Below are positions 1 to 64,000 of a stretch of 64,000 nt of DNA, one piece after another. How positions within the stretch are numbered: the stretch's first letter is position 1; each line of letters begins with the position of its first letter. The stretch spans positions 62,001-126,000 of the forward strand of contig VGOP01000004.1 of NCBI GenBank assembly GCA_016875875.1, in the 5' to 3' direction. Below the pieces are notes generated by a model that saw only the letters and a program-made list of their open reading frames with translations, did no database searches and was not told where the DNA came from. The position numbers and the translations under genes are program-made. Source of the stretch: Chloroflexota bacterium. Its GTDB lineage: Bacteria; Chloroflexota; Dehalococcoidia; GIF9; UBA5629.

Positions 1-123
1 TATGGTGGCAGGACAACCGCCTTAGCCGTTCATGCTGAAGTCTTCCCAGCACATATAGCCAGCATGCCCGTGGCAGTTAATATTCAATGTTGGTGTGCTC
101 GTCATAAGGAGGCAATACTGTGA
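1..123 (+). CDS. Fumarate hydratase class I, alpha subunit (3' end only)
   Basis: The open frame from base 1 reads to a TGA at 121-123 and gives about 40 residues, including GGRTTALAVH, HIASMPVAVNIQC and ARH. This is the typical C-terminus of the alpha (N-terminal) subunit of two-subunit, [4Fe-4S] class I fumarase/tartrate dehydratase, which hydrates fumarate to malate. The gene begins outside the window. Its stop overlaps the sdhA GTG start (GTGA), so translation is probably coupled. The beta subunit lies at 3504-4061, after the whole sdh cluster. The family call rests on motif recognition in a short fragment, but the missing partner downstream supports it. Confidence 0.8.
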   Translation, partial: YGGRTTALAVHAEVFPAHIASMPVAVNIQCWCARHKEAIL

Positions 124-1829
124 CGAGCCAAAAACACGATATTATAGTTCTGGGATCGGGACTTGCCGGACTACGTGCTGCCATAGAAGCTGCCCGAAAT
201 CCAGACCTCGATGTTGCCATCGTCTCCAAAGTTCAGTTGATGCGTTCTCACTCAGTCTGCGCCGAGGGTGGTACTGCAGCAGTCATGCAGCCGGATGAAG
301 GAGACAGCTTTGAACTCCACTCCTGGGATACAGTCAGAGGTGCGGACTTCCTTTGCGACCAGGACGTGGTGAAGCACTTCGTCGAAGAGGCACCTAGCGA
401 AATATTGCTATTAGAGCACTGGGGCATACCCTGGTCACGGCGTCCGGATGGACGCATCGCTCAACGACCATTCGGCGGCCATAGCTATGACCGCGCAGTC
501 TTCGCTGCCGATAAGACAGGCTTTGCCGAAATGCAGACTCTCTACGACACTTTACAGAAATATGCCAATATACGCAGATACGATGAATGCTACGTTAGCT
601 CCATCCTAACAAAAGACAATTCATTCTGCGGCGTAACTGCCTGGGATCTAACCAGTGGTGAGTTCTTCCTGATTCAAGGCAAGGCTCTAATCATCGCTAC
701 CGGTGGTGCTTGCCGCATGTTCGGCTTCACTACTTATTCTCTTACTGCGACAGGCGATGGCCTAGCCATGGCTTATCGGGCCGGATTGCCTATCAAGGAT
801 CTGGAGTTCGTCCAGTTTCATCCCACCGGACTGGTGCCCTCCGGCATCCTGATTACAGAGGCGGCACGAGGTGAAGGCGGCTATCTGCTCAATAACAAAG
901 ATGAAAGATTTATGGAAAAATACGCTCCGTCTAAGATGGAGGTAGCCCCTCGAGACATTGTCTCCCGCTCTGAGATGACTGAAATCGAGGTGGGAAGAGG
1001 ATTCCAGGGTCCCGATGGTCTCGATTATGTTCACATCGACCTGCGTCATCTCGGCGCTGCGAAAATCAACGAACGGCTGCCGATGATTCGAGAGGTCGCT
1101 ATGAAGTTCAACTTCATCGACCCCATCTACAAACCAATACCCATTCGTCCCGCCGCTCACTATTTTATGGGCGGCATCCACACCGACATTAACGGAGCTA
1201 CACCAATAGAAGGCATCTGGGCAGCCGGCGAGGCCGCCTGTGTATCGCTCCATGGCGCCAATCGCCTCGGCTCCAATTCAACCACAGAATGCCTTGTCTG
1301 GGGAAAGAAAACCGGAGATGAAGCCGCTAAGTATGTCTCTAAACAGAAGACTCCGCGTCCAGCACCTAAAGAAGCTACATTAAAGGATGAAGAGGCGCGA
1401 GTCTTCAATAGGTTTAGCTCTGACGGCAAAGAAAGCGCCTATGCTCTACGCAGGGAACTGCAGAAAACAATGGATAGTAAGGTAGGTGTATTCCGCACCG
1501 GCTCGGAACTAAAAGCAGCCCTGCATAAGATAATAGAGATAAAGCAGTGCCTGCCTGATGTCAAAGTCAAAGACCGCGGACGCATATATAATACTGACCT
1601 GCTCAGCGCCTTAGAAGCCGATAACCTGCTTGACCTGGCTGAAATCATCGTCGCCGGAGCTCTAGCCCGCACCGAATCCCGAGGAGCTCACTCTCGACGA
1701 GATTTTCCCAATCGTGACGATGTCAACTGGCTCAAACATACCCTGGCTCACTACACACCAAAAGGACCGCGGCTCGATTACATGCCCGTAACCATCACCA
1801 TGTGGCAGCCGGTAGAAAGGAAATATTAG
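120..1829 (+). CDS. sdhA: Succinate dehydrogenase/fumarate reductase flavoprotein subunit
   Basis: Catalytic subunit of complex II, oxidising succinate to fumarate (or the reverse) with covalent FAD. The 569-residue protein has the FAD dinucleotide fold GSGLAG (12-17), the flavinylation region RSHSVCAEGG with His44, GGHSYDR (119-125), FHPTG (233-237), TEAARGEGG (246-254), APRDIVSR (276-283, carrying the expected catalytic Arg), HYFMGG (347-352) and GANRLGSNS (379-387). Length is normal for the compact SdhA/FrdA type. The start is GTG at 120, with AAGGAGG at 106-112. It overlaps the upstream fumarase gene by 4 bases and is followed after 9 bases by sdhC. Direction of the reaction cannot be read from sequence. 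Confidence 0.96.
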   Translation: MTSQKHDIIVLGSGLAGLRAAIEAARNPDLDVAIVSKVQLMRSHSVCAEGGTAAVMQPDEGDSFELHSWDTVRGADFLCDQDVVKHFVEEAPSEILLLEHWGIPWSRRPDGRIAQRPFGGHSYDRAVFAADKTGFAEMQTLYDTLQKYANIRRYDECYVSSILTKDNSFCGVTAWDLTSGEFFLIQGKALIIATGGACRMFGFTTYSLTATGDGLAMAYRAGLPIKDLEFVQFHPTGLVPSGILITEAARGEGGYLLNNKDERFMEKYAPSKMEVAPRDIVSRSEMTEIEVGRGFQGPDGLDYVHIDLRHLGAAKINERLPMIREVAMKFNFIDPIYKPIPIRPAAHYFMGGIHTDINGATPIEGIWAAGEAACVSLHGANRLGSNSTTECLVWGKKTGDEAAKYVSKQKTPRPAPKEATLKDEEARVFNRFSSDGKESAYALRRELQKTMDSKVGVFRTGSELKAALHKIIEIKQCLPDVKVKDRGRIYNTDLLSALEADNLLDLAEIIVAGALARTESRGAHSRRDFPNRDDVNWLKHTLAHYTPKGPRLDYMPVTITMWQPVERKY

Positions 1830-1838
1830 GGACTAAAC

Positions 1839-2282
1839 ATGAGACAGATACAGCCACGACAAAACCATCTAGGCATTGGCGGCTGGGTATGGGCAGGCAA
1901 TTACAAACTAGAGCGTTACCTGTACATACTGCACCGGGTAACTGGACTGGGAATCTTGCTCTTCCTACTGATACATCTGACCATGACAACCATTTTCCGT
2001 ATTCAAGGCCAGGATGTCTGGGAAACTACGATGAGCATCCTTCGCAATCCGTGGTTTAAAATCGGCGAATATCTGGTTGTTGTCGCCTTAGTTTACCATT
2101 CTTTAAACGGCCTACGCCTCATCCTACAAGAACTCGGTTTTCTGATGGGAAAGCCAACCCCACCAATTTATCCTTATCGAGATTCGTTACGTAAAAAGCG
2201 CCTCTGGACAATGGCCATGATAGGCATAATTTTAATCCTGTGCCTGGTGTTCTTTTATGACTTCATCGCAGGAGGTTGGTGA
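1839..2282 (+). CDS. sdhC: Succinate dehydrogenase cytochrome b subunit
   Basis: Membrane anchor of complex II that carries electrons to quinone. The 147 residues contain three hydrophobic helices (about 25-50, 66-93, 120-145). HRVTG near residue 32 and LIHLT (His46) match the SdhC signature, and His87 in VYHSLNGLR is a likely heme ligand. The gene lies between sdhA and sdhD; its TGA stop overlaps the next ATG as TGATG. A similar H-x3-NGLR motif recurs in SdhD, which suggests a two-subunit anchor with up to two hemes; that count is inference. Confidence 0.9.
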   Translation: MRQIQPRQNHLGIGGWVWAGNYKLERYLYILHRVTGLGILLFLLIHLTMTTIFRIQGQDVWETTMSILRNPWFKIGEYLVVVALVYHSLNGLRLILQELGFLMGKPTPPIYPYRDSLRKKRLWTMAMIGIILILCLVFFYDFIAGGW

Positions 2283-2644
2283 TGCGCAATACTTACCTCT
2301 GGTTCATACAACTGGTTACTGGCGTGCTGATAGCATTGCTAGCAGGCATACACATGGTATGGATGCACCTCGATGCCATCCTCGGCTTTTTCGGGATCGA
2401 TATCAGTGACATAACTTCGTGGCATTCCATGATAGAACGGTCTCGCGAAGTTATATGGGCTGGCATATATATAGCCTTACTGGCTGTCGTTCTGTATCAC
2501 GCCCTCAACGGACTGCGTAACATCATCCTGGAGCTGACACCATCAGCCAGAACCGAGCACATTGTTACCTGGGCTATTGTAGCTTTTGGCATCATCGTCT
2601 TCGTCTGGTCTGTCTATGTGCCAATTGCGCTGTTATCCACATAG
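2282..2644 (+). CDS. sdhD: Succinate dehydrogenase membrane anchor subunit
   Basis: Second hydrophobic subunit of complex II, 120 residues with three predicted membrane helices. It carries histidines in AGIHMVWMH and in LYHALNGLR, the latter paralleling SdhC and likely a heme ligand. The start is taken as ATG 2282, since GGAGG at 2271-2275 is 6 bases upstream and the ATG overlaps the sdhC stop; TTG 2276 and GTG 2279 lie in frame but are too close to the ribosome site. The sdhB gene follows after 8 bases. Confidence 0.87.
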   Translation: MRNTYLWFIQLVTGVLIALLAGIHMVWMHLDAILGFFGIDISDITSWHSMIERSREVIWAGIYIALLAVVLYHALNGLRNIILELTPSARTEHIVTWAIVAFGIIVFVWSVYVPIALLST

Positions 2645-2652
2645 GAGGCATC

Positions 2653-3483
2653 ATGGATAAAGAAAAAAACGGACAGATAACGCTCAAAGTCCAGAGATAT
2701 AATCCTGAAAAAGATGGTGAGCCTCATTTCCAGGAATTCGTAGTCACGTCCAGCCGAGGCATGACGGTACTCGATGGCCTTATATACATAAAGGAGAATC
2801 TTGATAGCACCCTGGCTTTTCGTACCTCATGCCGCATGGCAATATGCGGCTCCTGTGGCATGCTTATCAACAACTACCCACATCTTGCCTGCCATACACA
2901 AATAGAAGAGTTTCACTCAAGCAGGTTAACCATCAAACCACTACCCAACCTGCCAATCATCAAAGACCTGGTGGTTGACCTCACTCCATTCTTCGAAATT
3001 CACAAATCAATAAAGCCCTACATCTTACGCCGTGATGGCAAGGAAATGGAAAACCCAACTGCTGAATTTGCCCAGTCGCCCCAAGCATTAGATGCTTTCT
3101 TACAATTTACCTACTGCATAAAGTGCGGCATTTGTATATCTGCTTGCCCCACGTCAGCCAGTGACAAGCTTTTCACTGGCCCACAGGCTCTGGCTCAGTG
3201 CTATCGTTACTGCGCCGACAACCGCGATGAAGGCGAGCCGGAGAGATTCCCTGTGGTAGACACCGACCACGGCGTATGGCACTGTCATCTCGCCGGTGCT
3301 TGCTCCGAAGCCTGCCCCAAAGGATTAGACCCAGCTTTAGCCATTCAACTACTCAAAAGACTAATGGTATCCCGGGCTGTAGGAATCGGCAGAAAGGAGC
3401 AGCCTGCTTCGATAATGCCACCACCAACCCAGACCAAATCCAAAGTTCCCTTCCCTGACTTCACTGTGAAAGGAAGTAAATAA
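2653..3483 (+). CDS. sdhB: Succinate dehydrogenase/fumarate reductase iron-sulfur subunit
   Basis: Electron-transfer subunit of complex II. The 276-residue protein has the plant-type [2Fe-2S] motif CRMAICGSCGM (Cys60, 65, 68) with Cys80, then CIKCGICISACP (Cys155, 158, 161, 165) and CHLAGACSEACPKG (Cys211, 217, 221), giving the [4Fe-4S] and [3Fe-4S]-type sites. The C-terminal tail after residue 240 is Pro/Lys rich and probably disordered. A GGAGG ribosome site overlaps the sdhD stop region. It completes the sdhACDB order; the flanking fumarase halves place the enzyme in the succinate-fumarate-malate segment of the TCA cycle. Confidence 0.95.
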   Translation: MDKEKNGQITLKVQRYNPEKDGEPHFQEFVVTSSRGMTVLDGLIYIKENLDSTLAFRTSCRMAICGSCGMLINNYPHLACHTQIEEFHSSRLTIKPLPNLPIIKDLVVDLTPFFEIHKSIKPYILRRDGKEMENPTAEFAQSPQALDAFLQFTYCIKCGICISACPTSASDKLFTGPQALAQCYRYCADNRDEGEPERFPVVDTDHGVWHCHLAGACSEACPKGLDPALAIQLLKRLMVSRAVGIGRKEQPASIMPPPTQTKSKVPFPDFTVKGSK

Positions 3484-3503
3484 GCTACCTCGGAGGGATA
3501 GCA

Positions 3504-4061
3504 ATGAAAACTCTAAATATCAAGTCCCCGCTCGACGAGGAGACCATAAAAAGGCTAAAAGCCGGCGACCAAGTTTTCATTACCGGCGTGATTTACACGG
3601 CTCGAGATGCTGCTCACAAACGCCTGGTTGAAGCCCTAGACAGAGGTGAAAAACTACCTTTTGACCTCACAAATCATACTGTCTACTACATGGGCCCATC
3701 TCCGGCCAGGCCCGGGCAAGTCATCGGCTCAGCCGGACCGACAACCAGCGGAAGAATGGATAGCTACGCCCCCCGCCTCATGGCTGCCGGCCTTAAAGGA
3801 ATGATTGGCAAAGGCAACCGAACACAAGCAGTAAAAGATGCTATGAAACAATACAAAGCCGTGTATTTTGCCGCCATAGGTGGTGCAGGAGCCCTTATAT
3901 CAAAGAGCATCAAGAAAGCAGAGGTTATAGCTTACGAAGACTTAGGTGCAGAGGCAATACGCCGCCTGGAGATAGAAAACTTCCCCGCCACCGTCATTAA
4001 CGACATCTATGGCGGTGATTTGTACGAACAGGGCAAGGCTAAGTATCAAATCAAGACATAA
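3504..4061 (+). CDS. Fumarate hydratase class I, beta subunit
   Basis: The 185-residue protein matches the beta (C-terminal domain) subunit of class I fumarase/L-tartrate dehydratase: GDQVFITGVIYTARDAAH near the N-terminus, then GPTTSGRMD, GMIGKG and GGAGAL. It should combine with the alpha subunit whose 3' end is at 1-123 to hydrate fumarate. GGAGG lies about 7 bases before the ATG. Separation of the two halves by four sdh genes is unusual. Related subunits also serve tartrate dehydratase, but the sdh context favours fumarase. The gene converges on the next one with a 9-base gap. Confidence 0.9.
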   Translation: MKTLNIKSPLDEETIKRLKAGDQVFITGVIYTARDAAHKRLVEALDRGEKLPFDLTNHTVYYMGPSPARPGQVIGSAGPTTSGRMDSYAPRLMAAGLKGMIGKGNRTQAVKDAMKQYKAVYFAAIGGAGALISKSIKKAEVIAYEDLGAEAIRRLEIENFPATVINDIYGGDLYEQGKAKYQIKT

Positions 4062-4070
4062 CTTGCACAG

Positions 4071-4616
4071 TTAACTGCCCTTCAGTCCAAGTGAGATAAC
4101 CCTTAGCAACCCAGCTACACTCTTAGCATCACAGATTTCCCCGGAAGCAATAAGGTCAGGTATCTGTGATAAAGGTACTCGAACCACCTCTATGTCTTCT
4201 GTGTCCTCAGCCTCAAGACGACTGGGTATAAGATATGTAGCCAGATACAGGTGCAAATATTCAGTACAATAGCCAGGAGCTGCATAGAAACCGCCGAGTT
4301 TGTCTATCTTGTTGGGCAAATAACCTATCTCTTCTTGCAACTCACGGCGGACACAGTTGATGGGTTGTTCACCCTGGTCAATGCCACCTGCTGGAATCTC
4401 CAGAAGCGTTTTGCCCACAGCGCTGCGATACTGGCGCACCAAGATAGCCCTGTCTTTAGAATCCAGAGCTACCACCGCCACACAATCGCTATGCTCAACG
4501 ACTTCCCTGGTGGTAATCTTGCCGCTGGGCTTCCGAACCGTGTCAACCCTCAGTTTCACCGCCCGGCCATCATAAACCCGCTGGCTAGACAAAGTCTTCT
4601 CCATCTCAGTTCTCAC
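4071..4616 (-). CDS. NUDIX hydrolase, ADP-ribose pyrophosphatase type
   Basis: The 181-residue protein carries a full NUDIX box starting at Gly78, with REL-x-EE-x-G at 91-98, and an upstream LLEIPAGGID typical of ADP-ribose/nucleoside-diphosphate-sugar pyrophosphatases. It probably hydrolyses ADP-ribose to AMP and ribose 5-phosphate in the cytosol; the substrate is inferred from subfamily motifs. It is the last gene of a nadK - acetyltransferase - NUDIX run, overlapping the upstream gene by four bases (ATGA), which fits a role near NAD metabolism. Confidence 0.86.
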   Translation of the reverse strand: MRTEMEKTLSSQRVYDGRAVKLRVDTVRKPSGKITTREVVEHSDCVAVVALDSKDRAILVRQYRSAVGKTLLEIPAGGIDQGEQPINCVRRELQEEIGYLPNKIDKLGGFYAAPGYCTEYLHLYLATYLIPSRLEAEDTEDIEVVRVPLSQIPDLIASGEICDAKSVAGLLRVISLGLKGS

Positions 4617-5074
4617 CTCTCAAATCGATAGATCAGAGCCACCTCATCACAATCCGGAAACTTGGGGCAACGATAGCACTCCGCCCATACTTTTCGTGGC
4701 AATTCCATCTTGTCAACCTGACGGAAGTTATGTTTTTCGAAAAAAGCTGGCTTGTAGCTCAGGCAAAAAATTGTAGGAATTCCCAGTTCTCTGGCTTCAT
4801 CGAGACAGGCCTCAACAAGCGTTGAGCCTAATCCCTGAGCTTGTTTATCTCCGCTCACTGCTAAAGACCTAATCTCAGCCAAATCTGACCAATTAATATG
4901 AAGAGCAACACAGCCGATAACCTGTTTATTACTATCCCTGACGACGAAAAAGTCGCGCAGGTTCTCATATATCTCGCTTAATGCCCAAGGCAGCATCTCG
5001 CCTTTGTCGGCGAAGCTGTTGACCAGCTCATGTATCCGCTGGGCATCGTTTATTTTAGCTTTCTCTAATTTCAT
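4613..5074 (-). CDS. GNAT-family N-acetyltransferase, N-acetylglutamate synthase-like
   Basis: A single-domain GNAT enzyme of 153 residues. The acetyl-CoA loop is at GDKQAQGLGSTLV, and the C-terminal KVWAECYRCPKFPDCDE motif is typical of short ArgA-like amino-acid acetyltransferases. It likely acetylates an amino acid such as glutamate, but the substrate is not certain. It overlaps nadK and the NUDIX gene by four bases on each side, so the three are one transcription unit. A broken argF copy elsewhere in the window (51999-52316) makes the status of arginine synthesis here an open question. Confidence 0.78.
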   Translation of the reverse strand: MKLEKAKINDAQRIHELVNSFADKGEMLPWALSEIYENLRDFFVVRDSNKQVIGCVALHINWSDLAEIRSLAVSGDKQAQGLGSTLVEACLDEARELGIPTIFCLSYKPAFFEKHNFRQVDKMELPRKVWAECYRCPKFPDCDEVALIYRFER

Positions 5075-5895
5075 GATATCTTCCCTTTAAGTCTCGACTC
5101 CAGATAACTGTAAAAATAAGCTTTGGGACGAATCCTTAAGAAACGCCCTACATAAGGGCTAAGTTTAACTTTAACTTGATCTCCGCTGCGTAGTGGCAAC
5201 TCCACCTGCCCATCAATGCTGAGCATGGCTTCATGGGTTGTAGTCACCTTCAACTGGATTTCAGCTTCGGCAGGCAAAACCACAGCTCTATCCAGAGTCA
5301 GATGAGGACAAACCGGCTTGAATATGATTTCGTTCGCCTGTGGATGAAGAATAGGCCCACCAGCCGCCAGTGAGTAACCTGTGCTACCAGTAGCCGTAGC
5401 CACTATGACGCCATCAGCCCGATGGGTCGCTAAAATCTCGCCATTAACCCTGGTCTCAACCTGAACCAGCCGCGCAAAGTTCCTTCGCCCAACAAAAATA
5501 TCGTTCATGGCATGAAAAACCTTGTCCTGAGATAACAGCACAGCTTCAAGCATAGCTCTCTCTTCAATCCAACCACCACCATCCAGCAGCCGAGGCAACT
5601 TCTCAAAAGCTTCATCAGCTTTAAGCTCAGTCATAAAACCCAGGTTACCCAGGTTTATACCTACAATTGGCACTGCCTGCGGAATAACGGCTCGTACTGC
5701 CCGCAGTATAGTGCCATCACCCCCGATGCTCAGTATTAATTCCGAGCCGGCTATCTGAGGCTTCGCCTTCTCCTCCTCCCATGACGAGCACGTCCAGAAG
5801 GAAACGCCCTGAGCTTTCAGAAATTTCTCCAGCTCTCGGCTAAAAGCCTCAGCCTTCTCAATTTTTGGGTGATATAAAATGCCAACCCGTTTCAC
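5071..5895 (-). CDS. nadK: NAD kinase
   Basis: Phosphorylates NAD to NADP. The 274 residues include the GGDGT signature at 58-62, NLGNLGFMTE (81-90), and the ATATGSTGYSLAAGGP segment that binds NAD, followed by the beta-rich C-terminal domain with LSIDGQ. Length and motif order are standard. It is the first gene of a three-gene minus-strand unit. Upstream lies a 236-base spacer containing three hairpins; no convincing promoter was found there. Confidence 0.95.
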   Translation of the reverse strand: MKRVGILYHPKIEKAEAFSRELEKFLKAQGVSFWTCSSWEEEKAKPQIAGSELILSIGGDGTILRAVRAVIPQAVPIVGINLGNLGFMTELKADEAFEKLPRLLDGGGWIEERAMLEAVLLSQDKVFHAMNDIFVGRRNFARLVQVETRVNGEILATHRADGVIVATATGSTGYSLAAGGPILHPQANEIIFKPVCPHLTLDRAVVLPAEAEIQLKVTTTHEAMLSIDGQVELPLRSGDQVKVKLSPYVGRFLRIRPKAYFYSYLESRLKGKIS

Positions 5896-5972
5896 AGCAA
5901 GAGGAGTCTATCACCGCCTGCTAAAGGGTGTCAAGAAAATATACCAGCGAAACAACGTGATAATAGTTGTAA

Positions 5973-6084
5973 GGACAGACCTTCAGGTCTGTCCGCTTTG
6001 GACAGGTCTAAAGACCTGTCCCTACATTCGTCATAACTGCGTCCCTTCATGGCCGTAGCCACGAGGCTAAAGCCTCATGGCTAC
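5973..6084. repeat. Three adjacent palindromic hairpins (REP-like)
   Basis: Three inverted repeats stand in a row: 5973-5982/5985-5994 (10 bp stem, 2-base loop, GGACAGACCT arm), 6000-6009/6012-6021 (10 bp stem, loop AA, GGACAGGTCT arm) and 6055-6068/6071-6084 (14 bp with one mismatch, loop AA). The first two arms are variants of one sequence. Tiny loops and clustering resemble REP/MITE-type intergenic palindromes rather than a simple terminator, as no T-tract follows. They lie between nadK and a small membrane protein gene. Confidence 0.8.
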
Positions 6085-6131
6085 ATGTAATTGCATATAG
6101 AGATGACTGATAAAAATATTTGGTTGATAGT

Positions 6132-6386
6132 TTACTTCTTTCCAATCCTGGAGACCCCCCACGATGCTATCCCCATAACAGCTAGTCCCAAGATTATAAA
6201 AAATGCGTAGTCACATATGGTAATATTTGGAACTCTCGCCAGCCAAGCCGAGACCCCCACCAATGCCACTGCCGCACCAAAAAAAGAAAAGGTCACCATG
6301 TGGGATTTCTCTATTTCTTTGTCCTGCCGCTTGAGGTGTTCTTCAATTGCCTCCAAGCTAACCATTTTCCCTGTTTTGCCAGCCAT
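6132..6386 (-). CDS. Small two-helix membrane protein, function unknown
   Basis: This 84-residue protein has a basic/acidic N-terminus (about 1-27, with EEHLKRQDKEIEK) and two hydrophobic segments (about 30-48 and 56-76). GAGGAGGTGA sits 3-12 bases before the ATG, a very strong ribosome site that supports expression. No family is recognised. It lies 125 bases downstream of nuoN on the same strand, so it may be the last, loosely linked gene of that operon or be separately transcribed. Confidence 0.6.
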   Translation of the reverse strand: MAGKTGKMVSLEAIEEHLKRQDKEIEKSHMVTFSFFGAAVALVGVSAWLARVPNITICDYAFFIILGLAVMGIASWGVSRIGKK

Positions 6387-6511
6387 GCGTCACCTCCTCT
6401 ATTCCTATATGCTTATAATACCAAAGGGAAAACTAGGCGACAATAACTAATCTATTTAAAAAATGAGGGAGACGCGTTAATGGGAGGAACAAGAGATTGA
6501 AGATAAGCAGT

Positions 6512-7981
6512 TTACGAGCCCAACATGCGAACGGCAGCTTCAGCAATACCGACAAAACCACCCGGGACAACACCCAAAAGCAGGACGAAGAGGCAGCAGA
6601 AAGCTAAAGCAATACGCAGCGCCCAGGACGAAGGCACTCTCTCCTCTGAAGTCGGAGTGCCCACCCACATTACCTTAACCACTCTCAGATAGTAGAAAGC
6701 CGAGATACAACTATTTATCACCGCTACTATAACCAGCCACAGTAAGCCATGTTGCACTGCTCCACTAAAAATATAAATCTTGGCAATAAGCCCTGCTGTC
6801 GGCGGCAAACCAATCAGAGAAATCAAGCAAAGAGTTAAAGCGACAGCCAAGAGCGGTGCTCGCTTACCCATGCCGGAATAGTCATTAATTTCATCACTTT
6901 TGATCTTGTTGGAGATAGCTATAATAGCAATAAAGGCTCCCAGATTAGTAACGGCGTAGCTCATTAGGAAAAAGAGCAGCCCGCTTTGCCCCAAAGCATC
7001 GCTTCCTACCGCCATCCCAACCGTAGCCAGCCCAACCATGAGATAGCCAGCTTGAGCTATGCTGGAATAACCGAGCATGCGCTTGATATTGCTCTGAAGA
7101 ATAGCCACCACATTGCCCACCGTCATGGTGACAGCGCTCAAAATGGCAAATAAAATGCCCCAGTTAAGGCTAAGCCATTCAGGAGCACCAAGGGCGACGA
7201 AGAAAATACGAAGGACAACGGCAAAGCCTGCAGCCTTGCTGGCTACAGAAATATAGGCGGTAATCGGCGTTGGCGCACCTTCATAAACATCGGGCACCCA
7301 CATCTGGAATGGGAAACTGGCGATCTTGAAGCCGAAGCCAGCAGCCAGAAGCACCATACCCAAAAGCAAAGCTGGGTTGTTTAGAAGACCGGCGCCAGGC
7401 ATACCCCGAACATAGTCGGCAATACACATCAGGCATGTCTTGCCGGTAAAGCCGAAAACCAAAGCCATGCCATAAAGGAGCACTGCCGAGGCAACAGCAC
7501 CCAGAAGCAGGTACTTCAGCCCGGCCTCAGATGATTTCTGGTCCTTCAGAAAAGTAGCTAGCACATACAGCGAGATGCCGCTCAATTCCAAAGCCACATA
7601 GATAGCAATCAGGTCGGCTGATGCCACCAGCAGCATCATACCTAGAGCCGAGATAAGCACCAACGCATAATACTCGCCCTGAAATCTCTCGAATTTACTC
7701 ACATAGTCTTGGGAAGCCAGTATAATGAGACCGGCAGCTACTAATAATAGGAGTTTAAAGAAAAGAGCAAAATTGTCGACCGCCAGCATGCGGTAGAAGA
7801 TGGCTTCACTGGGTGTTCCCCAAATCGCCACGGTGAAACCAGCGGAAACCACCAGGCCAGCGATGCTAAGACCAGCCAGGACTTTCTTCTGCTTGACAAA
7901 TAAATCAACCAGAATTACCACGAGGGCAAAACCCAGCAGACTGAGTTCCGGTGTCAAAAAACGAAGCTCACTAATTGTCAT
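6512..7981 (-). CDS. nuoN: NADH-quinone oxidoreductase subunit N
   Basis: Antiporter-like proton-pumping subunit of complex I, 489 residues with about 14 membrane helices. Family marks include the broken-helix lysine region GFKIASFPFQMW, PDVYEGAPTP and MLGYSSIAQAGY. It is the last nuo gene, separated from nuoM by an intervening NUDIX gene. Homology to NuoL/NuoM is strong, but position and the VYEGAP motif fix it as NuoN. Confidence 0.95.
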   Translation of the reverse strand: MTISELRFLTPELSLLGFALVVILVDLFVKQKKVLAGLSIAGLVVSAGFTVAIWGTPSEAIFYRMLAVDNFALFFKLLLLVAAGLIILASQDYVSKFERFQGEYYALVLISALGMMLLVASADLIAIYVALELSGISLYVLATFLKDQKSSEAGLKYLLLGAVASAVLLYGMALVFGFTGKTCLMCIADYVRGMPGAGLLNNPALLLGMVLLAAGFGFKIASFPFQMWVPDVYEGAPTPITAYISVASKAAGFAVVLRIFFVALGAPEWLSLNWGILFAILSAVTMTVGNVVAILQSNIKRMLGYSSIAQAGYLMVGLATVGMAVGSDALGQSGLLFFLMSYAVTNLGAFIAIIAISNKIKSDEINDYSGMGKRAPLLAVALTLCLISLIGLPPTAGLIAKIYIFSGAVQHGLLWLVIVAVINSCISAFYYLRVVKVMWVGTPTSEERVPSSWALRIALAFCCLFVLLLGVVPGGFVGIAEAAVRMLGS

Positions 7982-7985
7982 GCAA

Positions 7986-8414
7986 TTAGACCATCCCGGC
8001 TAATTTAAGCAACTCTTTGGCATCTTCATGCATGTCTTTCCAGATACTATCAAGTTCCTCCTTATTAACCCATAGAGCTTCTCCAACATCGCTATCCACC
8101 TTGAGTTCACCACCAGCTAGCTTGGCTACGTAGCTAATATAAACCACATGCAAGCTCACTCCACCAGCCGACTTCACAATTCGGTCAAAAGCTGGCAAAG
8201 GTCTGACCAATTCTATCTCTAATCCTGTCTCCTCTTTAATCTCACGTTTTATGCCCTCAGCAATCGTTTCTCCCAGCTCCAGTTTACCGCCTGGGCAAAT
8301 CCACTTTCTTTGCCAAAAACCACCCCTTTCCGGCTTGTGTTTAACTAAAAGTATTCTACCTTCGTCATCCTCAATAACCGCCCCCACCGCCACCATTATC
8401 TGAGACGTAATCAT
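7986..8414 (-). CDS. NUDIX hydrolase inside the nuo operon
   Basis: A 142-residue MutT-like protein with the NUDIX box spanning about 42-64 (GGKLELGE, then REIKEETG at 57-64). The sequence around FWQRKWICPGGKLE resembles 8-oxo-dGTP/nucleotide-cleaning enzymes, but the substrate is not determinable. It sits with gaps of 9 and 4 bases between nuoM and nuoN, so it must be co-transcribed with complex I. Such a passenger is not part of the respiratory enzyme. Start could also be Met7; the first ATG has GGGGTGA just upstream. Confidence 0.85.
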   Translation of the reverse strand: MITSQIMVAVGAVIEDDEGRILLVKHKPERGGFWQRKWICPGGKLELGETIAEGIKREIKEETGLEIELVRPLPAFDRIVKSAGGVSLHVVYISYVAKLAGGELKVDSDVGEALWVNKEELDSIWKDMHEDAKELLKLAGMV

Positions 8415-8423
8415 TCACCCCTA

Positions 8424-9911
8424 TCACAAACCTACTAGCCTTACTATCGGCTCAACCCCCAGCTTGATGACATCAGTTAGGATAGCTGGGTAAATACCGA
8501 CAAGCATAATAGCAGCAACAAAAGAAAAGACGCATACCTTCTCAATATTGTTGGCATCGGGTACGTCGCTGAATTTCTCCAATGGCGGGCCGTAGAAAAC
8601 TCGCTGCAGCATCCACAAAATGTAGCCGGCAGTTAAGACAATCCCAAAGACACCCAGAATGGTATATATTCGAATGCCTTCAACAGCCAGGCTCGAGTAG
8701 CTTCCCACAAAGGTAATAAACTCAGCAGCAAAACCGCTTGTGCCCGGTAAGCCTAAAGACGCTAAGCCGGCGATGCTGAAGACCACTACTATAACCGGCA
8801 TCCGTCGGGCTAGCCCACCCAGATTGTCCAGATTGCGCTCATGAGATTTATCGTAGACCAGCCCTACCATAGCAAAGAGAAGTCCGGTGATAATGCCATG
8901 GCTGAACATCTGCAAAGTGGCCCCGGTCAGACTTATTTGACTCAAGGCGAAAATGCCCAGAAGCACATACCCCATGTGGCTAACGCTACTGTAAGCGATC
9001 AACCGCTTCAAATCCTTCTGCCTTAAAGTTACCGCCGCTCCATAGAGTACACTGACAACGGCGAAGACTACCAGCAACGGAGCGTAATGCAGGGCAACCC
9101 CAGGGAAGATGGTTACACAAAGCCGAATCATCCCGTAGCCACCCATCTTCAGCAATGCCCCGGCCAAAATCACGCTCGCCGCTGTCGGAGCATCAGTATG
9201 GGCATCGGGCAACCAAGTATGTAAGGGAAAAACCGGCAGCTTAATAGCGAAACCAACCAACATCAATAAAAACATGGCCGCCAGCGGGATAACTGGCCTG
9301 GCAGCAGCCAGACCAGCCAGCTCCATCATGTTCAAGCTACCAGTTGTAAAATAAATGCTCAAAATGCCAGCCAGCATCAGGGCGCTGCCGACCAGGGTGT
9401 ATATCACATACTTGATAGCTGAGTACTCTTTCCTGCCACTGCCCCAAATAGAGATGAGAAAATACATAGGGATAAGCTCTAGTTCCCAGAACAAGAAGAA
9501 CAAGATAAGGTCTAAGGAGCAAAAAACACCCAGTATGCTCGCCTCCAAAAGCAATAACCAGATGAAATATTCCTTAGGCCTCAACTGTATATTCCACGAC
9601 ACCAGCACCGCCAAGACGCCGAGGAATGTCATCAGTATCACCAGAGGCAAGCTGAGGCCATCAACACCGAGATGGTAATAAGCGTTGATTGCCGATATCC
9701 AGGAGAGTTTTTCCTCAAATTGAATCTGTCCAATAGCGCCAGCAGAACGGTCAAAAAGACAGAAAACAGCTATCGACAGAGCAAATGAAGCCAGGGCGAA
9801 TATCAGGGCTATAAGTTTTATGGTCTTTTGCTGCGGTTTAGGCAATAAGGCAATAATTACCAGCCCGACTACCGGGAGAAAGACTATGGTTGATAGATAA
9901 GCAAAACTCAA
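8424..9911 (-). CDS. nuoM: NADH-quinone oxidoreductase subunit M
   Basis: Proton-translocating antiporter-like subunit, 495 residues and about 14 helices. Key signatures are FWELELIPMYFLI (essential Glu of helix 5), KLPVFPLHTWLPDAHTDAP and YSSVSHMGYVLLG. It lies 11 bases after nuoL, in the usual L-M-N order but with a NUDIX gene before nuoN. Confidence 0.96.
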   Translation of the reverse strand: MSFAYLSTIVFLPVVGLVIIALLPKPQQKTIKLIALIFALASFALSIAVFCLFDRSAGAIGQIQFEEKLSWISAINAYYHLGVDGLSLPLVILMTFLGVLAVLVSWNIQLRPKEYFIWLLLLEASILGVFCSLDLILFFLFWELELIPMYFLISIWGSGRKEYSAIKYVIYTLVGSALMLAGILSIYFTTGSLNMMELAGLAAARPVIPLAAMFLLMLVGFAIKLPVFPLHTWLPDAHTDAPTAASVILAGALLKMGGYGMIRLCVTIFPGVALHYAPLLVVFAVVSVLYGAAVTLRQKDLKRLIAYSSVSHMGYVLLGIFALSQISLTGATLQMFSHGIITGLLFAMVGLVYDKSHERNLDNLGGLARRMPVIVVVFSIAGLASLGLPGTSGFAAEFITFVGSYSSLAVEGIRIYTILGVFGIVLTAGYILWMLQRVFYGPPLEKFSDVPDANNIEKVCVFSFVAAIMLVGIYPAILTDVIKLGVEPIVRLVGL

Positions 9912-9922
9912 ATCACTCTACC

Positions 9923-11839
9923 TCAACCGAAGAGATAAAAACAGACTGCAATCGCTATCACACCAATAGCAATAGCTATGCCATAGGCCTGCAACTGCCC
10001 TGTCTGTGCCCGCCGCATAACTCCACTCGCCTCAGCAGTACCGCGAGCCACACCATTCACCACCCCATCGACAACACGAGAGTCAAAGATGCTGAGCGCC
10101 GCAAAAATTCCATCAACCAGCACCCTGACCACGACAACTCGCTCATAAAGCTCGTCGAACCAGTATTTTCGGTTAAACAAGGTATAAAAAGGCTTGAAGA
10201 CCCTGCCCACAGCTTCAGCCGACACCCATTTAGCACTGTACATAGCGTAGGCCAACAAAATGCCCAAGCCTGCTACCAGAAGTGATATCAAAGGCAACGG
10301 ATGTGCCAGCATGCCAAAGAAACCACCAATGAAACCATGCACCCCACCATTTCCACCATGACCCAGAAACTGGCTGAATGAGCCGGTAACATTGAGCCAT
10401 CCGGAGACAACCGATAAAACAGCCAGAATGACCATAGGGACAACCATCACTGCCGGTGATTCATGAGGCTTCCCACCTTCATGACCACCATGACTTGATA
10501 ACGCCCCGCCTCGGTACTCACCACCGAAGGTAAGGAATACGGCTCGGAACATATAAAAGGCTGTCATAAATACGGTAATCATGGCCAGGTAGAACAATAC
10601 CTGGTTGTTGGCAAAGGAATATGCCAGTATTTCATCCTTACTCCAGAAACCGGAAAGCGGCCAGATACCAGCAATACTCAATGAGGCAATAAGGAAAGTA
10701 ATATAAGTCCATGGCATTGCCTTACGCAAGCCACCCATCTCCCGCATGTCAAAAGTCCCCGTGCTGTGGTTGACACTTCCAGCACCGAGAAACAACAGGG
10801 CCTTGAAGAAGGCATGATTGAACAGATGGAAGATGCCAACGGCAACACCGCCAACACCCAGACCCAACATCATATAACCCAGCTGGCTGATGGTTGAATA
10901 AGCCAGGACACGTTTGATATCAGTCATCACCAGACCCATGCTAGCAGCAAAAATAGCCGTAAAACCGCCGATGACGGCTACCGTAGTTAAAGCCATCTGG
11001 GAATGCTCAAACAGTGGGAAGAAGCGAGCCACCAAGAAGACCCCTGCAGCCACCATTGTCGCCGCATGTATGAGGGCACTGACCGGCGTCGGGCCCTCCA
11101 TAGCATCGGGCAACCAGACGTGCAATGGGAATTGCGCTGATTTGCCCACAGCACCGGAGAAAATGCCGATGGCTGCCCAGGTTAAAGTTGTCCCACCTAA
11201 AACTCCGGCAACAGCTAAGCCATGCAGCTCCTCGATATTAAAAGTTCCTGTATTGTAGAAAAGCAGAAGGATAGCAGCTAGAAAACCAAAATCACCAAAG
11301 CGGGTAACAATAAAAGCCTTCTTGGCTGCATCGGCAGCAGAAGGCCGGTGAAACCAGAAACCGATGAGAAGATAGGAGCCTAAGCCAACGCCCTCCCAGA
11401 AGAGAAATAGGAAAACGAGGTTATCGGCCATGACCAAGCCCAGCATACAGGCTGTGAAAAGAGACATGAAAGCAAAATAGCGATGGTAGCCGGGATCACC
11501 TTGCATATAACCTTGGGAATAAATTTGAACCATCAGGCTGACAAAGCTAACCACTACAACCATGATGGCAGTTAGAGAATCAACTAATATCCCGACTTGG
11601 ACGCTCAGGTCACCAATCACCATCCACTGTATATCAGGTATTTCCAGCTTATGCCCGGGCATAGCCAAGACTTCCGCCAGCACCCACAAAGAGAGGACAC
11701 AAGAAACGCCAATAGCACCAATGGTAACATAGCCGCCAAGTTTGGGACGATTATTAAAGAAAGGCCGGAGGATGAAGGAAATAACGATAAATGACAAGAA
11801 GGGTAATAGAAATATCAGCCACGGGACTTGATTGGGCAT
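9923..11839 (-). CDS. nuoL: NADH-quinone oxidoreductase subunit L
   Basis: Largest antiporter-like subunit of complex I, 638 residues. It shows FWEGVGLGSYLLIGFWF, GKSAQFPLHVWLPDAMEGP, HAATMVAAGV and YSTISQLGYMMLG, plus the C-terminal extension from about residue 450 expected to form the lateral helix that braces NuoM and NuoN. A His/Gly-rich linker (about 440-460) precedes it. Its ATG overlaps the stop of the preceding small gene by one base (TAATG), so translation is coupled. Confidence 0.96.
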   Translation of the reverse strand: MPNQVPWLIFLLPFLSFIVISFILRPFFNNRPKLGGYVTIGAIGVSCVLSLWVLAEVLAMPGHKLEIPDIQWMVIGDLSVQVGILVDSLTAIMVVVVSFVSLMVQIYSQGYMQGDPGYHRYFAFMSLFTACMLGLVMADNLVFLFLFWEGVGLGSYLLIGFWFHRPSAADAAKKAFIVTRFGDFGFLAAILLLFYNTGTFNIEELHGLAVAGVLGGTTLTWAAIGIFSGAVGKSAQFPLHVWLPDAMEGPTPVSALIHAATMVAAGVFLVARFFPLFEHSQMALTTVAVIGGFTAIFAASMGLVMTDIKRVLAYSTISQLGYMMLGLGVGGVAVGIFHLFNHAFFKALLFLGAGSVNHSTGTFDMREMGGLRKAMPWTYITFLIASLSIAGIWPLSGFWSKDEILAYSFANNQVLFYLAMITVFMTAFYMFRAVFLTFGGEYRGGALSSHGGHEGGKPHESPAVMVVPMVILAVLSVVSGWLNVTGSFSQFLGHGGNGGVHGFIGGFFGMLAHPLPLISLLVAGLGILLAYAMYSAKWVSAEAVGRVFKPFYTLFNRKYWFDELYERVVVVRVLVDGIFAALSIFDSRVVDGVVNGVARGTAEASGVMRRAQTGQLQAYGIAIAIGVIAIAVCFYLFG

Positions 11840-12033
11840 TAGAGTTTTCTCAACACCTCCTCAACAACATGTACCCTCTCCTGGGACACAAGGATGCGGT
11901 AGCTAGGTAATTCGCCGGCGCCGGGCTTTTCCGTCTTAGGCAGAATCCGCGTCGGTATCCCTTCACCTTCAAAAAGCTCCTTCCACATCTCCGCTATTAT
12001 CAAATTAGTTGCGCTCTTAACTTGAACCCACAT
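11839..12033 (-). CDS. Small DUF2007-like protein between nuoK and nuoL
   Basis: A soluble 64-residue protein. The pattern of a short N-terminal strand, a helix with EMWKELFEGEGIPTRI, and a C-terminal YRILVSQERVHVVEEVL resembles DUF2007 putative signal-transducing domains. It lies 11 bases after nuoK and overlaps nuoL by one base, so its expression is tied to complex I. No catalytic residues are apparent. The family assignment is by shape and motif only. Confidence 0.6.
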   Translation of the reverse strand: MWVQVKSATNLIIAEMWKELFEGEGIPTRILPKTEKPGAGELPSYRILVSQERVHVVEEVLRKL

Positions 12034-12044
12034 ATCCTAACTCG

Positions 12045-12356
12045 CTACCATTTCATCAAGTCAAATTTATCAACATCAACAGATTCTCGATTACGATAAA
12101 TAGTGATTATTATGGCTATGCCAACAGCAGCCTCAGCCGCAGCCACCACCATGACAAATATGGCAAATATCTGCCCGGTAAGAAACATGGGCACAACGTA
12201 GCGGGAAAAAGCAACCAGGGCGATGTTAGCTGCATTGAGCATAATTTCAATGCACATCAAAATGACCACAGCATTACGCTTAGCCAAAACCCCATATAAC
12301 CCAATGGAAAAAAGAACCGCTGATAAAACAAGGTAATGCTCTAGTCCAACTGACAT
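12045..12356 (-). CDS. nuoK: NADH-quinone oxidoreductase subunit K
   Basis: A three-helix complex I subunit of 103 residues. It has the family segment LMCIEIMLNAANIAL, with the membrane glutamate needed for proton transfer, and a second acidic position in AAAEAAVGIAI. Two bases separate it from nuoJ, and the small DUF2007-like gene follows. Confidence 0.95.
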   Translation of the reverse strand: MSVGLEHYLVLSAVLFSIGLYGVLAKRNAVVILMCIEIMLNAANIALVAFSRYVVPMFLTGQIFAIFVMVVAAAEAAVGIAIIITIYRNRESVDVDKFDLMKW

Positions 12357-12358
12357 CT

Positions 12359-12844
12359 TTATTTCTCCCTTATCAGCACAATAGCACCTAGCACCGCCGC
12401 CAAGAGCAACACTGCGGTAATTTCCACAGGTAATATAAAGCCACCTTCGCCGAACAGGCTCGCACCTATGGCTGCCGTTGTCGGCTGTTGAGGTGGCTCA
12501 CCGCTCGTTTCCCATTTGGTGCTTATCACAGTGAAAACCATAGTCCCTAAAAGCAGCAAGCTCACAACCAATGCGGGGATGCGCAGTTTCCCCGATGGAT
12601 TGCCGTGCCAAACTTCGCGTGTAAGCATGATTGCCACAATAATCAATACTGAGATAGCTCCCACGTAAATAAGTATCTGCACAACCGCCAGGAAGTCTGC
12701 GTAAAGCGTTATATATATCCCAGCTATGGTTAAGAAAAGCAGAACCAGAGAAAGAGCTGCCCGAAAGACATCACGCAAGATAACCACAGCCAACGCTGCA
12801 CAGACGGTCACGGCTGCCAATATCCAGAAGATAATATCAAACAC
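12359..12844 (-). CDS. nuoJ: NADH-quinone oxidoreductase subunit J
   Basis: A five-helix membrane subunit of complex I, 161 residues. DVFRAALSLVLLFLTIAGIY and FLAVVQILIYVGAISVLI are typical NuoJ segments; the latter includes the pi-bulge helix. It overlaps nuoI by 8 bases and is followed directly by nuoK. Confidence 0.94.
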   Translation of the reverse strand: MFDIIFWILAAVTVCAALAVVILRDVFRAALSLVLLFLTIAGIYITLYADFLAVVQILIYVGAISVLIIVAIMLTREVWHGNPSGKLRIPALVVSLLLLGTMVFTVISTKWETSGEPPQQPTTAAIGASLFGEGGFILPVEITAVLLLAAVLGAIVLIREK

Positions 12845-13382
12845 CTCGACCTCTCTTCTTGCTCAGTCCTAGCCAGCTCAATTTTTGTCCACCTCCCTCC
12901 CTGCCCCCGTAAATAAGCAAGCTCTGTTTAGGCAGACTCGCCTCAATCTTTGGACGAGCATAACCACTGGGCTGCCTTACATCAGACAACTGGAGCTCTT
13001 CTTTGCTCAGAATGAGCTTTCGACGTCTATGCTGCGCCTGCTCATAACTGCGCCCCATAGCCAGAGCATCGTATGGGCAAGCCTCAACACACAAGCCGCA
13101 GAACATACAACGTCCAATATCTACTTCGAACTTGTCAACCACATAATTGTTCTCATTACCTACATGGGTAACAATCTCAATATTTCCTTGAGGGCAAGCC
13201 TTGGCACAAGTAGCACAGCCGGTGCATCTATCGGGAAACCACACCAGCTCGTTGCCCCGTATGCGCCGGGAAACGACTAACTTCTCCTCGGGATACTGCA
13301 CCGTAATCGGGGCGCGGAATAGATGCTTGAATGTCACCGCCATCCCTTTAGCTATGCCGATTCCATATCTCTCAAACTTCAA
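12837..13382 (-). CDS. nuoI: NADH-quinone oxidoreductase subunit I (2[4Fe-4S])
   Basis: Peripheral ferredoxin-like subunit that links the hydrophilic arm to NuoB. The 181 residues carry two complete motifs: CTGCATCAKACPQG (Cys53, 56, 59, 63) and CMFCGLCVEACPYDA (Cys92, 95, 98, 102). In a complex lacking NuoEFG this is the most exposed cluster subunit and the probable entry point for electrons from ferredoxin (inference). It overlaps nuoH and nuoJ. Confidence 0.96.
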   Translation of the reverse strand: MKFERYGIGIAKGMAVTFKHLFRAPITVQYPEEKLVVSRRIRGNELVWFPDRCTGCATCAKACPQGNIEIVTHVGNENNYVVDKFEVDIGRCMFCGLCVEACPYDALAMGRSYEQAQHRRRKLILSKEELQLSDVRQPSGYARPKIEASLPKQSLLIYGGREGGGQKLSWLGLSKKRGRGV

Positions 13383-14481
13383 CTCGGCCGCCTCCTAAGG
13401 CAAACAACTTCGACCATAAAACAATCAGAACACCGGCAGAAACGAAATTCACTGCTACTATTATCCACGGCATAGTTTCCGGCAGCCACAGCACCTCGGC
13501 AGCAATGATAAATAGGTTAATTATGGCCATAGGTAATAAACCCTTCCAAGCAAAAGCCATTAATTGGTCTACACGCAATCTGGGGAGAGTAGCTCGCATC
13601 CACACAATAACCGAAAACACCGCCATGACTTTAATCAAAAACCATATAATCGGTGGCAATAATGGCCCTTGCCAGCCACCTAGGAACAACGTAGTGATAA
13701 TACAGGAATAAGCCAGAGCATGGCCATACTCGCCCAGATAGAACATAGCAAACTTCATCCCAGAGTATTCTATATGGTAGCCGGCGACTATTTCAGAATC
13801 AGCCTCAAGAAGGTCAAACGGGCTCCGGTTCATCTCAGCCACCGTGCCCAAGAAAAAAATAACAAAACCAAGAGGCTGCAGTATGAGGAAAGGAATATCC
13901 TGGGAAGCAACAATTTGAGTCATTGAAAGCGACCCGGTCATCAACACCACACCCAGAATCGCTAGAACCACAGGCAGCTCATAGCTCACCATTTGAGCTA
14001 CTGTCCTTAAAGCTGCTATCAAGGCATACTTATTATTTGACGCCCAACCCGCCATGTATATACCGACTGCAGACACTGAACTGATTGCCACTACATAAAC
14101 TATGCCCACATTAAGGTCGGTTAAGATAGCCCTTTCGCCGAAGGGTACAACAGCAAAAATCATCAATACCGGCACAAAGACAATCACCGGAGCCAGCCAG
14201 TGAATCACTTTATCACCCTTAGCCGGCACAATGTCTTCTTTCAATAGTATCTTCAAAGCCGTAGCAATCGGCTGGAAAATCCCCTCCGGACCAAGCCGGT
14301 TCGGACCTAGCCGAATTTGGAATCGACCCAGTAGACGCCGCTCGTACCAAATGAAGATGATAACCGTAATCACAACAAAGGCGAGAACAACCACTATGCC
14401 AACCACACCCGGCACGATATAGGCTGCCCAATCCGGCCAGATACCGCCTAACCGCAACTGAAATTGTTCCAGCAGCGTCAT
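13372..14481 (-). CDS. nuoH: NADH-quinone oxidoreductase subunit H
   Basis: Membrane subunit that forms the quinone chamber and the first proton path, about 369 residues with eight or more helices. Marks are FIWYERRLLGRFQIRLGPNR, PFGERAIL and AEMNRSPFDLLEADSEIVAG. The start is placed at ATG 14481, overlapping the nuoD stop as TAATG, like the nuoL junction; an in-frame ATG at 14505 would lengthen it by 8 residues inside nuoD. Confidence 0.94.
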   Translation of the reverse strand: MTLLEQFQLRLGGIWPDWAAYIVPGVVGIVVVLAFVVITVIIFIWYERRLLGRFQIRLGPNRLGPEGIFQPIATALKILLKEDIVPAKGDKVIHWLAPVIVFVPVLMIFAVVPFGERAILTDLNVGIVYVVAISSVSAVGIYMAGWASNNKYALIAALRTVAQMVSYELPVVLAILGVVLMTGSLSMTQIVASQDIPFLILQPLGFVIFFLGTVAEMNRSPFDLLEADSEIVAGYHIEYSGMKFAMFYLGEYGHALAYSCIITTLFLGGWQGPLLPPIIWFLIKVMAVFSVIVWMRATLPRLRVDQLMAFAWKGLLPMAIINLFIIAAEVLWLPETMPWIIVAVNFVSAGVLIVLWSKLFALGGGRVEV

Positions 14482-15584
14482 TACCTGTCTATCTCTCCCA
14501 GGCAAACATCGATGCTGCCAAACGTAATTATCAAGTCGGCAACCTTCCAGCCGACAACCATATCCTTTAACGCAGTCAGATTAATCAGCGTCGGAGGGCG
14601 AATATGTAACCTGTACGGAGCAATTGAATTATCGCTGACCAGGTAGAAGCCAAGTTCACCTTTTGGTGCTTCTATATGCCCGTAGACCTCACCAATCGGC
14701 GGCCGCAGCAAATGAGGCACTCTGGCACAAACCTCACCTTCAGGCAACTGAGCTATCGCTTGCTCCAAAATGCGAACGCTCTGCCTCATCTCCTGCATCC
14801 TCACCCAGTACCGGTCATAGTTATCACCCACGGTGCCAACTGGTATCTCAAAGTCAAAGCGGTCATAGATTGAATAGGGGTCAGCTCGACGAATATCCCA
14901 CTTCACACCACTGGCTCGAAGCACCGGACCGCTGGCCGCGGTGTTTATGGCAGTATCTCTCGGCAGAATGCAGACCCCTTTAGTCCTTGCCAATAAAACT
15001 TCATTCTGAGATAAAAGCTGGTCATATTCATCAATAAACCCCGGCATTTCAGCCACAAATTTTTTCAGAGCCGGTAAAAATTCTTCAGGGACATCCTGGC
15101 TAACTCCACCGATGCGCATATAGTTGTAGGTAAGCCGCTGACCGCAAACCATCTCATATAAATCCAGAAGCTTTTCCCTCTCCCGCCACATATACAATAC
15201 TGGCGTCATCATAGCCCCAAGATCGTTAAGGAAAAAGCCGACTGCCATAAGATGGTTGGCAATACGCATCGTCTCGGCCATGATAATCCTCAGGTACTCA
15301 GCCCGCTCCGGAATTTTTATCCCGGCCAACTTCTCCACAGCCAGCACATAGGCGAAATTGTTCGTCATCGAAGCTACATAATCGAGCCTGTCGGTCAGCG
15401 GGATTATTTGGGTATACGTTCTGGTCTCCCCTAACTTCTCGATGCCCCGATGTAGATAACCGATAACAGGTTCTACATCAACAACCACTTCGCCATCAAG
15501 AGTAACCCTCATGCGGAAGACACCATGGGTTGATGGGTGCTGTGGACCCATATTAAGGATAAAAGGCTCAGTCCTTATCGCCAT
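14481..15584 (-). CDS. nuoD: NADH-quinone oxidoreductase subunit D (49 kDa)
   Basis: Quinone-site subunit of complex I, 367 residues, related to NiFe-hydrogenase large subunits but without metal-binding cysteines. The N-terminal MGPQHPSTHGVFR contains the histidine that contacts quinone, and the family C-terminus is present as FGSIDVCLGEIDR. NuoC and NuoD are separate genes here, not fused. It follows nuoC without a gap. Confidence 0.96.
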   Translation of the reverse strand: MAIRTEPFILNMGPQHPSTHGVFRMRVTLDGEVVVDVEPVIGYLHRGIEKLGETRTYTQIIPLTDRLDYVASMTNNFAYVLAVEKLAGIKIPERAEYLRIIMAETMRIANHLMAVGFFLNDLGAMMTPVLYMWREREKLLDLYEMVCGQRLTYNYMRIGGVSQDVPEEFLPALKKFVAEMPGFIDEYDQLLSQNEVLLARTKGVCILPRDTAINTAASGPVLRASGVKWDIRRADPYSIYDRFDFEIPVGTVGDNYDRYWVRMQEMRQSVRILEQAIAQLPEGEVCARVPHLLRPPIGEVYGHIEAPKGELGFYLVSDNSIAPYRLHIRPPTLINLTALKDMVVGWKVADLIITFGSIDVCLGEIDR

Positions 15585-16025
15585 CTAGAGATAATCCCTC
15601 CGCAACGGATACCCAACAAACCCTTCCCAGAGCAACAAACGCTTCAAATTAGGATGCCCTTCAAAGATAATGCCCATGAGGTCATAGGCTTCCCGCTCTT
15701 GAAAATCAGCCGAGCGCCATAAACTAACCACCGAAGGCACTGCAGGCTTATCGCGGTCATGGCATCTGGTCTTCAAAACCAAACTGTGGTTATGCTTCAA
15801 CGAAATCACATGGTAAACAACTTCGAAATAATCCATGTAATCGACGGCAGTTAGATTTGTAAGATAGTCAAAATCAAGCGCTGGAGTATTCTTTAGAAAC
15901 TCCGCCACCTGATAAAGAGACTTACTAGTCACAACAACAGCCGCCTTGTCAGCAGCAACAACTGTCCCGGGAAACGCTTTGGTTATTCTCTTGGCTACCT
16001 GCTCACCATTTAAGGCCGTGGTCAC
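15585..16025 (-). CDS. nuoC: NADH-quinone oxidoreductase subunit C (30 kDa)
   Basis: Hydrophilic complex I subunit of 146 residues. The 30 kDa signature is clear near the C-terminus: [20 protein letters not shown] followed by [12 protein letters not shown]. It overlaps nuoB by four bases and directly abuts nuoD. It is at the short end for the family, consistent with a minimal complex. Confidence 0.94.
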
Positions 16026-16612
16026 GCTTTGTTTATACTCTCCTTAACGATTTTCTCGTGTATCTTCCTTATGCCGTGAAGCAATCCCTCAGGCCGAGGC
16101 GGACACCCGGGCACATAGACATCAACCGGAATTATGCGATTGATGCCCGGGACAACACTGTAAGATTCCTTGAAAGGCCCGCCGCTAATGGTGCACTGTC
16201 CCATAGCTATCACCCATTTAGGCTCAGCCATCTGCTCATATACCAGTTTCACCGCGGGTGCCATCTTCCAAGTAAGTGTTCCAGCGACAATCATCAAATC
16301 AGCCTGGCGCGGCGACCAACGGAAGATATCCATGCCGAAGCGAGCGATGTCAAAACGCGAAGCTGCCGTACCAATCATCTCAAAAGCGCAGCAGGCCAAG
16401 CCAAACATAAGCGGAAATAATGACCGCGACCGCGCCCAATCAAGCACATAATCCACCGTAGTAACCAGAACATTCCGCCTGATCTCCTCATCAAGCCAGC
16501 TATCAGGATCAGGAATAGGCTGCTGAGAGGCCGCCATCAGCGAGTTAATCTTTAGGCCCTCAGCTAAATCAATCTCATTCAAGGTCATCATCGAATACTT
16601 CTCTACTTCCAT
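16022..16612 (-). CDS. nuoB: NADH-quinone oxidoreductase subunit B
   Basis: Carries the terminal N2 [4Fe-4S] cluster that reduces quinone. With the start at ATG 16612 the protein has 196 residues; the vicinal pair Cys74-Cys75 (GLACCAFEM), Cys140 (AMGQC) and Cys170 (VPGCPPRPE) are all present. This start is favoured because AAAGGAG lies 7 bases before it; an upstream in-frame start at 16633 lacks such a site. It overlaps nuoA by 10 bases. Confidence 0.96.
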
Positions 16613-16974
16613 TCCAGGGCTCCTTTGAGCCAAGCGTAAATGTAGCCCACCATAAGGATTACAAAGAAAACAGCTATCGCAATCAGCCCAAACATACCCA
16701 GCCCCTTAAGATTTACTGCCCAGGGATACAGAAAAACAGTTAATACGTCGAGCGCAACGAAAAGAACAGCAAAGAAGTAATAGCGAAAGTTGAATTGAAC
16801 CCACGTTTTACCGATAGTTTCCATGCCGCACTCATAAGTGGAAGTCTTGGCTGGATTGCTTTTCCTGGGGACGATATTGAAAAAGCTAAGAGTTAAAGGT
16901 AGGAGTAGAGTGGTAACCATGAACAGTATACCTACGATAAGGAGTATACCAATATATCCGAAGTCAGCTAGCAA
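16603..16974 (-). CDS. nuoA: NADH-quinone oxidoreductase subunit A
   Basis: Three-helix membrane subunit, 123 residues, with the loop signature [20 protein letters not shown]. It is the first gene of the nuo operon (A-B-C-D-H-I-J-K-L-M-N). The start is TTG at 16974, preceded by GGGGAGG about 9 bases upstream; no in-frame ATG precedes it before a stop. No nuoE, nuoF or nuoG is present anywhere in the window. Confidence 0.93.
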
Positions 16975-17107
16975 ATACTCATGCCTCCCCGCCTAGTTTA
17001 CTCTGAAAACTTCGCTTTTCATAGGTCCCAAAGTCCGATTTTGAAACAGCGAGGCCCCATAAAAGAGCTAAACGAATCTCTCATGGGTACTAAAAATGCC
17101 GTTTGAA

Positions 17108-17116
17108 AGTATATCA
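17108..17116 (-). promoter_or_regulatory. Candidate extended -10 promoter for the nuo operon
   Basis: On the minus strand TGATATACT forms a TG-n-TATACT extended -10 element about 130 bases before the nuoA start. No good -35 hexamer stands at 17 bases. It is the best candidate between nuoA and rsmD for driving the eleven nuo genes, but only a guess from sequence. Confidence 0.35.
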
Positions 17117-17140
17117 CACACACAAAAGAGAGGGCAAAGC

Positions 17141-17168
17141 TTGACTATAGAATAAGTCAATGTATAAT
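17141..17168 (+). promoter_or_regulatory. Sigma-70-type promoter for rsmD
   Basis: TTGACT at 17141-17146 and a perfect TATAAT at 17163-17168 are 16 bases apart. Transcription would start near 17175 and leave a leader of about 17 bases before the rsmD ATG. It stands back to back with the candidate nuo promoter. Confidence 0.75.
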
Positions 17169-17191
17169 AATGCAGGTAAAGGTTCCGGACA

Positions 17192-17755
17192 ATGCGTATT
17201 ACCGGCGGCGTTGCCAGAGGACAACAATTGAAGGTGCCCCAGAACGATTTAGTTCGTCCAACAACAGATAGGGTGAGAGAAGCCATCTTCTCCATTCTAG
17301 CCTCCCTCACCAGCCACTGGTCTCGAGGGCTAGACTTGTTCGCTGGTAGCGGCGCTCTGGGTATCGAAGCTCTAAGCCGCGATATAGAGTGGATCGACTT
17401 CGTCGACCAGGCACCCAAATGCTGTGCTATCATTAAACAGAATTTGCAGAAGCTCGGATTTTCACAAAAAGCTCATGTCTATTGCTGTAACGTAGCTAAA
17501 GCCCTTACCTTCCTTAAAGACAAATACGACATTGTATTTATGGACCCGCCTTACTCAGACCAGTCAATAAATCATATGGCAACGCAATTAGCCAGCTCGA
17601 GAATCATAGATGACGAATCATTAATCGTGATTTCCCACGCTTCCCGTTCCCCACTACAAGACAGCTATGACGGCCTATCTTTAATCAAAGAAAAACAATA
17701 CGGTGACACCTGTATTTCGATATACCAAAAACGCGCTCCCGGAAAAGGAGGTTAA
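17192..17755 (+). CDS. rsmD: 16S rRNA (guanine966-N2)-methyltransferase RsmD
   Basis: Methylates G966 of 16S rRNA using S-adenosylmethionine. The 187-residue protein opens with MRITGGVARGQQL and VRPTTDRVREAIFS, typical of RsmD, and has the SAM motif DLFAGSGALGIEA (48-60) and the catalytic DPPY (118-121). It begins a short plus-strand unit with coaD, the usual rsmD-coaD pairing. The leader is short and has no strong ribosome site. Confidence 0.94.
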   Translation: MRITGGVARGQQLKVPQNDLVRPTTDRVREAIFSILASLTSHWSRGLDLFAGSGALGIEALSRDIEWIDFVDQAPKCCAIIKQNLQKLGFSQKAHVYCCNVAKALTFLKDKYDIVFMDPPYSDQSINHMATQLASSRIIDDESLIVISHASRSPLQDSYDGLSLIKEKQYGDTCISIYQKRAPGKGG

Positions 17756-17758
17756 ACT

Positions 17759-18238
17759 TTGACTATCGCTATCTATCCCGGCAGCTTCGACCCTATAACT
17801 CATGGACACCTCGATATCATCAAACGCGCTTCCTCAATATTCGACGAGTTAATCGTCGGTGTTTATGACAGGCCTGAGAAACGGCTTCTATTCTCTACCG
17901 AAGAACGAGTAGAGATGACCCGGCAAGCCATGGCTCATCTGAAGAATGCTAAGGTTAAATCCTATTCTGGGCTTACCGTCGATTTCGCTAAAAATGTGGG
18001 GGCACAAGTCATGGTCAGGGGATTGAGGATGAGTTCCGACTTTGAACGAGAGTTTGAGATGGCGATGATGAACAAAAAGCTGGCACCTGACCTCGAACTG
18101 GTCTGTTTTATGGCAAGCCTGCAATATCAATTCCTCAGCTCCAGCCTGCTTAAGGAAGTAGCCCAGCTAGGAGGTTGCCTTGAGGCGATGGTGCCAGACC
18201 ACGTGGCCAAAGCACTGAAGAAAAAGTTTACCCCGTAG
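17759..18238 (+). CDS. coaD: Phosphopantetheine adenylyltransferase
   Basis: Transfers AMP from ATP to 4'-phosphopantetheine in the fourth step of CoA synthesis. The 159-residue protein has YPGSFDPITHGH (6-17, with the HxGH-type site), RGLR (87-90) and FLSSSLLKEVA (125-135), the counterpart of the family ISSTxVRE motif. The start is TTG 17759, strongly supported by AAAAGGAGG at 17743-17751. It lies 3 bases after rsmD. Confidence 0.95.
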   Translation: MTIAIYPGSFDPITHGHLDIIKRASSIFDELIVGVYDRPEKRLLFSTEERVEMTRQAMAHLKNAKVKSYSGLTVDFAKNVGAQVMVRGLRMSSDFEREFEMAMMNKKLAPDLELVCFMASLQYQFLSSSLLKEVAQLGGCLEAMVPDHVAKALKKKFTP

Positions 18239-18325
18239 ACTTGTAAGCCTTGACCGATAAGCGTTACTAGACAATATCACTAGAAATAGTTACTATATTA
18301 AATTCTAAGGAGGTTAACTTAAAAA

Positions 18326-18592
18326 ATGGCGTACAAGATCACTGACGAGTGCATCAGCTGCGGTGCCTGCGAGCCGGAATGCAAAAACCAAGCCATCAAA
18401 GAAGGAGCATCGATATACGACATCGACCCCGCTAAGTGCACTGAATGCGTTGGCTGGTTTGCGTCACCTAAATGCGCTGAGGTTTGCCCAGTAGATTGTT
18501 GTGTTGCAGACGCTGCTCATAAGGAAAGCAAGGAACAGCTGCTGGAAAAGTGGAAGAAGCTGCACCCTGGCAAAACTCCAGAAGCTACTTAA
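18326..18592 (+). CDS. 2[4Fe-4S] ferredoxin, Alvin type
   Basis: Small electron carrier of 88 residues. The first cluster motif is CISCGACEPEC (Cys9, 12, 15, 19); the second is CTEC (38, 41) then Cys50 and Cys54, with an eight-residue insertion between the second and third cysteine and a C-terminal helix. Both are marks of Alvin-type low-potential ferredoxins. AAGGAGG precedes the ATG by 9 bases. With NuoEFG missing, such ferredoxins are plausible electron donors to complex I (inference). Confidence 0.93.
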   Translation: MAYKITDECISCGACEPECKNQAIKEGASIYDIDPAKCTECVGWFASPKCAEVCPVDCCVADAAHKESKEQLLEKWKKLHPGKTPEAT

Positions 18593-18627
18593 TCAGACAA
18601 AAAACACAAATTTAGCTCAAATAACTA

Positions 18628-18653
18628 AGACAGCAATCGGTCGCTTGCTGTCT
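18628..18653 (+). terminator. Hairpin after the ferredoxin gene
   Basis: AGACAGCAA at 18628-18636 pairs with TTGCTGTCT at 18645-18653 (9 bp, 8-base loop), followed by a moderately T-rich GTTGTTACTCTTT. It lies 36 bases after the ferredoxin stop and is a likely Rho-independent terminator. Confidence 0.6.
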
Positions 18654-18728
18654 GTTGTTACTCTTTGGAGAAATCTGCCCTCTAACCAAGCCGCCAGAAA
18701 ACCCAAAAGCATATAAAGGTTATTGTGA

Positions 18729-19442
18729 ATGCTTACCATCGACTATGACCTCATAGGAATTAAGGATGGTGAGCGAGTTCTAGACGTCGGCTGCGGTGAG
18801 GGCAGACACAGCTGGGAAGCCTGCAAGCGAAACGATTGCCTGGTTTGTGCCTTAGATATTGAGGAGGTGAATCTCAAAAAGGCACATTACGCCCTTTATT
18901 TAATGGAACAGCAGGGCGAAACCAAGGGAAAATGGCTTCTAGCTAGGGGGGACATAACCAGCCTCCCCTTCAAAGATGCTTCCTTCGATAAAGTCATTTG
19001 TTCCGAGGTGTTGGAACACATCCCTGACGACATTCAAGGTATCAGTGAGCTGGTCAGAGTTCTAAAAGACAATGGCGCGCTTGCCATCAGCGTCCCATCG
19101 TATCTGCCCGAAACCATCTGCTGGAAATTATCCAGAGGTTACCACAGGAAGCCGGGAGGTCATATCAGGATATACAAAGCCAGCGAAATCACATCTAAGC
19201 TACAGCAGAACAACCTGCATATCTTTGCAGTACGCCGCAAACACGCCTTACACTCCTTTTACTGGATATTACGCTCTCTGTTCGGAGTAGAGAACGAAAA
19301 GGCTATTATTCCTTCTCTTTACCACAAGTTCTTGGTCTGGGACATATACAAGAACAGCAAACCCGTCCGCCTGCTCGATGAATTCCTCAACAAATTTTTC
19401 TCCAAAAGCCTGGTCCTCTACGCCCGCAAAGCTCAAACATAA
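18729..19442 (+). CDS. Class I SAM-dependent methyltransferase (type 11)
   Basis: A 237-residue methyltransferase with SAM motif I at VLDVGCGEGRH (17-27), an acidic ALDIEE at the end of strand 2, and LPFKDASFDKVICSEVLEHI typical of type 11 enzymes. The substrate is unknown. It has no membrane helix. It converges with another methyltransferase gene (19448-20296), leaving 5 bases between stops. The short spacer before it holds the ferredoxin terminator, so it is probably transcribed independently. Confidence 0.85.
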   Translation: MLTIDYDLIGIKDGERVLDVGCGEGRHSWEACKRNDCLVCALDIEEVNLKKAHYALYLMEQQGETKGKWLLARGDITSLPFKDASFDKVICSEVLEHIPDDIQGISELVRVLKDNGALAISVPSYLPETICWKLSRGYHRKPGGHIRIYKASEITSKLQQNNLHIFAVRRKHALHSFYWILRSLFGVENEKAIIPSLYHKFLVWDIYKNSKPVRLLDEFLNKFFSKSLVLYARKAQT

Positions 19443-19447
19443 CACGA

Positions 19448-20296
19448 TTACGGCGATTTTTTTAGACGATACCAATTTCCTTGCTTCGGTCTACACCTCA
19501 GCACCACAACATCGCTGAGAGACGGCAGATGTCGAGCCAATTTATCTAGCGTTTTTAATATGGCAAGCGAGATGCCCCTGGGGCACTTAGCCAAAAACAT
19601 ACCCCACCACGGAAGACCAAAGAGCAATGACACCCCGATAGCCTTTTCTACTTTAAAATGGTTGCCCACCAGACGCCTGAGAAATGAGTAATCAAATTTA
19701 TATGTGTGGTCCTCCGGCACTTCCCATAGCATTCTCCCCTCTGTAGCCTTAAAGCCAAATACCTTCCTGAACCACCACACCGTCTTCCCCCACCTGAATC
19801 CAAGGCTCTCAAAATTAGCTATGGCTATTATCGCTTTTCCTCCAGGCCTAAGCACCAGGGCAATCTGCTCCATGACCATGGGCGGGTTAGGAAAATGGTC
19901 CAGAGCTCCTTTGCATATAACCTTGTCTACAGAATGAGCTCGGAACGGCACATGCTCGCCCACCCCACTGACCAGTCTCATCTTCGCTCCATTCTCAGAA
20001 ATATGCTTCCTGGCACGTCTTATCATCACCTTTGAAGGTTCAAGGCCAACAACCACCGCACCTCTCTTTGACAACTCCACGCCATCAATACCCCTGCCGC
20101 AGCCGATATCCAGTATAACTTCACCTTGTCTCGGATTCACGCTTTCCAAAGTGGCTTCGTTCATCCTCCGAAACAGGAACTCCGCATCCGGATAAACCAC
20201 CTCAGGAAAGAGCTGCCCATCATCCCACTCCAAGTCAAATCGAGCATTCTTTTTGTCATTGCCAGGAGCGTTAGCGACATGGCAATCTCTCAACAA
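19448..20296 (-). CDS. Class I SAM-dependent methyltransferase with repeat-derived N-terminus
   Basis: The 282-residue protein has VILDIGCGRGIDGVEL (motif I), VVGLEPS and the SVDKVICKGALDHFPN segment of type 11 methyltransferases. Substrate unknown. The longest start is TTG 20296; its first dozen or so codons lie inside a dispersed palindromic repeat (20254-20364), and a run of ten C (20302-20311 on the plus strand, G on the coding strand) sits just upstream where the ribosome site would be. A later start, such as TTG at codon 22, is possible. Confidence 0.8.
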   Translation of the reverse strand: MLRDCHVANAPGNDKKNARFDLEWDDGQLFPEVVYPDAEFLFRRMNEATLESVNPRQGEVILDIGCGRGIDGVELSKRGAVVVGLEPSKVMIRRARKHISENGAKMRLVSGVGEHVPFRAHSVDKVICKGALDHFPNPPMVMEQIALVLRPGGKAIIAIANFESLGFRWGKTVWWFRKVFGFKATEGRMLWEVPEDHTYKFDYSFLRRLVGNHFKVEKAIGVSLLFGLPWWGMFLAKCPRGISLAILKTLDKLARHLPSLSDVVVLRCRPKQGNWYRLKKSP

Positions 20297-20364
20297 GTTC
20301 TCCCCCCCCCCTTGAATGGTGAAGGTGAAACCCTGAGATTGTCACGCTCTGGTCGCAATGACAT
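20254..20364. repeat. Dispersed palindromic repeat, copy 1 (with C10 tract)
   Basis: TGTCATTGC at the left end is mirrored by GCAATGACA at the right; inside, a GGCAATCTC segment is mirrored by GAGATTGTCAC. The middle contains ten consecutive C. Similar ends occur at 22457-22498, 27991-28074 and 52399-52544, so this is a family of MITE- or REP-like elements. This copy covers the start of the methyltransferase gene at 20296. Confidence 0.75.
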
Positions 20365-20403
20365 AGGGGAATTGCCCAACAACTTACTCAGTAAGATAGG
20401 TTC

Positions 20404-21204
20404 TTACTTGGCTCCTAAAGCCTTAGCCTTGTTATAAGCGGCGATGACCGCCTGGAGAAGCAGCGACCGCAATTTGCCTGCTTCCAACTGCAGCAGTCCT
20501 TCGGTGGTCGTCCCTCCCGGCGATGTCACCATGTTCTTCAGCTCCGCCGGATGCTTACCCATCACCTCCACGGCTCGCGCTGAACCCAGCACCGTCTGCA
20601 CCACCAGCTTTTCAGCCATATCACGGGGTAAACCTATGTGCACACCGGCATCGACCAACGCCTCGATAATGAGAAACACATAAGCCGGACCGCTGCCGCT
20701 TAAAGCGGTTGCCATATCTATGTATTTCTCACTAATGACATAGATTTCCTTGCCCATGGCAGCCAGAATAGACTGCGCCATATCCTTCTGCTTCTGGTTC
20801 ACCCCATCAGTAGCTGTCCAAACCGTCATGCCTTCACCGATTTGTGCCGCCATGTTAGGCATCGCCCGAACCAAACAAGAATGGCCTAACCCCTGGTGCA
20901 AACTCTCCACAGTAGCCCCAGCCACTATGGACAACACCATCTGCTGAGATGATAGCCCCTTCAGCTCAGCCATCACCTTACCCAGTTCCTGCGGTTTCAC
21001 CGCCAGGACAATTACTTCAGCCCCTTTAATTGTCTCCTTATTATCAGCCACAACCCTGACACCGTGCTTCTTCTTCAAGACATCTCGTCGTACTTTACTG
21101 ACATCGCTGACAACGATGTCACCGGGCTTAGCCGTTCCTTTAGTCAGCAGGCTCTTAATTATCGCCTCCCCCATAATCCCACCACCGATAAAACTTATCT
21201 TCAT
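20404..21204 (-). CDS. proC: Pyrroline-5-carboxylate reductase
   Basis: Last step of proline synthesis: reduces 1-pyrroline-5-carboxylate with NAD(P)H. The 266-residue protein has the N-terminal dinucleotide fold FIGGGIMGEAI and the family signature region ALSGSGPAYVFLIIEAL, GLPRDMAEKLVVQT and SPGGTTTEGL. It overlaps the upstream PLP-binding gene by four bases, the common yggS-proC arrangement. Confidence 0.96.
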   Translation of the reverse strand: MKISFIGGGIMGEAIIKSLLTKGTAKPGDIVVSDVSKVRRDVLKKKHGVRVVADNKETIKGAEVIVLAVKPQELGKVMAELKGLSSQQMVLSIVAGATVESLHQGLGHSCLVRAMPNMAAQIGEGMTVWTATDGVNQKQKDMAQSILAAMGKEIYVISEKYIDMATALSGSGPAYVFLIIEALVDAGVHIGLPRDMAEKLVVQTVLGSARAVEVMGKHPAELKNMVTSPGGTTTEGLLQLEAGKLRSLLLQAVIAAYNKAKALGAK

Positions 21205-21869
21205 TGCTGCCTCCTCTCGCCGAATATAGCTCGACCTATTCTTAGCATGGTCGCCCCTTCCTCAATCGCCACCTCAAAATCATCGGTCATACCCATAGAC
21301 AGATGTTCCAGTCCCAACGAATCTCGAAGCTCCCGCAGCTTTCGGAACACGGGACGGACTTCCTCAATGTCAGCCACGAATGGAGCCATAGTCATAAGTC
21401 CCATCACCTTCAAATTGGGCAAATGCTTTACCTCGTTTACCGCCACGGCAATCTCTCCCACAGAGAAGCCACCCTTTGTCGCCTCCCCGGAAACATTGAC
21501 CTCAAGCAAAACAGGCAGTGGTTTTTCAGCCCGCCTACTCAAAACCTCAGCCAGCCTTATCGAGTCAACGCTGTGTATTATGTCAAATAAATCAATAGCC
21601 CGCCGGGCCTTGTTGCTCTGGAGATGTCCCACCATGTGCCAAGTCACATCTGGCTTGAGGTCTGAAAGCTGTGCTATCTTATCCTCTGCCTCCTGGACTC
21701 GGTTCTCACCGAAATTTCTTATCCCGCAGCCAAAAGCCACCCTTATCGCCGAAACATCAACCCCTTTGGTAATTGCCACCAGCGTTATCTCGCCGGGCAG
21801 CCTGTGACTTCGTTCACAAGTCCGGGCAATGCACCCCTGCACTTCTTCGATATTTGCCGCTATACTCAC
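21201..21869 (-). CDS. YggS/PLPBP-family pyridoxal phosphate homeostasis protein
   Basis: Single-domain alanine-racemase-like fold protein, 222 residues, that binds PLP and buffers vitamin B6 pools rather than acting as an enzyme. The PLP lysine is Lys35 in LVAITKGVDV; FGENRVQEAEDKI, WHMVGHLQSNKA and LSMGMTDDFEVAIEEGATMLRIG (split here only by description) are family hallmarks. Linked to proC by a four-base overlap. Confidence 0.93.
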   Translation of the reverse strand: MSIAANIEEVQGCIARTCERSHRLPGEITLVAITKGVDVSAIRVAFGCGIRNFGENRVQEAEDKIAQLSDLKPDVTWHMVGHLQSNKARRAIDLFDIIHSVDSIRLAEVLSRRAEKPLPVLLEVNVSGEATKGGFSVGEIAVAVNEVKHLPNLKVMGLMTMAPFVADIEEVRPVFRKLRELRDSLGLEHLSMGMTDDFEVAIEEGATMLRIGRAIFGERRQQ

Positions 21870-21904
21870 CGCCCTCTATTCTAACACACTGGCACTGATA
21901 TCAC

Positions 21905-22435
21905 TCAAAACAAGAAGGGTATGAACATCCTGGTTGTCTTCATATATACACCGTAATCGGCACCAAAATTGCGGATGTTCTCCGACTCTTCTACCTTAGC
22001 AGTAGCTACCAGAAAGGCTGAGGCCGCTAGAGCCAGGATACCGCCGAGCCATGAAGGACTCTTGAAGAATGCTCCCCAGGCAAGGAACAGCAATGAGCTA
22101 TAAAGAGGATGGCGGATATACTTATAGGCACCAACCATCACCAGAGTGGTCGTGTCCTCAATCCCGCTTTTCGGTCTGCCAATCACATGAAGCAAATAAA
22201 ATCCATGCGCCGCCAAGACAATTGAGGCGAGCAACAGCAACCAGGAAACGATTTGATGCACAGAGAATGGGTCGCTAAACCAGCGCTCCAGGTTGAGCAG
22301 AATTAAGATTAAAATGGATTCGAAGGCGAAGAAGCGGTAAAAACCATGCGAGCGTGGATTACGCAAGGATTGCCATGAAACAACGAAAATCCCCACAGAC
22401 ACAACAATAAAAATGGACACTTTCAATATGAGCAT
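21905..22435 (-). CDS. Isoprenylcysteine/phospholipid methyltransferase-like membrane protein
   Basis: An integral membrane protein of 176 residues with four or five helices. The segment VMVGAYKYIRHPLYSSLLF is the SAM-binding signature (G-x-Y-x-x-x-RHP-x-Y) of the ICMT/PEMT family, which methylates carboxyl or amino groups at the membrane. The precise substrate is unknown. It sits downstream of another methyltransferase on the same strand, separated by a repeat copy. Confidence 0.78.
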   Translation of the reverse strand: MLILKVSIFIVVSVGIFVVSWQSLRNPRSHGFYRFFAFESILILILLNLERWFSDPFSVHQIVSWLLLLASIVLAAHGFYLLHVIGRPKSGIEDTTTLVMVGAYKYIRHPLYSSLLFLAWGAFFKSPSWLGGILALAASAFLVATAKVEESENIRNFGADYGVYMKTTRMFIPFLF

Positions 22436-22456
22436 CGTTCCGCCCTAGGACTTATC

Positions 22457-22498
22457 TGTCATTGCGACCCTGAGCGTAGCGAAGGGGTGGCAATCTCA
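22457..22498. repeat. Dispersed palindromic repeat, copy 2 (half element)
   Basis: TGTCATTGCG at the left and GGCAATCTCA at the right match the left arm of the repeat at 20254-20364; the mirrored right arm is absent. Its right edge supplies the TGA stop of the methyltransferase gene ending at 22496. Confidence 0.65.
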
Positions 22499-23143
22499 CG
22501 GTTTCTTAAATCTGACTGTATAATTAAAGAAGTTCCCTGACACCTTATCCACCACAAAACCGGCTCCGTTACCTAACTTGATGGTAGTAGACTTCCAGGG
22601 ATAATCGGGGTCGGGAAACAGTTCGGTCACAGCAAAAAATCCACCTCGTTTCAACACCCGCTTAACCTCCTGCAAAGCCCTGCTTCTATCGGGTATCTCC
22701 TGGAGGACAGTCACCATATTCACCAAATCGAGAGAGTTATCCTCAAATGGCAGCTCATAGGCATTGCCCTCAATCAGTTTGATATTCTTAATATCCTTAT
22801 TCTCAGGCTTGGACAGCTTCCTCTCAAGCTGCTTCAACATATCCGCCTGTATATCGAGGGCGTAGACCTTGCCTTTTTCACCGACTGTCCGGGCAATAAA
22901 AGGTGTAAATGCTCCGCTGCCGCAGCCAAGGTCCAAAACCTGCATCTCTCTTTTTACCCCACTCCGTTCTATCAACTGAGCCGGCGGCTGTATTCTTCTT
23001 CTATAACCGCTATCCAGCAGCCGCCCGATGAACGCCGGCGCCGGAAAACGAAACATCTTCCTGACTACCTTAGCCAGGCTAATCCACAGTATAGGAAACG
23101 CCAGAATTACTAATATGATTATTAACAGTGTTTTAAGCGCCAT
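22496..23143 (-). CDS. Membrane-anchored class I SAM-dependent methyltransferase
   Basis: The 215-residue protein has one N-terminal membrane helix (about 5-27), the linker FPAPAFIGRLLDSGYRRRIQ, then a Rossmann methyltransferase domain with VLDLGCGSGAF (69-79), YALDIQADM and NSLDLVNMVTVLQEIPD. It resembles UbiE/type 11 enzymes; the substrate is unknown, perhaps a lipid given the anchor. A shortened duplicate lies at 23812-24023. Its stop codon falls in a dispersed repeat, so the C-terminus may have been altered by repeat insertion. Confidence 0.82.
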   Translation of the reverse strand: MALKTLLIIILVILAFPILWISLAKVVRKMFRFPAPAFIGRLLDSGYRRRIQPPAQLIERSGVKREMQVLDLGCGSGAFTPFIARTVGEKGKVYALDIQADMLKQLERKLSKPENKDIKNIKLIEGNAYELPFEDNSLDLVNMVTVLQEIPDRSRALQEVKRVLKRGGFFAVTELFPDPDYPWKSTTIKLGNGAGFVVDKVSGNFFNYTVRFKKP

Positions 23144-23182
23144 ACAATTAACACCTCAGCCAGATTTTGTGAGCAACAGCCG

Positions 23183-23752
23183 TCAATGGCTTGGCTTCTC
23201 TTGGTATTGTATCGATATAACCTCCGAGCCTGTCTCGAATAATTCAGACTTGATCTCATGGACCAAACCCCAGGCCTTAGCCTCATCAGGATTCAATGTA
23301 GTTCTTTCCAGCATGGCATCTGTCACATCTTGAACAGTCTTGCCAGTATTTGCCGCTATGACTTTGGCAATATTCTCAATGTCAATCCTGAGCCCTTTCA
23401 ATCTCTCCTCAAGTTGCTTCTCTTCCAGGCGCTCGTTTTGAAAACCAGCAGCTACGCCATGAAGCAGGAATCGCGCCTGCGGAACTGAAAGTCTCTTGCT
23501 CCCTCCACAAAATAGTACAACTCCGATAGAATCGACACTGCCAAAATTATGCGTGGTTACATCTACAGGCAAGCCCTTTAGATAGTTGTAAGCCGATAAG
23601 CCATGAAAGACAGAACCACCGGGAGATGAAATGAGTATGATGAAGTGATTAGCACCTTGTTTCATCTTCTGGTCAATTGCATCCATCAAAGCGTTGATCG
23701 TGCCATCAATAACCGGAGCAAAAAACTTAATAACTACAGGTTTCGTTGCCAT
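23183..23752 (-). CDS. ClpP-like serine protease (S14 family)
   Basis: A 189-residue ClpP-fold protein. The segments ISSPGGSVFHGLSAYNYL and FGSVDSIGVVLFCGG match ClpP, with the nucleophile Ser75 and the histidine His98 in FLLHGVAAG (numbered from ATG 23752). The canonical third residue (Asp in the ClpP RDRF region) appears replaced, as the equivalent reads ERTTLNP. GGGAGG lies 7 bases before ATG 23752, so the longer in-frame start at 23773 is not used. It lies between an intact methyltransferase and its truncated copy; no Clp ATPase is adjacent. It could be a stand-alone protease or a peptidase of unknown partner. Confidence 0.8.
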   Translation of the reverse strand: MATKPVVIKFFAPVIDGTINALMDAIDQKMKQGANHFIILISSPGGSVFHGLSAYNYLKGLPVDVTTHNFGSVDSIGVVLFCGGSKRLSVPQARFLLHGVAAGFQNERLEEKQLEERLKGLRIDIENIAKVIAANTGKTVQDVTDAMLERTTLNPDEAKAWGLVHEIKSELFETGSEVISIQYQEKPSH

Positions 23753-23811
23753 ATTACGACCTCCCTTTGCCAATAATGGCAGCCAACATTTCTGAAGCTT
23801 TACTAAGCACC

Positions 23812-24023
23812 ATAGGCATTGCCTTCAATCAGCTTGATGTTCTTGATATCTCTGTTCTTTGGTGCTGTATCCTCCTCCTGTAACCGCTATCCAGTAGCCG
23901 CCCGATAAACGCCGGCGCTGGAAAATGCACCAGCTTCCTGACTACCTTGGCCAGGGTGACCCACAGAATAGGGAATGCCAGGATGACCAGTATTACTATT
24001 AATACGATTTTCAGTGCCTCCAT
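23812..24023 (-). pseudogene. Truncated duplicate of the membrane-anchored methyltransferase
   Basis: From ATG 24023 (AAGGAG 7 bases upstream) the frame encodes a membrane helix and FPAPAFIGRLLDSGYRRRIQ, nearly identical to the N-terminus of the protein at 22496-23143. After the RRRIQ codons the frame shifts; in the new frame it reads NRDIKNIKLIEGNAY, which in the intact protein lies about 57 residues further on. So the SAM-binding core has been deleted and the rest lost after NAY. A peptide of about 48 foreign-free residues plus a short out-of-frame tail ending near 23829 could still be made. Confidence 0.8.
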
Positions 24024-24140
24024 TGTTATCTCCTTATTTGCTGCCAGACCACATCCACCCCCACATAACAAAAAGGCTGTCGATCATCAGAACCGTCAGA
24101 ATAGTGCCGATCACCACACAGCAAATAAAAACAAAGGGAG

Positions 24141-24344
24141 CTAGGATTCAAGACGCTGCGTAAGCCTGTCTCTCAAATCAACAATGCCGTCCCCAGTCCT
24201 AACCCACCGTTCTCCCTCTTTCTTCCAACCCTCCCAAGACATAAGTCTGCCTTTTCCTTCCGGGTAATTACTATCTTCCTGCCCCCATATCCATTTATAA
24301 GCCTTCATTAAGGCTTCGGGTGACTCCCCACAAGGAGTACCCAA
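24141..24344 (-). CDS. Small hypothetical protein
   Basis: A 67-residue, tryptophan-rich soluble protein (WIWGQED, SWEGWKKEGERWV). Start is TTG 24344 with TAGGAG ending 8 bases upstream; the only evidence for a gene is this site and a reasonable composition. No family is recognised. It lies between a 79-residue hypothetical and the truncated methyltransferase copy on the same strand. Confidence 0.4.
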   Translation of the reverse strand: MGTPCGESPEALMKAYKWIWGQEDSNYPEGKGRLMSWEGWKKEGERWVRTGDGIVDLRDRLTQRLES

Positions 24345-24441
24345 CCGGATATCTCCTATGACATCATCAGGTTCTTCTCCATTAACGACTCTTTCAAATA
24401 ATTATGACCGGGCAGACGCACGTCCCGTAATATCATGACTA

Positions 24442-24681
24442 CTATGGCATCATGACCTCTACTTTAAACTTCCTGAGTATTCGGGCACATTTCTTATAAG
24501 CATCTCTATACATAAGCAAGTCCCCAGCGTTGTCAATCTGATATTCTTTACCGTCCCTGATGCCGAGCTTCTTAAGTTCATAAAGCACACCCCCGTAATC
24601 TGCCATATCTTCGAGTTCCGAAGTAACTGCTATAACCACATTTCCGTACAACGTTAGACCACTACTACTTTGCAACTTCAT
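24442..24681 (-). CDS. Small hypothetical protein linked to a HARE-HTH protein
   Basis: A 79-residue soluble alpha/beta protein with no recognised motif. ATG 24681 is only two bases after the stop of the 256-residue gene, and GGAG lies 8 bases upstream within that gene's end, so the two are co-translated. Possibly an accessory or antidote-like partner of the larger protein, but this is only suggested by the coupling. Confidence 0.6.
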   Translation of the reverse strand: MKLQSSSGLTLYGNVVIAVTSELEDMADYGGVLYELKKLGIRDGKEYQIDNAGDLLMYRDAYKKCARILRKFKVEVMMP

Positions 24682-24683
24682 AG

Positions 24684-25454
24684 TTATGCTCCTCTCTCAG
24701 CAAATCCAAACTGTTCTCGTTTATCATTATGTAACAATGCTGAGTTATATAGTTCCTCTAGATCTTTATAGAATATAAACAGGAATTTACTCTTAAAATC
24801 CCTAAATGGGGTTTGATTTACATATTGATCAAACAACTCTTTCTCCTTTTCAGTGGGACCTATGATGTAGAATTTGGCGGGGAATCTTCTCGGTATCTTC
24901 AATAGCCTGTCCAATCCAGACTTCACCCTTGTAGTCTCTTCAACTTCAAAAGCATACACCGGAAACAGTCCGTAATCATCTTCGTCAAACCACAATACAT
25001 CTATTTCTCTAATCTTTGCCAAATTGGGCCCTCTGAAAATATCAGTACAGTCAGCCACTGTGACAAAGTCTCTTAACGGCTTATCCTGAAAGCTCCTAGA
25101 GGTCTGATCATGTGGTGGTATATAAGTTTCATAACCATAAATCTTGCCCACGGTCACCAACATTCCCTGAGCAATTCCATGATCGATCTCTGGCTTTTCT
25201 GTGAAGCCCTGCGCTTCTGGCTTTACGTAAACCTCTTCAACAACCCTATAAATACCGCTTCGTTCGGGTGAAACTGGTTCAAATATCTTATACTGTCTTA
25301 CTACCCTTCTTATAGTATCTCGCCAAGTTGGGTTCGTTCTTGTCTTTGGGTGACCTTCTATTATCCTGTTTATTTCAGATAAATGGCCTTGTCCACCTAA
25401 TTCTAATAGAGTATCCCTTACAACATCTTTCCAAGTCAATTTTTGCTTATCCAT
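24684..25454 (-). CDS. HARE-HTH protein with nuclease-like C-terminal domain
   Basis: A 256-residue protein. Residues 6-72 (TWKDVVRDTLLELG, HLSEINRII, WRDTIRRVVRQY) look like a HARE-type winged helix found in restriction and chromatin proteins. The C-terminal half has IDVLWFDEDD (Asp152), then AFEVEETTRV (Glu170, Glu172), followed by a helix and FYIIGPTEKE, which recalls the D-(15-20)-ExK core of PD-(D/E)XK nucleases with Glu in place of the lysine. So it may be a nuclease, an inactive relative, or a DNA-binding protein. No methyltransferase for DNA is adjacent. A 79-residue gene follows directly. Confidence 0.6.
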   Translation of the reverse strand: MDKQKLTWKDVVRDTLLELGGQGHLSEINRIIEGHPKTRTNPTWRDTIRRVVRQYKIFEPVSPERSGIYRVVEEVYVKPEAQGFTEKPEIDHGIAQGMLVTVGKIYGYETYIPPHDQTSRSFQDKPLRDFVTVADCTDIFRGPNLAKIREIDVLWFDEDDYGLFPVYAFEVEETTRVKSGLDRLLKIPRRFPAKFYIIGPTEKEKELFDQYVNQTPFRDFKSKFLFIFYKDLEELYNSALLHNDKREQFGFAERGA

Positions 25455-25481
25455 CTAAACCACCACCTCAGTTTCTCCAAA

Positions 25482-27929
25482 CTACCCCACCACTATATTC
25501 ACCAACCGATGCGGGACATAAATAACCTTGGCGACATTGTTGTCTTTAATATATACCTTTATCCGTTCCCGACTCAAGGCCAGTTCCTTAGCCTCGGCTT
25601 CAGTGATGGACACGGGCACGGTAACCCTGTCCCGCACTTTGCCGTTTACCTGAATGACCAGCGTGACCTCCTCCTCTTTAGCCAGTTTCTCATCCCACTT
25701 GGGCCAGAGTTGATTGTGAATACTATGAGTTTGGCCGGTCTTTTCCCATAGCTCCTCGGTTAGGTGCGGTGCCGTCGGCGCCAGAAGCAGCAATAAGCTG
25801 GCTATAGCCTCATTCCACAACGAAGCTGAAACCGTCCCCTGCTCCTGCACCTTGCTGAGATAATTGGTGAACTCCATCAATGCCGCCAGCATGGTGTTGA
25901 AGCGGAACCGCTCCATGTCATTGGTTACCTTCTTGATGGTCTTGTGAATAATACGGTTCAACTCTTTTTCCACATCAGGGACAACCTTTTTCTCCGAATA
26001 GCCAGCCGTTACCAGATTCCAGACTCGGTTCACCCAGCGGCTCATGCCGACAATGCCCTGGTCGCTCCACTCACCACCCAACTCCCAGGGTCCGATGAAC
26101 ATTAGATAGGCTCGAACGGCATCAGCACCTATCTCAGATACGTAGACATCAGGCGTAACCACATTGCCCCGGGACTTGCTCATCTTGTCACCCTGGTAAA
26201 TAATCGTCCCCTGGTTGAAAAGCTTTATAAAGGGCTCATCGAAATTCACCAACCCCATATCTCTAATCGCCTTGATGAAAAAGCGGGAATAGAGAAGATG
26301 CATTACAGCGTGTTCGGCACCGCCGGTGTACAGGTCCACCGGCATCCAGTGCTTCAGCTTAGCCTTATCAAAGGGATGTTTATCAACGCCGGGACTGGTA
26401 TAACGCAGGAAATACCACGAGGAGCACATAAAAGTGTCCATGGTATCGGTTTCCCGCTGTGCCGGCGAGGAGCACTTCGGACAGGTGGTGTTAACAAAAG
26501 ACTCACAATATTTCAGCGGTGACTCGCCGGTAGGCCTGAACTCGGCATCAGGAGGCAGCATAACGGGCAAATCTTTCTCCGGCACGGGCACAATGCCACA
26601 TTTATCGCAATACACCATGGGAATAGGCGCACCCCAGTAGCGTTGGCGTGAGATTAGCCAGTCGCGTAGCCTGTAGGTGACAGCCCGCTTCCCCCAGCCC
26701 TTTTTCTCCATGTAATCGCAGATAGCCTCAAATCCCTGGTCGCTGGGCAAACCATCGAACTGCCCCGAATTCGCCATGGTCCCATCTTCAGTATAAGCGC
26801 ACTCCAATTCTTCTCCAGACCAATCCTGTGGAGCGATAACTACTCGAATGGGCAAGCCGTACTTCTTGGCGAACTCAAAGTCACGCTGGTCGTGGGCTGG
26901 GACTCCCATCACCGCCCCGGTGCCGTAGCTGAGGAGCACGTAATCGGTAATCCAGATGGGCACCGGCTGACCATTCAGCTTGTTAATCACATAGCTTCCC
27001 AGGAAGACGCCGGTCTTTTCCCTCTCCGCAGATGTCCTTTCAATCTCTGTTTGCCTCTGAGTTTGAAGTATATAAGCCTCCACCTCAGACTTGTGTTCCG
27101 GTGTGGTGAGCAGAGGCACCAAGGGGTGTTCCGGCGCCAGGACAAAGAAGGTTACCCCGAAGATAGTATCAGGACGGGTGGTGAATACACTTATCTCCTT
27201 GGTATCAACGCCTTTATGCTCCAGCCCAAAGGAAATCTCGGCACCGGTACTCTTGCCAATCCAATTGTTCTGCATGATTTCTATACGCTCGGGCCAGTCT
27301 ATCTTACCGAAGCCCAGAAGCTCATCGGCGTATTTGGTGATGCGGAAAAACCACTGCTCCAACAATTTCCTGAGCACCGCCGTGCCGCAGCGCTCACAGG
27401 AGCCCTCACCGACCACCTGTTCATTAGCCAGCACCGTCTGGCACGTGGGACACCAGTTTACCGGTGCTTTAGCTCGATAAGCCAGCCCAGCCTCATAAAG
27501 CTTGAGGAAAAACCACTGCGTCCATTTATAGTATTCGGGTAGGCAGGTGACTACCTCACGGTTCCAGTCATAGATGGCACCGATGCTCCTGAGCTGACGG
27601 CGCATGTTTTCGACATTCTCCATCGTCCAAATGTAAGGATGAATGCCGTGTTTAATAGCAGCATTCTCCGCCGGCAGGCCGAAAGCATCAAAGCCCATGG
27701 GATGCAGCACATTATAGCCCTGCATACGCTTAAATCTGGCCTGGACATCCGAAGGCGCCATAGCATACCAGTGCCCGATATGGAGATCACCTGAGGTATA
27801 AGGGAACATGGTCAGGGCATAAAATTTGGGGCGACTGTCACCATCCTTAACTTCATAAAGTCGGTCAGCCGCCCATTTCTCTTGCCATTTCTTTTCGATT
27901 TCCTGAGGATTATATTTAACAGCACACAT
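25482..27929 (-). CDS. leuS: Leucyl-tRNA synthetase
   Basis: Charges tRNA-Leu. The 815-residue class I synthetase has DLHIGHWYAM with HIGH at 50-53, zinc-type cysteine pairs (CPTC, CERCG near 160-185), the editing domain with TTRPDTIFG, and KMSKS near residue 581. The C-terminal anticodon-binding and tRNA-contact domains are complete (ending LVNIVVG). No T-box was seen upstream; a dispersed repeat lies there instead. Confidence 0.97.
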   Translation of the reverse strand: MCAVKYNPQEIEKKWQEKWAADRLYEVKDGDSRPKFYALTMFPYTSGDLHIGHWYAMAPSDVQARFKRMQGYNVLHPMGFDAFGLPAENAAIKHGIHPYIWTMENVENMRRQLRSIGAIYDWNREVVTCLPEYYKWTQWFFLKLYEAGLAYRAKAPVNWCPTCQTVLANEQVVGEGSCERCGTAVLRKLLEQWFFRITKYADELLGFGKIDWPERIEIMQNNWIGKSTGAEISFGLEHKGVDTKEISVFTTRPDTIFGVTFFVLAPEHPLVPLLTTPEHKSEVEAYILQTQRQTEIERTSAEREKTGVFLGSYVINKLNGQPVPIWITDYVLLSYGTGAVMGVPAHDQRDFEFAKKYGLPIRVVIAPQDWSGEELECAYTEDGTMANSGQFDGLPSDQGFEAICDYMEKKGWGKRAVTYRLRDWLISRQRYWGAPIPMVYCDKCGIVPVPEKDLPVMLPPDAEFRPTGESPLKYCESFVNTTCPKCSSPAQRETDTMDTFMCSSWYFLRYTSPGVDKHPFDKAKLKHWMPVDLYTGGAEHAVMHLLYSRFFIKAIRDMGLVNFDEPFIKLFNQGTIIYQGDKMSKSRGNVVTPDVYVSEIGADAVRAYLMFIGPWELGGEWSDQGIVGMSRWVNRVWNLVTAGYSEKKVVPDVEKELNRIIHKTIKKVTNDMERFRFNTMLAALMEFTNYLSKVQEQGTVSASLWNEAIASLLLLLAPTAPHLTEELWEKTGQTHSIHNQLWPKWDEKLAKEEEVTLVIQVNGKVRDRVTVPVSITEAEAKELALSRERIKVYIKDNNVAKVIYVPHRLVNIVVG

Positions 27930-27990
27930 AACAGGCTGATTTTATCCCGTTGGAGCTATCCCGTCAACCTTATCCCGTTTGAGGGTGTTA

Positions 27991-28074
27991 TGTCATTGCG
28001 GGGAGTGACAGCGACGAAGCAATCCCAGTGGGGATATGGAATTGAGATTGCCACGCCTACGGCTCGCAATGACA
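27991..28074. repeat. Dispersed palindromic repeat, copy 3
   Basis: Begins with TGTCATTGCG and ends with CGCAATGACA. Inside are GCGACGAAGCAATCC on the left and GAGATTGCCACG on the right, matching the inner arms of the other copies. It lies between the divergent leuS and metallopeptidase-like genes. Confidence 0.75.
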
Positions 28075-28108
28075 CGGGGGACTGTTATTCAACAAGAGTA
28101 CAGCGGTG

Positions 28109-28114
28109 TATAAT
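28109..28114 (+). promoter_or_regulatory. -10 element for the zincin-like gene
   Basis: A perfect TATAAT lies 6 bases before ATG 28121. No clear -35 is seen. There is no Shine-Dalgarno sequence before the gene, consistent with a leaderless or near-leaderless transcript. Confidence 0.45.
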
Positions 28115-28120
28115 GTGAAC

Positions 28121-28516
28121 ATGGAAAGGCAAGAGTTTGAGGCTGTCGTCTTCAGGGCAATAGAGGCATTGCCGGCGGAATTCAAAAGCAAACTGGAGAA
28201 CGTCGATATTTTAGTCGAAGACTGGCCAAGTCCAAAGCAAATCCGTCAATTAAGGCTCAGAAGTAAGGCACAATTGCTGGGTCTTTACGAAGGAGTGCCT
28301 CAGACAAAGCGAGATAGTGGCTACAACCTGGTTCTACCGGACAAGATAACCATCTTCCAGAAGCCCATTGAGGCGCAGTGTCGCTCAAGCCAGGAAATCG
28401 AAAACGAAATCGGTAGAGTGGTACGCCATGAGATTGCTCACCACTTCGGCATCGGCGACGCCACCTTATACAAGATAGAAAGACAAAAATCCAGGAAGAA
28501 TAAAGAGAGCACCTAG
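28121..28516 (+). CDS. Zincin-like metallopeptidase family protein
   Basis: A 131-residue protein with the metal site RHEIAHHFGI (HExxH) near the C-terminus and a preceding FKSKLENVDILVEDWP segment typical of the small MetallopeptidaseX/DUF1025-like family; LLGLYEGVP and LPDKITIFQKPIE also fit. Proteolysis has not been shown for the family. A TATAAT at 28109-28114 would place transcription start at about 28121, right at this ATG, so the message may be leaderless; in-frame GTG 28106 overlaps the -10 and is unlikely. Confidence 0.8.
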   Translation: MERQEFEAVVFRAIEALPAEFKSKLENVDILVEDWPSPKQIRQLRLRSKAQLLGLYEGVPQTKRDSGYNLVLPDKITIFQKPIEAQCRSSQEIENEIGRVVRHEIAHHFGIGDATLYKIERQKSRKNKEST

Positions 28517-28582
28517 CACTCCCTGCCCGCCATTGAGACCGAAGCTAAACAACCCGGATTAGCCTCTTAAGGCAAGAAACTC

Positions 28583-28690
28583 CAAATACTAAACACTAAA
28601 TCCTAAATAATGTCAAAATTCAAATTTTCCAAATCCCAAGGTGCAATTTTTGGGTCATTGGCATTTTGGAATCTGAATTTGTTTAGGGCT
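28583..28690. repeat. AT-rich imperfect palindromic intergenic repeat
   Basis: The left part (CACTAAATCCTAAATAAT then AAAATTCAAATTTTCCAAA) is mirrored by the right part (TTTTGGAATCTGAATTTG then TTTAGGG). Base composition and style differ from the flanking genes. It lies between the convergent zincin-like and crotonase genes. Such elements are probably non-coding mobile or REP-like sequences; no protein could be read from it. Confidence 0.55.
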
Positions 28691-28744
28691 TACTGAAAAC
28701 AGATGCAAGAACAAATCTTTAAGCCTACCCGAAGCTCACATCTA

Positions 28745-29527
28745 CTATTTCCCCGTATACTTGGGAGGCCGCTTCTCCAAGAAAGCCTTCGCCCCTTCTT
28801 TCTGGTCCTGGGTGCCAAAACACATGGCAAACAGGTCAGCTTCGCACTCAGCTCCGACAGAAAGTGGAGTCTCTAGAGATTTATTGACCGCAAGTTTAGC
28901 AAATTTCAAGATTGCCGGGCTCTTGCTTTTAAGTTTCTTTATGACTTCTTCAACTGCCTCTCTCAACTTTTCCGCCGGGACAACTTTGTTCACTAAGCCG
29001 AGCCGCAGGGCTTCCTCGGCCGAAATAGGGTCGCCGGTAAAAATCATCTCCCGTGCCTTCTTGTCTCCCACAAGCCTGGGCAAAATCTGGGTTCCGAGCC
29101 CACCCGGTATAACGCCAACGCTTATTTCCGGCTGACCAAATCGAGCATTCTCCGAGGCTATAATCATGTCGCAACTCATTGCTAGTTCACATCCACCACC
29201 TAATGCCAGACCGTTTACCATGGCTATGACCGGCTTGGGAATTTCCCTGATGAAATTATATGGCCTCTTCGCTCCCTTGTTCGATGTAATGACGCTAATT
29301 GTAGTCCAATCAACAAAATTGCTGATATCAGCACCGGCGCTGAAAGCCTTGTCGCCCGCCCCGGTAAGAACGATAACCTGCACCTCATCGTCTTCCTTGG
29401 CATCCTCTAAGGCAGTGATAACCTCACTGCGCAAGGTCTGATTCTGAGCATTATACTTCTCAGGTCGGTTTAAGGTTATCCAGGCAACATTGTCCTTCTT
29501 CTCATAAATAATTGTCTCGAATTTCAT
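28745..29527 (-). CDS. Enoyl-CoA hydratase/isomerase (crotonase) family protein
   Basis: A 260-residue crotonase-fold enzyme. KAFSAGADIS forms the oxyanion hole, NGLALGGGCELAMSCD follows, and FGQPEISVGVIPGG carries the Glu expected for hydration of enoyl-CoA. Likely in fatty-acid or branched-chain CoA turnover; the exact substrate is not set. It follows an SDR gene by 12 bases, forming a two-gene unit in which the SDR could act on the hydroxyacyl product (inference). Confidence 0.9.
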   Translation of the reverse strand: MKFETIIYEKKDNVAWITLNRPEKYNAQNQTLRSEVITALEDAKEDDEVQVIVLTGAGDKAFSAGADISNFVDWTTISVITSNKGAKRPYNFIREIPKPVIAMVNGLALGGGCELAMSCDMIIASENARFGQPEISVGVIPGGLGTQILPRLVGDKKAREMIFTGDPISAEEALRLGLVNKVVPAEKLREAVEEVIKKLKSKSPAILKFAKLAVNKSLETPLSVGAECEADLFAMCFGTQDQKEGAKAFLEKRPPKYTGK

Positions 29528-29539
29528 TACTATCCTCCC

Positions 29540-30310
29540 TTATATCGTAGCGCCACCATCTATGGCCAGAACCTGTCCGGTCACATAGCTAGAAGCATCA
29601 GAAGCCAGAAAAACAACAGCTCCAACCATTTCCTCAGGTTCGGCTACCCGCCGCATTGGAGTTCCCAGCATGGCACCCTGCAGAACATCCGGGTTGCCCC
29701 AGAGGGCCTCACTGAAACGAGTCTTAGTCAGTCCCGGCGCTATGGCATTAACCCTGATATTATATTGAGCCCATTGTTGTGCCATAACTTTCGTTGCCAT
29801 AATCACTCCAGCTTTACTTATGGAATAAACCGGCAATATGTCAGGGGTAATCCCAGCCACGGAGGCAACATTGATAATCTTGCCTCCACCTTGCCCCTTC
29901 ATCACCCTGGCCACCGCCTGACCGAGGAAGAACAGCCCTTTCAGATTTAGATTCATAATGGAGTCCCAGGCGCGTTCCTCTATATCTATAGCCTGGTCCA
30001 TAGTCGGGTTGGTAGCTGCATTGTTCACCAAGATATCAATTCTGCCGAACTCCTCTTTGACCTTACTAACCAGGTTGTTTATCTCCTCAAGTCTGCCAAC
30101 ATGTGCCGCCACAACCAGCGGCTTCCTCTTCAATCCTTTTATCTCTTTAGCCACCTCCTCGAGGTCTGGTAATTTTCGACTGGCTAAAGCCACATCGGCA
30201 CCGGCCTTAGCCAGCCCAACAGCAATCGCCTTCCCGATGCCACGGCTGCCACCAGTTACCAAAACCACTTTGTCTTTCAGAGAAAAATCATCCGGGGAAA
30301 AATTCATCAC
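29540..30310 (-). CDS. Short-chain dehydrogenase/reductase, FabG-like
   Basis: A 256-residue classical SDR. It has the cofactor motif TGGSRGIG, NNAA near residue 95, catalytic Ser in INVASVAG and YSISK, followed by INVRVNAIAPGLTKT-type and DGG C-terminal segments. It would oxidise or reduce a hydroxy/keto substrate with NAD(P). Start ATG 30310 has TAGGAGGTAAG before it. It is upstream of and probably co-transcribed with the crotonase gene. Confidence 0.9.
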   Translation of the reverse strand: MMNFSPDDFSLKDKVVLVTGGSRGIGKAIAVGLAKAGADVALASRKLPDLEEVAKEIKGLKRKPLVVAAHVGRLEEINNLVSKVKEEFGRIDILVNNAATNPTMDQAIDIEERAWDSIMNLNLKGLFFLGQAVARVMKGQGGGKIINVASVAGITPDILPVYSISKAGVIMATKVMAQQWAQYNIRVNAIAPGLTKTRFSEALWGNPDVLQGAMLGTPMRRVAEPEEMVGAVVFLASDASSYVTGQVLAIDGGATI

Positions 30311-30383
30311 TTACCTCCTAAACAAGATTTATTAACTATGCTCAAAAACCAACATAAAAGTATATATCGCCAGTGGCATGATA

Positions 30384-30422
30384 CGCAACTTAGCGCTTAG
30401 GTGTTTCCGATCAGGAGTTGCG
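30384..30422 (-). terminator. Weak hairpin downstream of trpA
   Basis: CGCAACT (30384-30390) and AGTTGCG (30416-30422) could pair with a 25-base loop a few bases beyond the trpA stop. No T-tract follows on the minus strand, so this is at best a weak end signal for the trp operon. Confidence 0.25.
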
Positions 30423-30425
30423 AGA

Positions 30426-31220
30426 TTAACGACCGCTTTTGCGCGACTCATCAAGCGTACGCCTCAAGTCTTTTACGAAGCTGGCGACTGATGTTAAATC
30501 GTTATCAGTCCCCATAAGTTGAATCGCCCGACTGCCTACAATCACCCCGTCGGCTATTTGGGCTACCTGTTTTGCCTGTTCCATGGTAGATATGCCAAAC
30601 CCAACACACAGTGGCAGAATAGCTATCTTTCTCACCCTGGCAACAAATTCATCCAGGCCTGAGGGAAGATTGCCTCTGGCACCGGTAACGCCCGTTACCG
30701 AAACCAAATAAATGAAGCCTCGAGACCTCTCAGCCGCAAGTTCAATGCGCTTCTCAGTGCTGGTTGGAGCCAGGAGATAGACAAGGTCGAGGTTTTGTTT
30801 TTGGCTGATAGCTTCTAGTTGTGAGCCCTCGTCTGGAGTCAAGTCAGGGATGATTAAACCATCGATACCAGAATTAGCACAAGCACTACAGAATTCTTCA
30901 AGGCCGTAACTAAAAACCGGATTGAAGTAGGTCATAAACACGAGTGGTTTATCAACTTTTTGACTCAACTCTTTGGCCACTTCTAAACAGAGCTTGGGGG
31001 TAACGCCATTACTCAAGGCACAGAAGCTAGCCTGTTGTATAGTGGCACCATCGGCCAAGGGGTCAGAGAAAGGTATGCCCAACTCAATCATATCGCAACC
31101 GCTGCTTGCAAGGAGAGGAACAACCTTTAAGGTAGCTTCAATGCTAGGGTAACCGACAGTAATATAAGGTATAAGGGCAACATGACCTGGCCGGCCAAAT
31201 ACAGGAGCAATGCGGCTCAA
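30426..31220 (-). CDS. trpA: Tryptophan synthase alpha chain
   Basis: Cleaves indole-3-glycerol phosphate to indole and glyceraldehyde 3-phosphate. The 264-residue TIM barrel has [17 protein letters not shown] with the catalytic Glu and Asp, [10 protein letters not shown], and GFGIST. It is the last gene of the trp operon and overlaps trpB by four bases, as expected for channelled partners. Confidence 0.96.
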
Positions 31221-32425
31221 GGCTGTGCTCCCAGTGCTTCAGCTACAATATGCATGTCTTTATCTCCACGACCGGAAAGGTTAACCACAATAATCTGCTC
31301 CTTGTCTAACGAATTTGCTAGCTTAACGGCATAAAATATAGCGTGGGCTGGCTCTAAAGCCGGGGCAATACCCTCAGTCTTACATAGGAGCTGGAAACCC
31401 TCAAGCGCCTCCTTATCGCTCACTGCGAAATACTTAGCACGTCCGGTGTCCTTGAGATAGCTATGCTCAGGTCCAACACCCGGGTAATCCAGCCCTGCAG
31501 AGATGCTATGTGTTTCTTCAATTTGCCCATCACTGCTCTGGAGGACATAAGACTTCGCCCCGTGGAGTACCCCCACCCTTCCTGCGACCAGTGAGGCGGC
31601 GTGTTCCCCTGTACTAAGCCCCTTCCCTGCTGCCTCCACCCCGATAAGCTTGACATCTTTATCGTTCAAAAAGGGATGAAAAATACCAATGGCATTGCTC
31701 CCACCCCCCACACAAGCGACTACATAGTCGGGCAGGCGATTACATTTGGCCAGAATTTGCTCTCTCACTTCCTTGCCGATTACAGATTGGAAATCACGCA
31801 CCAACGTCGGATATGGATGAGGACCAACCACCGAACCTAGAAGATAGTAGCTGTCTCTAACATTGGTCACCCAGTCTCTCATCGCATCGTTGATGGCATC
31901 CTTTAGCGTTCGGCTACCTGTAGAAACAGGCCTAACTTCAGCCCCCATTAGTTTCATCCGGAAGACATTAAGTGATTGGCGGCGCATGTCTTCCTCACCC
32001 ATGTAAACGATGCAATCCAAACCGAGCATGGCACACACTGCAGCAGTAGCTACACCATGTTGTCCGGCTCCAGTCTCAGCGATGATCCTACGTTTTCCCA
32101 TTTTCCGAGCAAGAAGCCCTTGCCCCAGAGCATTGTTAATTTTATGCGCCCCGGTATGAGCCAAATCCTCTCTCTTAAGGAAAATCTGAGCACCATCGCA
32201 GTGCCTACCTAGCCTCTCTGCTAAGTAAAGTGGTGTCGGTCTTCCTGAGTAGTCACGAGACAGGGAATCAAACTCAGCCCAAAATGAAACGCCGGCTTTG
32301 GCATCCGCATAAACTCTTGCCAGCTCGTCCAACGCTGGTATAAGGGTCTCGGGGACAAAACGTCCACCATAATCACCAAAATAGCCTCTGTTATCAGGCA
32401 GCAACGAATAGCCTTCTTCGGTCAC
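31217..32425 (-). CDS. trpB: Tryptophan synthase beta chain
   Basis: PLP enzyme that condenses indole with serine. About 402 residues. The PLP lysine is in [18 protein letters not shown], and the phosphate loop is [20 protein letters not shown] is the typical N-terminal interface. The start is put at GTG 32425, because GGAGG lies 8 bases upstream; the in-frame TTG at 32431 is only 2 bases from that site. Confidence 0.96.
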
Positions 32426-32442
32426 AAGCAAACCCTCCTATC

Positions 32443-33111
32443 TCATGAAAAACGACTAATATTTGTCTCAGCCCTCCTCACTGCCTCGATAAAGGCACTG
32501 ATTTTTGCCACGTCTTTCCCACCGTCAGTCTCTACGCCGGTGGAGACATCAACTCCCCAGGGTTGAACTTCCTCGACCAGCCGGCCAACATTGGCTGGAG
32601 TTAGTCCCCCAGCAATAATAACCGGGGACCTTGCCGATATCCCCTTTGCTAATTGCCAATCAAAAGCCTGGCCTGTACCACCATAGTAATCCCCTGCTTT
32701 CGAATCGAGAAGGCAAACAAGTTTATGATAGCGCACTTGGTGGTACCCCACGACCATCTCGCCAACAATCTCCTCAATCGTACTGGTCAGTGACACGTGG
32801 AAAGTTTTGATAATCGGTCGTTCAATCTGCTGGCAGTAGTGCCAGGTTTCATCGCCGCTGAGCTGCACCCAATCTAAACGGCAGAGGTTCGCAATGTGGT
32901 TAACCTCGTCAACTGCAGCATTGGCAAAGACACCAGCAATAGCCGGATGGCGTCTTAAACTGCGAACTGCTTCAACTAACTTTAGTGCCTTTTCAGCAGA
33001 GACCTGACGCCGGCTGGTAGCAAAGACCAACCCTATGAAATCAGCACCAGCTTCCGCTGCTGCCAAAACATGCTGTACCTCAGATAGGCCGCAAATTTTA
33101 ACCTTGGTCAA
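32443..33111 (-). CDS. trpF: Phosphoribosylanthranilate isomerase
   Basis: Third step after anthranilate: Amadori rearrangement of PRA to CdRP. The 222-residue barrel has VKICGLSEVQ with the catalytic Cys, FVFAT-type GLVFATSRRQV, and the terminal GVDVSTGVETDGGKD motif. Start is TTG 33111, preceded by GGGAGC; it overlaps the trpC stop (TTGA). Not fused to trpC. Confidence 0.94.
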   Translation of the reverse strand: MTKVKICGLSEVQHVLAAAEAGADFIGLVFATSRRQVSAEKALKLVEAVRSLRRHPAIAGVFANAAVDEVNHIANLCRLDWVQLSGDETWHYCQQIERPIIKTFHVSLTSTIEEIVGEMVVGYHQVRYHKLVCLLDSKAGDYYGGTGQAFDWQLAKGISARSPVIIAGGLTPANVGRLVEEVQPWGVDVSTGVETDGGKDVAKISAFIEAVRRAETNISRFS

Positions 33112-33881
33112 AATAGCTCCCTCATTTTGGCTGCAATATTAGATGCTGACATTAGAGATTCACCGATAAGGACCGCGTCAATGCCCAACTGTCTCAGCTT
33201 CTCTATATCGCTGCGCTCTTTTATGCCGCTTTCACTGACCACTATTCGGTCTGTTGGGATAAGCGGCCTCAATCGCTCAGTGGTAGCGAAATCTACTTTA
33301 AGGGTAGAAAGATCACGATTGTTGATACCGATGATCTTGGCTGCGCTCTTCAGAGCGATTTCGACCTCGGCTTCATTATGTACCTCAACCAGACAGCTCA
33401 TGTTCAGCTCGTGACTCATTGCGAGCAACTCCTGTAATTTTTCTAACTTCAAAATAGACGCGATGAGAAGCAGACTGTCAGCACCGTAGGCTCGCGATTC
33501 GTAAACCTGGTATGGGTCGAGGATGAAATCCTTTCTCAGCAGAGGCAGCTTCTTATGCAATGCATTACTAATGTCCGCTAGGTGGTTAAGGCTGCCCCGA
33601 AAGTATCTTGCCTCGGTCAGTACCGATATGGCTGAAGCACCACTGTCAGCATATATTTTGGCTATCTCCACTGGGTCGAAGTCAGGATGAATGATACCCC
33701 TAGATGGCGATGCTTTCTTCACCTCGGCAATAAGTCTAACGTCCTCACCTCGGAGAGCTGAAGCGAAGTCGAGTGATGGAGGCTGCTCCAATGCCATCTT
33801 CTGCAGCTCTGTCATAGGGAGGATACGCTTCTTAGACTCAAGTGCTTGCAGAGTGTGTGATACTATCTCATCAAGAATCAT
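33108..33881 (-). CDS. trpC: Indole-3-glycerol phosphate synthase
   Basis: Closes the indole ring from CdRP. The 257-residue TIM barrel has LIAEVKKASPSRGII (catalytic Lys), LRKDFILDPYQVYE, LVEVHNEAEV and GINNRDLSTLKVD. It lies between trpD (6-base gap) and trpF (four-base overlap). Confidence 0.96.
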   Translation of the reverse strand: MILDEIVSHTLQALESKKRILPMTELQKMALEQPPSLDFASALRGEDVRLIAEVKKASPSRGIIHPDFDPVEIAKIYADSGASAISVLTEARYFRGSLNHLADISNALHKKLPLLRKDFILDPYQVYESRAYGADSLLLIASILKLEKLQELLAMSHELNMSCLVEVHNEAEVEIALKSAAKIIGINNRDLSTLKVDFATTERLRPLIPTDRIVVSESGIKERSDIEKLRQLGIDAVLIGESLMSASNIAAKMRELF

Positions 33882-33887
33882 TTTCCC

Positions 33888-34901
33888 TTAGCCTAAGCTT
33901 CGACTGAACTCAATTAGCTGGTCTAGTTTTGCCGCGGCACTGCCATTGTCAATTACTTCCTTAGCCATGGCTACTCCTTGCTGGAGCGTTTCTACCTTGT
34001 CTCCAGCTACCAGTGCGGCGGCCGCATTCATCAACACCACGTCTCGCTGCGAACCCAAGGTGCCGGAGATGGTATTACGCAATAATTCAGCATTCGCTTT
34101 GACATCACCACCCTTTATGCTGCCTGAGCTAGCCCTCGGTAGGCCGAAGTCCTCAGGACTGACGATATAGCGTTCTATATGGTCATTTTTGAGTTCGCAA
34201 ACATGAGTCTTGCCAGTGATCGTTATCTCATCCAACCCATCCTCACCGTGGACTAACAAGGCGTGCTGACAGCCTAAGCCTTGAAGCACCAATGCCAGCT
34301 TCTCTATCAGCGACTCATCGCCTACACCCAACACTTGAGCCTTGGCACCGGCAGGGTTGGTAAGCGGACCGAGGATATTAAACACAGTGCGAATCCCAAT
34401 CTCGCGCCGGGGAGCTGCAGCATATTTCATGGCGGGATGGAATACTGGAGCAAACATGAAACCAATTCCTATCTCCTTTAAACATCTCTGCACTTGCTCA
34501 GCATTAAGGTCGATTTTGACACCTAAAGCTTCCAGAACATCAGCACTACCACACTGGCTGCTCATGGCGCGATTGCCATGCTTGGCTATTTTAAGCCCGG
34601 CTCCAGCAGCAACGAAGGCAGCCGCTGTTGAGATGTTGAAGGTATGTGAACCGTCACCGCCGGTTCCGCAAGTGTCCACAACCAGCCCGTCGGTACTCAC
34701 AGGAATAGCCTTAGCCCTCATAGTTCTGGATAAGCCGACGATTTCATCCACAGTCTCCCCTTTAAGTCTTAGTGCAGTAACAAAGGCGCCAAACTGGGCT
34801 GGAGTAGCTTCGCCCTCCATTATCTCCTCCATGACCTTTGCTGCCTCATCCGTAGCCAGTGAACGTCCTGACACTAAAGTCACAATAGCCTCTTTAATCA
34901 T
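33888..34901 (-). CDS. trpD: Anthranilate phosphoribosyltransferase
   Basis: Attaches PRPP-derived ribose phosphate to anthranilate. The 337 residues include GTGGDGSHTFNIST (PRPP loop), KHGNRAMSSQCGSADVLEALG and FAPVFHPAMK, all standard. Start is ATG 34901, with GGAGGTGA located in the last codons of the preceding membrane-protein gene, which it overlaps by 8 bases, so translation is coupled to that gene. Confidence 0.96.
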   Translation of the reverse strand: MIKEAIVTLVSGRSLATDEAAKVMEEIMEGEATPAQFGAFVTALRLKGETVDEIVGLSRTMRAKAIPVSTDGLVVDTCGTGGDGSHTFNISTAAAFVAAGAGLKIAKHGNRAMSSQCGSADVLEALGVKIDLNAEQVQRCLKEIGIGFMFAPVFHPAMKYAAAPRREIGIRTVFNILGPLTNPAGAKAQVLGVGDESLIEKLALVLQGLGCQHALLVHGEDGLDEITITGKTHVCELKNDHIERYIVSPEDFGLPRASSGSIKGGDVKANAELLRNTISGTLGSQRDVVLMNAAAALVAGDKVETLQQGVAMAKEVIDNGSAAAKLDQLIEFSRSLG

Positions 34902-35571
34902 GCTGAATCACCTCCGTACCTAATCGTCTGCCGTTAATTGTAAAGTAGAGTTCTCCTAAGAAAGCCTTCTTATTCTGCTTGTCGATGCGAAATTCCTGAA
35001 CAGTAGTAATTTTTCTTTCATAAATATCCTGATATTCGGTTTCTAGTCGTGGACAGTATGCCGCTGGTTTGCCGAACCACTCTCCCGTATAGTTAAAATC
35101 AATCCGTACATGTGCGCCCACTTCTAAGGCTTTGGACTCACGAGGAGGAAAGAATAGTACTTTTTCTGGGTGACTATCCAGGGGCATCCCCCATAATGAA
35201 AACCGCGCGTTAACGGCCACACCCTTACCCAAGTTTGCCCACTCAAATGTCGCCCCTGTGCCCGTTTGCAGAATCTTGTAGAGATGCTCATCGGGATCAA
35301 GCCCCTTAGTTTTTTGAGCTATGGAAACTAATAGCACAGGTAAGCATTCGGAATACCTCTGCGCTTTTATCTCTTCAGCTTGCTTCCTTGTGGCACCAGC
35401 AATTTCCGCAGTTCGTATAGCATAAATTCCAGTAACGCATATCAAGGCAAATAATAGGAGCAAATTCATAGCCTGACTCATATCAATGATATGCTTTATC
35501 AATAGAAAAACGATTAAACCGGCAAAAACAATTAGAAGAATACTTAACTTTTTTAATTCATTCTTTCTCAC
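34894..35571 (-). CDS. Unknown membrane protein embedded in the trp operon
   Basis: A 225-residue protein with two N-terminal membrane helices (about 8-27 and 33-52), a basic/acidic helix (AGATRKQAEEIKAQRYSE), then a soluble domain of about 150 residues rich in beta strands ending in EVIQHD. Start is GTG 35571 with GGAGG 8 bases upstream, inside the trpG end. It fits exactly between trpG and trpD with coupling on both sides, yet no tryptophan enzyme has this structure. No family function is recognised; the soluble domain probably faces one side of the membrane. Confidence 0.8.
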   Translation of the reverse strand: MRKNELKKLSILLIVFAGLIVFLLIKHIIDMSQAMNLLLLFALICVTGIYAIRTAEIAGATRKQAEEIKAQRYSECLPVLLVSIAQKTKGLDPDEHLYKILQTGTGATFEWANLGKGVAVNARFSLWGMPLDSHPEKVLFFPPRESKALEVGAHVRIDFNYTGEWFGKPAAYCPRLETEYQDIYERKITTVQEFRIDKQNKKAFLGELYFTINGRRLGTEVIQHD

Positions 35572-35575
35572 CTAC

Positions 35576-36142
35576 TTATCCTCCCTTAAGAAAATTTCTC
35601 AAAATATCCTTTCCCGCTTGGGTCATAAATGATTCAGGATGAAACTGAATGCCTTCTACCGGATATTGGCGATGACGTAACCCCATAATCGTGCCATCAT
35701 CCGTCCATGCTGTTATTTCAAGGCAATCAGGAAGCCCACCACGCTCCACTACCAACGAGTGATAGCGAATAGCAGAGAAGGGATTAGACAGCCCAGCAAA
35801 CACCCCTTGGTTGCTATGGTATATAAGGGATGACTTACCATGCATAATCTCCTTGGCTTGCCCAATAGACGCACCATAGCTATAACCGATGCACTGGTGC
35901 CCCAGACAGACGCCCAGTATGGGCAACCTGGAACCAAAATTTTGAATAACTTCATTGGAAATACCAGCTTGCAGCGGCGTAGAAGGTCCAGGCGAAATAA
36001 CTATCCGCTGAGGCTTCATTTTTTCAACTTCCTCAAGAGTCGTCTTGTCATTGCGTATCACCACCGCCTTTTCACCCAATTCACTCAGGTATTGAAAAAG
36101 GTTATAGGTGAAGCTATCATAGTTATCAATCAATAGCAGCAT
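35576..36142 (-). CDS. trpG: Anthranilate synthase component II (glutamine amidotransferase)
   Basis: Releases ammonia from glutamine for TrpE. The start is taken at ATG 36142 (MLLLIDNYDSFTYN, the normal N-terminus, 188 residues); an in-frame start at 36184 would add 14 residues within trpE. It has the catalytic Cys in GVCLGHQCIGY and His/Glu in GIQFHPESF. GAGAGG precedes the ATG. It overlaps trpE by about 17 bases. In some bacteria such a subunit also serves p-aminobenzoate synthesis. Confidence 0.95.
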   Translation of the reverse strand: MLLLIDNYDSFTYNLFQYLSELGEKAVVIRNDKTTLEEVEKMKPQRIVISPGPSTPLQAGISNEVIQNFGSRLPILGVCLGHQCIGYSYGASIGQAKEIMHGKSSLIYHSNQGVFAGLSNPFSAIRYHSLVVERGGLPDCLEITAWTDDGTIMGLRHRQYPVEGIQFHPESFMTQAGKDILRNFLKGG

Positions 36143-37598
36143 TTTTCCTCTCAGCTGTCCGACTCGAACTCTCAGCTTGATCAATAGCTTTAAGTAGAGC
36201 CTGAGCCTTGTTCATGGTTTCTTGATATTCGCGTTCTGGTATGCTGTCGTAGACAATGCCACATCCAGCCTGGACATAGGCAGTTCCCTTAGCAACCACC
36301 ATGGTTCTTATGGCTATGGCCATATCCATGTTGCCTGAGAATGAGAAATAGCCCACAGCTCCGGCATAGGGCCCTCTTTTCTCGGGTTCGAATTCGGCAA
36401 TTATCTCCATCGCCCGAATTTTTGGAGCTCCGGACACAGTGCCGGCAGGAAAACAAGCCTGCAGGGCATCAAATGAAGTCAGTTCACGCTGCAACTTACC
36501 TTGAACATGAGTAACTAAATGCATTACATGAGAGTAGCGTTCCACCTCCATCAGTTCGCTAACCTCAACAGTACCCGGCTCGCTCACACGCCCGATGTCA
36601 TTGCGACCCAGGTCCACCAGCATAATGTGTTCAGCACGTTCCTTCTCATCATTGCGCAGCTCTTGCTCCATCAGGATATCCTCATCCAAGCTTTTCCCTC
36701 TTGGCCTGGTGCCAGCCAGAGGGCGGGTCATCACCATACCATCCTCTACTCTTGCCAGAATCTCAGGGGAGGCACCGATAATGCAAAAGTCGGTGAAATC
36801 GAGAAAGAACATGTATGGGGAGGGATTCAGGGTGCGCAGTGCTCTATAAATTTCAAAAGGAGCAGCACCGGTAGGTTGAGCCAAACGCTGGGAGAGTACC
36901 ACCTGAATAGCCTCCCCGGAAGTGATATACTGTTTTACTTTCTGCACGCTGGCTTCAAACTCATCCTTAGAAAAGTTTGAGGAAAGGTTATAGTTTGTTT
37001 TAGAAGGAATGGCAGCCTTTTTGTCCTGGTTTGGTTCAAGCACACGATTCAATCTATCTATAAGGTTATCAATCTTGTCCACCGCACTTTGATAGGCTTG
37101 CTCTATGTCCCCGTCAAGACGAACATGGCTCAAAACTTTAATCTTATGGGTGACGTGGTCAAAGACAAGCATGGTATCCACAAACATAAACAAGGATTCA
37201 GGTAATTCCAAGGGGTCACTAGCAGGAGATGGCAATTCCTCAAAACGAGTGGCCACCTCATAGCTAAGATACCCCACTGCCCCACCGCAAAACCTGGGCA
37301 AGTCACTAATTGGCACTATTTTGTATTTTCCCAATTCTTCAGCTATGAGCGGGAGAGGATTAATTCTATCTTTTGCTCTAGCCACCAACACCTGGTACGG
37401 CTCAGTGCCTATGAAGCTATAGCGAGCCAGCCGCGCACCACCCTCGACACTTTCCAAAAGAAAGGAATAGCCGCCACGGTTAATCTTCAAAAAGGCTGAC
37501 ACGGGTGTATCCAAATCAGCAACGATTTCACGGTAAATAGGTATTAGGCTGCCGTCCTTTTTTCGTTTCTTGACTTCATCTAGTGTTGGGTAATACAT
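36126..37598 (-). CDS. trpE: Anthranilate synthase component I
   Basis: Converts chorismate plus ammonia into anthranilate, the first committed step. The 490 residues show RPLAGTRPRG, LVDLGRNDIGRV, FPAGTVSGAPKIRAMEI and GAVGYFSFSG, and an N-terminal LLESVEGG-x-ARYSF segment that forms the tryptophan feedback site. It is the first gene of the operon, 22 bases after the T-box terminator; GGAGG lies 4 bases before its ATG. Confidence 0.96.
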   Translation of the reverse strand: MYYPTLDEVKKRKKDGSLIPIYREIVADLDTPVSAFLKINRGGYSFLLESVEGGARLARYSFIGTEPYQVLVARAKDRINPLPLIAEELGKYKIVPISDLPRFCGGAVGYLSYEVATRFEELPSPASDPLELPESLFMFVDTMLVFDHVTHKIKVLSHVRLDGDIEQAYQSAVDKIDNLIDRLNRVLEPNQDKKAAIPSKTNYNLSSNFSKDEFEASVQKVKQYITSGEAIQVVLSQRLAQPTGAAPFEIYRALRTLNPSPYMFFLDFTDFCIIGASPEILARVEDGMVMTRPLAGTRPRGKSLDEDILMEQELRNDEKERAEHIMLVDLGRNDIGRVSEPGTVEVSELMEVERYSHVMHLVTHVQGKLQRELTSFDALQACFPAGTVSGAPKIRAMEIIAEFEPEKRGPYAGAVGYFSFSGNMDMAIAIRTMVVAKGTAYVQAGCGIVYDSIPEREYQETMNKAQALLKAIDQAESSSRTAERKNAAID

Positions 37599-37620
37599 TG
37601 AACCTCCGGCAATCTCGTAA

Positions 37621-37925
37621 ATAAAAAACCTCTCGCCATAGGGGCGAGAGGTTTTCTTCGCGGTACCACCCTAATTGATCGCCTGTTACCTTAAGGCAAT
37701 CATCTCAATCAGGTACGGCTTCAACATTTCTGAAGCGATACCCTGGGCTCTAATAACGGTGCCCACTCCGTCAAAGCCTACTTGGGCATTCTCCTTTCGG
37801 TTTGCGGCTCCCGAGTCCATTCAACCTCTGCATTAGCACCGGCTCACACCTTCCCCGGCTCTCTGAGCTTCGCTGGAGGCCTACTAGTCTCGTTCCCAGC
37901 CTTTGTTCTATTCTATTTTAGTGAT
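37621..37925 (-). ncRNA. T-box riboswitch (tRNA-Trp) controlling the trp operon
   Basis: On the minus strand the leader contains the T-box antiterminator core AGGGTGGTACCGCG at 37659-37672, the conserved Stem I distal loop GGTGTGAGCC (37841-37850), and a specifier region GAATGGACTC with the Trp codon TGG at 37817-37819. It is followed by a terminator hairpin. Uncharged tRNA-Trp should stabilise the antiterminator and allow transcription of trpEGDCFBA. The UGGU bulge would pair with an A73 (or wobble with G73) tRNA end. Confidence 0.93.
37625..37655 (-). terminator. T-box-controlled intrinsic terminator
   Basis: AAAACCTCTCGCC (37643-37655 read on the minus strand) pairs with GGCGAGAGGTTTT (37625-37637) in a 13 bp stem with a 5-base loop, running into a T-tract. 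It is mutually exclusive with the upstream T-box antiterminator and lies 27 bases before trpE. Confidence 0.92.
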
Positions 37926-37931
37926 GACTCT

Positions 37932-37960
37932 AGTGTAGTCAACAACGAGCTTCTTGTCAA
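37932..37960 (-). promoter_or_regulatory. Promoter of the trp operon
   Basis: On the minus strand TTGACA (37955-37960) and TACACT (37932-37937) are separated by exactly 17 bases. Initiation near 37925 gives the T-box leader of about 300 bases. Confidence 0.8.
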
Positions 37961-37980
37961 GTTTCGTACTTATTGTGAGA

Positions 37981-38220
37981 AGCTGGCAACTTAAGGTTAA
38001 ATGGTGGGGCATTATGGACAGTTCCCGAACTCGTGTTTGATAGTAAGAAACTGAAGCCAATGCTTGAGCAACTTCTTGCTACTGTTCATATGGCATAAAA
38101 ATTTCACAAAGACATACTTAAAGCATTAGCGTCATGTACATTAGTTTGAAATGTTGAGGCCGTGATAAAAATGAAAGAGCGAATCGCAAAGCTTTGACAG
38201 CCCATGACTGGACGGATTTG
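37981..38220. other. Non-coding stretch upstream of the trp promoter
   Basis: No complete gene is seen. A short plus-strand open frame ending in TAA at 38094-38096 reads ALWTVPELVFDSKKLK and then PMLEQLLATV, which looks protein-like and might be the tail of a lost gene, but it has no start context and no recognised family. The rest is featureless. Confidence 0.3.
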
Positions 38221-38922
38221 TCATTCTTTGATAACATGCGACGCTATCCTGGTTTTACCTCCTTTTTTAAACCTGAAATCGCACTTCTCAAAGCCGTCGG
38301 CGATTGTCCTCGTCCGGATTAAGCCCCATCCAAATAACTCGCTATAAACAATATCTGCTGTGCAAATATAGGGCGCAAGTTCGGCGGCGCCTTGTTTAGA
38401 CAGGAATTTGCAGGCGCCACATTCAGTATAGTCCACGCCATAGTCGAATTCCCTTCCGTCACCGTCTACGACAGAAAAAACATATCCTCCAGGGTACAGT
38501 CGCTTCTGCGATTCTAAAGCCCTCTTTTTCAATGCTCTTAAGTAGATCTTTGAGAAGCTCAGATTTCCGATAAGGCGGTGTACAATCCTTGGATACGAAT
38601 TCAGGACAGCTTCGCACATGAGGTAATACAACTTCCCGGTCTCTTCCACTGTCTTGCCGTGACTACTAAGCACTCGATAAATCGCCAGCGACTGAGCTGT
38701 AGCCGTTATGAACTGTACAAGAATCTTGCTGTGACCTACATAAGGGATTTCGGGGATCAGCTTTGAGTATTCTTGGCGGGTCTCACTAACTATTGTTTCA
38801 GTAAATTTTTCGCCATACTGCGATACCAAAACACCTTTTACTGTTTTCATTAAATTGTCAAAGTCTTTGAGGAGTTTTGATTTTCGTGAGATAAAATAAG
38901 TTTCAGCGAATTTGTGGCTCAT
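38221..38922 (-). CDS. L-2-amino-thiazoline-4-carboxylate hydrolase family protein
   Basis: A 233-residue soluble protein of the ATC-hydrolase family. Family marks are the alpha-helical N-terminal half, the Y-x-MCEAVLNSYPRIV segment, and a C-terminal region DYTECGACKFLSKQG, ELAPYICTADIVYSE and FGWGLIRTRTIADGFEKCDF with conserved cysteines and Asp. Members open the thiazoline ring in D-cysteine formation or have unknown roles. The start is ATG 38922, because GGAGGT lies 7 bases upstream; the longer in-frame ATG 38937 would place that site inside the gene. It stands alone. Confidence 0.78.
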   Translation of the reverse strand: MSHKFAETYFISRKSKLLKDFDNLMKTVKGVLVSQYGEKFTETIVSETRQEYSKLIPEIPYVGHSKILVQFITATAQSLAIYRVLSSHGKTVEETGKLYYLMCEAVLNSYPRIVHRLIGNLSFSKIYLRALKKRALESQKRLYPGGYVFSVVDGDGREFDYGVDYTECGACKFLSKQGAAELAPYICTADIVYSELFGWGLIRTRTIADGFEKCDFRFKKGGKTRIASHVIKE

Positions 38923-38937
38923 ATTGAATACCTCCAT

Positions 38938-39236
38938 AACCCTGCTGAATATATTTTATCAGGGTTACAGCTCAAACGCATTTCTTCAACTATAGCAGGA
39001 AGCTCTCAATAGCATTAGAAATAGTAATTCCTGGATCTGACGCTACAGCTAAATGAGCATGTTGTTTATTAGTAGTTACTTCTTTGGATACTAAGGATTT
39101 AGGAGAAATGGTGGCAGCGACTAGATTTGAGCTAGTGACCAAGGGCTTATCTGGGCTTTAATTAATAATTCGCACTAATAGCCAGCAAAGCATAGGGTTC
39201 GGGATCTGTCCAGAATGGTTACAGTTTCAGGTTCGA
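38938..39236. other. Intergenic stretch containing a tRNA fragment
   Basis: No open frame of note. The only structured element is the 3' tRNA-like fragment at 39109-39150, described separately. The remainder shows nothing that can be supported. Confidence 0.4.
39109..39150 (-). other. 3' half of a tRNA gene (possible integration remnant)
   Basis: Read on the minus strand: ATAAGCCCTTGGTC (anticodon-loop 3' side and variable loop), then ACTAG-CTCAAAT-CTAGT (a T-arm with a mutated T-loop), CGCTGCC acceptor strand, A and an encoded CCA. The CAT-anticodon type tRNA (tRNA-Met family) has this layout. No matching 5' half (GGCAGCG) was found nearby. Such 3' fragments are commonly left by elements that integrate into tRNA genes. 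Confidence 0.5.
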
Positions 39237-39312
39237 TGGTGGAGCTGATGGGATTCGAACCCACTACCTTTTGACTGCCAGTCAAACGCTCTCCCGATTG
39301 AGCTACAGCCCC
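39237..39312 (-). tRNA. tRNA-Ala(GGC)
   Basis: A full cloverleaf on the minus strand: acceptor GGGGCTG with CAGCTCC, D-arm GCTC..GAGC, anticodon stem TTTGA/TCAAA with loop CTGGCAG (anticodon GGC, codon GCC), T-arm GTGGG TTCGAAT CCCAT, A73 and an encoded CCA. The G3-U70 wobble, the alanine identity element, is present. Confidence 0.95.
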
Positions 39313-39356
39313 ACGCCAAAAAGTCTAGCAAAAAGCTCGGCGAAACTCAAACGGCA

Positions 39357-39602
39357 CTAATGTTTCAGGGGCCGACCCCAGGCATCCTTGCGCCACTCGC
39401 TGGCAATGAGGATGAAATCAGTAAGCCACCAGACACCAAAACAGCTCAAGGTAAGGAGCTTAACAATTGCCGAGCGCGTTCTGCCGATATAAAAACGGTC
39501 AGCCCCAAAGGGCCCAAGGAAAAGAGATAGAAGAAGCGCTACTCGCCAGCTTCTTAGCTTAGGCTTAGATTTAGGCTTAGATTTAGACTTAGACTTAGGC
39601 AT
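39357..39602 (-). CDS. TM2-domain membrane protein with basic N-terminal repeats
   Basis: 81 residues. The N-terminus is a Lys/Ser/Pro repeat (KSKSKPKSKPK) encoded by a tandem hexamer-like DNA repeat; the rest is a TM2 domain of two helices with LFLGPFGADRFYIGR between them and a C-terminal FGVWWLTDFILI. Function of TM2 proteins is not established. It lies 7 bases after a VTT-protein gene and ends the long minus-strand run that begins at the heat-shock promoter. Confidence 0.8.
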   Translation of the reverse strand: MPKSKSKSKPKSKPKLRSWRVALLLSLFLGPFGADRFYIGRTRSAIVKLLTLSCFGVWWLTDFILIASEWRKDAWGRPLKH

Positions 39603-39609
39603 AGACCAT

Positions 39610-40194
39610 CTAAATTCCTAGCACTCCTACCCAGCGTAGTATAGAGCGTAAGCCGAAATAACCCAAATAGGCAATTGCCATGTTCTTTAAAGCCTTACCT
39701 GCCCAGCATAAAAAGAAAAATTTGACCAGCCCAAACCGAAGCATTCCAGCTATGGCCGTGAACGGATAGAACAAAGGATTAAGGATGGCTGACATTAAGA
39801 AGACAGCTATCTCACCACGACGACGTATCCAATCAGTAAATTTGTCCATGAATTTGTGGTTAATATTTTGTATAGCTTTTTGTCCGCCCCAGCCACTCAG
39901 GTAAATACCAATACTACCAACTGCTTCCCCTAATCCAGACACGATTCCAACCAGAGCTGGATTTAATACGCTGCCCAAAGTGAATACAACTAAAACACCG
40001 GGTATAGGCACAAAAATTGTAGCACCAGCAAGAATACTGATAACGAATGCGCCAAGGTAACCATAGTGTTGAGCCTGCCTGACATAATCCCAGTAAAAAA
40101 CAACAGCCACACAACAAGCAATAGTGAGCGCTAGTGCCAAGCCGCCTATAATATATTCCTTTTTCCTCGACCCAGTCTTTGTTGCCATCGTCAA
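39610..40194 (-). CDS. VTT/SNARE-associated (DedA-superfamily) membrane protein
   Basis: 194 residues and five or six hydrophobic segments. The VTT domain is seen in GAFVISILAGATIFVPIPG, GIVSGLGEAVGSIGIYLSG with a re-entrant loop, and RRGEIAVFLMSAILNPLF. VTT proteins are linked to membrane lipid scrambling or transport; the specific cargo is unknown. It pairs with a second VTT gene at 41649-42308. Gaps of 36 and 7 bases link it with neighbours. Confidence 0.8.
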   Translation of the reverse strand: MTMATKTGSRKKEYIIGGLALALTIACCVAVVFYWDYVRQAQHYGYLGAFVISILAGATIFVPIPGVLVVFTLGSVLNPALVGIVSGLGEAVGSIGIYLSGWGGQKAIQNINHKFMDKFTDWIRRRGEIAVFLMSAILNPLFYPFTAIAGMLRFGLVKFFFLCWAGKALKNMAIAYLGYFGLRSILRWVGVLGI

Positions 40195-40230
40195 TTTCGA
40201 AGATTATCCGGTTTAAGCTGGCTACCTCTC

Positions 40231-41004
40231 TTATTTCTTGGCGCCAAAATTAGTCTTAAGGAAATCAGTGATTCGTCTCTGAATCCTTGGATTATCCCAG
40301 TCGTATTCGTGTCCCTGGGCACTAACGCAATGAGCAAACATTACCCGTTTTCCCATAAGCCGATACCACATCCACTTAAAAGGAGCAGCCATAAGAATTC
40401 TAGCCCCAACCCACAGATTACCTTGCACTAGAACGTCAGGCTTGACACCATTACCTTCTACTACTAGCGTCCTCTTGGTAACTGTCCGCCATGATTTGTA
40501 CTGGAAGGGAAAGCCCAATTCAATGCTATAGACCGGGTAACGTCCACCTAGCTGCTGCATAACTGCGCTACCGAAGGCAGCTCCCTGACTTATCCCTACC
40601 AAGATAACCTTGATAGCATTGACATGTTTGATGATAAATCGCAGCCAAGCCGCCATTATATTTGCCTTAGAAGCAAAAAAACGAAATTGCTCTCTCAAGT
40701 CCCGCATCTGCTCCCGACACCCCGTACCGCTGCGGAAATACTGGGTCAGCAACGACCTGTGCCCCATTCCCTCAGTGACTGCTTTAATTCCGACCACTAT
40801 GCCCCTTTCCCACTCCAGACATTGGTCTAACCGGGCATGCCCCCAACCACCAGGGTTATGAACAATGAGGAAGTCTTTCCCTTTGGCTTTAGCACAAACA
40901 TCCACAAGTTGATTAGCAAAATCACTGCCTGTATCACCAATTCCAAAAAGTTGCTGAGCCAGGCGATAGGCGTCTTCCCGTAAAGTTAGACTCGCACTAG
41001 TCAT
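40231..41004 (-). CDS. Alpha/beta-hydrolase-like protein
   Basis: A 257-residue soluble protein. ILVGISQGAAFGSAVM is a GxSxG nucleophile elbow after a beta strand, and CVSAQGHEYDW near the C-terminus offers the histidine; an acidic third residue is not clear. FLIVHNPGGWG near residue 50 forms the first core strand and possible oxyanion region. Lipase-like activity is plausible but not shown. It lies between a membrane-anchored methyltransferase and a VTT gene, suggesting a lipid-related job (inference). Confidence 0.65.
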   Translation of the reverse strand: MTSASLTLREDAYRLAQQLFGIGDTGSDFANQLVDVCAKAKGKDFLIVHNPGGWGHARLDQCLEWERGIVVGIKAVTEGMGHRSLLTQYFRSGTGCREQMRDLREQFRFFASKANIMAAWLRFIIKHVNAIKVILVGISQGAAFGSAVMQQLGGRYPVYSIELGFPFQYKSWRTVTKRTLVVEGNGVKPDVLVQGNLWVGARILMAAPFKWMWYRLMGKRVMFAHCVSAQGHEYDWDNPRIQRRITDFLKTNFGAKK

Positions 41005-41046
41005 CCTTGGTACCTCGCTGTCGTTTTGGGGACTTCACAGGAAATC

Positions 41047-41634
41047 TTAATCAACGGAGCATATACCTGAACGCACCAATGGGGGATACCTTGCACTCTT
41101 CTTGCCTACTGAATTGTTCCTCTGCTCAAGATAGATTGCGTTGCCCTTTTGCCAAACCCATAGATGATGGCCAGGGTGAAGCCATGCCCCAATAGATTGC
41201 CTCGAAGGATAAACAAGAAAAACGGTCTCTGCTACTCTGATAAGCTCATCCAATGCCATATCGGCATAAGGAATTGATTGCAGGTGCTCCAATATGTGAC
41301 TGGCAAAAACGGCTCCAAATGCTTTGTCGGAGAACGGAATTCTGGTAACATCGGCAATCACCCCGCAGGGGTGCCCTTCGAAGGCCCGGCGCTCAATATC
41401 GAGACAAACATCACCGCCACCGTGCGCAGGCATCTTTAGCCACCGGCGAATTCCCCTGTCGCTCCATGGCCCACCGGCTACAAGAAGTGGCTTACTAGTC
41501 TTCCGGGCACGGGCAGCAGCTGCCTCGTACTTACTGTCTTTATCCTGAATTTCACCAACCCAAACGGCGAACTGCCAGATTACTACACCGAGCGATATTC
41601 CGACCATGCAGAAAAAGAAGATATACACTTTTTC
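41047..41634 (-). CDS. Membrane-anchored methyltransferase-like protein
   Basis: About 195 residues from GTG 41634. A single N-terminal helix (YIFFFCMVGISLGVVIWQF) anchors a domain with CLDIERR, a DVTRIPFSDKAFGAVFASHILEHL segment of type 11 methyltransferases and AETVFLVYPSRQS. The usual glycine-rich motif I is poorly conserved (LLVAGGPWSDR), so activity is uncertain. An in-frame TTG at 41697 would overlap the preceding VTT gene by 49 bases; no start has a clear ribosome site. Confidence 0.65.
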   Translation of the reverse strand, partial: EKVYIFFFCMVGISLGVVIWQFAVWVGEIQDKDSKYEAAAARARKTSKPLLVAGGPWSDRGIRRWLKMPAHGGGDVCLDIERRAFEGHPCGVIADVTRIPFSDKAFGAVFASHILEHLQSIPYADMALDELIRVAETVFLVYPSRQSIGAWLHPGHHLWVWQKGNAIYLEQRNNSVGKKSARYPPLVRSGICSVD

Positions 41635-41648
41635 AATTACATTCCCTT

Positions 41649-42308
41649 CTAGATTCCCAGAAATCGGAAAAGCGAAGTTAACCCGAAATAACCACAAAAG
41701 GCTATGAATGAACTTTTTACTACGTTACCCAGTAGAGAGAAAAGGAGGAATTTCCATGCAGGATAACGAAGTGACGCCATGGCAATAGTCATCGGCAAGT
41801 GGAAAGGATTTATTATGGCCGACATGGTAAAGACAGCCAGTGAGCCGTGCCGCTGTGCCCACCTCAAGGCCCTATCATACAAGCCTCTATTAACTTTATA
41901 AGCGAGTTTCTGAGACAGGTCTCTGCTCCCATAGCCAAGCATGAAAGTGAGCAGTTGACCCAGGCTGGCACCCAACCCTGAGATTATACCCACCAACATA
42001 GGCGCTCCTATCTGAAATTGAGGTGCCAGGATAGACGGCAACGTGAATACTAAAAGCCAATAGGGAACAGGGATGGCTATCATGCTCAACAAGCTTCCAC
42101 CGAGGAAGGCAACGATGAGCATGCCCAGAAGGCCATAGGTGGCTACATATTTCGCACCCAGCAGGTAATCTTTATAGTAGATGGCAGCAAAACAGAGAAG
42201 GATAGTGAGTAGTAAAGACAGGACACCTAATGTGATGTCTCTTACAGATAACCGCTGCTTGACTTCATCTCTGGCGGTTACGGTGTCCATTCGTGAGGAA
42301 TTTCCCAT
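41649..42308 (-). CDS. VTT/SNARE-associated (DedA-superfamily) membrane protein, second copy
   Basis: A paralogue of the protein at 39610-40194, 219 residues. It shows LLGMLIVAFLGGSLLSMIAIP, VGIISGLGASLGQLLTFMLGYG and RHGSLAVFTMSAIINPFHLP. Its ATG immediately follows the clpC stop (TAGATG), so it is translated from the same message as the chaperone ATPase. Likely lipid scrambling/transport in the cytoplasmic membrane (family-based). Confidence 0.82.
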   Translation of the reverse strand: MGNSSRMDTVTARDEVKQRLSVRDITLGVLSLLLTILLCFAAIYYKDYLLGAKYVATYGLLGMLIVAFLGGSLLSMIAIPVPYWLLVFTLPSILAPQFQIGAPMLVGIISGLGASLGQLLTFMLGYGSRDLSQKLAYKVNRGLYDRALRWAQRHGSLAVFTMSAIINPFHLPMTIAMASLRYPAWKFLLFSLLGNVVKSSFIAFCGYFGLTSLFRFLGI

Positions 42309-44777
42309 CTATTTAGCTGATTTGACCTTTTTCTTGGTGCTGAAGTTTAGCACATCACCGCTGACGCCAACAACCACAGTTTCTCCGTCTTTTATTTCAC
42401 CTTGCAATATTCGGCTGGACAGAGGATTTTCCACATAGCGTTGGATTGCCCGGCGCAGCGGACGCGCTCCATAGGCCGGCTCATAGCCCTTCTTGAGCAG
42501 CCAGGCTTTTACCTCGTCACTTAGCTCCAATTTCATATTGCGCTCATCCAGCCTTTTCTGCACTTCAAGAATTAACAGGTCAACAATCTTCTTTAAGTGC
42601 TCTTCAGTTAGCGGCCGGAAGATAATAGTATCATCTATCCTATTGAGAAACTCAGGGCGAAAGGTCTTTTTCAAATCGCTCTCTATAGAACTCCTCAGCC
42701 TGTCCATCTCGTCTTTATCCTGCTTGTCCCCAGGGGTTGAAAAACCTATTGCCCGGCTTGCCTGACGGGTGAATTCAGACATACCTAAGTTGCTGGTCAT
42801 TATCACCACTGTTTCCCTAAAATTGACTGTCCTGCCATGGCCATCAGTCAGCCTACCATCCTCCAGTATCTGGAGCAGAATGTTAAATACATCAGGATGT
42901 GCCTTTTCAATCTCATCAAAAAGAATCACCCGAAACGGGCGCCTTCGCACTGCCTCGGTTAGTTGCCCCGCCTCGTCATAACCCACATATCCAGGCGGAG
43001 CACCGATTAGCCGAGATACCGTGTGCTTCTCCCCGAACTCTGACATATCCAGCCTTATCATGGCTTCCTCATCGTCAAAGAGAAATTGAGCTAAAGCCTT
43101 AGCCAGCTCTGTCTTACCAACACCTGTAGGACCCAAGAAGATGAAGCTACCTACAGGTCTCTTGGGGTCTTTAAGCCCGGCTCGACCTCGCCTGATAGCC
43201 TCGGAGATGGCTGAAACTGCCTCCTCTTGATTTACGATTCTCTCGTGCAACCTCCCCTCCATATGAACCAGCTTCTCAGCCTCACCCTCCAACATACGAG
43301 ACACCGGAATACCTGTCCATTTTGAAACTAACTCGGCTATAGTCTCCTCATCCACAACACCATAGATTTTTTTCTCGTTACGCCACTCAGCCTCTTTTTC
43401 ATCACGGACCGGCTCAAGTTGCAACCTTTGTGACCTTATCTCGGCAGCTCTTTGATAATCATCCCGCTGAGAAACTGCCTCCTCTTCGTCTTGTAGGTTT
43501 TTTATCTTGGCATCCAACTCTTTGATATCTGATGGCTTGCTTTCCATGTCAATGCGCAGCTTGCTTGCTGCCTCATCTATAAGGTCAATTGCCTTATCTG
43601 GCAAAAACCGGTCTGCTATATAACGCTGGCTAAGTTTAGCAGCAGCCACCAGAGCAGAGTCGTCAATTTTTATCTTATGATGGGCTTCATATCTAGGACG
43701 CACCCCACGTAACATCTCTATAGTCGCCTCAACACTCGGCTCACTTAGAAACACAGGTTGTAACCGCCGCTCCAGCGCCTTGTCCTTCTCAATATGCTGC
43801 CGATACTCATCCAAAGTAGTCGCCCCAACGCACTGGAGTTCACCACGAGCTAATGCTGGCTTTAACATGTTGCTGGCATCGATAGCCCCCTCAGCAGCTC
43901 CGGCGCCAACTACAGTGTGCAACTCATCTATAAACAAGATAATCTCACCGCTGGACTGGCGAACCTCATCCATAACCGCCTTCAGCCTCTCCTCAAACTC
44001 GCCACGAAACTTGCTACCGGCAACCAGTGCCCCCATATCCAAGGCAATAACTCTTCGATTCTTGAGAGAATCGGGAACGTCACCAGCGGTAATTTTCTGG
44101 GCTAGCCCTTCAGCAATAGCTGTTTTGCCAACACCTGCCTCGCCGATAATAACCGGGTTGTTCTTGGTACGCCTAGTCAACACCTGTATCACACGTTTTA
44201 TCTCATCATCACGCCCGATCACCGGATCAAGCTTCCCCTGACGAGCTAACTCAGTGAGGTCACGCCCATACTTCTCCAGGGAACGATACTTACTCTCAGC
44301 GGTTGGGCTATCAACTCGGTGGCCACCACGCACGTTCTGCATTGCTAGGTAAATCTTCTCTTTATCAACACCGAATTCCTTGAGTATAGTAAACGCTTGT
44401 CCGGCATCTTCGCTAGCAATAGCAATCAGCAAATGCTCGACGCTGATAAACTCATCGTTGAGCCTATTAGCTTCGCGCTCAGCAATATCGAGCAACCGGG
44501 CATATCTGGGTGTAGGATAAAGCTGGATAGCACCATGAGAACCTGTTTGATGTAATACTTTAGGAAAAGCGGCAACGACGTTTTCCACACGGCTTTTGAC
44601 AGCCGCTATGTCTACACCTAAATTCCGCAACAACTCAGGTACTGCACCACCCCGCTGGTTCAGCATGGCCAGCAGAATATGCTCCACATCAACCTGACTA
44701 TTCTTTAAACCATAAGCAATCTGTGACGCAGAAGCTAGCACCTCCTGCGCCTGCTCGGTAAATCTTTCCGGTCTCAT
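42309..44777 (-). CDS. clpC: Clp protease ATP-binding subunit, ClpC type
   Basis: Hsp100 AAA+ unfoldase, 822 residues. It has the double Clp N-domain (1-145), first ATPase with GEAGVGKT near 210, a short middle region including a UVR-like [10 protein letters not shown], and second ATPase with GPTGVGKT near 549. The IGFS loop (AIGFSTPG) near 640 matches the ClpP-docking tripeptide found in ClpC/ClpA, not in ClpB; the short middle domain agrees. It is downstream of hspR, as Hsp100 genes often are. The only ClpP-like protein in the window (23183-23752) is divergent. Confidence 0.93.
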
Positions 44778-44786
44778 GAGCTTACG

Positions 44787-45068
44787 TTACTTTCCTCCAA
44801 ATTCTTCCTTAATTAGCTTATCTCTGTAATCTGTAACATAGGAGCATTCGGGCCCATTGCATTTCTCTATCTTGAGCCTCATTTTCTTATCGGACTTTTG
44901 CTTTTTGTCCTCAAGAGCTTTCTGTTTATGCCGATTATACCAGACACATTTAGTTGACCAATCTTTGTTCACCATGATAGTGACAAAGTCGTCAACCAAT
45001 TCACAACGCATAGTAGTTGCTGTAATCTGCCATTTGGCAGGTTTTAGTTCTGTCTTTGTCTTAGGCAT
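44787..45068 (-). CDS. Small Cys/Trp-containing protein between hspR and clpC
   Basis: 93 residues, lysine rich. It contains four cysteines (MRCELVDDF, KCVWYN, KCNGPECSY) and no membrane helix. Start is the second of two tandem ATG codons (45068), since GGAGG is 6 bases before it and only 3 before the first. It overlaps or abuts hspR by the TAATG junction, so translation is coupled. No family is recognised. Confidence 0.65.
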   Translation of the reverse strand: MPKTKTELKPAKWQITATTMRCELVDDFVTIMVNKDWSTKCVWYNRHKQKALEDKKQKSDKKMRLKIEKCNGPECSYVTDYRDKLIKEEFGGK

Positions 45069-45070
45069 CA

Positions 45071-45415
45071 TTAACCTCCATTCTTTGGTTTTCTTCTTAT
45101 TCCTATTTCAGGTTGTCTAAGCTGCTCAATCTCAAATTCCATTTCTTGAATTCGGCGTTGCATTTCTGTCATCTTCCCGACCATGCGTATTACTACCTCC
45201 ACCCCAGCCAGATTAATTCCCAAATCGCTCATCAAGGTTTTAATATGACGCAGACGTTCAATATCAGCTTCCGAGTAGTAACGAATATTCCCCTTGGAAC
45301 GATACGGCTGCACCAGGCCGATTCTTTCATAATATCTCAGAGTGTGCGTCTCAATGCCGACTATTCGAGCCGCAATGCTTATCACATATCTCGGTTCTGA
45401 ACCCGCCGAATTCAT
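45071..45415 (-). CDS. hspR: MerR-family heat-shock repressor HspR
   Basis: 114 residues with the MerR winged helix: YVISIAARIVGIETHTLRYYERIGLVQP and RYYSEADIERLRHIKTL, then a coiled segment (KMTEMQRRIQEMEFEIEQL) for dimerisation. Location between a DnaJ-like gene and clpC marks it as HspR, which represses dnaK/clpB/hsp20-type operons and is autoregulated. No perfect HAIR site was found (see 46529-46547). Confidence 0.88.
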   Translation of the reverse strand: MNSAGSEPRYVISIAARIVGIETHTLRYYERIGLVQPYRSKGNIRYYSEADIERLRHIKTLMSDLGINLAGVEVVIRMVGKMTEMQRRIQEMEFEIEQLRQPEIGIRRKPKNGG

Positions 45416-45450
45416 GCTATCTTATCACCTCAACAACACAATGGCAATGC

Positions 45451-46434
45451 TTAATTGGGCCGATATGTTCGCAACTGCTCAAAAAGCTGTTTCTCCTGCT
45501 GTGTCAATTTTGCCGGCAGCACCACCTTGACTTTAGCAAACATGTCACCTCGTGCAGAGTCGTTCAAATGAGGCATGCCCTGACCTGTCAACCGAAACAC
45601 CTTGCCGTTCTGGGTCTCCGGCGGCACTTTCAAAGCCACATTCCCCTTAAGTGTCGGGGCCTCCACTTCACCACCAAGCATGGCGATGACTAGCGGGACA
45701 GGCACCTCAACATGAAGGTCATCACCTTTACGCTCAAAGACTTGGTGAGGCAATACTTTCACTACCAGATAGATATCACCTTTAGCTCCATCATAATCTT
45801 GACTGCCCTGACCGGCAATCCGCACCTTTGAACCGTCTCTAACTCCCGGTGGAATTTTGACCTCGAGTCGCTTAGGTCTCAACAACTTGCCTGAACCTCC
45901 ACAGGTAGAACATCTTGCTCTCCCCACCCTGCCACTACTACCACACACTGAACAAGGTTCCTCGGCCTGAAGTTGAAGAACACGCTTTGTCCCGTGATAC
46001 GCTTCCTCCAAGGTCACCTCGACGGGATGCTCCATGCTCCTGGGCCCAGCAGAGCGGCGAGCAGTATTTGAACCACTACCAAAGCCCCGGAAAATACCGC
46101 CAAAGACGTCCCCCAAATCACCTAAGTCACCAAAATCAAAGGTGGTATAGGTGTCCCCCTGTCTGAAATCCCACTGGGCTCCTTGCCCGGCTTTGGCAAA
46201 CTGCTCGGCATATTGCCACTGGTCGCCAAAGCGGTCATATTTCTTACGCTTTTCTGAGTCAGACAGAATCTCATACGCCTCATTTATTTCTTTAAACCTG
46301 GCTTCAGCCGACTTGTCACCAGGATTGACATCGGGATGATATTTCCGAGCTAGCCGACGATAAGCCTGCTTTACCTCCTTTTCAGTGGCATTGCGGCCAA
46401 CTCCTAAGATCGTATAATAATCTCTACCCGGCAT
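45451..46434 (-). CDS. DnaJ-like chaperone with a half zinc-finger domain
   Basis: 327 residues. J-domain with [11 protein letters not shown] (HPD), a short G/F-rich stretch, then the two C-terminal substrate domains. The zinc region holds only two CxxCxG motifs (CSVCGSSG and CSTCGGSG) in place of four, so it lies between DnaJ and CbpA in architecture. Start is ATG 46434 with AAAGGTG 7 bases before it. It is the first gene of a nine-gene minus-strand run driven by the strong promoter at 46461-46489. Confidence 0.9.
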
Positions 46435-46460
46435 AACATTCACCTTTAACTTTTAGCCGT

Positions 46461-46489
46461 ATTATAGATAATTTCTTAAACTTTGTCAA
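46461..46489 (-). promoter_or_regulatory. Consensus sigma-70 promoter of the heat-shock operon
   Basis: On the minus strand TTGACA (46484-46489), exactly 17 bases, then TATAAT (46461-46466): a perfect housekeeping-sigma promoter. Transcription would begin near 46454, about 20 bases before ATG 46434. A perfect promoter fits a regulon controlled by a repressor (HspR) rather than by a special sigma factor. Confidence 0.9.
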
Positions 46490-46528
46490 ACACCTGCCCT
46501 ATAAATGTTAATATTGATTATTAATCAG

Positions 46529-46547
46529 CTTGATAAAAGTATTTAAG
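46529..46547. promoter_or_regulatory. Degenerate HAIR-like inverted repeat
   Basis: CTTGAT, seven bases, TTTAAG. The consensus HspR site is CTTGAGT-N7-ACTCAAG; here 4 of 6 mirrored positions agree. It lies between the divergent DnaJ-like and hsp20 genes and overlaps a possible -35 (TTGATA, 46530-46535) for hsp20. Weak evidence. Confidence 0.25.
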
Positions 46548-46600
46548 TATCCTCTAATTTGTTGTGAGTGGAGCTCATATTACATAAAGGAGGTAAAGCT

Positions 46601-47059
46601 ATGAACGTTGTACGATGGGAGCCATTCAGAGAAATGACAAGTTTGAGAGATGCTATGGATAGGCTGTTTGAGGACAGCTTCGCACGGGCTCCACGCTTGT
46701 GGCCCGGGCTTGGAGAATGGGAATTGCCTATCGACATGCATCAAACTGCTGACGAGGTGGTAGTGAAGGCATCTGTCCCAGGATTCAAGTCTGAGGAGGT
46801 TGATATCTCCATCACCGGGGATACCCTCACCATCAAAGGTGAACATAAGGAGGACAAGGAAATCGAAGAGGAGGATTACATCTACAAAGAGCGCCGCTAC
46901 GGCACATTCAGCCACTCCATGCTCATCCCTGTACAGGTCAAGAGCAATAAGGCGAAGGCACTCTTCGGAGATGGCGTTCTCACCCTAACCTTGCCCAAGG
47001 CAGAAGAGGTCAAGGCAAAGCAAATCACTGAGGGCAAAAAGGCCGAAACCAGAAGCTAA
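46601..47059 (+). CDS. Hsp20/alpha-crystallin small heat-shock protein
   Basis: 152 residues starting at ATG 46601, 6 bases after AAAGGAGGT. WEPFREMTSLRDAMDRLFEDSF is the N-terminal arm; the alpha-crystallin domain runs from DEVVVKASVPGFKSEEVD to the DGVLTLTLPKAEEVK end. It forms oligomers that hold unfolding proteins. Divergent from the DnaJ-hspR-clpC operon. An in-frame ATG 33 bases upstream lacks a ribosome site. Confidence 0.93.
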   Translation: MNVVRWEPFREMTSLRDAMDRLFEDSFARAPRLWPGLGEWELPIDMHQTADEVVVKASVPGFKSEEVDISITGDTLTIKGEHKEDKEIEEEDYIYKERRYGTFSHSMLIPVQVKSNKAKALFGDGVLTLTLPKAEEVKAKQITEGKKAETRS

Positions 47060-47067
47060 AAGGCAAA

Positions 47068-47640
47068 TCACTGAGCTCCACTCGCTGCTTGCCAGACTTC
47101 AAGAAATTGCTTAACAATCCGGGCTGTAGCCCCCCATATCACCCGTCCTTCATATTCATAGGAGTAATTAACAAAAACCTGATTATCAAAAGTATAATAC
47201 TCCTCTTTTTTGTTAGCTTTATACAACAAAGCTAAGACGGGTACACTGAAAATTCCATCGATCTCATAAGGGCTTAAAGCGAACTCGTAAGGATAAGGGA
47301 TAAAAGCTACAAAAGGCGAGATATTGAAACTCGATGTTGTTGTAGGGGTATCATCTAGTTCTCCCAAAACCTCCGCATCCTTGGCTTCCAATCCAATCTC
47401 CTCCCAGCTCTCTCTAAGAGCTGTATCCGAAAGACTAGCGTCAGACTCGCTGCGTGCTCCACCAGGAAATGATATCTGACCTTTGTGATGCGGTACCTGG
47501 TCGCTCCGCTGAGTGAAAAGGATATGATGTTCTCCGTCTTTGCAGAAAATTGGGATGAGGACTGCTGCCTCAGTCAACCCTCTGTCGCTTAACCTCATCT
47601 TCTGCCGCGAAGCCAACGCCTGCCTGAGCTTCTCTTTCAT
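47068..47640 (-). CDS. NUDIX hydrolase, CoA pyrophosphatase type
   Basis: 190 residues. The NUDIX box (ISFPGGARSESDASLSD then RESWEEIGL) and the preceding HHILFTQRSDQVPHHKGQ are typical of CoA diphosphatases, which cut CoA to 3',5'-ADP and phosphopantetheine. Family assignment is good; physiological role is inferred. It converges with hsp20, with an 8-base gap. Confidence 0.88.
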   Translation of the reverse strand: MKEKLRQALASRQKMRLSDRGLTEAAVLIPIFCKDGEHHILFTQRSDQVPHHKGQISFPGGARSESDASLSDTALRESWEEIGLEAKDAEVLGELDDTPTTTSSFNISPFVAFIPYPYEFALSPYEIDGIFSVPVLALLYKANKKEEYYTFDNQVFVNYSYEYEGRVIWGATARIVKQFLEVWQAASGAQ

Positions 47641-47711
47641 TCAACAAAATCATACATCACCCTCATTTGCAACACAAATCACAGAACTTGCCAAGCCAGC
47701 ATATCTAAAAT

Positions 47712-47741
47712 TTGCCAAGAAATTGACTTATTAGATATACT
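47712..47741 (+). promoter_or_regulatory. Candidate dnaJ promoter
   Basis: TTGCCA (47712-47717), 18 bases, TATACT (47736-47741). Initiation near 47748 would give a short leader before the dnaJ ATG at 47765, which has only a weak GAGG site. Confidence 0.5.
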
Positions 47742-47764
47742 GAAATGTTGAGGTTTGTTTTAAT

Positions 47765-48859
47765 ATGCCCACCAATCGGGACTATTACGAAATACTTGGG
47801 GTTCCAAGAAACGCTAGTAACGAGGAAATCAAGAAAGCCTTCCGCAAGTTAGCTTTCAAATATCATCCTGACCACAACAAAGAATCAGGAGCCGAGGAAA
47901 CATTCAAGGAGATAAACGAAGCCTACGAAGTTCTCTCCGATGCCCAAAAGCGTGCCTCCTATGACCGCTATGGCAATGTAGCCACCGCTGATCGATTTGG
48001 TTTCGAAGATCTCGGCTTCGGTGGCCTGGGTGACATTTTCGATGCTTTCTTTGGCGCCACTACTGCCAGGGCTCAACGCCGTTCCCCGCAAAAAGGATCT
48101 GACCTGCGAGCCAACCTAACCCTTTCTTTCGAAGAGGCCGTTTTCGGTATAGAAAAGCAGTTCGATATATGGCGCATCGAAAACTGCTCTGTGTGTAATG
48201 GCCTCGGCAGTCAACCAGGAACAAATCCGCAAAAATGCACTAACTGTAACGGCAATGGCGAAGTGCGCCGAACACAACAAAGCCTTTTCGGGCGTTTTGT
48301 TCACACCGCCACCTGTCCACACTGCAAAGGCGAAGGCACGGTGATTAACAACCCTTGCCACCAGTGCAAGGGTAGCGGTAAAGAAAGAATAAAGCGCAAA
48401 CTCACGGTTAACGTTCCATCAGGTATAGATGAAAGCTATCAACTGCGCCTCAGCAATGAAGGCGATGCCGGAAGATATGGTGGTTCCCCAGGCGATATCT
48501 ACATCAACTTTTCCGTGAAACCACATAAGGTCTTCAAACGTAAAGACCTTGATATCTTCTATGAGTTGCCAATTAATTTCGCGCAAGCTGCCCTGGGAGG
48601 TGACTTAGAGGTGCCGACCCTGGATGGTAACGCAACGTTGAAAATACCGCCGGAGACCCAGAACGGCAAGGTGTTTCGCATCAAAGGCAAAGGCATACCC
48701 CGACTTCACGGCAGAGGCAAGGGAGACCAATTGGTCATAATCCGGGTAGTAACCCCACAATCTATAGATACCAACCAGCGGCGACTTTTTGAAGAACTGG
48801 CCAAAACACTGCCCACGGCGAAAATGCCTGAAGGCAAAGACCACGAAATTATCGAATAG
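47765..48859 (+). CDS. dnaJ: Chaperone protein DnaJ
   Basis: 364 residues. The J domain has YHPDHNKE (HPD), a G/F region ([20 protein letters not shown]), and a full zinc domain with four CxxC motifs: [32 protein letters not shown]. Two C-terminal beta domains and a dimer tail follow. It is a second, complete DnaJ beside the half-finger version; no dnaK or grpE is in the window. Confidence 0.95.
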
Positions 48860-48882
48860 ACGAAGGACGCGCCCATCAAGAG

Positions 48883-49881
48883 TTAGAGGATTGATTCAGG
48901 CTTCAGCCCGTCCTTGAACCGGCTTGATATCTCAGTTGGCGGCAGGGATTCGAATAACACGCTATATACAAGATTTATAATTGGTGTATCAAGTCTAACA
49001 CTATTCGCCAATCGGTGAGCAGCTATAGCCGTATCAACCCCCTCAGTGACATGGGACATAGAACCAATTATGTCACTCAAAGGCCGCCCTTTACCCAATT
49101 CGTAACCCACATAATGATTACGACTCAACGAACTGTTACCGGTAGCTATTAGGTCGCCCAAGCCCGCTAGTCCATAAAAAGTGCCTGGCTTAGCCCCCAA
49201 GGCTATCCCCAGCGAAACAACCTCGCTCCAGCCTAGAGTTATAAAGGCAGCTTTGGCATTGTTGCCTAAATTCAAGCCATCCATGATTCCAGCCCCTAAG
49301 GCAATCACGTTCTTTAAGGCACCGCACAACTCAACACCAACAATGTCATCGCTGACGAAAACGGAGAAATTCGGTGAATCCAACAATGCCTGCACCTTTT
49401 TGGCAACCTCAATATCCTGACCAGCTATTACAGAGGTGGCAGGTAAGCCCTGGTTAATCTCTCCAGAAAGGTTCGGCCCGGATAGAGCACATATATTGTC
49501 ATGAGAAACAGAGGTAGCCTCCTCCGCTATCACCTCTGACATCCTCTTGCCAGTTTCTGCTTCCAGCCCCTTAGCTGCGCTTACCAAAACCACAGAGGCA
49601 TTTAAACGAGGATTACTAAGCCTCATATTTTGCCGCATGCGTTGGGCTGGCACGGCACAGATAACAAACTCAGCTCCATGTAATGCCTCGTCAAGATTAT
49701 CTGTAAACGAGAGGCAACCGGCGGAGACGTCTTTCGATAGGCACCCTTGGTGCTCCTGTCTCATCTCCTTGGCCTTAGCCTCAGTCCGTACCCAAACACT
49801 GACCATCACCGCTTTGTCTGCCAAAAGCCTGCTCAAAGTATTACCCCAGGTAGTAGCACCGATAACAGCAACTTTAGACAT
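48883..49881 (-). CDS. gpsA: Glycerol-3-phosphate dehydrogenase [NAD(P)+]
   Basis: Reduces dihydroxyacetone phosphate to sn-glycerol-3-phosphate for phospholipids. The 332 residues begin with a dinucleotide fold (GATTWGNTLSRLL), and contain VSAAKGLE, SGPNLSGEI, the catalytic-lysine segment GALKNVIALGAGIMDGL and GLAGLGDLIATG. Convergent with dnaJ. plsY, which uses its product, lies 75 bases upstream on the same strand. Confidence 0.95.
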   Translation of the reverse strand: MSKVAVIGATTWGNTLSRLLADKAVMVSVWVRTEAKAKEMRQEHQGCLSKDVSAGCLSFTDNLDEALHGAEFVICAVPAQRMRQNMRLSNPRLNASVVLVSAAKGLEAETGKRMSEVIAEEATSVSHDNICALSGPNLSGEINQGLPATSVIAGQDIEVAKKVQALLDSPNFSVFVSDDIVGVELCGALKNVIALGAGIMDGLNLGNNAKAAFITLGWSEVVSLGIALGAKPGTFYGLAGLGDLIATGNSSLSRNHYVGYELGKGRPLSDIIGSMSHVTEGVDTAIAAHRLANSVRLDTPIINLVYSVLFESLPPTEISSRFKDGLKPESIL

Positions 49882-49956
49882 AACCAGTTACCCCTTACAA
49901 AGGATAAAACGAATTTTCATGCAGTTGTGGTTATGGAGACTAATCACAGGGCTATC

Positions 49957-50610
49957 TTAGTTACTACGCCCTCGGCCCATCCGACTTTCAGTCCCAGCTT
50001 GCAACCTGCTGATATTGCTCCGATGCTGAAAGACAATCAACGCTGCAGCTACCAGGCTATAAATTAAGTAGACAGGAGAAGACGCATCAGCCAACGTCAG
50101 TACCATGAACAAACACAAAATACTCAATGAGCCAAGTATAGAGCCCAAGGACATATATTTACTCAGCCAAACCGTCACTATCAAAATCACACCACCGAAT
50201 AAAGCAGCCAGTGGCCAAAGAGCAAACCAGCTACCAAAGTAAGCTGCTGCCCCCTTACCCCCACGAAATTTGATATATGCTGACCAATTGTGCCCCACCA
50301 TCACCATCAAAGCCGTTATGACTTGACCCCATTGCCAATTAAGAGGAAAACCGGCTATAGGCAGTACGCTGTCACCTATGATAAACTTGGCCAACATCAC
50401 CGGCACAAATGCCTTGACTAGGTCCAGAGCCATTGTAATGGCACCTGCTTTGAAACCTAGAACGCGCAACACGTTGGTACCGCCAAGATTACCACTACCG
50501 TACTTAGAAATATCAATCCCTGCCATCCGCTTGCTGATTATTAGAGCAAACGGAATAGCACCCATGAGATAACCAATCACTGCAACAAGAATGAATTTAG
50601 CCACTATCAC
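49957..50610 (-). CDS. plsY: Acyl-phosphate glycerol-3-phosphate acyltransferase
   Basis: First acylation in phosphatidic acid synthesis. The 217-residue membrane protein has GSGNLGGTNVLRVLG (motif 1), GHNWSAYIKFRGGKGAAAYFG (motif 2, Gly-rich; written here as the 50229-50292 region) and a third C-terminal motif. It overlaps der by four bases and precedes gpsA, giving the common der-plsY-gpsA order. Confidence 0.95.
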   Translation of the reverse strand: MIVAKFILVAVIGYLMGAIPFALIISKRMAGIDISKYGSGNLGGTNVLRVLGFKAGAITMALDLVKAFVPVMLAKFIIGDSVLPIAGFPLNWQWGQVITALMVMVGHNWSAYIKFRGGKGAAAYFGSWFALWPLAALFGGVILIVTVWLSKYMSLGSILGSLSILCLFMVLTLADASSPVYLIYSLVAAALIVFQHRSNISRLQAGTESRMGRGRSN

Positions 50611-51947
50611 GCCTTCTCACCCCCCACTTTCTGAAGCTTTCTTGATTTTGCCTTCTTGAAAATAAGCCGCAATGAGGTACCGGAAAAGCCAAAGGTTTGC
50701 CGGAGCCTATTTTCCAAATAGCGCTGATAAGAGAAGTGCACTAGCTCCGGGTCATTAACTAGAAGAGCAAAACTCGGCGGATTGATGCCCGCCTGATAGG
50801 CACGAATGACTTCGAGTTGCTTTAAACCTTTGCGTGGCCGCGTATGAGCTATCACCGCCTCTTTAATAAGTTTATCCACCACTGGGTCAGGTAACTGCTT
50901 TTGCCTTTCCTGCCATACCTCCAGAGCCCTAAGTATTATCTGGTTGACACCACGCCTAAATTTAGCTGAAACATAAAGAACGGGCACATGGGCCATAAAC
51001 TTTAGCCGTTGCTGAATTTGTTGAGCGTATGCTTCCTTCGGCTGCTCGGAGACAAGGTCCCATTTATTAATCACCAGCACCATGCCTTTGCCCGCCTGCT
51101 TGACATAGCCAGCAATATGCACATCCTGAGTAGTAATAAACTCAGTAGCATCCGCAACTAACAGGGCAACATCGCAACGATTAATGGCACGCAAAGCTCG
51201 AATCAAGCTGTAATATTCTACTCCAATGCTAGTACGCCCACGCCGCCTGATGCCGGCAGTATCTATCAACAGCAACTCCTGCCCTCGGTGATTGAAAACG
51301 GTGTCCACAGCATCCCGAGTTGTCCCGGGAACTTGGTCCACAATGGTTCTCTCCTCGCCAACAATTGCATTCAATAACATTGATTTCCCTACATTAGGCC
51401 GTCCTACAATAGCCAGTTTAGGCTTATCTGAATCAACAAAACTAACAGAAGGCTCTGGAAGGAAATGAGTTATCGCTTGCAAAAGCTCGTTTATACCCCG
51501 ACCATGTTGAGCACTAATAGCCAGTGGATTGCCAACGCCTAACCCGTAAAAATCAGCTGCCTGGCTTTCTAACCTGGCATTATCGGCTTTATTAGCCGCC
51601 AAAACCACCGGCTTATCACAGCTACGCAGCAGGTCGGCTATCTCACAGTCGGCAGCAATCACTCCATCGCGAACATCCACCATAAAAATAATTAAGTCGG
51701 CTTCAGCTATGGCTGCTTCTGCTTGGTCCTTAACTTTCTGAGCTAGAGAAGAGTCTGGCCTTAGCTCCAAACCACCGGTATCAACCAAAGTCACTTCCCG
51801 CCCCTGCCAGGAAACATCGGCAAAAACACGGTCGCGCGTCGTCCCTGGCAGGTCTTCAACAATAGCAACCGACCCACCTGCCAGACGATTAAACAGTGTC
51901 GACTTGCCGACATTGGCTCGACCGACTATAGCTACAACAGGTTTCAT
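50607..51947 (-). CDS. der: Ribosome-assembly GTPase Der
   Basis: Two tandem GTPase domains and a KH-like tail, 446 residues, needed for 50S maturation. Domain 1 has GRANVGKSTL, DTGG and ANKAD; domain 2 has GRPNVGKSML, DTAGIRRRGR and NKWD. It starts the der-plsY-gpsA unit, only 51 bases downstream of the argF pseudogene's remaining stop. Confidence 0.96.
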   Translation of the reverse strand: MKPVVAIVGRANVGKSTLFNRLAGGSVAIVEDLPGTTRDRVFADVSWQGREVTLVDTGGLELRPDSSLAQKVKDQAEAAIAEADLIIFMVDVRDGVIAADCEIADLLRSCDKPVVLAANKADNARLESQAADFYGLGVGNPLAISAQHGRGINELLQAITHFLPEPSVSFVDSDKPKLAIVGRPNVGKSMLLNAIVGEERTIVDQVPGTTRDAVDTVFNHRGQELLLIDTAGIRRRGRTSIGVEYYSLIRALRAINRCDVALLVADATEFITTQDVHIAGYVKQAGKGMVLVINKWDLVSEQPKEAYAQQIQQRLKFMAHVPVLYVSAKFRRGVNQIILRALEVWQERQKQLPDPVVDKLIKEAVIAHTRPRKGLKQLEVIRAYQAGINPPSFALLVNDPELVHFSYQRYLENRLRQTFGFSGTSLRLIFKKAKSRKLQKVGGEKA

Positions 51948-51998
51948 ATTTTACTCACTATCGGAATAATGACTGGTATAAACAAAAAATGTCACTTG

Positions 51999-52316
51999 CT
52001 AGCGGGTGCGTCCAACCTTGCCAAACATCTCGGCCAGCAAATGCTCTTTGTAGGTGGAGCCTATTTTCTGTCTGGTCAAAGACCACTGAGCATGGGCTGT
52101 CCACAAACCCAGCAGCAACCTCCTCCCCCTGATGAGCTGGCAGAAGATGCATAAATATAACATCCTTCTTAGCTAAAGACAATAACCGGGCATCGACCTG
52201 ATAGCGCGCGAAGGCTTTGCGACGTTTTTCAGCTTCAGTTTCAGCGCTTCGGCAATGTTTTTTTCAGTCTCCGCAGCGCTCAAATCGGCTACAGAAAGCA
52301 GATTCTTCGTCTTCAC
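51999..52316 (-). pseudogene. Degraded ornithine carbamoyltransferase (argF)
   Basis: From GTG 52316 (AGAGGGG upstream) the frame reads KTKNLLSVADLSAAE, the ornithine carbamoyltransferase N-terminus. After about 30 codons the frame changes, and the next frame reads [30 protein letters not shown] and [14 protein letters not shown], the enzyme's C-terminal region including its HLLPAH-type ornithine loop. About 200 central residues are deleted. An extra T near 52044 shifts the frame again; removing it restores [14 protein letters not shown] and a TAG at 51999. The gene is dead, by at least one deletion and one frameshift. Confidence 0.88.
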
Positions 52317-52398
52317 TTTAACCCCTCTTAAGGAATGAGCAATAGTATACCACGGCCGTCAACCTGTTATATAATGAACCTAATCACAGGAATTTAGG

Positions 52399-52544
52399 TG
52401 TCATTGCAAGGTGTCCCGAATGAAACGAGGGAACAGCCGTGGCAATCTCGCTCTCTTCCGTCATCGCGAGAGGCGTTAGCCCCGTGGCGATCTCGGGGTA
52501 GCTGAAAAAGGCTATGAGACTGCTTCGCCTCGCTCGCAATGACA
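52399..52544. repeat. Dispersed palindromic repeat, copy 4 (composite)
   Basis: Starts with TGTCATTGC and ends with GCAATGACA. It holds one left half (GTGGCAATCTCG), a second, internal left-type half (CGTCATCGCGAGAGGCG then GTGGCGATCTCG), and one right half (GAGACTGCTTCG then CGCTCGCAATGACA). This suggests nested or repeated insertion. It lies between the argF pseudogene and polA. Confidence 0.75.
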
Positions 52545-52588
52545 AAGGGGAAAATTAGTACCAAAGTTAGATTGGTTAGTTTAAAGAT

Positions 52589-55303
52589 ATGGCTCAATAC
52601 AGACCGCTGTTGCTGCTTTTTGATGGGAATGCTCTAGTACATCGAGCTTTCCACGCCATCCCTCCCCTAACAATCTCGAGAACCGGGGAAATGGTCAATG
52701 CCGTTCAAGGCTTTGCCAGTACCTTACTTAAGGTGCTAAATGAAATCAAGCCAACTCACTGGGCTATTGCCTTCGACCGTCCCACACCAACCTTCAGACA
52801 CGAAAAATTCGAGGACTACAAAGCTCAACGCCCCAAAACCCCCGAAGAGCTGGTCAGTCAAATAAAGCGAGTGCACCAGCTAGTAGATACCTTCCATATT
52901 CCCACCTTCGAAATCGATGGCTACGAAGCTGATGACGTTCTGGGTACTCTGAGCCTCCAGGCTAGCCAGCAAAACGTAGACACCCTCATCGTTACCGGCG
53001 ACAACGACATGCTGCAGGTCGTCTCACCGAGCACAAAGGTAATGTCTCCAAGACGAAGCTTCAGCGATACAGTAATCTACGATGAGACTGGCGTCGAGCA
53101 GAAATACGGCATATCTTCCAGTCAACTCACCGACTTCAAAGCTCTCACCGGCGACCCTTCAGACAACATTCCTGGCATCCCCGGCATCGGCGACAAGACA
53201 GCAGTCAAGCTGCTGCGACAATTCAACAGCCTTGAGGGAATATACACGCATATCGACGAAATAACACCTGAGAAGCTACAGGCGTTGCTCCGCGACCATA
53301 AAGACCGGGTTCTTCAAAACAAGGAACTGGCGACAATAGTTACCGATGTCCCCATAATCTTGAATCTGAATGCTTGCCAGGTCAGCAGATACGACAGACA
53401 TCAGGTAGTCGAGCTTTTCCGCGAACTGGGATTCGCCCAATTGCTATCCAGGCTGCCCGAGGAGATAGAAGGGACACCAACTGTAGCTCCTGGCAAACCC
53501 ATATCCAAAAAGGACTACCACATAATTGACAGCGACCAAGCGCTAGATAAGCTTATCACCCAGCTGCTAGCCGCCAAAGAATTCACCGTTGATGTAGAGA
53601 CTTCCAGCAAAGAAGTCATGGCTGCTGAGCTCGTCGGCATCTCGCTGTCATCAAAGCCGGGTGAAGCCTACTACATACCGCTGGGGCACCGTGGGCTAAG
53701 CCACATATCCCAGCTACCATTGTCTCAAGTCATTGCCAGGCTTAAGCCGGTGCTTGAAGACACCAAAATCCCCAAAATAGCACAAAACGGCAAATTTGAT
53801 ATGACGGTGCTCGCCGAATATGGGATAAGGCTTGAGAATCTTAGCTTCGATACCATGATTGCCGCCTATCTGCTGGGTGAAAAGTCCATCGGGCTTAAAG
53901 CACTGGCTTTCAATAAACTGGGAGTTGAGATGACACCCATCACCGACTTAATTGGCAAAGGAGCCAAGCAGCTCTCTATGGCGATGGCAACAATAGAACA
54001 GGTTACCGACTATGCCTGTGCCGATGCCGATATTACTCTAAGGCTTAAAAGCGTGCTCGACGCTGAGCTGCGAAAAGAAGGACTATGGCAACTTTTCAGC
54101 GAAGTGGAGATGCCCTTGGTACCAGTGCTGGTAGACATGGAAAGAAATGGGGTGGCTATAGACGTTGAGCTGCTGCGAGATATGTCTCACAGCCTGGGAA
54201 AGGAGATGCTCAGACTGGAAGCCGAGGTTTACAACAGCCTTGGCTACAGGTTCAACATAAACTCGTCGCAACAGTTGTCCAGAATCCTGTATGAGGAGAT
54301 AAGGCTTCCCAAGCCGCGCAAAACAAAAAGCGGCTATTCTACCGAAGCCTCAGCGCTTGAGGAGCTAAAGGGAACTCATCCTATAATTGAGCTTGTCCTA
54401 CAATACCGCCAGCTGGCTAAATTGAAGTCAACCTACACCGATGCTTTCCCTGCCTTAGTCAACCCTAAAACAGGCCGGCTCCATACAAGTTTCAACCAGA
54501 CAGGCACAACTACCGGCCGTCTTTCCTCCAGCGAGCCGAACATGCAGAACATCCCCATAAGGAGCGAGCTGGGTGGAAGAATAAGGCAAGCCATCATCGC
54601 CCAGCCGGGGTGGTATCTTCTATCCGCCGATTACTCCCAAATCGACCTCAGGGCATTGGCCCACATTTCACAGGACCAGGAGCTTATCGCCACCTTCCTC
54701 AGAGACGAAGACGTCCATACCGCCACCGCTTCCCGCGTCTTTAATGTCCCAACAGACAAGGTGATACCTGAGATGCGCCGTGTGGCCAAAACAGTCAACT
54801 TCGGCGTTATCTACGGCATGAGCGACTACGGTCTGGAGCAAGCTACAAGTTTCAGTCGGGAGGAGGCTGCCCAGTTCATAAGCGCTTATTTCGAGAAATA
54901 TCCCAGGGTCAAAGAATATATCGAAGCCACCAAGAGCCAGGCCAGAGAACTGGGTTATGTGCAGACAGTGATGGGCAGGCGCCGTTATATTCCTGAAATC
55001 AAGTCGCCAAACCGTCAGGTCAGAGAAGCTGCTGAGCGAATGGCGATAAATATGCCAGTGCAGGGCACTTCGGCTGATATAATCAAAATCGCCATGGTCA
55101 ACCTTCACCGCGAGATGGAAAAACAGAACTTGCGAAGCAAAATGAACCTTCAAGTGCACGATGAACTCCTCTTTGAAGTGCCGCCAGAGGAAACAGACCT
55201 GATGAAAGAACTAGTAGCTGAAATAATGCCTCAAGCCTTAAAGCTCAGCGTGCCCTTGAAGATAGACATCAAACTAGGCAAAAACTGGGCCGAGATGGGA
55301 TAA
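52589..55303 (+). CDS. polA: DNA polymerase I
   Basis: 904 residues in three domains: 5'-nuclease (about 1-290, with YEADDVLGTL and TGDPSDNIPGI), a proofreading 3'-5' exonuclease (about 310-480) with intact DVETSS, NGKFDMTVL and YACADAD acidic residues, and the polymerase with DYSQIDLR (motif A), RRVAKTVNFGVIYG (motif B) and VHDELLFE (motif C). Retained exonuclease residues indicate active proofreading. No strong ribosome site precedes the ATG. mutM follows after one base. Confidence 0.97.
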   Translation: MAQYRPLLLLFDGNALVHRAFHAIPPLTISRTGEMVNAVQGFASTLLKVLNEIKPTHWAIAFDRPTPTFRHEKFEDYKAQRPKTPEELVSQIKRVHQLVDTFHIPTFEIDGYEADDVLGTLSLQASQQNVDTLIVTGDNDMLQVVSPSTKVMSPRRSFSDTVIYDETGVEQKYGISSSQLTDFKALTGDPSDNIPGIPGIGDKTAVKLLRQFNSLEGIYTHIDEITPEKLQALLRDHKDRVLQNKELATIVTDVPIILNLNACQVSRYDRHQVVELFRELGFAQLLSRLPEEIEGTPTVAPGKPISKKDYHIIDSDQALDKLITQLLAAKEFTVDVETSSKEVMAAELVGISLSSKPGEAYYIPLGHRGLSHISQLPLSQVIARLKPVLEDTKIPKIAQNGKFDMTVLAEYGIRLENLSFDTMIAAYLLGEKSIGLKALAFNKLGVEMTPITDLIGKGAKQLSMAMATIEQVTDYACADADITLRLKSVLDAELRKEGLWQLFSEVEMPLVPVLVDMERNGVAIDVELLRDMSHSLGKEMLRLEAEVYNSLGYRFNINSSQQLSRILYEEIRLPKPRKTKSGYSTEASALEELKGTHPIIELVLQYRQLAKLKSTYTDAFPALVNPKTGRLHTSFNQTGTTTGRLSSSEPNMQNIPIRSELGGRIRQAIIAQPGWYLLSADYSQIDLRALAHISQDQELIATFLRDEDVHTATASRVFNVPTDKVIPEMRRVAKTVNFGVIYGMSDYGLEQATSFSREEAAQFISAYFEKYPRVKEYIEATKSQARELGYVQTVMGRRRYIPEIKSPNRQVREAAERMAINMPVQGTSADIIKIAMVNLHREMEKQNLRSKMNLQVHDELLFEVPPEETDLMKELVAEIMPQALKLSVPLKIDIKLGKNWAEMG

Positions 55304-55304
55304 G

Positions 55305-56114
55305 GTGCCTGAACTTCCCGAAGTCGAAACCATAAAGAACGAACTCTCTCCCCACATAATCGGATGGCGATTCACCGGCGCTACCGTCTGCGACGCTAAG
55401 ATGGTGCGCCAGCCTTCAGTTGAAGAGTTTCGCCGCAAACTCGTGGGGCAAAGGATAAACGGCCTTGAGCGCCGCGGCAAATATCTCCTCTTCCGCCTGT
55501 TCAGCGACAACGTGCTGATTATCCACCTCAAAATGTCCGGGGCTCTGCTGCTAAATCCAGAACAAGCCGACCGCTATACCAGAGTCATCTTCGACCTTGA
55601 TAACGGCAACCGGCTCATCTTCACCGATCGAAGGCGGCTAGGAGCCATCTGGCTGGTAGAAAATGAACAGGCTGTTACCGGCAAGCTCGGCCCTGAGCCA
55701 CTAGCCCCAGAATTCACCGCCGAGAGTCTAGCCGAACGACTGCACAAACGCCAGGCGCCGATAAAAGCCGTACTCCTCGACCAAGCTTTTATCGCCGGCA
55801 TTGGCAACATGTATGCCGATGAAGCTCTGTTTGCTGCCAGAATCCACCCACTGCGGAAAGCAAATAGCCTGTCACCTCAAGAAATCAAAAAGCTACACAA
55901 AGCCATCGTTGACGTCCTGCGGTCAGCCATCGACAGCAAAGGTGCCAGCGTTGACACCTATAAACTTCCCGATGGCGAACTTGGCACTGCACATTCAAAC
56001 TTCTGCGTGGCTCATCGCGGCGGCAAGCCATGCCCTATCTGTGGCACGCCCATCCAGCGCCTTGCCATCAGAAACCGTGGCAGCTACTTCTGCCCCAATT
56101 GCCAAAAGCTCTAG
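55305..56114 (+). CDS. mutM: Formamidopyrimidine-DNA glycosylase
   Basis: Removes 8-oxoguanine and cuts the DNA strand. The 269 residues begin PELPEVETI (Pro2 nucleophile, Glu3), carry the H2TH motif near GNMYADEALFAARIHP, and end in a four-cysteine zinc finger (CVAHRGG, CPICG, then CPNCQKL; ligands in the last 35 residues). GTG 55305 starts almost on the polA stop, so expression is coupled to polA, combining two repair enzymes. Confidence 0.95.
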   Translation: MPELPEVETIKNELSPHIIGWRFTGATVCDAKMVRQPSVEEFRRKLVGQRINGLERRGKYLLFRLFSDNVLIIHLKMSGALLLNPEQADRYTRVIFDLDNGNRLIFTDRRRLGAIWLVENEQAVTGKLGPEPLAPEFTAESLAERLHKRQAPIKAVLLDQAFIAGIGNMYADEALFAARIHPLRKANSLSPQEIKKLHKAIVDVLRSAIDSKGASVDTYKLPDGELGTAHSNFCVAHRGGKPCPICGTPIQRLAIRNRGSYFCPNCQKL

Positions 56115-56121
56115 ACAGACG

Positions 56122-56130
56122 TGTTATAAT
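56122..56130 (+). promoter_or_regulatory. Extended -10 promoter for the secreted repeat protein
   Basis: TGTTATAAT is a TG-n-TATAAT element just after mutM; no good -35 at 17 bases (TTGCCA at 56099 is 20 away). Start of transcription near 56137 would precede the short leader frame. Confidence 0.55.
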
Positions 56131-56161
56131 TGTATTATCGAGGATAAAGGAGGTGGGAGAT

Positions 56162-56188
56162 ATGAATGCATTAGAGCACAAACACTAG
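56162..56188 (+). CDS. Eight-residue leader peptide upstream of the secreted protein
   Basis: ATG 56162 opens an eight-codon frame (MNALEHKH, TAG at 56186-56188), preceded by AAAGGAGGTG, a near-perfect ribosome site 7 bases away. It is 37 bases ahead of the main GTG, which has its own AAAAGGAGGT. Peptide is probably without function itself, but translating it could tune the downstream gene. Could also be chance. Confidence 0.4.
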   Translation: MNALEHKH

Positions 56189-56225
56189 CCGTCTTATTAT
56201 TAACCGAACTCAAAAGGAGGTAAAT

Positions 56226-58625
56226 GTGAGAAAAGCGATTTTTATTTTCTTCGGTTTACTGCTTGCAGTGTCGATGTTCTCCTTCCCAGCAGACACGATA
56301 AGCGCCCAGACAATCACCACGCCACAGTTATCGTCATCTTCCCCAGCCGCTATGCAAGCAGGCGAAAAGGAATTAATAGATGACATTCTCAGAGAGCTTG
56401 ACCAGGCCCGGAAATTAACCAACGATAGTAATATTCAGGGCCAGATAGGTGTCATCAAAGAATGGGTCAAAAAGCTTCAGGCACTTATAGAGCGGGGTGA
56501 CACGAAGGCAGCTCTTGAAATCAAATATACAATAGCCAGGCGGCTGGAGTGGCTAATAAACCAATTGCCAACTGTTACGCCCGGTACAACTACCGCCGTC
56601 GCAGCTGTGCCAGCACCAAACCCTCTATATGATGAGCTGGTCAGAATTCGAGCCAAAATTGATAAGCTCATAGCGCTGGAAGAGCGAGAAATGCCAACCA
56701 TAACGCCATGGGAACCACCTGAAATCCAGCGCCCGCCGGAGATGGAAAAGCTGATTGTCTACTCAGCCAAGTTCCTCTGTGGGCCCGCCTTAGGTGGGGA
56801 AGGCGTTCAGTCCGGCTCATATTCCACAGCCATTAACGTACATAACCCGAATAACGACACCGTCTATGTGTTCAAGAAAGCTGTTATTGCCCAGCGAGAG
56901 GATGAAGCCAGAGGCAGAATCTCTGCTTTTCGAAAAGTCGCGCTAGGACCTGACGAGGCCATAGAGATTGACTGCATCGACATAGTCAGATTCTTTGGGG
57001 CTCAACAAGAAACTGGAGTAACTGCCCCCTCTCAGCAAACACAGACCTTGCTACAAACCACAAATGTTACGCCAATAAGTTCTGTGGTTAGGTTCATCAA
57101 AGGCTTCGTCGTCATCTACGCCACAGCGCCTTTGGATGTAGTCGGCGTTTATACTGGCAGCACACCCAATGGCTTCAGCCTTGATGTCGAACAAATTCCT
57201 CGCAGTACCATGGGAGTCCCTGTGCGCGTTCCAGAAGAACCTGAAGAAGAAGCCGAATGTCCCGCAGGATGTTACTGTATGACCAAGGACGAGGCCCTTG
57301 GTAAATTAGGGGCCAACGCTACTCTGTGCCAGGATGCACCATGCGATAAGGACGCCAGAGGAGTCCTCAGATATTGCTGGAAAGCCGGCGAGGAGGTTAA
57401 ATGCCCCGGGGGCTGCGTCTGCCTGACCAAGGATGATGCCTATAAGAGGTACGGACAAAACGCTACCCTCTGCCAAGATGCGCCATGCGATAAGGACGCC
57501 AGTGGAAACCCTCTATACTGCTGGAAACCGCCGGCCCAGGCTACCTGTCCGCAGGGATGCGTCTGCTTGACCAAGGATGACGCCTATAAACGATATGGAC
57601 AAAACGCTACCCTTTGCCAGGACGCGCCATGCGATAAGGATGCCAGTGGAAACCTCCTATATTGCTGGAAACCACCGGCCGAGGTTACCTGTCCGCAGGG
57701 ATGCTACTGTCTGACCAAAGCCGATGCCGACGGTCGGGGCTACACCACCCTGTGTCAGGACCAACCATGTGGATATGTCACCAGCGCCACAACTGCCACT
57801 ACAACTGCCGCCACAACCGCTGTGCAAACCCCTAAATATTGCTACAAACCGCCGGCTCAGGTTACCTGCCCCCAGGGATGCTATTGTCTAACCAAAGACG
57901 AGGCATACGCCAAATTGGGGGCCAACGCCACCATGTGTCAGGAACAGCCATGCGAATATGTTGCAGGTGCCACAGGTGCTGCGCAAATCGTGAGATATTG
58001 CTGGAAACCGCCGGCCGAGGTTACCTGCCCCCAAGGATGCTACTGTCTGACCAAAGCCGATGCCGACGGTCGGGGCTACACCACTCTCTGCCAGGACCAG
58101 CCGTGTGGGTATGTTGCAGGTGCGACAACAGCTATGCAAACCCCGAAATATTGCTACAAACCACCAGCTCAGGTCACCTGCCCACAGGGCTGCGTATGTG
58201 CCACCTTCGATGAGGCTAAGCAATACGGCTACGTTTACTGCCAGAACCAACAGATACAATGCGGCACCGGTAAGTATTGCTTCCAACGGGCAGTCACAGA
58301 GGTCAAACCCACACCAGCCAGAATACTAATTGACCCCGCTCAGGCTAGAAACGTTGTGGGTTCTCAGCATACCATCACGGTTGTTGTCTACGACACTAAC
58401 GGCAAGCCAATGGCGAACGTAAGGGTAAAAATCAGCCACACTGGTGCTAATAGCTTCGCCCCGATCGAGCTCACGACTGACGGCAATGGCAAGGCTAGCT
58501 ATAACTACACCGGCAAAAACACCGGCACCGATACCATCGTGGCTACTGTTGACAGTCTGTCAGCCAAAGCCACCAAGGAATGGTATAGACTGCCAACAAT
58601 AACCGTACCACCGACCCTCAAATGA
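56226..58625 (+). CDS. Secreted protein with seven six-cysteine repeats and Ig-like domain
   Basis: 799 residues. A signal peptide (about 1-28: basic start, hydrophobic core, then ISAQ), a helical Glu/Lys-rich segment (40-120), a beta-rich domain with INVHNPNNDTVYVFKKAV (200-320), seven tandem repeats (345-690; pattern CPxGCxC, then LCQ, PC and YC, six Cys each, separated by KPPA-type linkers), and a C-terminal Big-1-like domain (DPAQARNVVGSQHTITVVV to 795). GTG 56226 has AAAAGGAGGT upstream. No anchor motif is seen at the C-terminus, so it is exported or loosely attached. No family name for the repeats is known to me. Confidence 0.8.
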   Translation: MRKAIFIFFGLLLAVSMFSFPADTISAQTITTPQLSSSSPAAMQAGEKELIDDILRELDQARKLTNDSNIQGQIGVIKEWVKKLQALIERGDTKAALEIKYTIARRLEWLINQLPTVTPGTTTAVAAVPAPNPLYDELVRIRAKIDKLIALEEREMPTITPWEPPEIQRPPEMEKLIVYSAKFLCGPALGGEGVQSGSYSTAINVHNPNNDTVYVFKKAVIAQREDEARGRISAFRKVALGPDEAIEIDCIDIVRFFGAQQETGVTAPSQQTQTLLQTTNVTPISSVVRFIKGFVVIYATAPLDVVGVYTGSTPNGFSLDVEQIPRSTMGVPVRVPEEPEEEAECPAGCYCMTKDEALGKLGANATLCQDAPCDKDARGVLRYCWKAGEEVKCPGGCVCLTKDDAYKRYGQNATLCQDAPCDKDASGNPLYCWKPPAQATCPQGCVCLTKDDAYKRYGQNATLCQDAPCDKDASGNLLYCWKPPAEVTCPQGCYCLTKADADGRGYTTLCQDQPCGYVTSATTATTTAATTAVQTPKYCYKPPAQVTCPQGCYCLTKDEAYAKLGANATMCQEQPCEYVAGATGAAQIVRYCWKPPAEVTCPQGCYCLTKADADGRGYTTLCQDQPCGYVAGATTAMQTPKYCYKPPAQVTCPQGCVCATFDEAKQYGYVYCQNQQIQCGTGKYCFQRAVTEVKPTPARILIDPAQARNVVGSQHTITVVVYDTNGKPMANVRVKISHTGANSFAPIELTTDGNGKASYNYTGKNTGTDTIVATVDSLSAKATKEWYRLPTITVPPTLK
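57258..58290 (+). repeat. Seven tandem coding repeats (six Cys per unit)
   Basis: Units begin at CPAGCYC, CPGGCVC, CPQGCVC, CPQGCYC, CPQGCYC, CPQGCYC, CPQGCVC. The second and third units, and the fourth and sixth, are almost identical in DNA, showing recent duplication; the last is the most diverged. Two units carry Thr/Ala-rich inserts (ATTATTTAATT type) of unequal length, a sign of slippage. Confidence 0.85.
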
Positions 58626-58634
58626 AGCCCAAGC

Positions 58635-58669
58635 AGAGCTGGGGAGTTTTCTATGAGCTCCCCAGCTCT
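58635..58669. terminator. Hairpin between convergent genes
   Basis: AGAGCTGGGGAG (58635-58646) and CTCCCCAGCTCT (58658-58669) form a perfect 12 bp stem with an 11-base loop, 9 bases past the secreted-protein stop and 10 before the gltX stop. No strong T-tract on either side; probably a bidirectional terminator. Confidence 0.65.
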
Positions 58670-58678
58670 CACCTAAAT

Positions 58679-60124
58679 TCAAGAAGTCGAAAGCTTATCC
58701 AAAGCTGCTCTCAGCCGCTTAAGGCACAGCTCCCTACCCAGCACCTCCATGGTCTGAAACAAAGGCGGAGCTGCCGTTCTTCCCGTAACTGCTACACGCA
58801 GCAGGCCAAAGAATACGCTGGTCTTCAATTCACGCTCCTCAGCCAATGGCCGGAAAACAGCCTCTAGTGAAGCTGCGTCCCAATTCTTCAAATTATCCAT
58901 CTCGGCAACCGAAGCCTGGAGACTTTTAATCGCTTCAGCCTTCTCAATTTTACCCAAGAGCAGCCCTATATCATATTCCACTTCATCCGCAAAGAAAAAA
59001 TCGCTGAGCTGTGGCACTTCAGCCAGAGTTTTAGCTCTCTCTTGGACAAGAGGCACAATCTGACGGATATAGCCAATGTCGAATGGACGATTGATTTCCG
59101 CTGGCAAGTCCCTTTCCAAAAAAGGGGTAGCTCGCTGGGCAAATCTTTCTGCACTCAAACCCCGGAGATAAACCCCATTCATCCAATCGAGCTTATCTTT
59201 GTTAAACACGGCTGCAGTCCGGCTTATCCGCTCCAGCGAGAAATGCTTCACTATCTCTTCTCGTGTCAAAAGCTCCGTCTTATCATCCAACGACCAGCCA
59301 AGCAGAACTAGAAAGTTAAACATCGCTTCGGGCAAATAGCCCTGCTCTCGATATTCAGTGATGGCTGTAGCACCATGCCGCTTACTTAGCTTCGACCTAT
59401 CTGTCCCCAGAATCATAGGTAAATGGGCAAACTGAGGTGGCTGCCAACGCAGCGCCAGGTAAAGCAGAACATGACGAGGTGTGCTCGATAGCCACTCATC
59501 AGCTCTGAGAATATGGGAAATCTCCATAACATGGTCATCAACTATGTTGGCCAGATGATACGTAGGATAACCATCAGATTTAAGGAGAACGAAATCGTCC
59601 AAGGTGCTGTTTTCAAAGACTATCTGGCCACGAAGCAAATCATTGAAAGAGGTCTGGCCATCAAGGGATGACTTGAAACGCACCACAGGTATAATCCCGC
59701 TCGCCTCCATCTCAATCTTCTGTTTTTGTGTGAGGTTGCGACAGTGACGGTCATAGCCGGGTGGCTGCTTCCGCTTTATCTGCTCCTGACGCATTGACTC
59801 CAGCCGTTGGGGAGAACAGTAGCAATGGTAAGCAGACTCCTGCTTCAGCAACCTATCAGCCACCTCGCGGTAAAGCTCCAGCCGTTGTGATTGGAAATAG
59901 GGACCTTCATCCCAATCAAGCCCGAGCCAGCGCAGACTCTCCAAAATAATATCTGTAGCTCCATCCACTAGACGAGCCACATCGGTGTCCTCAATACGCA
60001 GAATAAAAAGGCCATTATTGTGACGGGCGAATAGCCAATTAAATAGAGCGGTCCTGATATTGCCAAGATGAGGATAGCCTGTTGGGCTTGGAGCGAAGCG
60101 AACACGCACCATAGTTTCAGACAT
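58679..60124 (-). CDS. gltX: Glutamyl-tRNA synthetase
   Basis: Class I synthetase, about 481 residues from ATG 60124. It has the HIGH-type motif APSPTGYPHLGN, and SKLSKRHG for KMSKS, plus the helical anticodon-binding C-terminus. Whether it also charges tRNA-Gln cannot be told from sequence. The start at 60124 overlaps the RDD gene end by 8 bases; ATG 60112 is another choice. The longer ATG 60145 would add seven poorly conserved residues. Confidence 0.95.
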   Translation of the reverse strand: MSETMVRVRFAPSPTGYPHLGNIRTALFNWLFARHNNGLFILRIEDTDVARLVDGATDIILESLRWLGLDWDEGPYFQSQRLELYREVADRLLKQESAYHCYCSPQRLESMRQEQIKRKQPPGYDRHCRNLTQKQKIEMEASGIIPVVRFKSSLDGQTSFNDLLRGQIVFENSTLDDFVLLKSDGYPTYHLANIVDDHVMEISHILRADEWLSSTPRHVLLYLALRWQPPQFAHLPMILGTDRSKLSKRHGATAITEYREQGYLPEAMFNFLVLLGWSLDDKTELLTREEIVKHFSLERISRTAAVFNKDKLDWMNGVYLRGLSAERFAQRATPFLERDLPAEINRPFDIGYIRQIVPLVQERAKTLAEVPQLSDFFFADEVEYDIGLLLGKIEKAEAIKSLQASVAEMDNLKNWDAASLEAVFRPLAEERELKTSVFFGLLRVAVTGRTAAPPLFQTMEVLGRELCLKRLRAALDKLSTS

Positions 60125-60575
60125 AGCTAGCCTGGCCCCGCGCATAAGGCCCCGTGAAAGACACCTGCCTTACCGGCAGTTTCACCACGTAGGTATCAGC
60201 AATCTTATCATGTATACCTTGCTTGCGGGCATCAAAGGCAACCCAGATAAAACCTACAAACAGAGTTACCACCGAGACAATGTATCCCAAGAAACGATAC
60301 AGCGCGCATTGTAATTTAACCGGAGAGCTGTCAGTCCGAATAACCTTTATCCCCACAGCCATCTTCCCCAGCGTCTGTCCCCGCCATACCCAAAAACCCA
60401 ACCAATAAGCAACCGATATTACTAGGCCGCTTGGCACCCAGATTACCGGAGAGGCAAAAACGCAGACAATAACGGCAACAATAAACCCTAAGACCAAAAG
60501 GTCAATAACACCTGCCCCGAGCCTAACCCAGAAACCAGCATACTCTAAGGCAAACTCTTTTGGCTTCTTCTCCAA
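60117..60575 (-). CDS. RDD-family membrane protein
   Basis: 152 residues, three membrane helices. Typical segments are EYAGFWVRLGAGVIDLLVLGF (Arg and Asp of the RDD signature), GQTLGKMAVGIKVI and DARKQGIHDKIADT (second Asp). Function of the family is mostly unknown, possibly transport. Its stop overlaps gltX start, so the two are co-transcribed. Confidence 0.88.
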   Translation of the reverse strand: MEKKPKEFALEYAGFWVRLGAGVIDLLVLGFIVAVIVCVFASPVIWVPSGLVISVAYWLGFWVWRGQTLGKMAVGIKVIRTDSSPVKLQCALYRFLGYIVSVVTLFVGFIWVAFDARKQGIHDKIADTYVVKLPVRQVSFTGPYARGQASYV

Positions 60576-60715
60576 CCCTCATTCCTTTTGAAAACGCTAG
60601 TCTTACTGCGCATTCTTGGATTCACTGAAGGCAACAAATCATCCCATAAGGCTTAAGTAATTAGAGAATATCCTGGAAAGATACAGGAAACGGTTAATAG
60701 ATTACTACCAAATCC

Positions 60716-60991
60716 TCATTTTTTGGTCAGGATACGGTACATGCCTTCAAGATCATTCAATCTTCGTCTGAGCCGCCCAGCTAGCTGTTCAGCCTGCTTC
60801 AAGGCATTCCTGACATCCTCCATATCGGTTTGGATTTTAAATAGTAACTCATTCCGCCGAACAGCGGAATCAGCTTCAAAGCTCTCCAAATCGCCGAATT
60901 CGCCTTTGCCACTTAATTGTGAAAGCAACTCACTATCACGCCCCATTTGACCTTTTTTAATCTGCTCAAAAGACTTATCAGCGCCCTTCAT
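60716..60991 (-). CDS. Small coiled-coil protein, function unknown
   Basis: 91 residues, charged. The C-terminal 45 (ELLFKIQTDMEDVRNALKQ..LAGRLRRRLNDLEGMYRI) are predicted to form one long amphipathic helix. GAGAGGTATTTAAAG precedes ATG. No family recognised. It lies alone between rluD and the RDD gene. Confidence 0.55.
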   Translation of the reverse strand: MKGADKSFEQIKKGQMGRDSELLSQLSGKGEFGDLESFEADSAVRRNELLFKIQTDMEDVRNALKQAEQLAGRLRRRLNDLEGMYRILTKK

Positions 60992-61062
60992 CTTTAAATA
61001 CCTCTCTTCAAATACAATTTAACACATTATCTATGCATTAGCAATAGGAAAAGGCAAGAATT

Positions 61063-61986
61063 CTAAACCTTTACCCCAGTTATGAGTCTCATAGCCTGCT
61101 TCAGGTCTGAAGGCAATTCACAGGTGAATTCCTGGTATGCGCCGCTGGCAAGCAAACGGAAACCCAAGCGGTAAGCATGAACGAACTGCCGCTTAACATA
61201 GGCGGACCTGACACCATACATCGGGTCACCGACGACTGGATAGCCAATAGCTGATAAATGAACTCGTATCTGATGGGTTCGACCAGTTTCAGTGGTAACC
61301 TCAAGCAGGGAGTAATCACCCAGATACTCCTTAACCTTATATCTGGTCCTGGCTTGCCTGCCGTTAGATACTACCGCCATCCGTTTGCGATTGAACGGGT
61401 CACGCCCGACAGGAGCATCGATAACACCCTGACTCTGAGCCAGCTTACCTTTAACTAAGACAAGGTAACCCTTGGACACTGACCTGGCTTTGAATTGATT
61501 AATCAGATATTGCTGCGCGGAGTTATTCTTGGCAATAATCATCAACCCCGAGGTATCTTTGTCCAAACGGTGAACTATACCCGGTCGTATAGCATCACCA
61601 AAGTTGCCCAAATTTGGGCAACGAGCTAAGAGGGCATTGACCAAGGTATGAGTGGTATGTCCCGGAGACGGATGGACAACTAACCCAGCCGGCTTGTCTA
61701 TCACCAGAAGGTCGTCATCTTCATAAATCACATCCACCGGAATAGGTTCAGCAACAAGTGAGACCTGTTCGGGAGGGGGCAACGCGATATGAATCTTATC
61801 TCCAGCATTCAACTTCTGGCTTGCCTTGGCTCCACATTCGTTGACCAAAATATAGCCCTGCTCAATCAGCTTCTGAAGGCGAGAGCGTGATAACTCAGGA
61901 TATTCTTTAGCTAGATATCTATCCAGGCGACCTGTTGACCCTGCAACCTGCAATATCTTAACTTCTGGCTCCAGAGGAATTACCAT
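61063..61986 (-). CDS. rluD: Pseudouridine synthase, RluD/RluA family
   Basis: 307 residues. An S4 RNA-binding domain (about 15-75, GRLDRYLAKEYPELSRSRLQ) precedes the catalytic domain with GIVHRLDKDTSGLMI (active Asp), TGRTHQIRVHL and RPALHA-type end. It most likely modifies helix 69 of 23S rRNA (positions 1911/1915/1917). It overlaps lspA by 29 bases, the usual lspA-rluD pair. Confidence 0.95.
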   Translation of the reverse strand: MVIPLEPEVKILQVAGSTGRLDRYLAKEYPELSRSRLQKLIEQGYILVNECGAKASQKLNAGDKIHIALPPPEQVSLVAEPIPVDVIYEDDDLLVIDKPAGLVVHPSPGHTTHTLVNALLARCPNLGNFGDAIRPGIVHRLDKDTSGLMIIAKNNSAQQYLINQFKARSVSKGYLVLVKGKLAQSQGVIDAPVGRDPFNRKRMAVVSNGRQARTRYKVKEYLGDYSLLEVTTETGRTHQIRVHLSAIGYPVVGDPMYGVRSAYVKRQFVHAYRLGFRLLASGAYQEFTCELPSDLKQAMRLITGVKV

Positions 61987-62476
61987 TTCCCTTTCTAAAT
62001 GCCCAAAAAATGAAAATAGCCAGCACTATACTACCAACGGTGATGGCTGAGTCAGCGACGTTAAATGCCGGCCAGTGAAAATCACGCCACAGGCGAACAT
62101 CAACAAAGTCGGTAACATAACCGAAACGTAGGCGGTCTATCAGATTACCTACTGCACCACCAAAAACCAAGCCCAAAGCCGAGATACCCAGAATGCTAGA
62201 CCTAGAAAGATAGCGATAAAACAGCAAAATAGTCATTAACCCGGCTATAGCGACTAGCGTTAGCAAGAAAGCTTGATTTGCAAAAAGACCAAAGGCTGAG
62301 CCAGTATTCCGCACATGGGTCAAGCTTAAGAAACTGGTTATAGACACTGTTTGATAGAGCTCTAAATGAGACCTGACCCACAGCTTACTTGTCTGGTCTA
62401 ATGCCACCACAAAGGCAGCAATGATGAGGAATAATCCTCCCCACCACCCACTACCTTGCCGTTCTACTTCTGGCAT
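61958..62476 (-). CDS. lspA: Lipoprotein signal peptidase (signal peptidase II)
   Basis: Cuts the signal peptide of diacylglyceryl-modified prolipoproteins. 172 residues from ATG 62476 with four helices; catalytic aspartates sit in GNLIDRLRFGYVTDFVD and FNVADSAI, and DQTSKLWV is also typical. The longer frame to 62533 would run into the end of the TraR/DksA gene, adding a basic tail unlikely for a peptidase. Confidence 0.94.
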   Translation of the reverse strand: MPEVERQGSGWWGGLFLIIAAFVVALDQTSKLWVRSHLELYQTVSITSFLSLTHVRNTGSAFGLFANQAFLLTLVAIAGLMTILLFYRYLSRSSILGISALGLVFGGAVGNLIDRLRFGYVTDFVDVRLWRDFHWPAFNVADSAITVGSIVLAIFIFWAFRKGNGNSSGARS

Positions 62477-62825
62477 TCTTCGCCTGGCGCGCTTTACACT
62501 CAAGACACAAGTTCGCTTGCGGCAATGCCTCAAGCCTAGCTGGCTCTATGGACCGACCACAAAGGTCACATATTCCATAAGTGCCAGCCTCATATTTTTT
62601 CAGAGCATGCTCCACCCCAGCTAGAGCGTCAGTCAGCTGCCTTTCCAGAGCCATCCTCTTCTCCAACTCAAAGGCTTCGGTGGCTCCCTCTTCTCGCTTT
62701 CCGAAGGGACTTCCCTCTCGCTGCTCGTCAGCAGACTTCTCCTCAGCCTTCAACCGCTGAAGCTCCTTTTTCAGACGCACCTGCTCTTGTTTCAAACGTT
62801 CATAAAGCTCAGTAAAATTGGCCAC
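62451..62825 (-). CDS. TraR/DksA-type zinc-finger protein
   Basis: 124 residues. An N-terminal coiled-coil (about 5-70) and a C4 zinc finger with CDLCGRSIEPARLEA and CLECKA near the end, as in DksA/TraR/YteA proteins, some of which bind RNA polymerase. The coiled-coil tip acidic motif of DksA is not clearly present. Start GTG 62825. It overlaps lspA by 26 bases. Confidence 0.88.
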   Translation of the reverse strand: MANFTELYERLKQEQVRLKKELQRLKAEEKSADEQREGSPFGKREEGATEAFELEKRMALERQLTDALAGVEHALKKYEAGTYGICDLCGRSIEPARLEALPQANLCLECKARQAKNARSRTAR

Positions 62826-62888
62826 AACTTAAACCTGTCTCAACATGCTGTGGAGACTATTCTAGCCTATGCTAGATAGGAAAGCAAG

Positions 62889-63656
62889 CTAGTCAACCAT
62901 AAGACGTAGCTGTCGTATAGTGCCTATCGCTTGTCCGCGCCAATGGTTATTGGCGAAGACAAAAGTCTTTTCTGCTAGACTGTTCAGCTTGCTTATCCGT
63001 GGCAACCATTCCTTCAGTTCTTCGGCTGAATAGGTATAATCATACCTTTCGTAAGCATGCTCGTGTTGCCACCACTTGGCTGCATTACGCCCGTGGAAAC
63101 GCACATAACCTACATTACTAGTAACCTCAGCCAACGGCGGCAGGAGCTTGGGCAACTGTGGCTCATCAACACAACAAAAACCAAGATTGCGGTTTCGCAG
63201 CAAATCAAAGACATCTGACCGCAGCCATTGAGAGTTGCGAAATTCCACCACCACCGGTAAATCACCCAGCCGTTCCTGAAAAAGTTCAAGATAATCGCGA
63301 TTCTGAAGGCTGAAATGAAAACTGTAGGGAAACTGAGCTAACACACAGCCCAGCTTACCGGCAGCCATAAAAGGCTGGAGTATACGGACAAATGCTGCAA
63401 AAACACTGCCATCGTGCTGGCGTTGATGTGTCATCTCTTGATTCGCTTTGATGGAGAATAAGAACCCCTCTCCAGTCTTACCAATCATAGCTTCCAGAAC
63501 GGAAGGCTTAGGCAAGGCATAAAAGGTAGAATTCAGTTCTAAGGAGTTGAATTCCCGGGCATAGTAACGAAGCCATTCCTGTCGTGGCATGCCACGAGGA
63601 TAAAAGTTACCTACCCAATCATTATAGCTGAAGCCAGACGTGCCTAAGTAAAGCAC
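62889..63656 (-). CDS. DUF72 family protein
   Basis: 255 residues in a TIM-barrel-like fold. Conserved pieces are YLGTSGFSYNDWVGNFYP, FSIKANQEMTHQR, VVVEFRNSQW and VFANNHWRGQA. Function of DUF72 is not established; some members are proposed nucleases. Start GTG 63656, weak site. No partner adjacent. Confidence 0.92.
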   Translation of the reverse strand: MLYLGTSGFSYNDWVGNFYPRGMPRQEWLRYYAREFNSLELNSTFYALPKPSVLEAMIGKTGEGFLFSIKANQEMTHQRQHDGSVFAAFVRILQPFMAAGKLGCVLAQFPYSFHFSLQNRDYLELFQERLGDLPVVVEFRNSQWLRSDVFDLLRNRNLGFCCVDEPQLPKLLPPLAEVTSNVGYVRFHGRNAAKWWQHEHAYERYDYTYSAEELKEWLPRISKLNSLAEKTFVFANNHWRGQAIGTIRQLRLMVD

Positions 63657-63745
63657 ACCTTAGTCTAGCACAGCTGTCAGCGTAAACAAAGCTAACGCAG
63701 CTTTAAATAAAGCGGATGCAATTAAACGCTCAATTTCTTACGAAG
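63657..63745. other. Short intergenic stretch
   Basis: Contains a small AAAGCT/AGCTTT inverted repeat (near 63689-63705) and nothing else that can be supported. Confidence 0.3.
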
Positions 63746-63904
63746 TTAAATAGCCAGAATTATAGTCCATATCCCGATAATAATTAGATAAATACCAACA
63801 AGGTAGTTTAATATCCTAGGAAAAATCATCACGATAATGCCGAAGATAAGGGTTAATATACCAATTATTAAACTGCCTACGGGAGCTATAGTAATGCCAA
63901 ACAT
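63746..63904 (-). CDS. 52-residue DUF3096-type membrane peptide
   Basis: On the minus strand AAAAGGAGG lies 9 bases before ATG 63904. The frame reads MFGITIAPVGSLIIGI, TLIFGIIVMIFPRIL, NYLVGIYLIIIGIW and ends in TILAI, TAA at 63746-63748. Two hydrophobic helices joined by FPRILNYLVGIYLI match DUF3096 small membrane proteins found in many bacteria and archaea. Function unknown. A 13-base palindrome (63935-63947) lies upstream. Confidence 0.85.
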   Translation of the reverse strand: MFGITIAPVGSLIIGILTLIFGIIVMIFPRILNYLVGIYLIIIGIWTIILAI

Positions 63905-64000
63905 AATACATTACCTCCTTTTCAAAATAAGCAATGTCCTCAGGACAAATAAAATACTACTTACACCAACGTGAATACAGCTACCTATTTATGAGCGCCA

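Follow-up and report, generated by a model that had tools for sequence, protein, structure and literature searches.

In an anaerobic bacterium of Dehalococcoidia type, the gene at 56226-58625 of the window (the whole stretch of DNA analysed, 64,000 nucleotides) encodes a protein carrying seven tandem units of six cysteines each, and this unit appears to be an uncatalogued extracellular module, spread widely but patchily among anaerobic archaea and bacteria. We read the protein as an exported stalk of beads with an Ig-like tip, probably used for binding, and put the probability of this whole reading at about 0.5. A preliminary description of this DNA had noticed the cysteine repeats, the export and the Ig-like C-terminus, and it overlooked both the archaeal spread of the unit and the orthologous, syntenic status of the gene in its lineage. 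From N- to C-terminus the protein is composed of a signal-like segment, helices (about 45-155), a middle domain (169-330), the seven units (345-694) and, last, a Big_1 domain (713-781), with the following coordinates:

56214..56220, + strand: ribosome-binding site AAGGAGG, 5 bases 5' of the GTG start, read directly
56226..58625, + strand: whole gene, 799 aa; open reading frame call, orthologues at the matching place in six relatives
56226..56306, + strand: probable Sec signal peptide, residues 1-27, with cleavage placed after ISA; positive n-region, hydrophobic core and A-x-A-like end, from hydropathy
56358..56690, + strand: N-terminal helical region, residues 45-155, four helices in the AlphaFold model of residues 28-344
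56730..57215, + strand: middle domain, residues 169-330, mainly beta, invariant Cys 185 and Cys 250; alignments A2 and A6 and a low-confidence model
57258..57401, + strand: unit 1 with linker
57402..57545, + strand: unit 2 with linker; folded in tandem with unit 3
57546..57689, + strand: unit 3 with linker; 92% amino acid and 85% nucleotide identity to unit 2
57690..57866, + strand: unit 4, with a Thr/Ala insert between C5 and C6
57867..58025, + strand: unit 5
58026..58178, + strand: unit 6; 94% amino acid and 86% nucleotide identity to unit 4
58179..58307, + strand: unit 7, a shorter last type (6 residues from C4 to C5) that most resembles the last units of relatives
58362..58568, + strand: Big_1 Ig-like domain, residues 713-781; Pfam PF02369 above cut-off
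58635..58669, no strand assigned: 15-bp hairpin in the gap where this gene and the convergent gltX end, from folding

The CPxGCxC units start at residues 345, 393, 441, 489, 548, 601 and 652, are joined by short proline-rich linkers and follow the spacing C-x3-C-x-C-x(about 13-16)-C-x(4 or 6)-C-x(about 5-24)-C, and each of the seven has the six cysteines first noted. Such an array cannot have arisen by chance, because CxxGCxC occurs seven times in the protein and never more than once in any of 20,000 residue shuffles. The unit had been called a family not recognised, and it is equally absent from the libraries: the Pfam, NCBIfam and PHROG profiles gave no family, a profile search of the PDB gave no relative, and EGF-like, TIL, antistasin and other six-cysteine Pfam families gave no match (E up to 10 for four window units and up to 5 for 36 units). 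LRRNT (PF01462) was rejected as the identity of the unit, its matches (best E 0.013, in 2 of the 36 units) lying below the 25.8-bit cut-off and its match to unit 7 being partial (13.8 bits, residues 1-23 only). No description of the unit was found by literature search, in which coverage of subscription papers was poor. EGF-like domains, taken for comparison and not as relatives, are also modules of about 40 residues set in tandem by short linkers in exported proteins, with the three disulphides expected in the window unit too; however, their cysteine spacing differs and the Pfam models of such families do not match.

Prediction of the structure of units 2 and 3 in tandem (AlphaFold, from an alignment of 44 tandems) gave a mean pLDDT of 91.8 and a pTM of 0.55, with each modelled unit consisting of a strand, a helix and a long strand, an E-H-E mini-domain of the small alpha/beta kind. 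Independent, bead-like folding of the units is well supported by this model, and the pTM suggests that the beads are flexibly joined, with uncertain relative placement. Comparison of the unit fold with the PDB, in which small domains are easily missed, returned nothing from Foldseek at an E below 3, and in a second look no structure reached a Z of 2.

The N-terminus (MRKAIFIFFGLLLAVSMFSFPADTISA, with Q after the predicted cleavage site) is laid out like a Sec signal peptide. Its hydropathy reaches 2.2 over 19 residues and no comparable second segment exists anywhere in the protein, and export, as proposed earlier, is highly probable on these features. Since no membrane or wall anchor is present, neither PGF-CTERM nor lipobox, the protein may be freely secreted. 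At the other end, the suspected Big-1-like domain was confirmed by Pfam Big_1 (PF02369) on the C-terminal 69 residues (E 9.8e-10; 38.9 bits against a cut-off of 34.9), which is the only above-threshold domain of the whole protein and has no second example elsewhere in its own genome. This Ig-like domain is known from surface proteins of bacteria. Intimin and invasin begin with an N-terminal beta-barrel and have further parts beside Big_1, whereas the window protein begins with helices and is matched by Pfam only in its Ig-like C-terminus; it has a single Big_1 ending a cysteine-rich array, with no intimin or invasin barrel and no lectin domain.

Between signal and units lie two conserved regions that the preliminary description did not mention. 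In the AlphaFold model of residues 28-344, helices occupy model positions 18-36, 41-63, 66-86 and 106-128, the first three with pLDDT of about 70-92. The middle domain behind them carries the motif TA[IV]N[VI]HN, invariant in alignment A6. In structure comparison its model, itself of low pLDDT, resembled TM1070 (1nc7; Z 8.8 over 102 residues, rmsd 2.9) and, again from the low-confidence model, ASRT (2ii8; Z 7.3-7.8). Their superfamily, ASRAH (Anabaena sensory rhodopsin transducer), is an eight-stranded beta-sandwich that has been proposed to bind sugars and whose first strand opens with a conserved Trp (PMC2739507). We did not adopt membership, as the structural hint has no profile-profile support; Pfam ASRT has no match in the genome of the window protein, and the first-strand Trp is absent from alignment A6. 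The invariant Asn followed by HN may correspond to the near-invariant Asn that closes strand 2 in ASRAH, in a putative register. The same middle domain (YSxKFxCG...TAxNxHN...), for which Pfam has no family, also recurs in other exported proteins of Chloroflexota (L092, L093, L097), on their C-terminal side, some of these proteins with beta-propeller-like repeats, for example NHL-like repeats before the middle domain.

The gene, present in one copy in its own genome and indeed among the longest of the window (fourth longest ORF), lies between mutM upstream (55305-56114) and the convergent gltX downstream (58679-60145). The region 58610-58700 has a fold energy of -35.1 kcal/mol (z -6.4), and the hairpin within it is probably a terminator common to the six-cysteine gene and gltX; a promoter and terminator scan gave nothing beyond chance level, and the terminator is proposed from the fold energy. 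On the far side of mutM, polA and mutM abut in the window (55303-55305), and about 4 kb of extra genes separate them in relatives G001 and G002 (L139:948-4965; L142:7259-11258), encoding a large helicase-like protein of 993 aa, an ATPase-like protein of 596 aa and a TPR protein. This interval is a variable island.

Protein matches were found in 11 of the 30 genomes of the family, some of them through the Big_1 part only. In six relatives (G001, G002, G003, G011, G026, G027) the gene adjoins gltX, and in the five with the other side covered it adjoins mutM as well; because this position is kept, the six copies are orthologues in a fixed chromosomal place. Comparison of repeat number, which the preliminary description had proposed across strains, gave 3 units in G011, 6 in G001, G002 and G003, 7 in the window and G026, and 8 in G027, and the N-terminal, middle and last-unit parts are retained. 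Outside the gltX/mutM neighbourhood, G022 holds a short homologue made of unit, Big_1 and unit with the lipobox VSAGC (L009). A genome of a neighbouring family in the same order, G446, encodes a protein of 46% identity over 712 alignment columns, with matching N-terminus and middle domain, seven somewhat different units and no Big_1. Among the relatives, two (L007 and L042) lack Big_1, and the tip domain therefore appears dispensable for this type of protein.

The near-identical units had been taken as a sign of active expansion, and it is here that the preliminary description failed. Despite amino acid identities of 92% (units 2/3) and 94% (units 4/6), DNA identity is only 85-86%, and of the residues that the pairs share, only 29 of 43 and 32 of 48, respectively, have the same codon. 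dS is 1.11 for units 2/3 and 0.85 for units 4/6, with dN of 0.03 (estimates from short units of 44-47 codons), and dS between the nearer species is 0.64-0.94 in the middle domain. Because synonymous divergence within the pairs matches that between species and dN is so low, the pairs are best read as old duplications under purifying selection, and recent expansion is rejected with the caveat of the short units. The first and last units have their nearest relatives at the matching position in other species; inner units have been reshuffled.

Profile searches with the repeats, also suggested at the outset, found no known domain and led to related units in archaea. A profile of 36 units matched in 16 of the 84 genomes of the order and, among 400 genomes spread over the phylum, only in the window genome. 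Scanning 84,980 species genomes with a DNA pattern that demands TGC for the first cysteine, and thus undercounts, gave 26 stretches, mostly from Methanothrix, Methanoregula, Methanoculleus and relatives, ANME-1, Altiarchaeales, two Deltaproteobacteria and Dehalococcoidia; two (Arthrobacter L063 and Bacteroidetes L069) had no unit-bearing ORF and were taken as chance. With a broader profile of 45 units, units were found in 17 of 295 genomes of the phylum around Methanothrix (at least four of them already found by the pattern scan), up to 19 per genome, and among 395 Desulfobacterota genomes in the seed genome only. Viral contigs and phage records gave no match to the units, and a phage or virus origin was rejected on this and on the conserved chromosomal neighbourhood of the gene.

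The archaeal units match by profile with E down to 5.8e-19 and form arrays of 1 to more than 10; genome G994 has 19 units, and a single gene there (L163, G994:C57) carries more than ten. A culturable Methanothrix encodes a protein with four. Archaeal unit proteins (Methanothrix, Methanoregula, ANME-1, Altiarchaeales) share the unit with the window protein but have partners of their own, namely PGF-CTERM, CARDB-like repeats, FG-GAP or a second cysteine module, and no middle domain was seen in them. The second module, CxYDxxxxxCxGxC...LNTxYRDPxTGKVxYAECxCK, stands downstream of the units in L079, L073, L151 and L168, among Methanothrix, Methanoregula-like and other archaeal proteins. The C-terminal PGF-CTERM signal of L062 and L080, together with the lipobox of the G022 homologue, would place such proteins at the surface. 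A long conserved region beside the units, with no Pfam match, is common to L043 and L044 of Dehalococcoidia and L084 of Altiarchaeales, and L044 and L084 share units and this region at 36% identity over 683 columns. From these three proteins, transfer between bacteria and archaea seems likely. In a broader proposal, tentative and on the unlikely side, the unit would define an undescribed family of disulphide-stapled mini-domains common to Dehalococcoidia and anaerobic archaea (methanogens, ANME-1, Altiarchaeales), which would have moved between the two domains of life and would serve as an all-purpose binding bead on surfaces within anaerobic consortia.

For the window protein itself, we propose that the helical bundle and the beta domain would form the cell-proximal part, that the seven modules, each with three disulphides and joined by short proline-rich linkers, would make a protease-resistant, flexible stalk of adjustable length, and that the Big_1 domain would cap it. 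As a surface or matrix protein it could hold a binding surface off the cell, with the repeated modules giving avidity. The stalk geometry, the spatial order of the domains and a role in binding or adhesion are what we infer from this layout, and that role, considered by itself, falls slightly short of an even chance. A purely structural envelope protein, such as a spacer, a cross-linked sheath or an S-layer-associated element without specific ligand, would explain why repeat number varies freely among orthologues and why the linkers are rich in proline, and in ANME-1-type archaea a beta-rich region and a PGF-CTERM signal come after the units, as in S-layer-type proteins. However, dN of 0.03 at dS of about 1 reflects stronger constraint than a mere spacer would be expected to need, and the genome has only one copy of the gene; we consider this alternative rather unlikely.

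Cysteine losses bear on how the cysteines of the unit are paired. When the distinct units of all loci are pooled, 181 out of 198 retain all six cysteines. C2 and C4 are jointly absent in nine, of which six are plain (two being near-identical homologues), one has C1 shifted, one has C4 in a gap and one is cut at the ORF end; C4 alone is lost in one unit, C1 in one and C2 alone in none. One absence of C5 is only apparent, owing to an insertion, and at C6 five units are truncated or misaligned. By sequence, the units with joint losses form about three types (CPxxWxC, CPxGTxC and CPxGYKC), which points to few independent events, all at one cysteine pair. A C2-C4 disulphide is well supported, because the two vanish together while the other four cysteines stay, and we regard the units as very probably disulphide-stapled beads. 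In full-length orthologues the cysteine total is 6n+2, with one exception carrying an extra cysteine, and the two beyond 6n correspond to the invariant cysteines in the middle domain. Reduced cysteines binding metal (Zn, Fe-S or Cu), for metal capture or extracellular electron transfer, would suit a repeat region of 12% cysteine, relatives that are anaerobic and an own genome (96.75% complete) in which VKOR and DsbA-like Thioredoxin_4 genes, the only two looked for, were not found. Against this, the joint loss of C2 and C4 in at least three sequence types is the signature of a disulphide and disfavours a site needing all six cysteines, and the consensus has no CxxC or CxxCH heme motif, so that metal binding is improbable. 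More improbable still are tandem inhibitor or defence modules (protease-inhibitor-like disulphide mini-proteins), since the resemblance to many eukaryotic inhibitor arrays in size, six cysteines and tandem order is accompanied by no fold match, and the best PDB profile match, a tick complement inhibitor, is not significant (E 0.84, 12 residues only) and was gone with the broader profile.

If the protein is an exported, disulphide-stapled stalk, the failure to find VKOR and DsbA-like genes in this genome raises the question of how such anaerobes make disulphides outside the cell. The unit has a testable disulphide pattern and occurs in archaea and bacteria of anoxic habitats, and a description of it would allow many large surface proteins now labelled 'hypothetical' in methanogens, ANME-1 and Altiarchaeales to be named.
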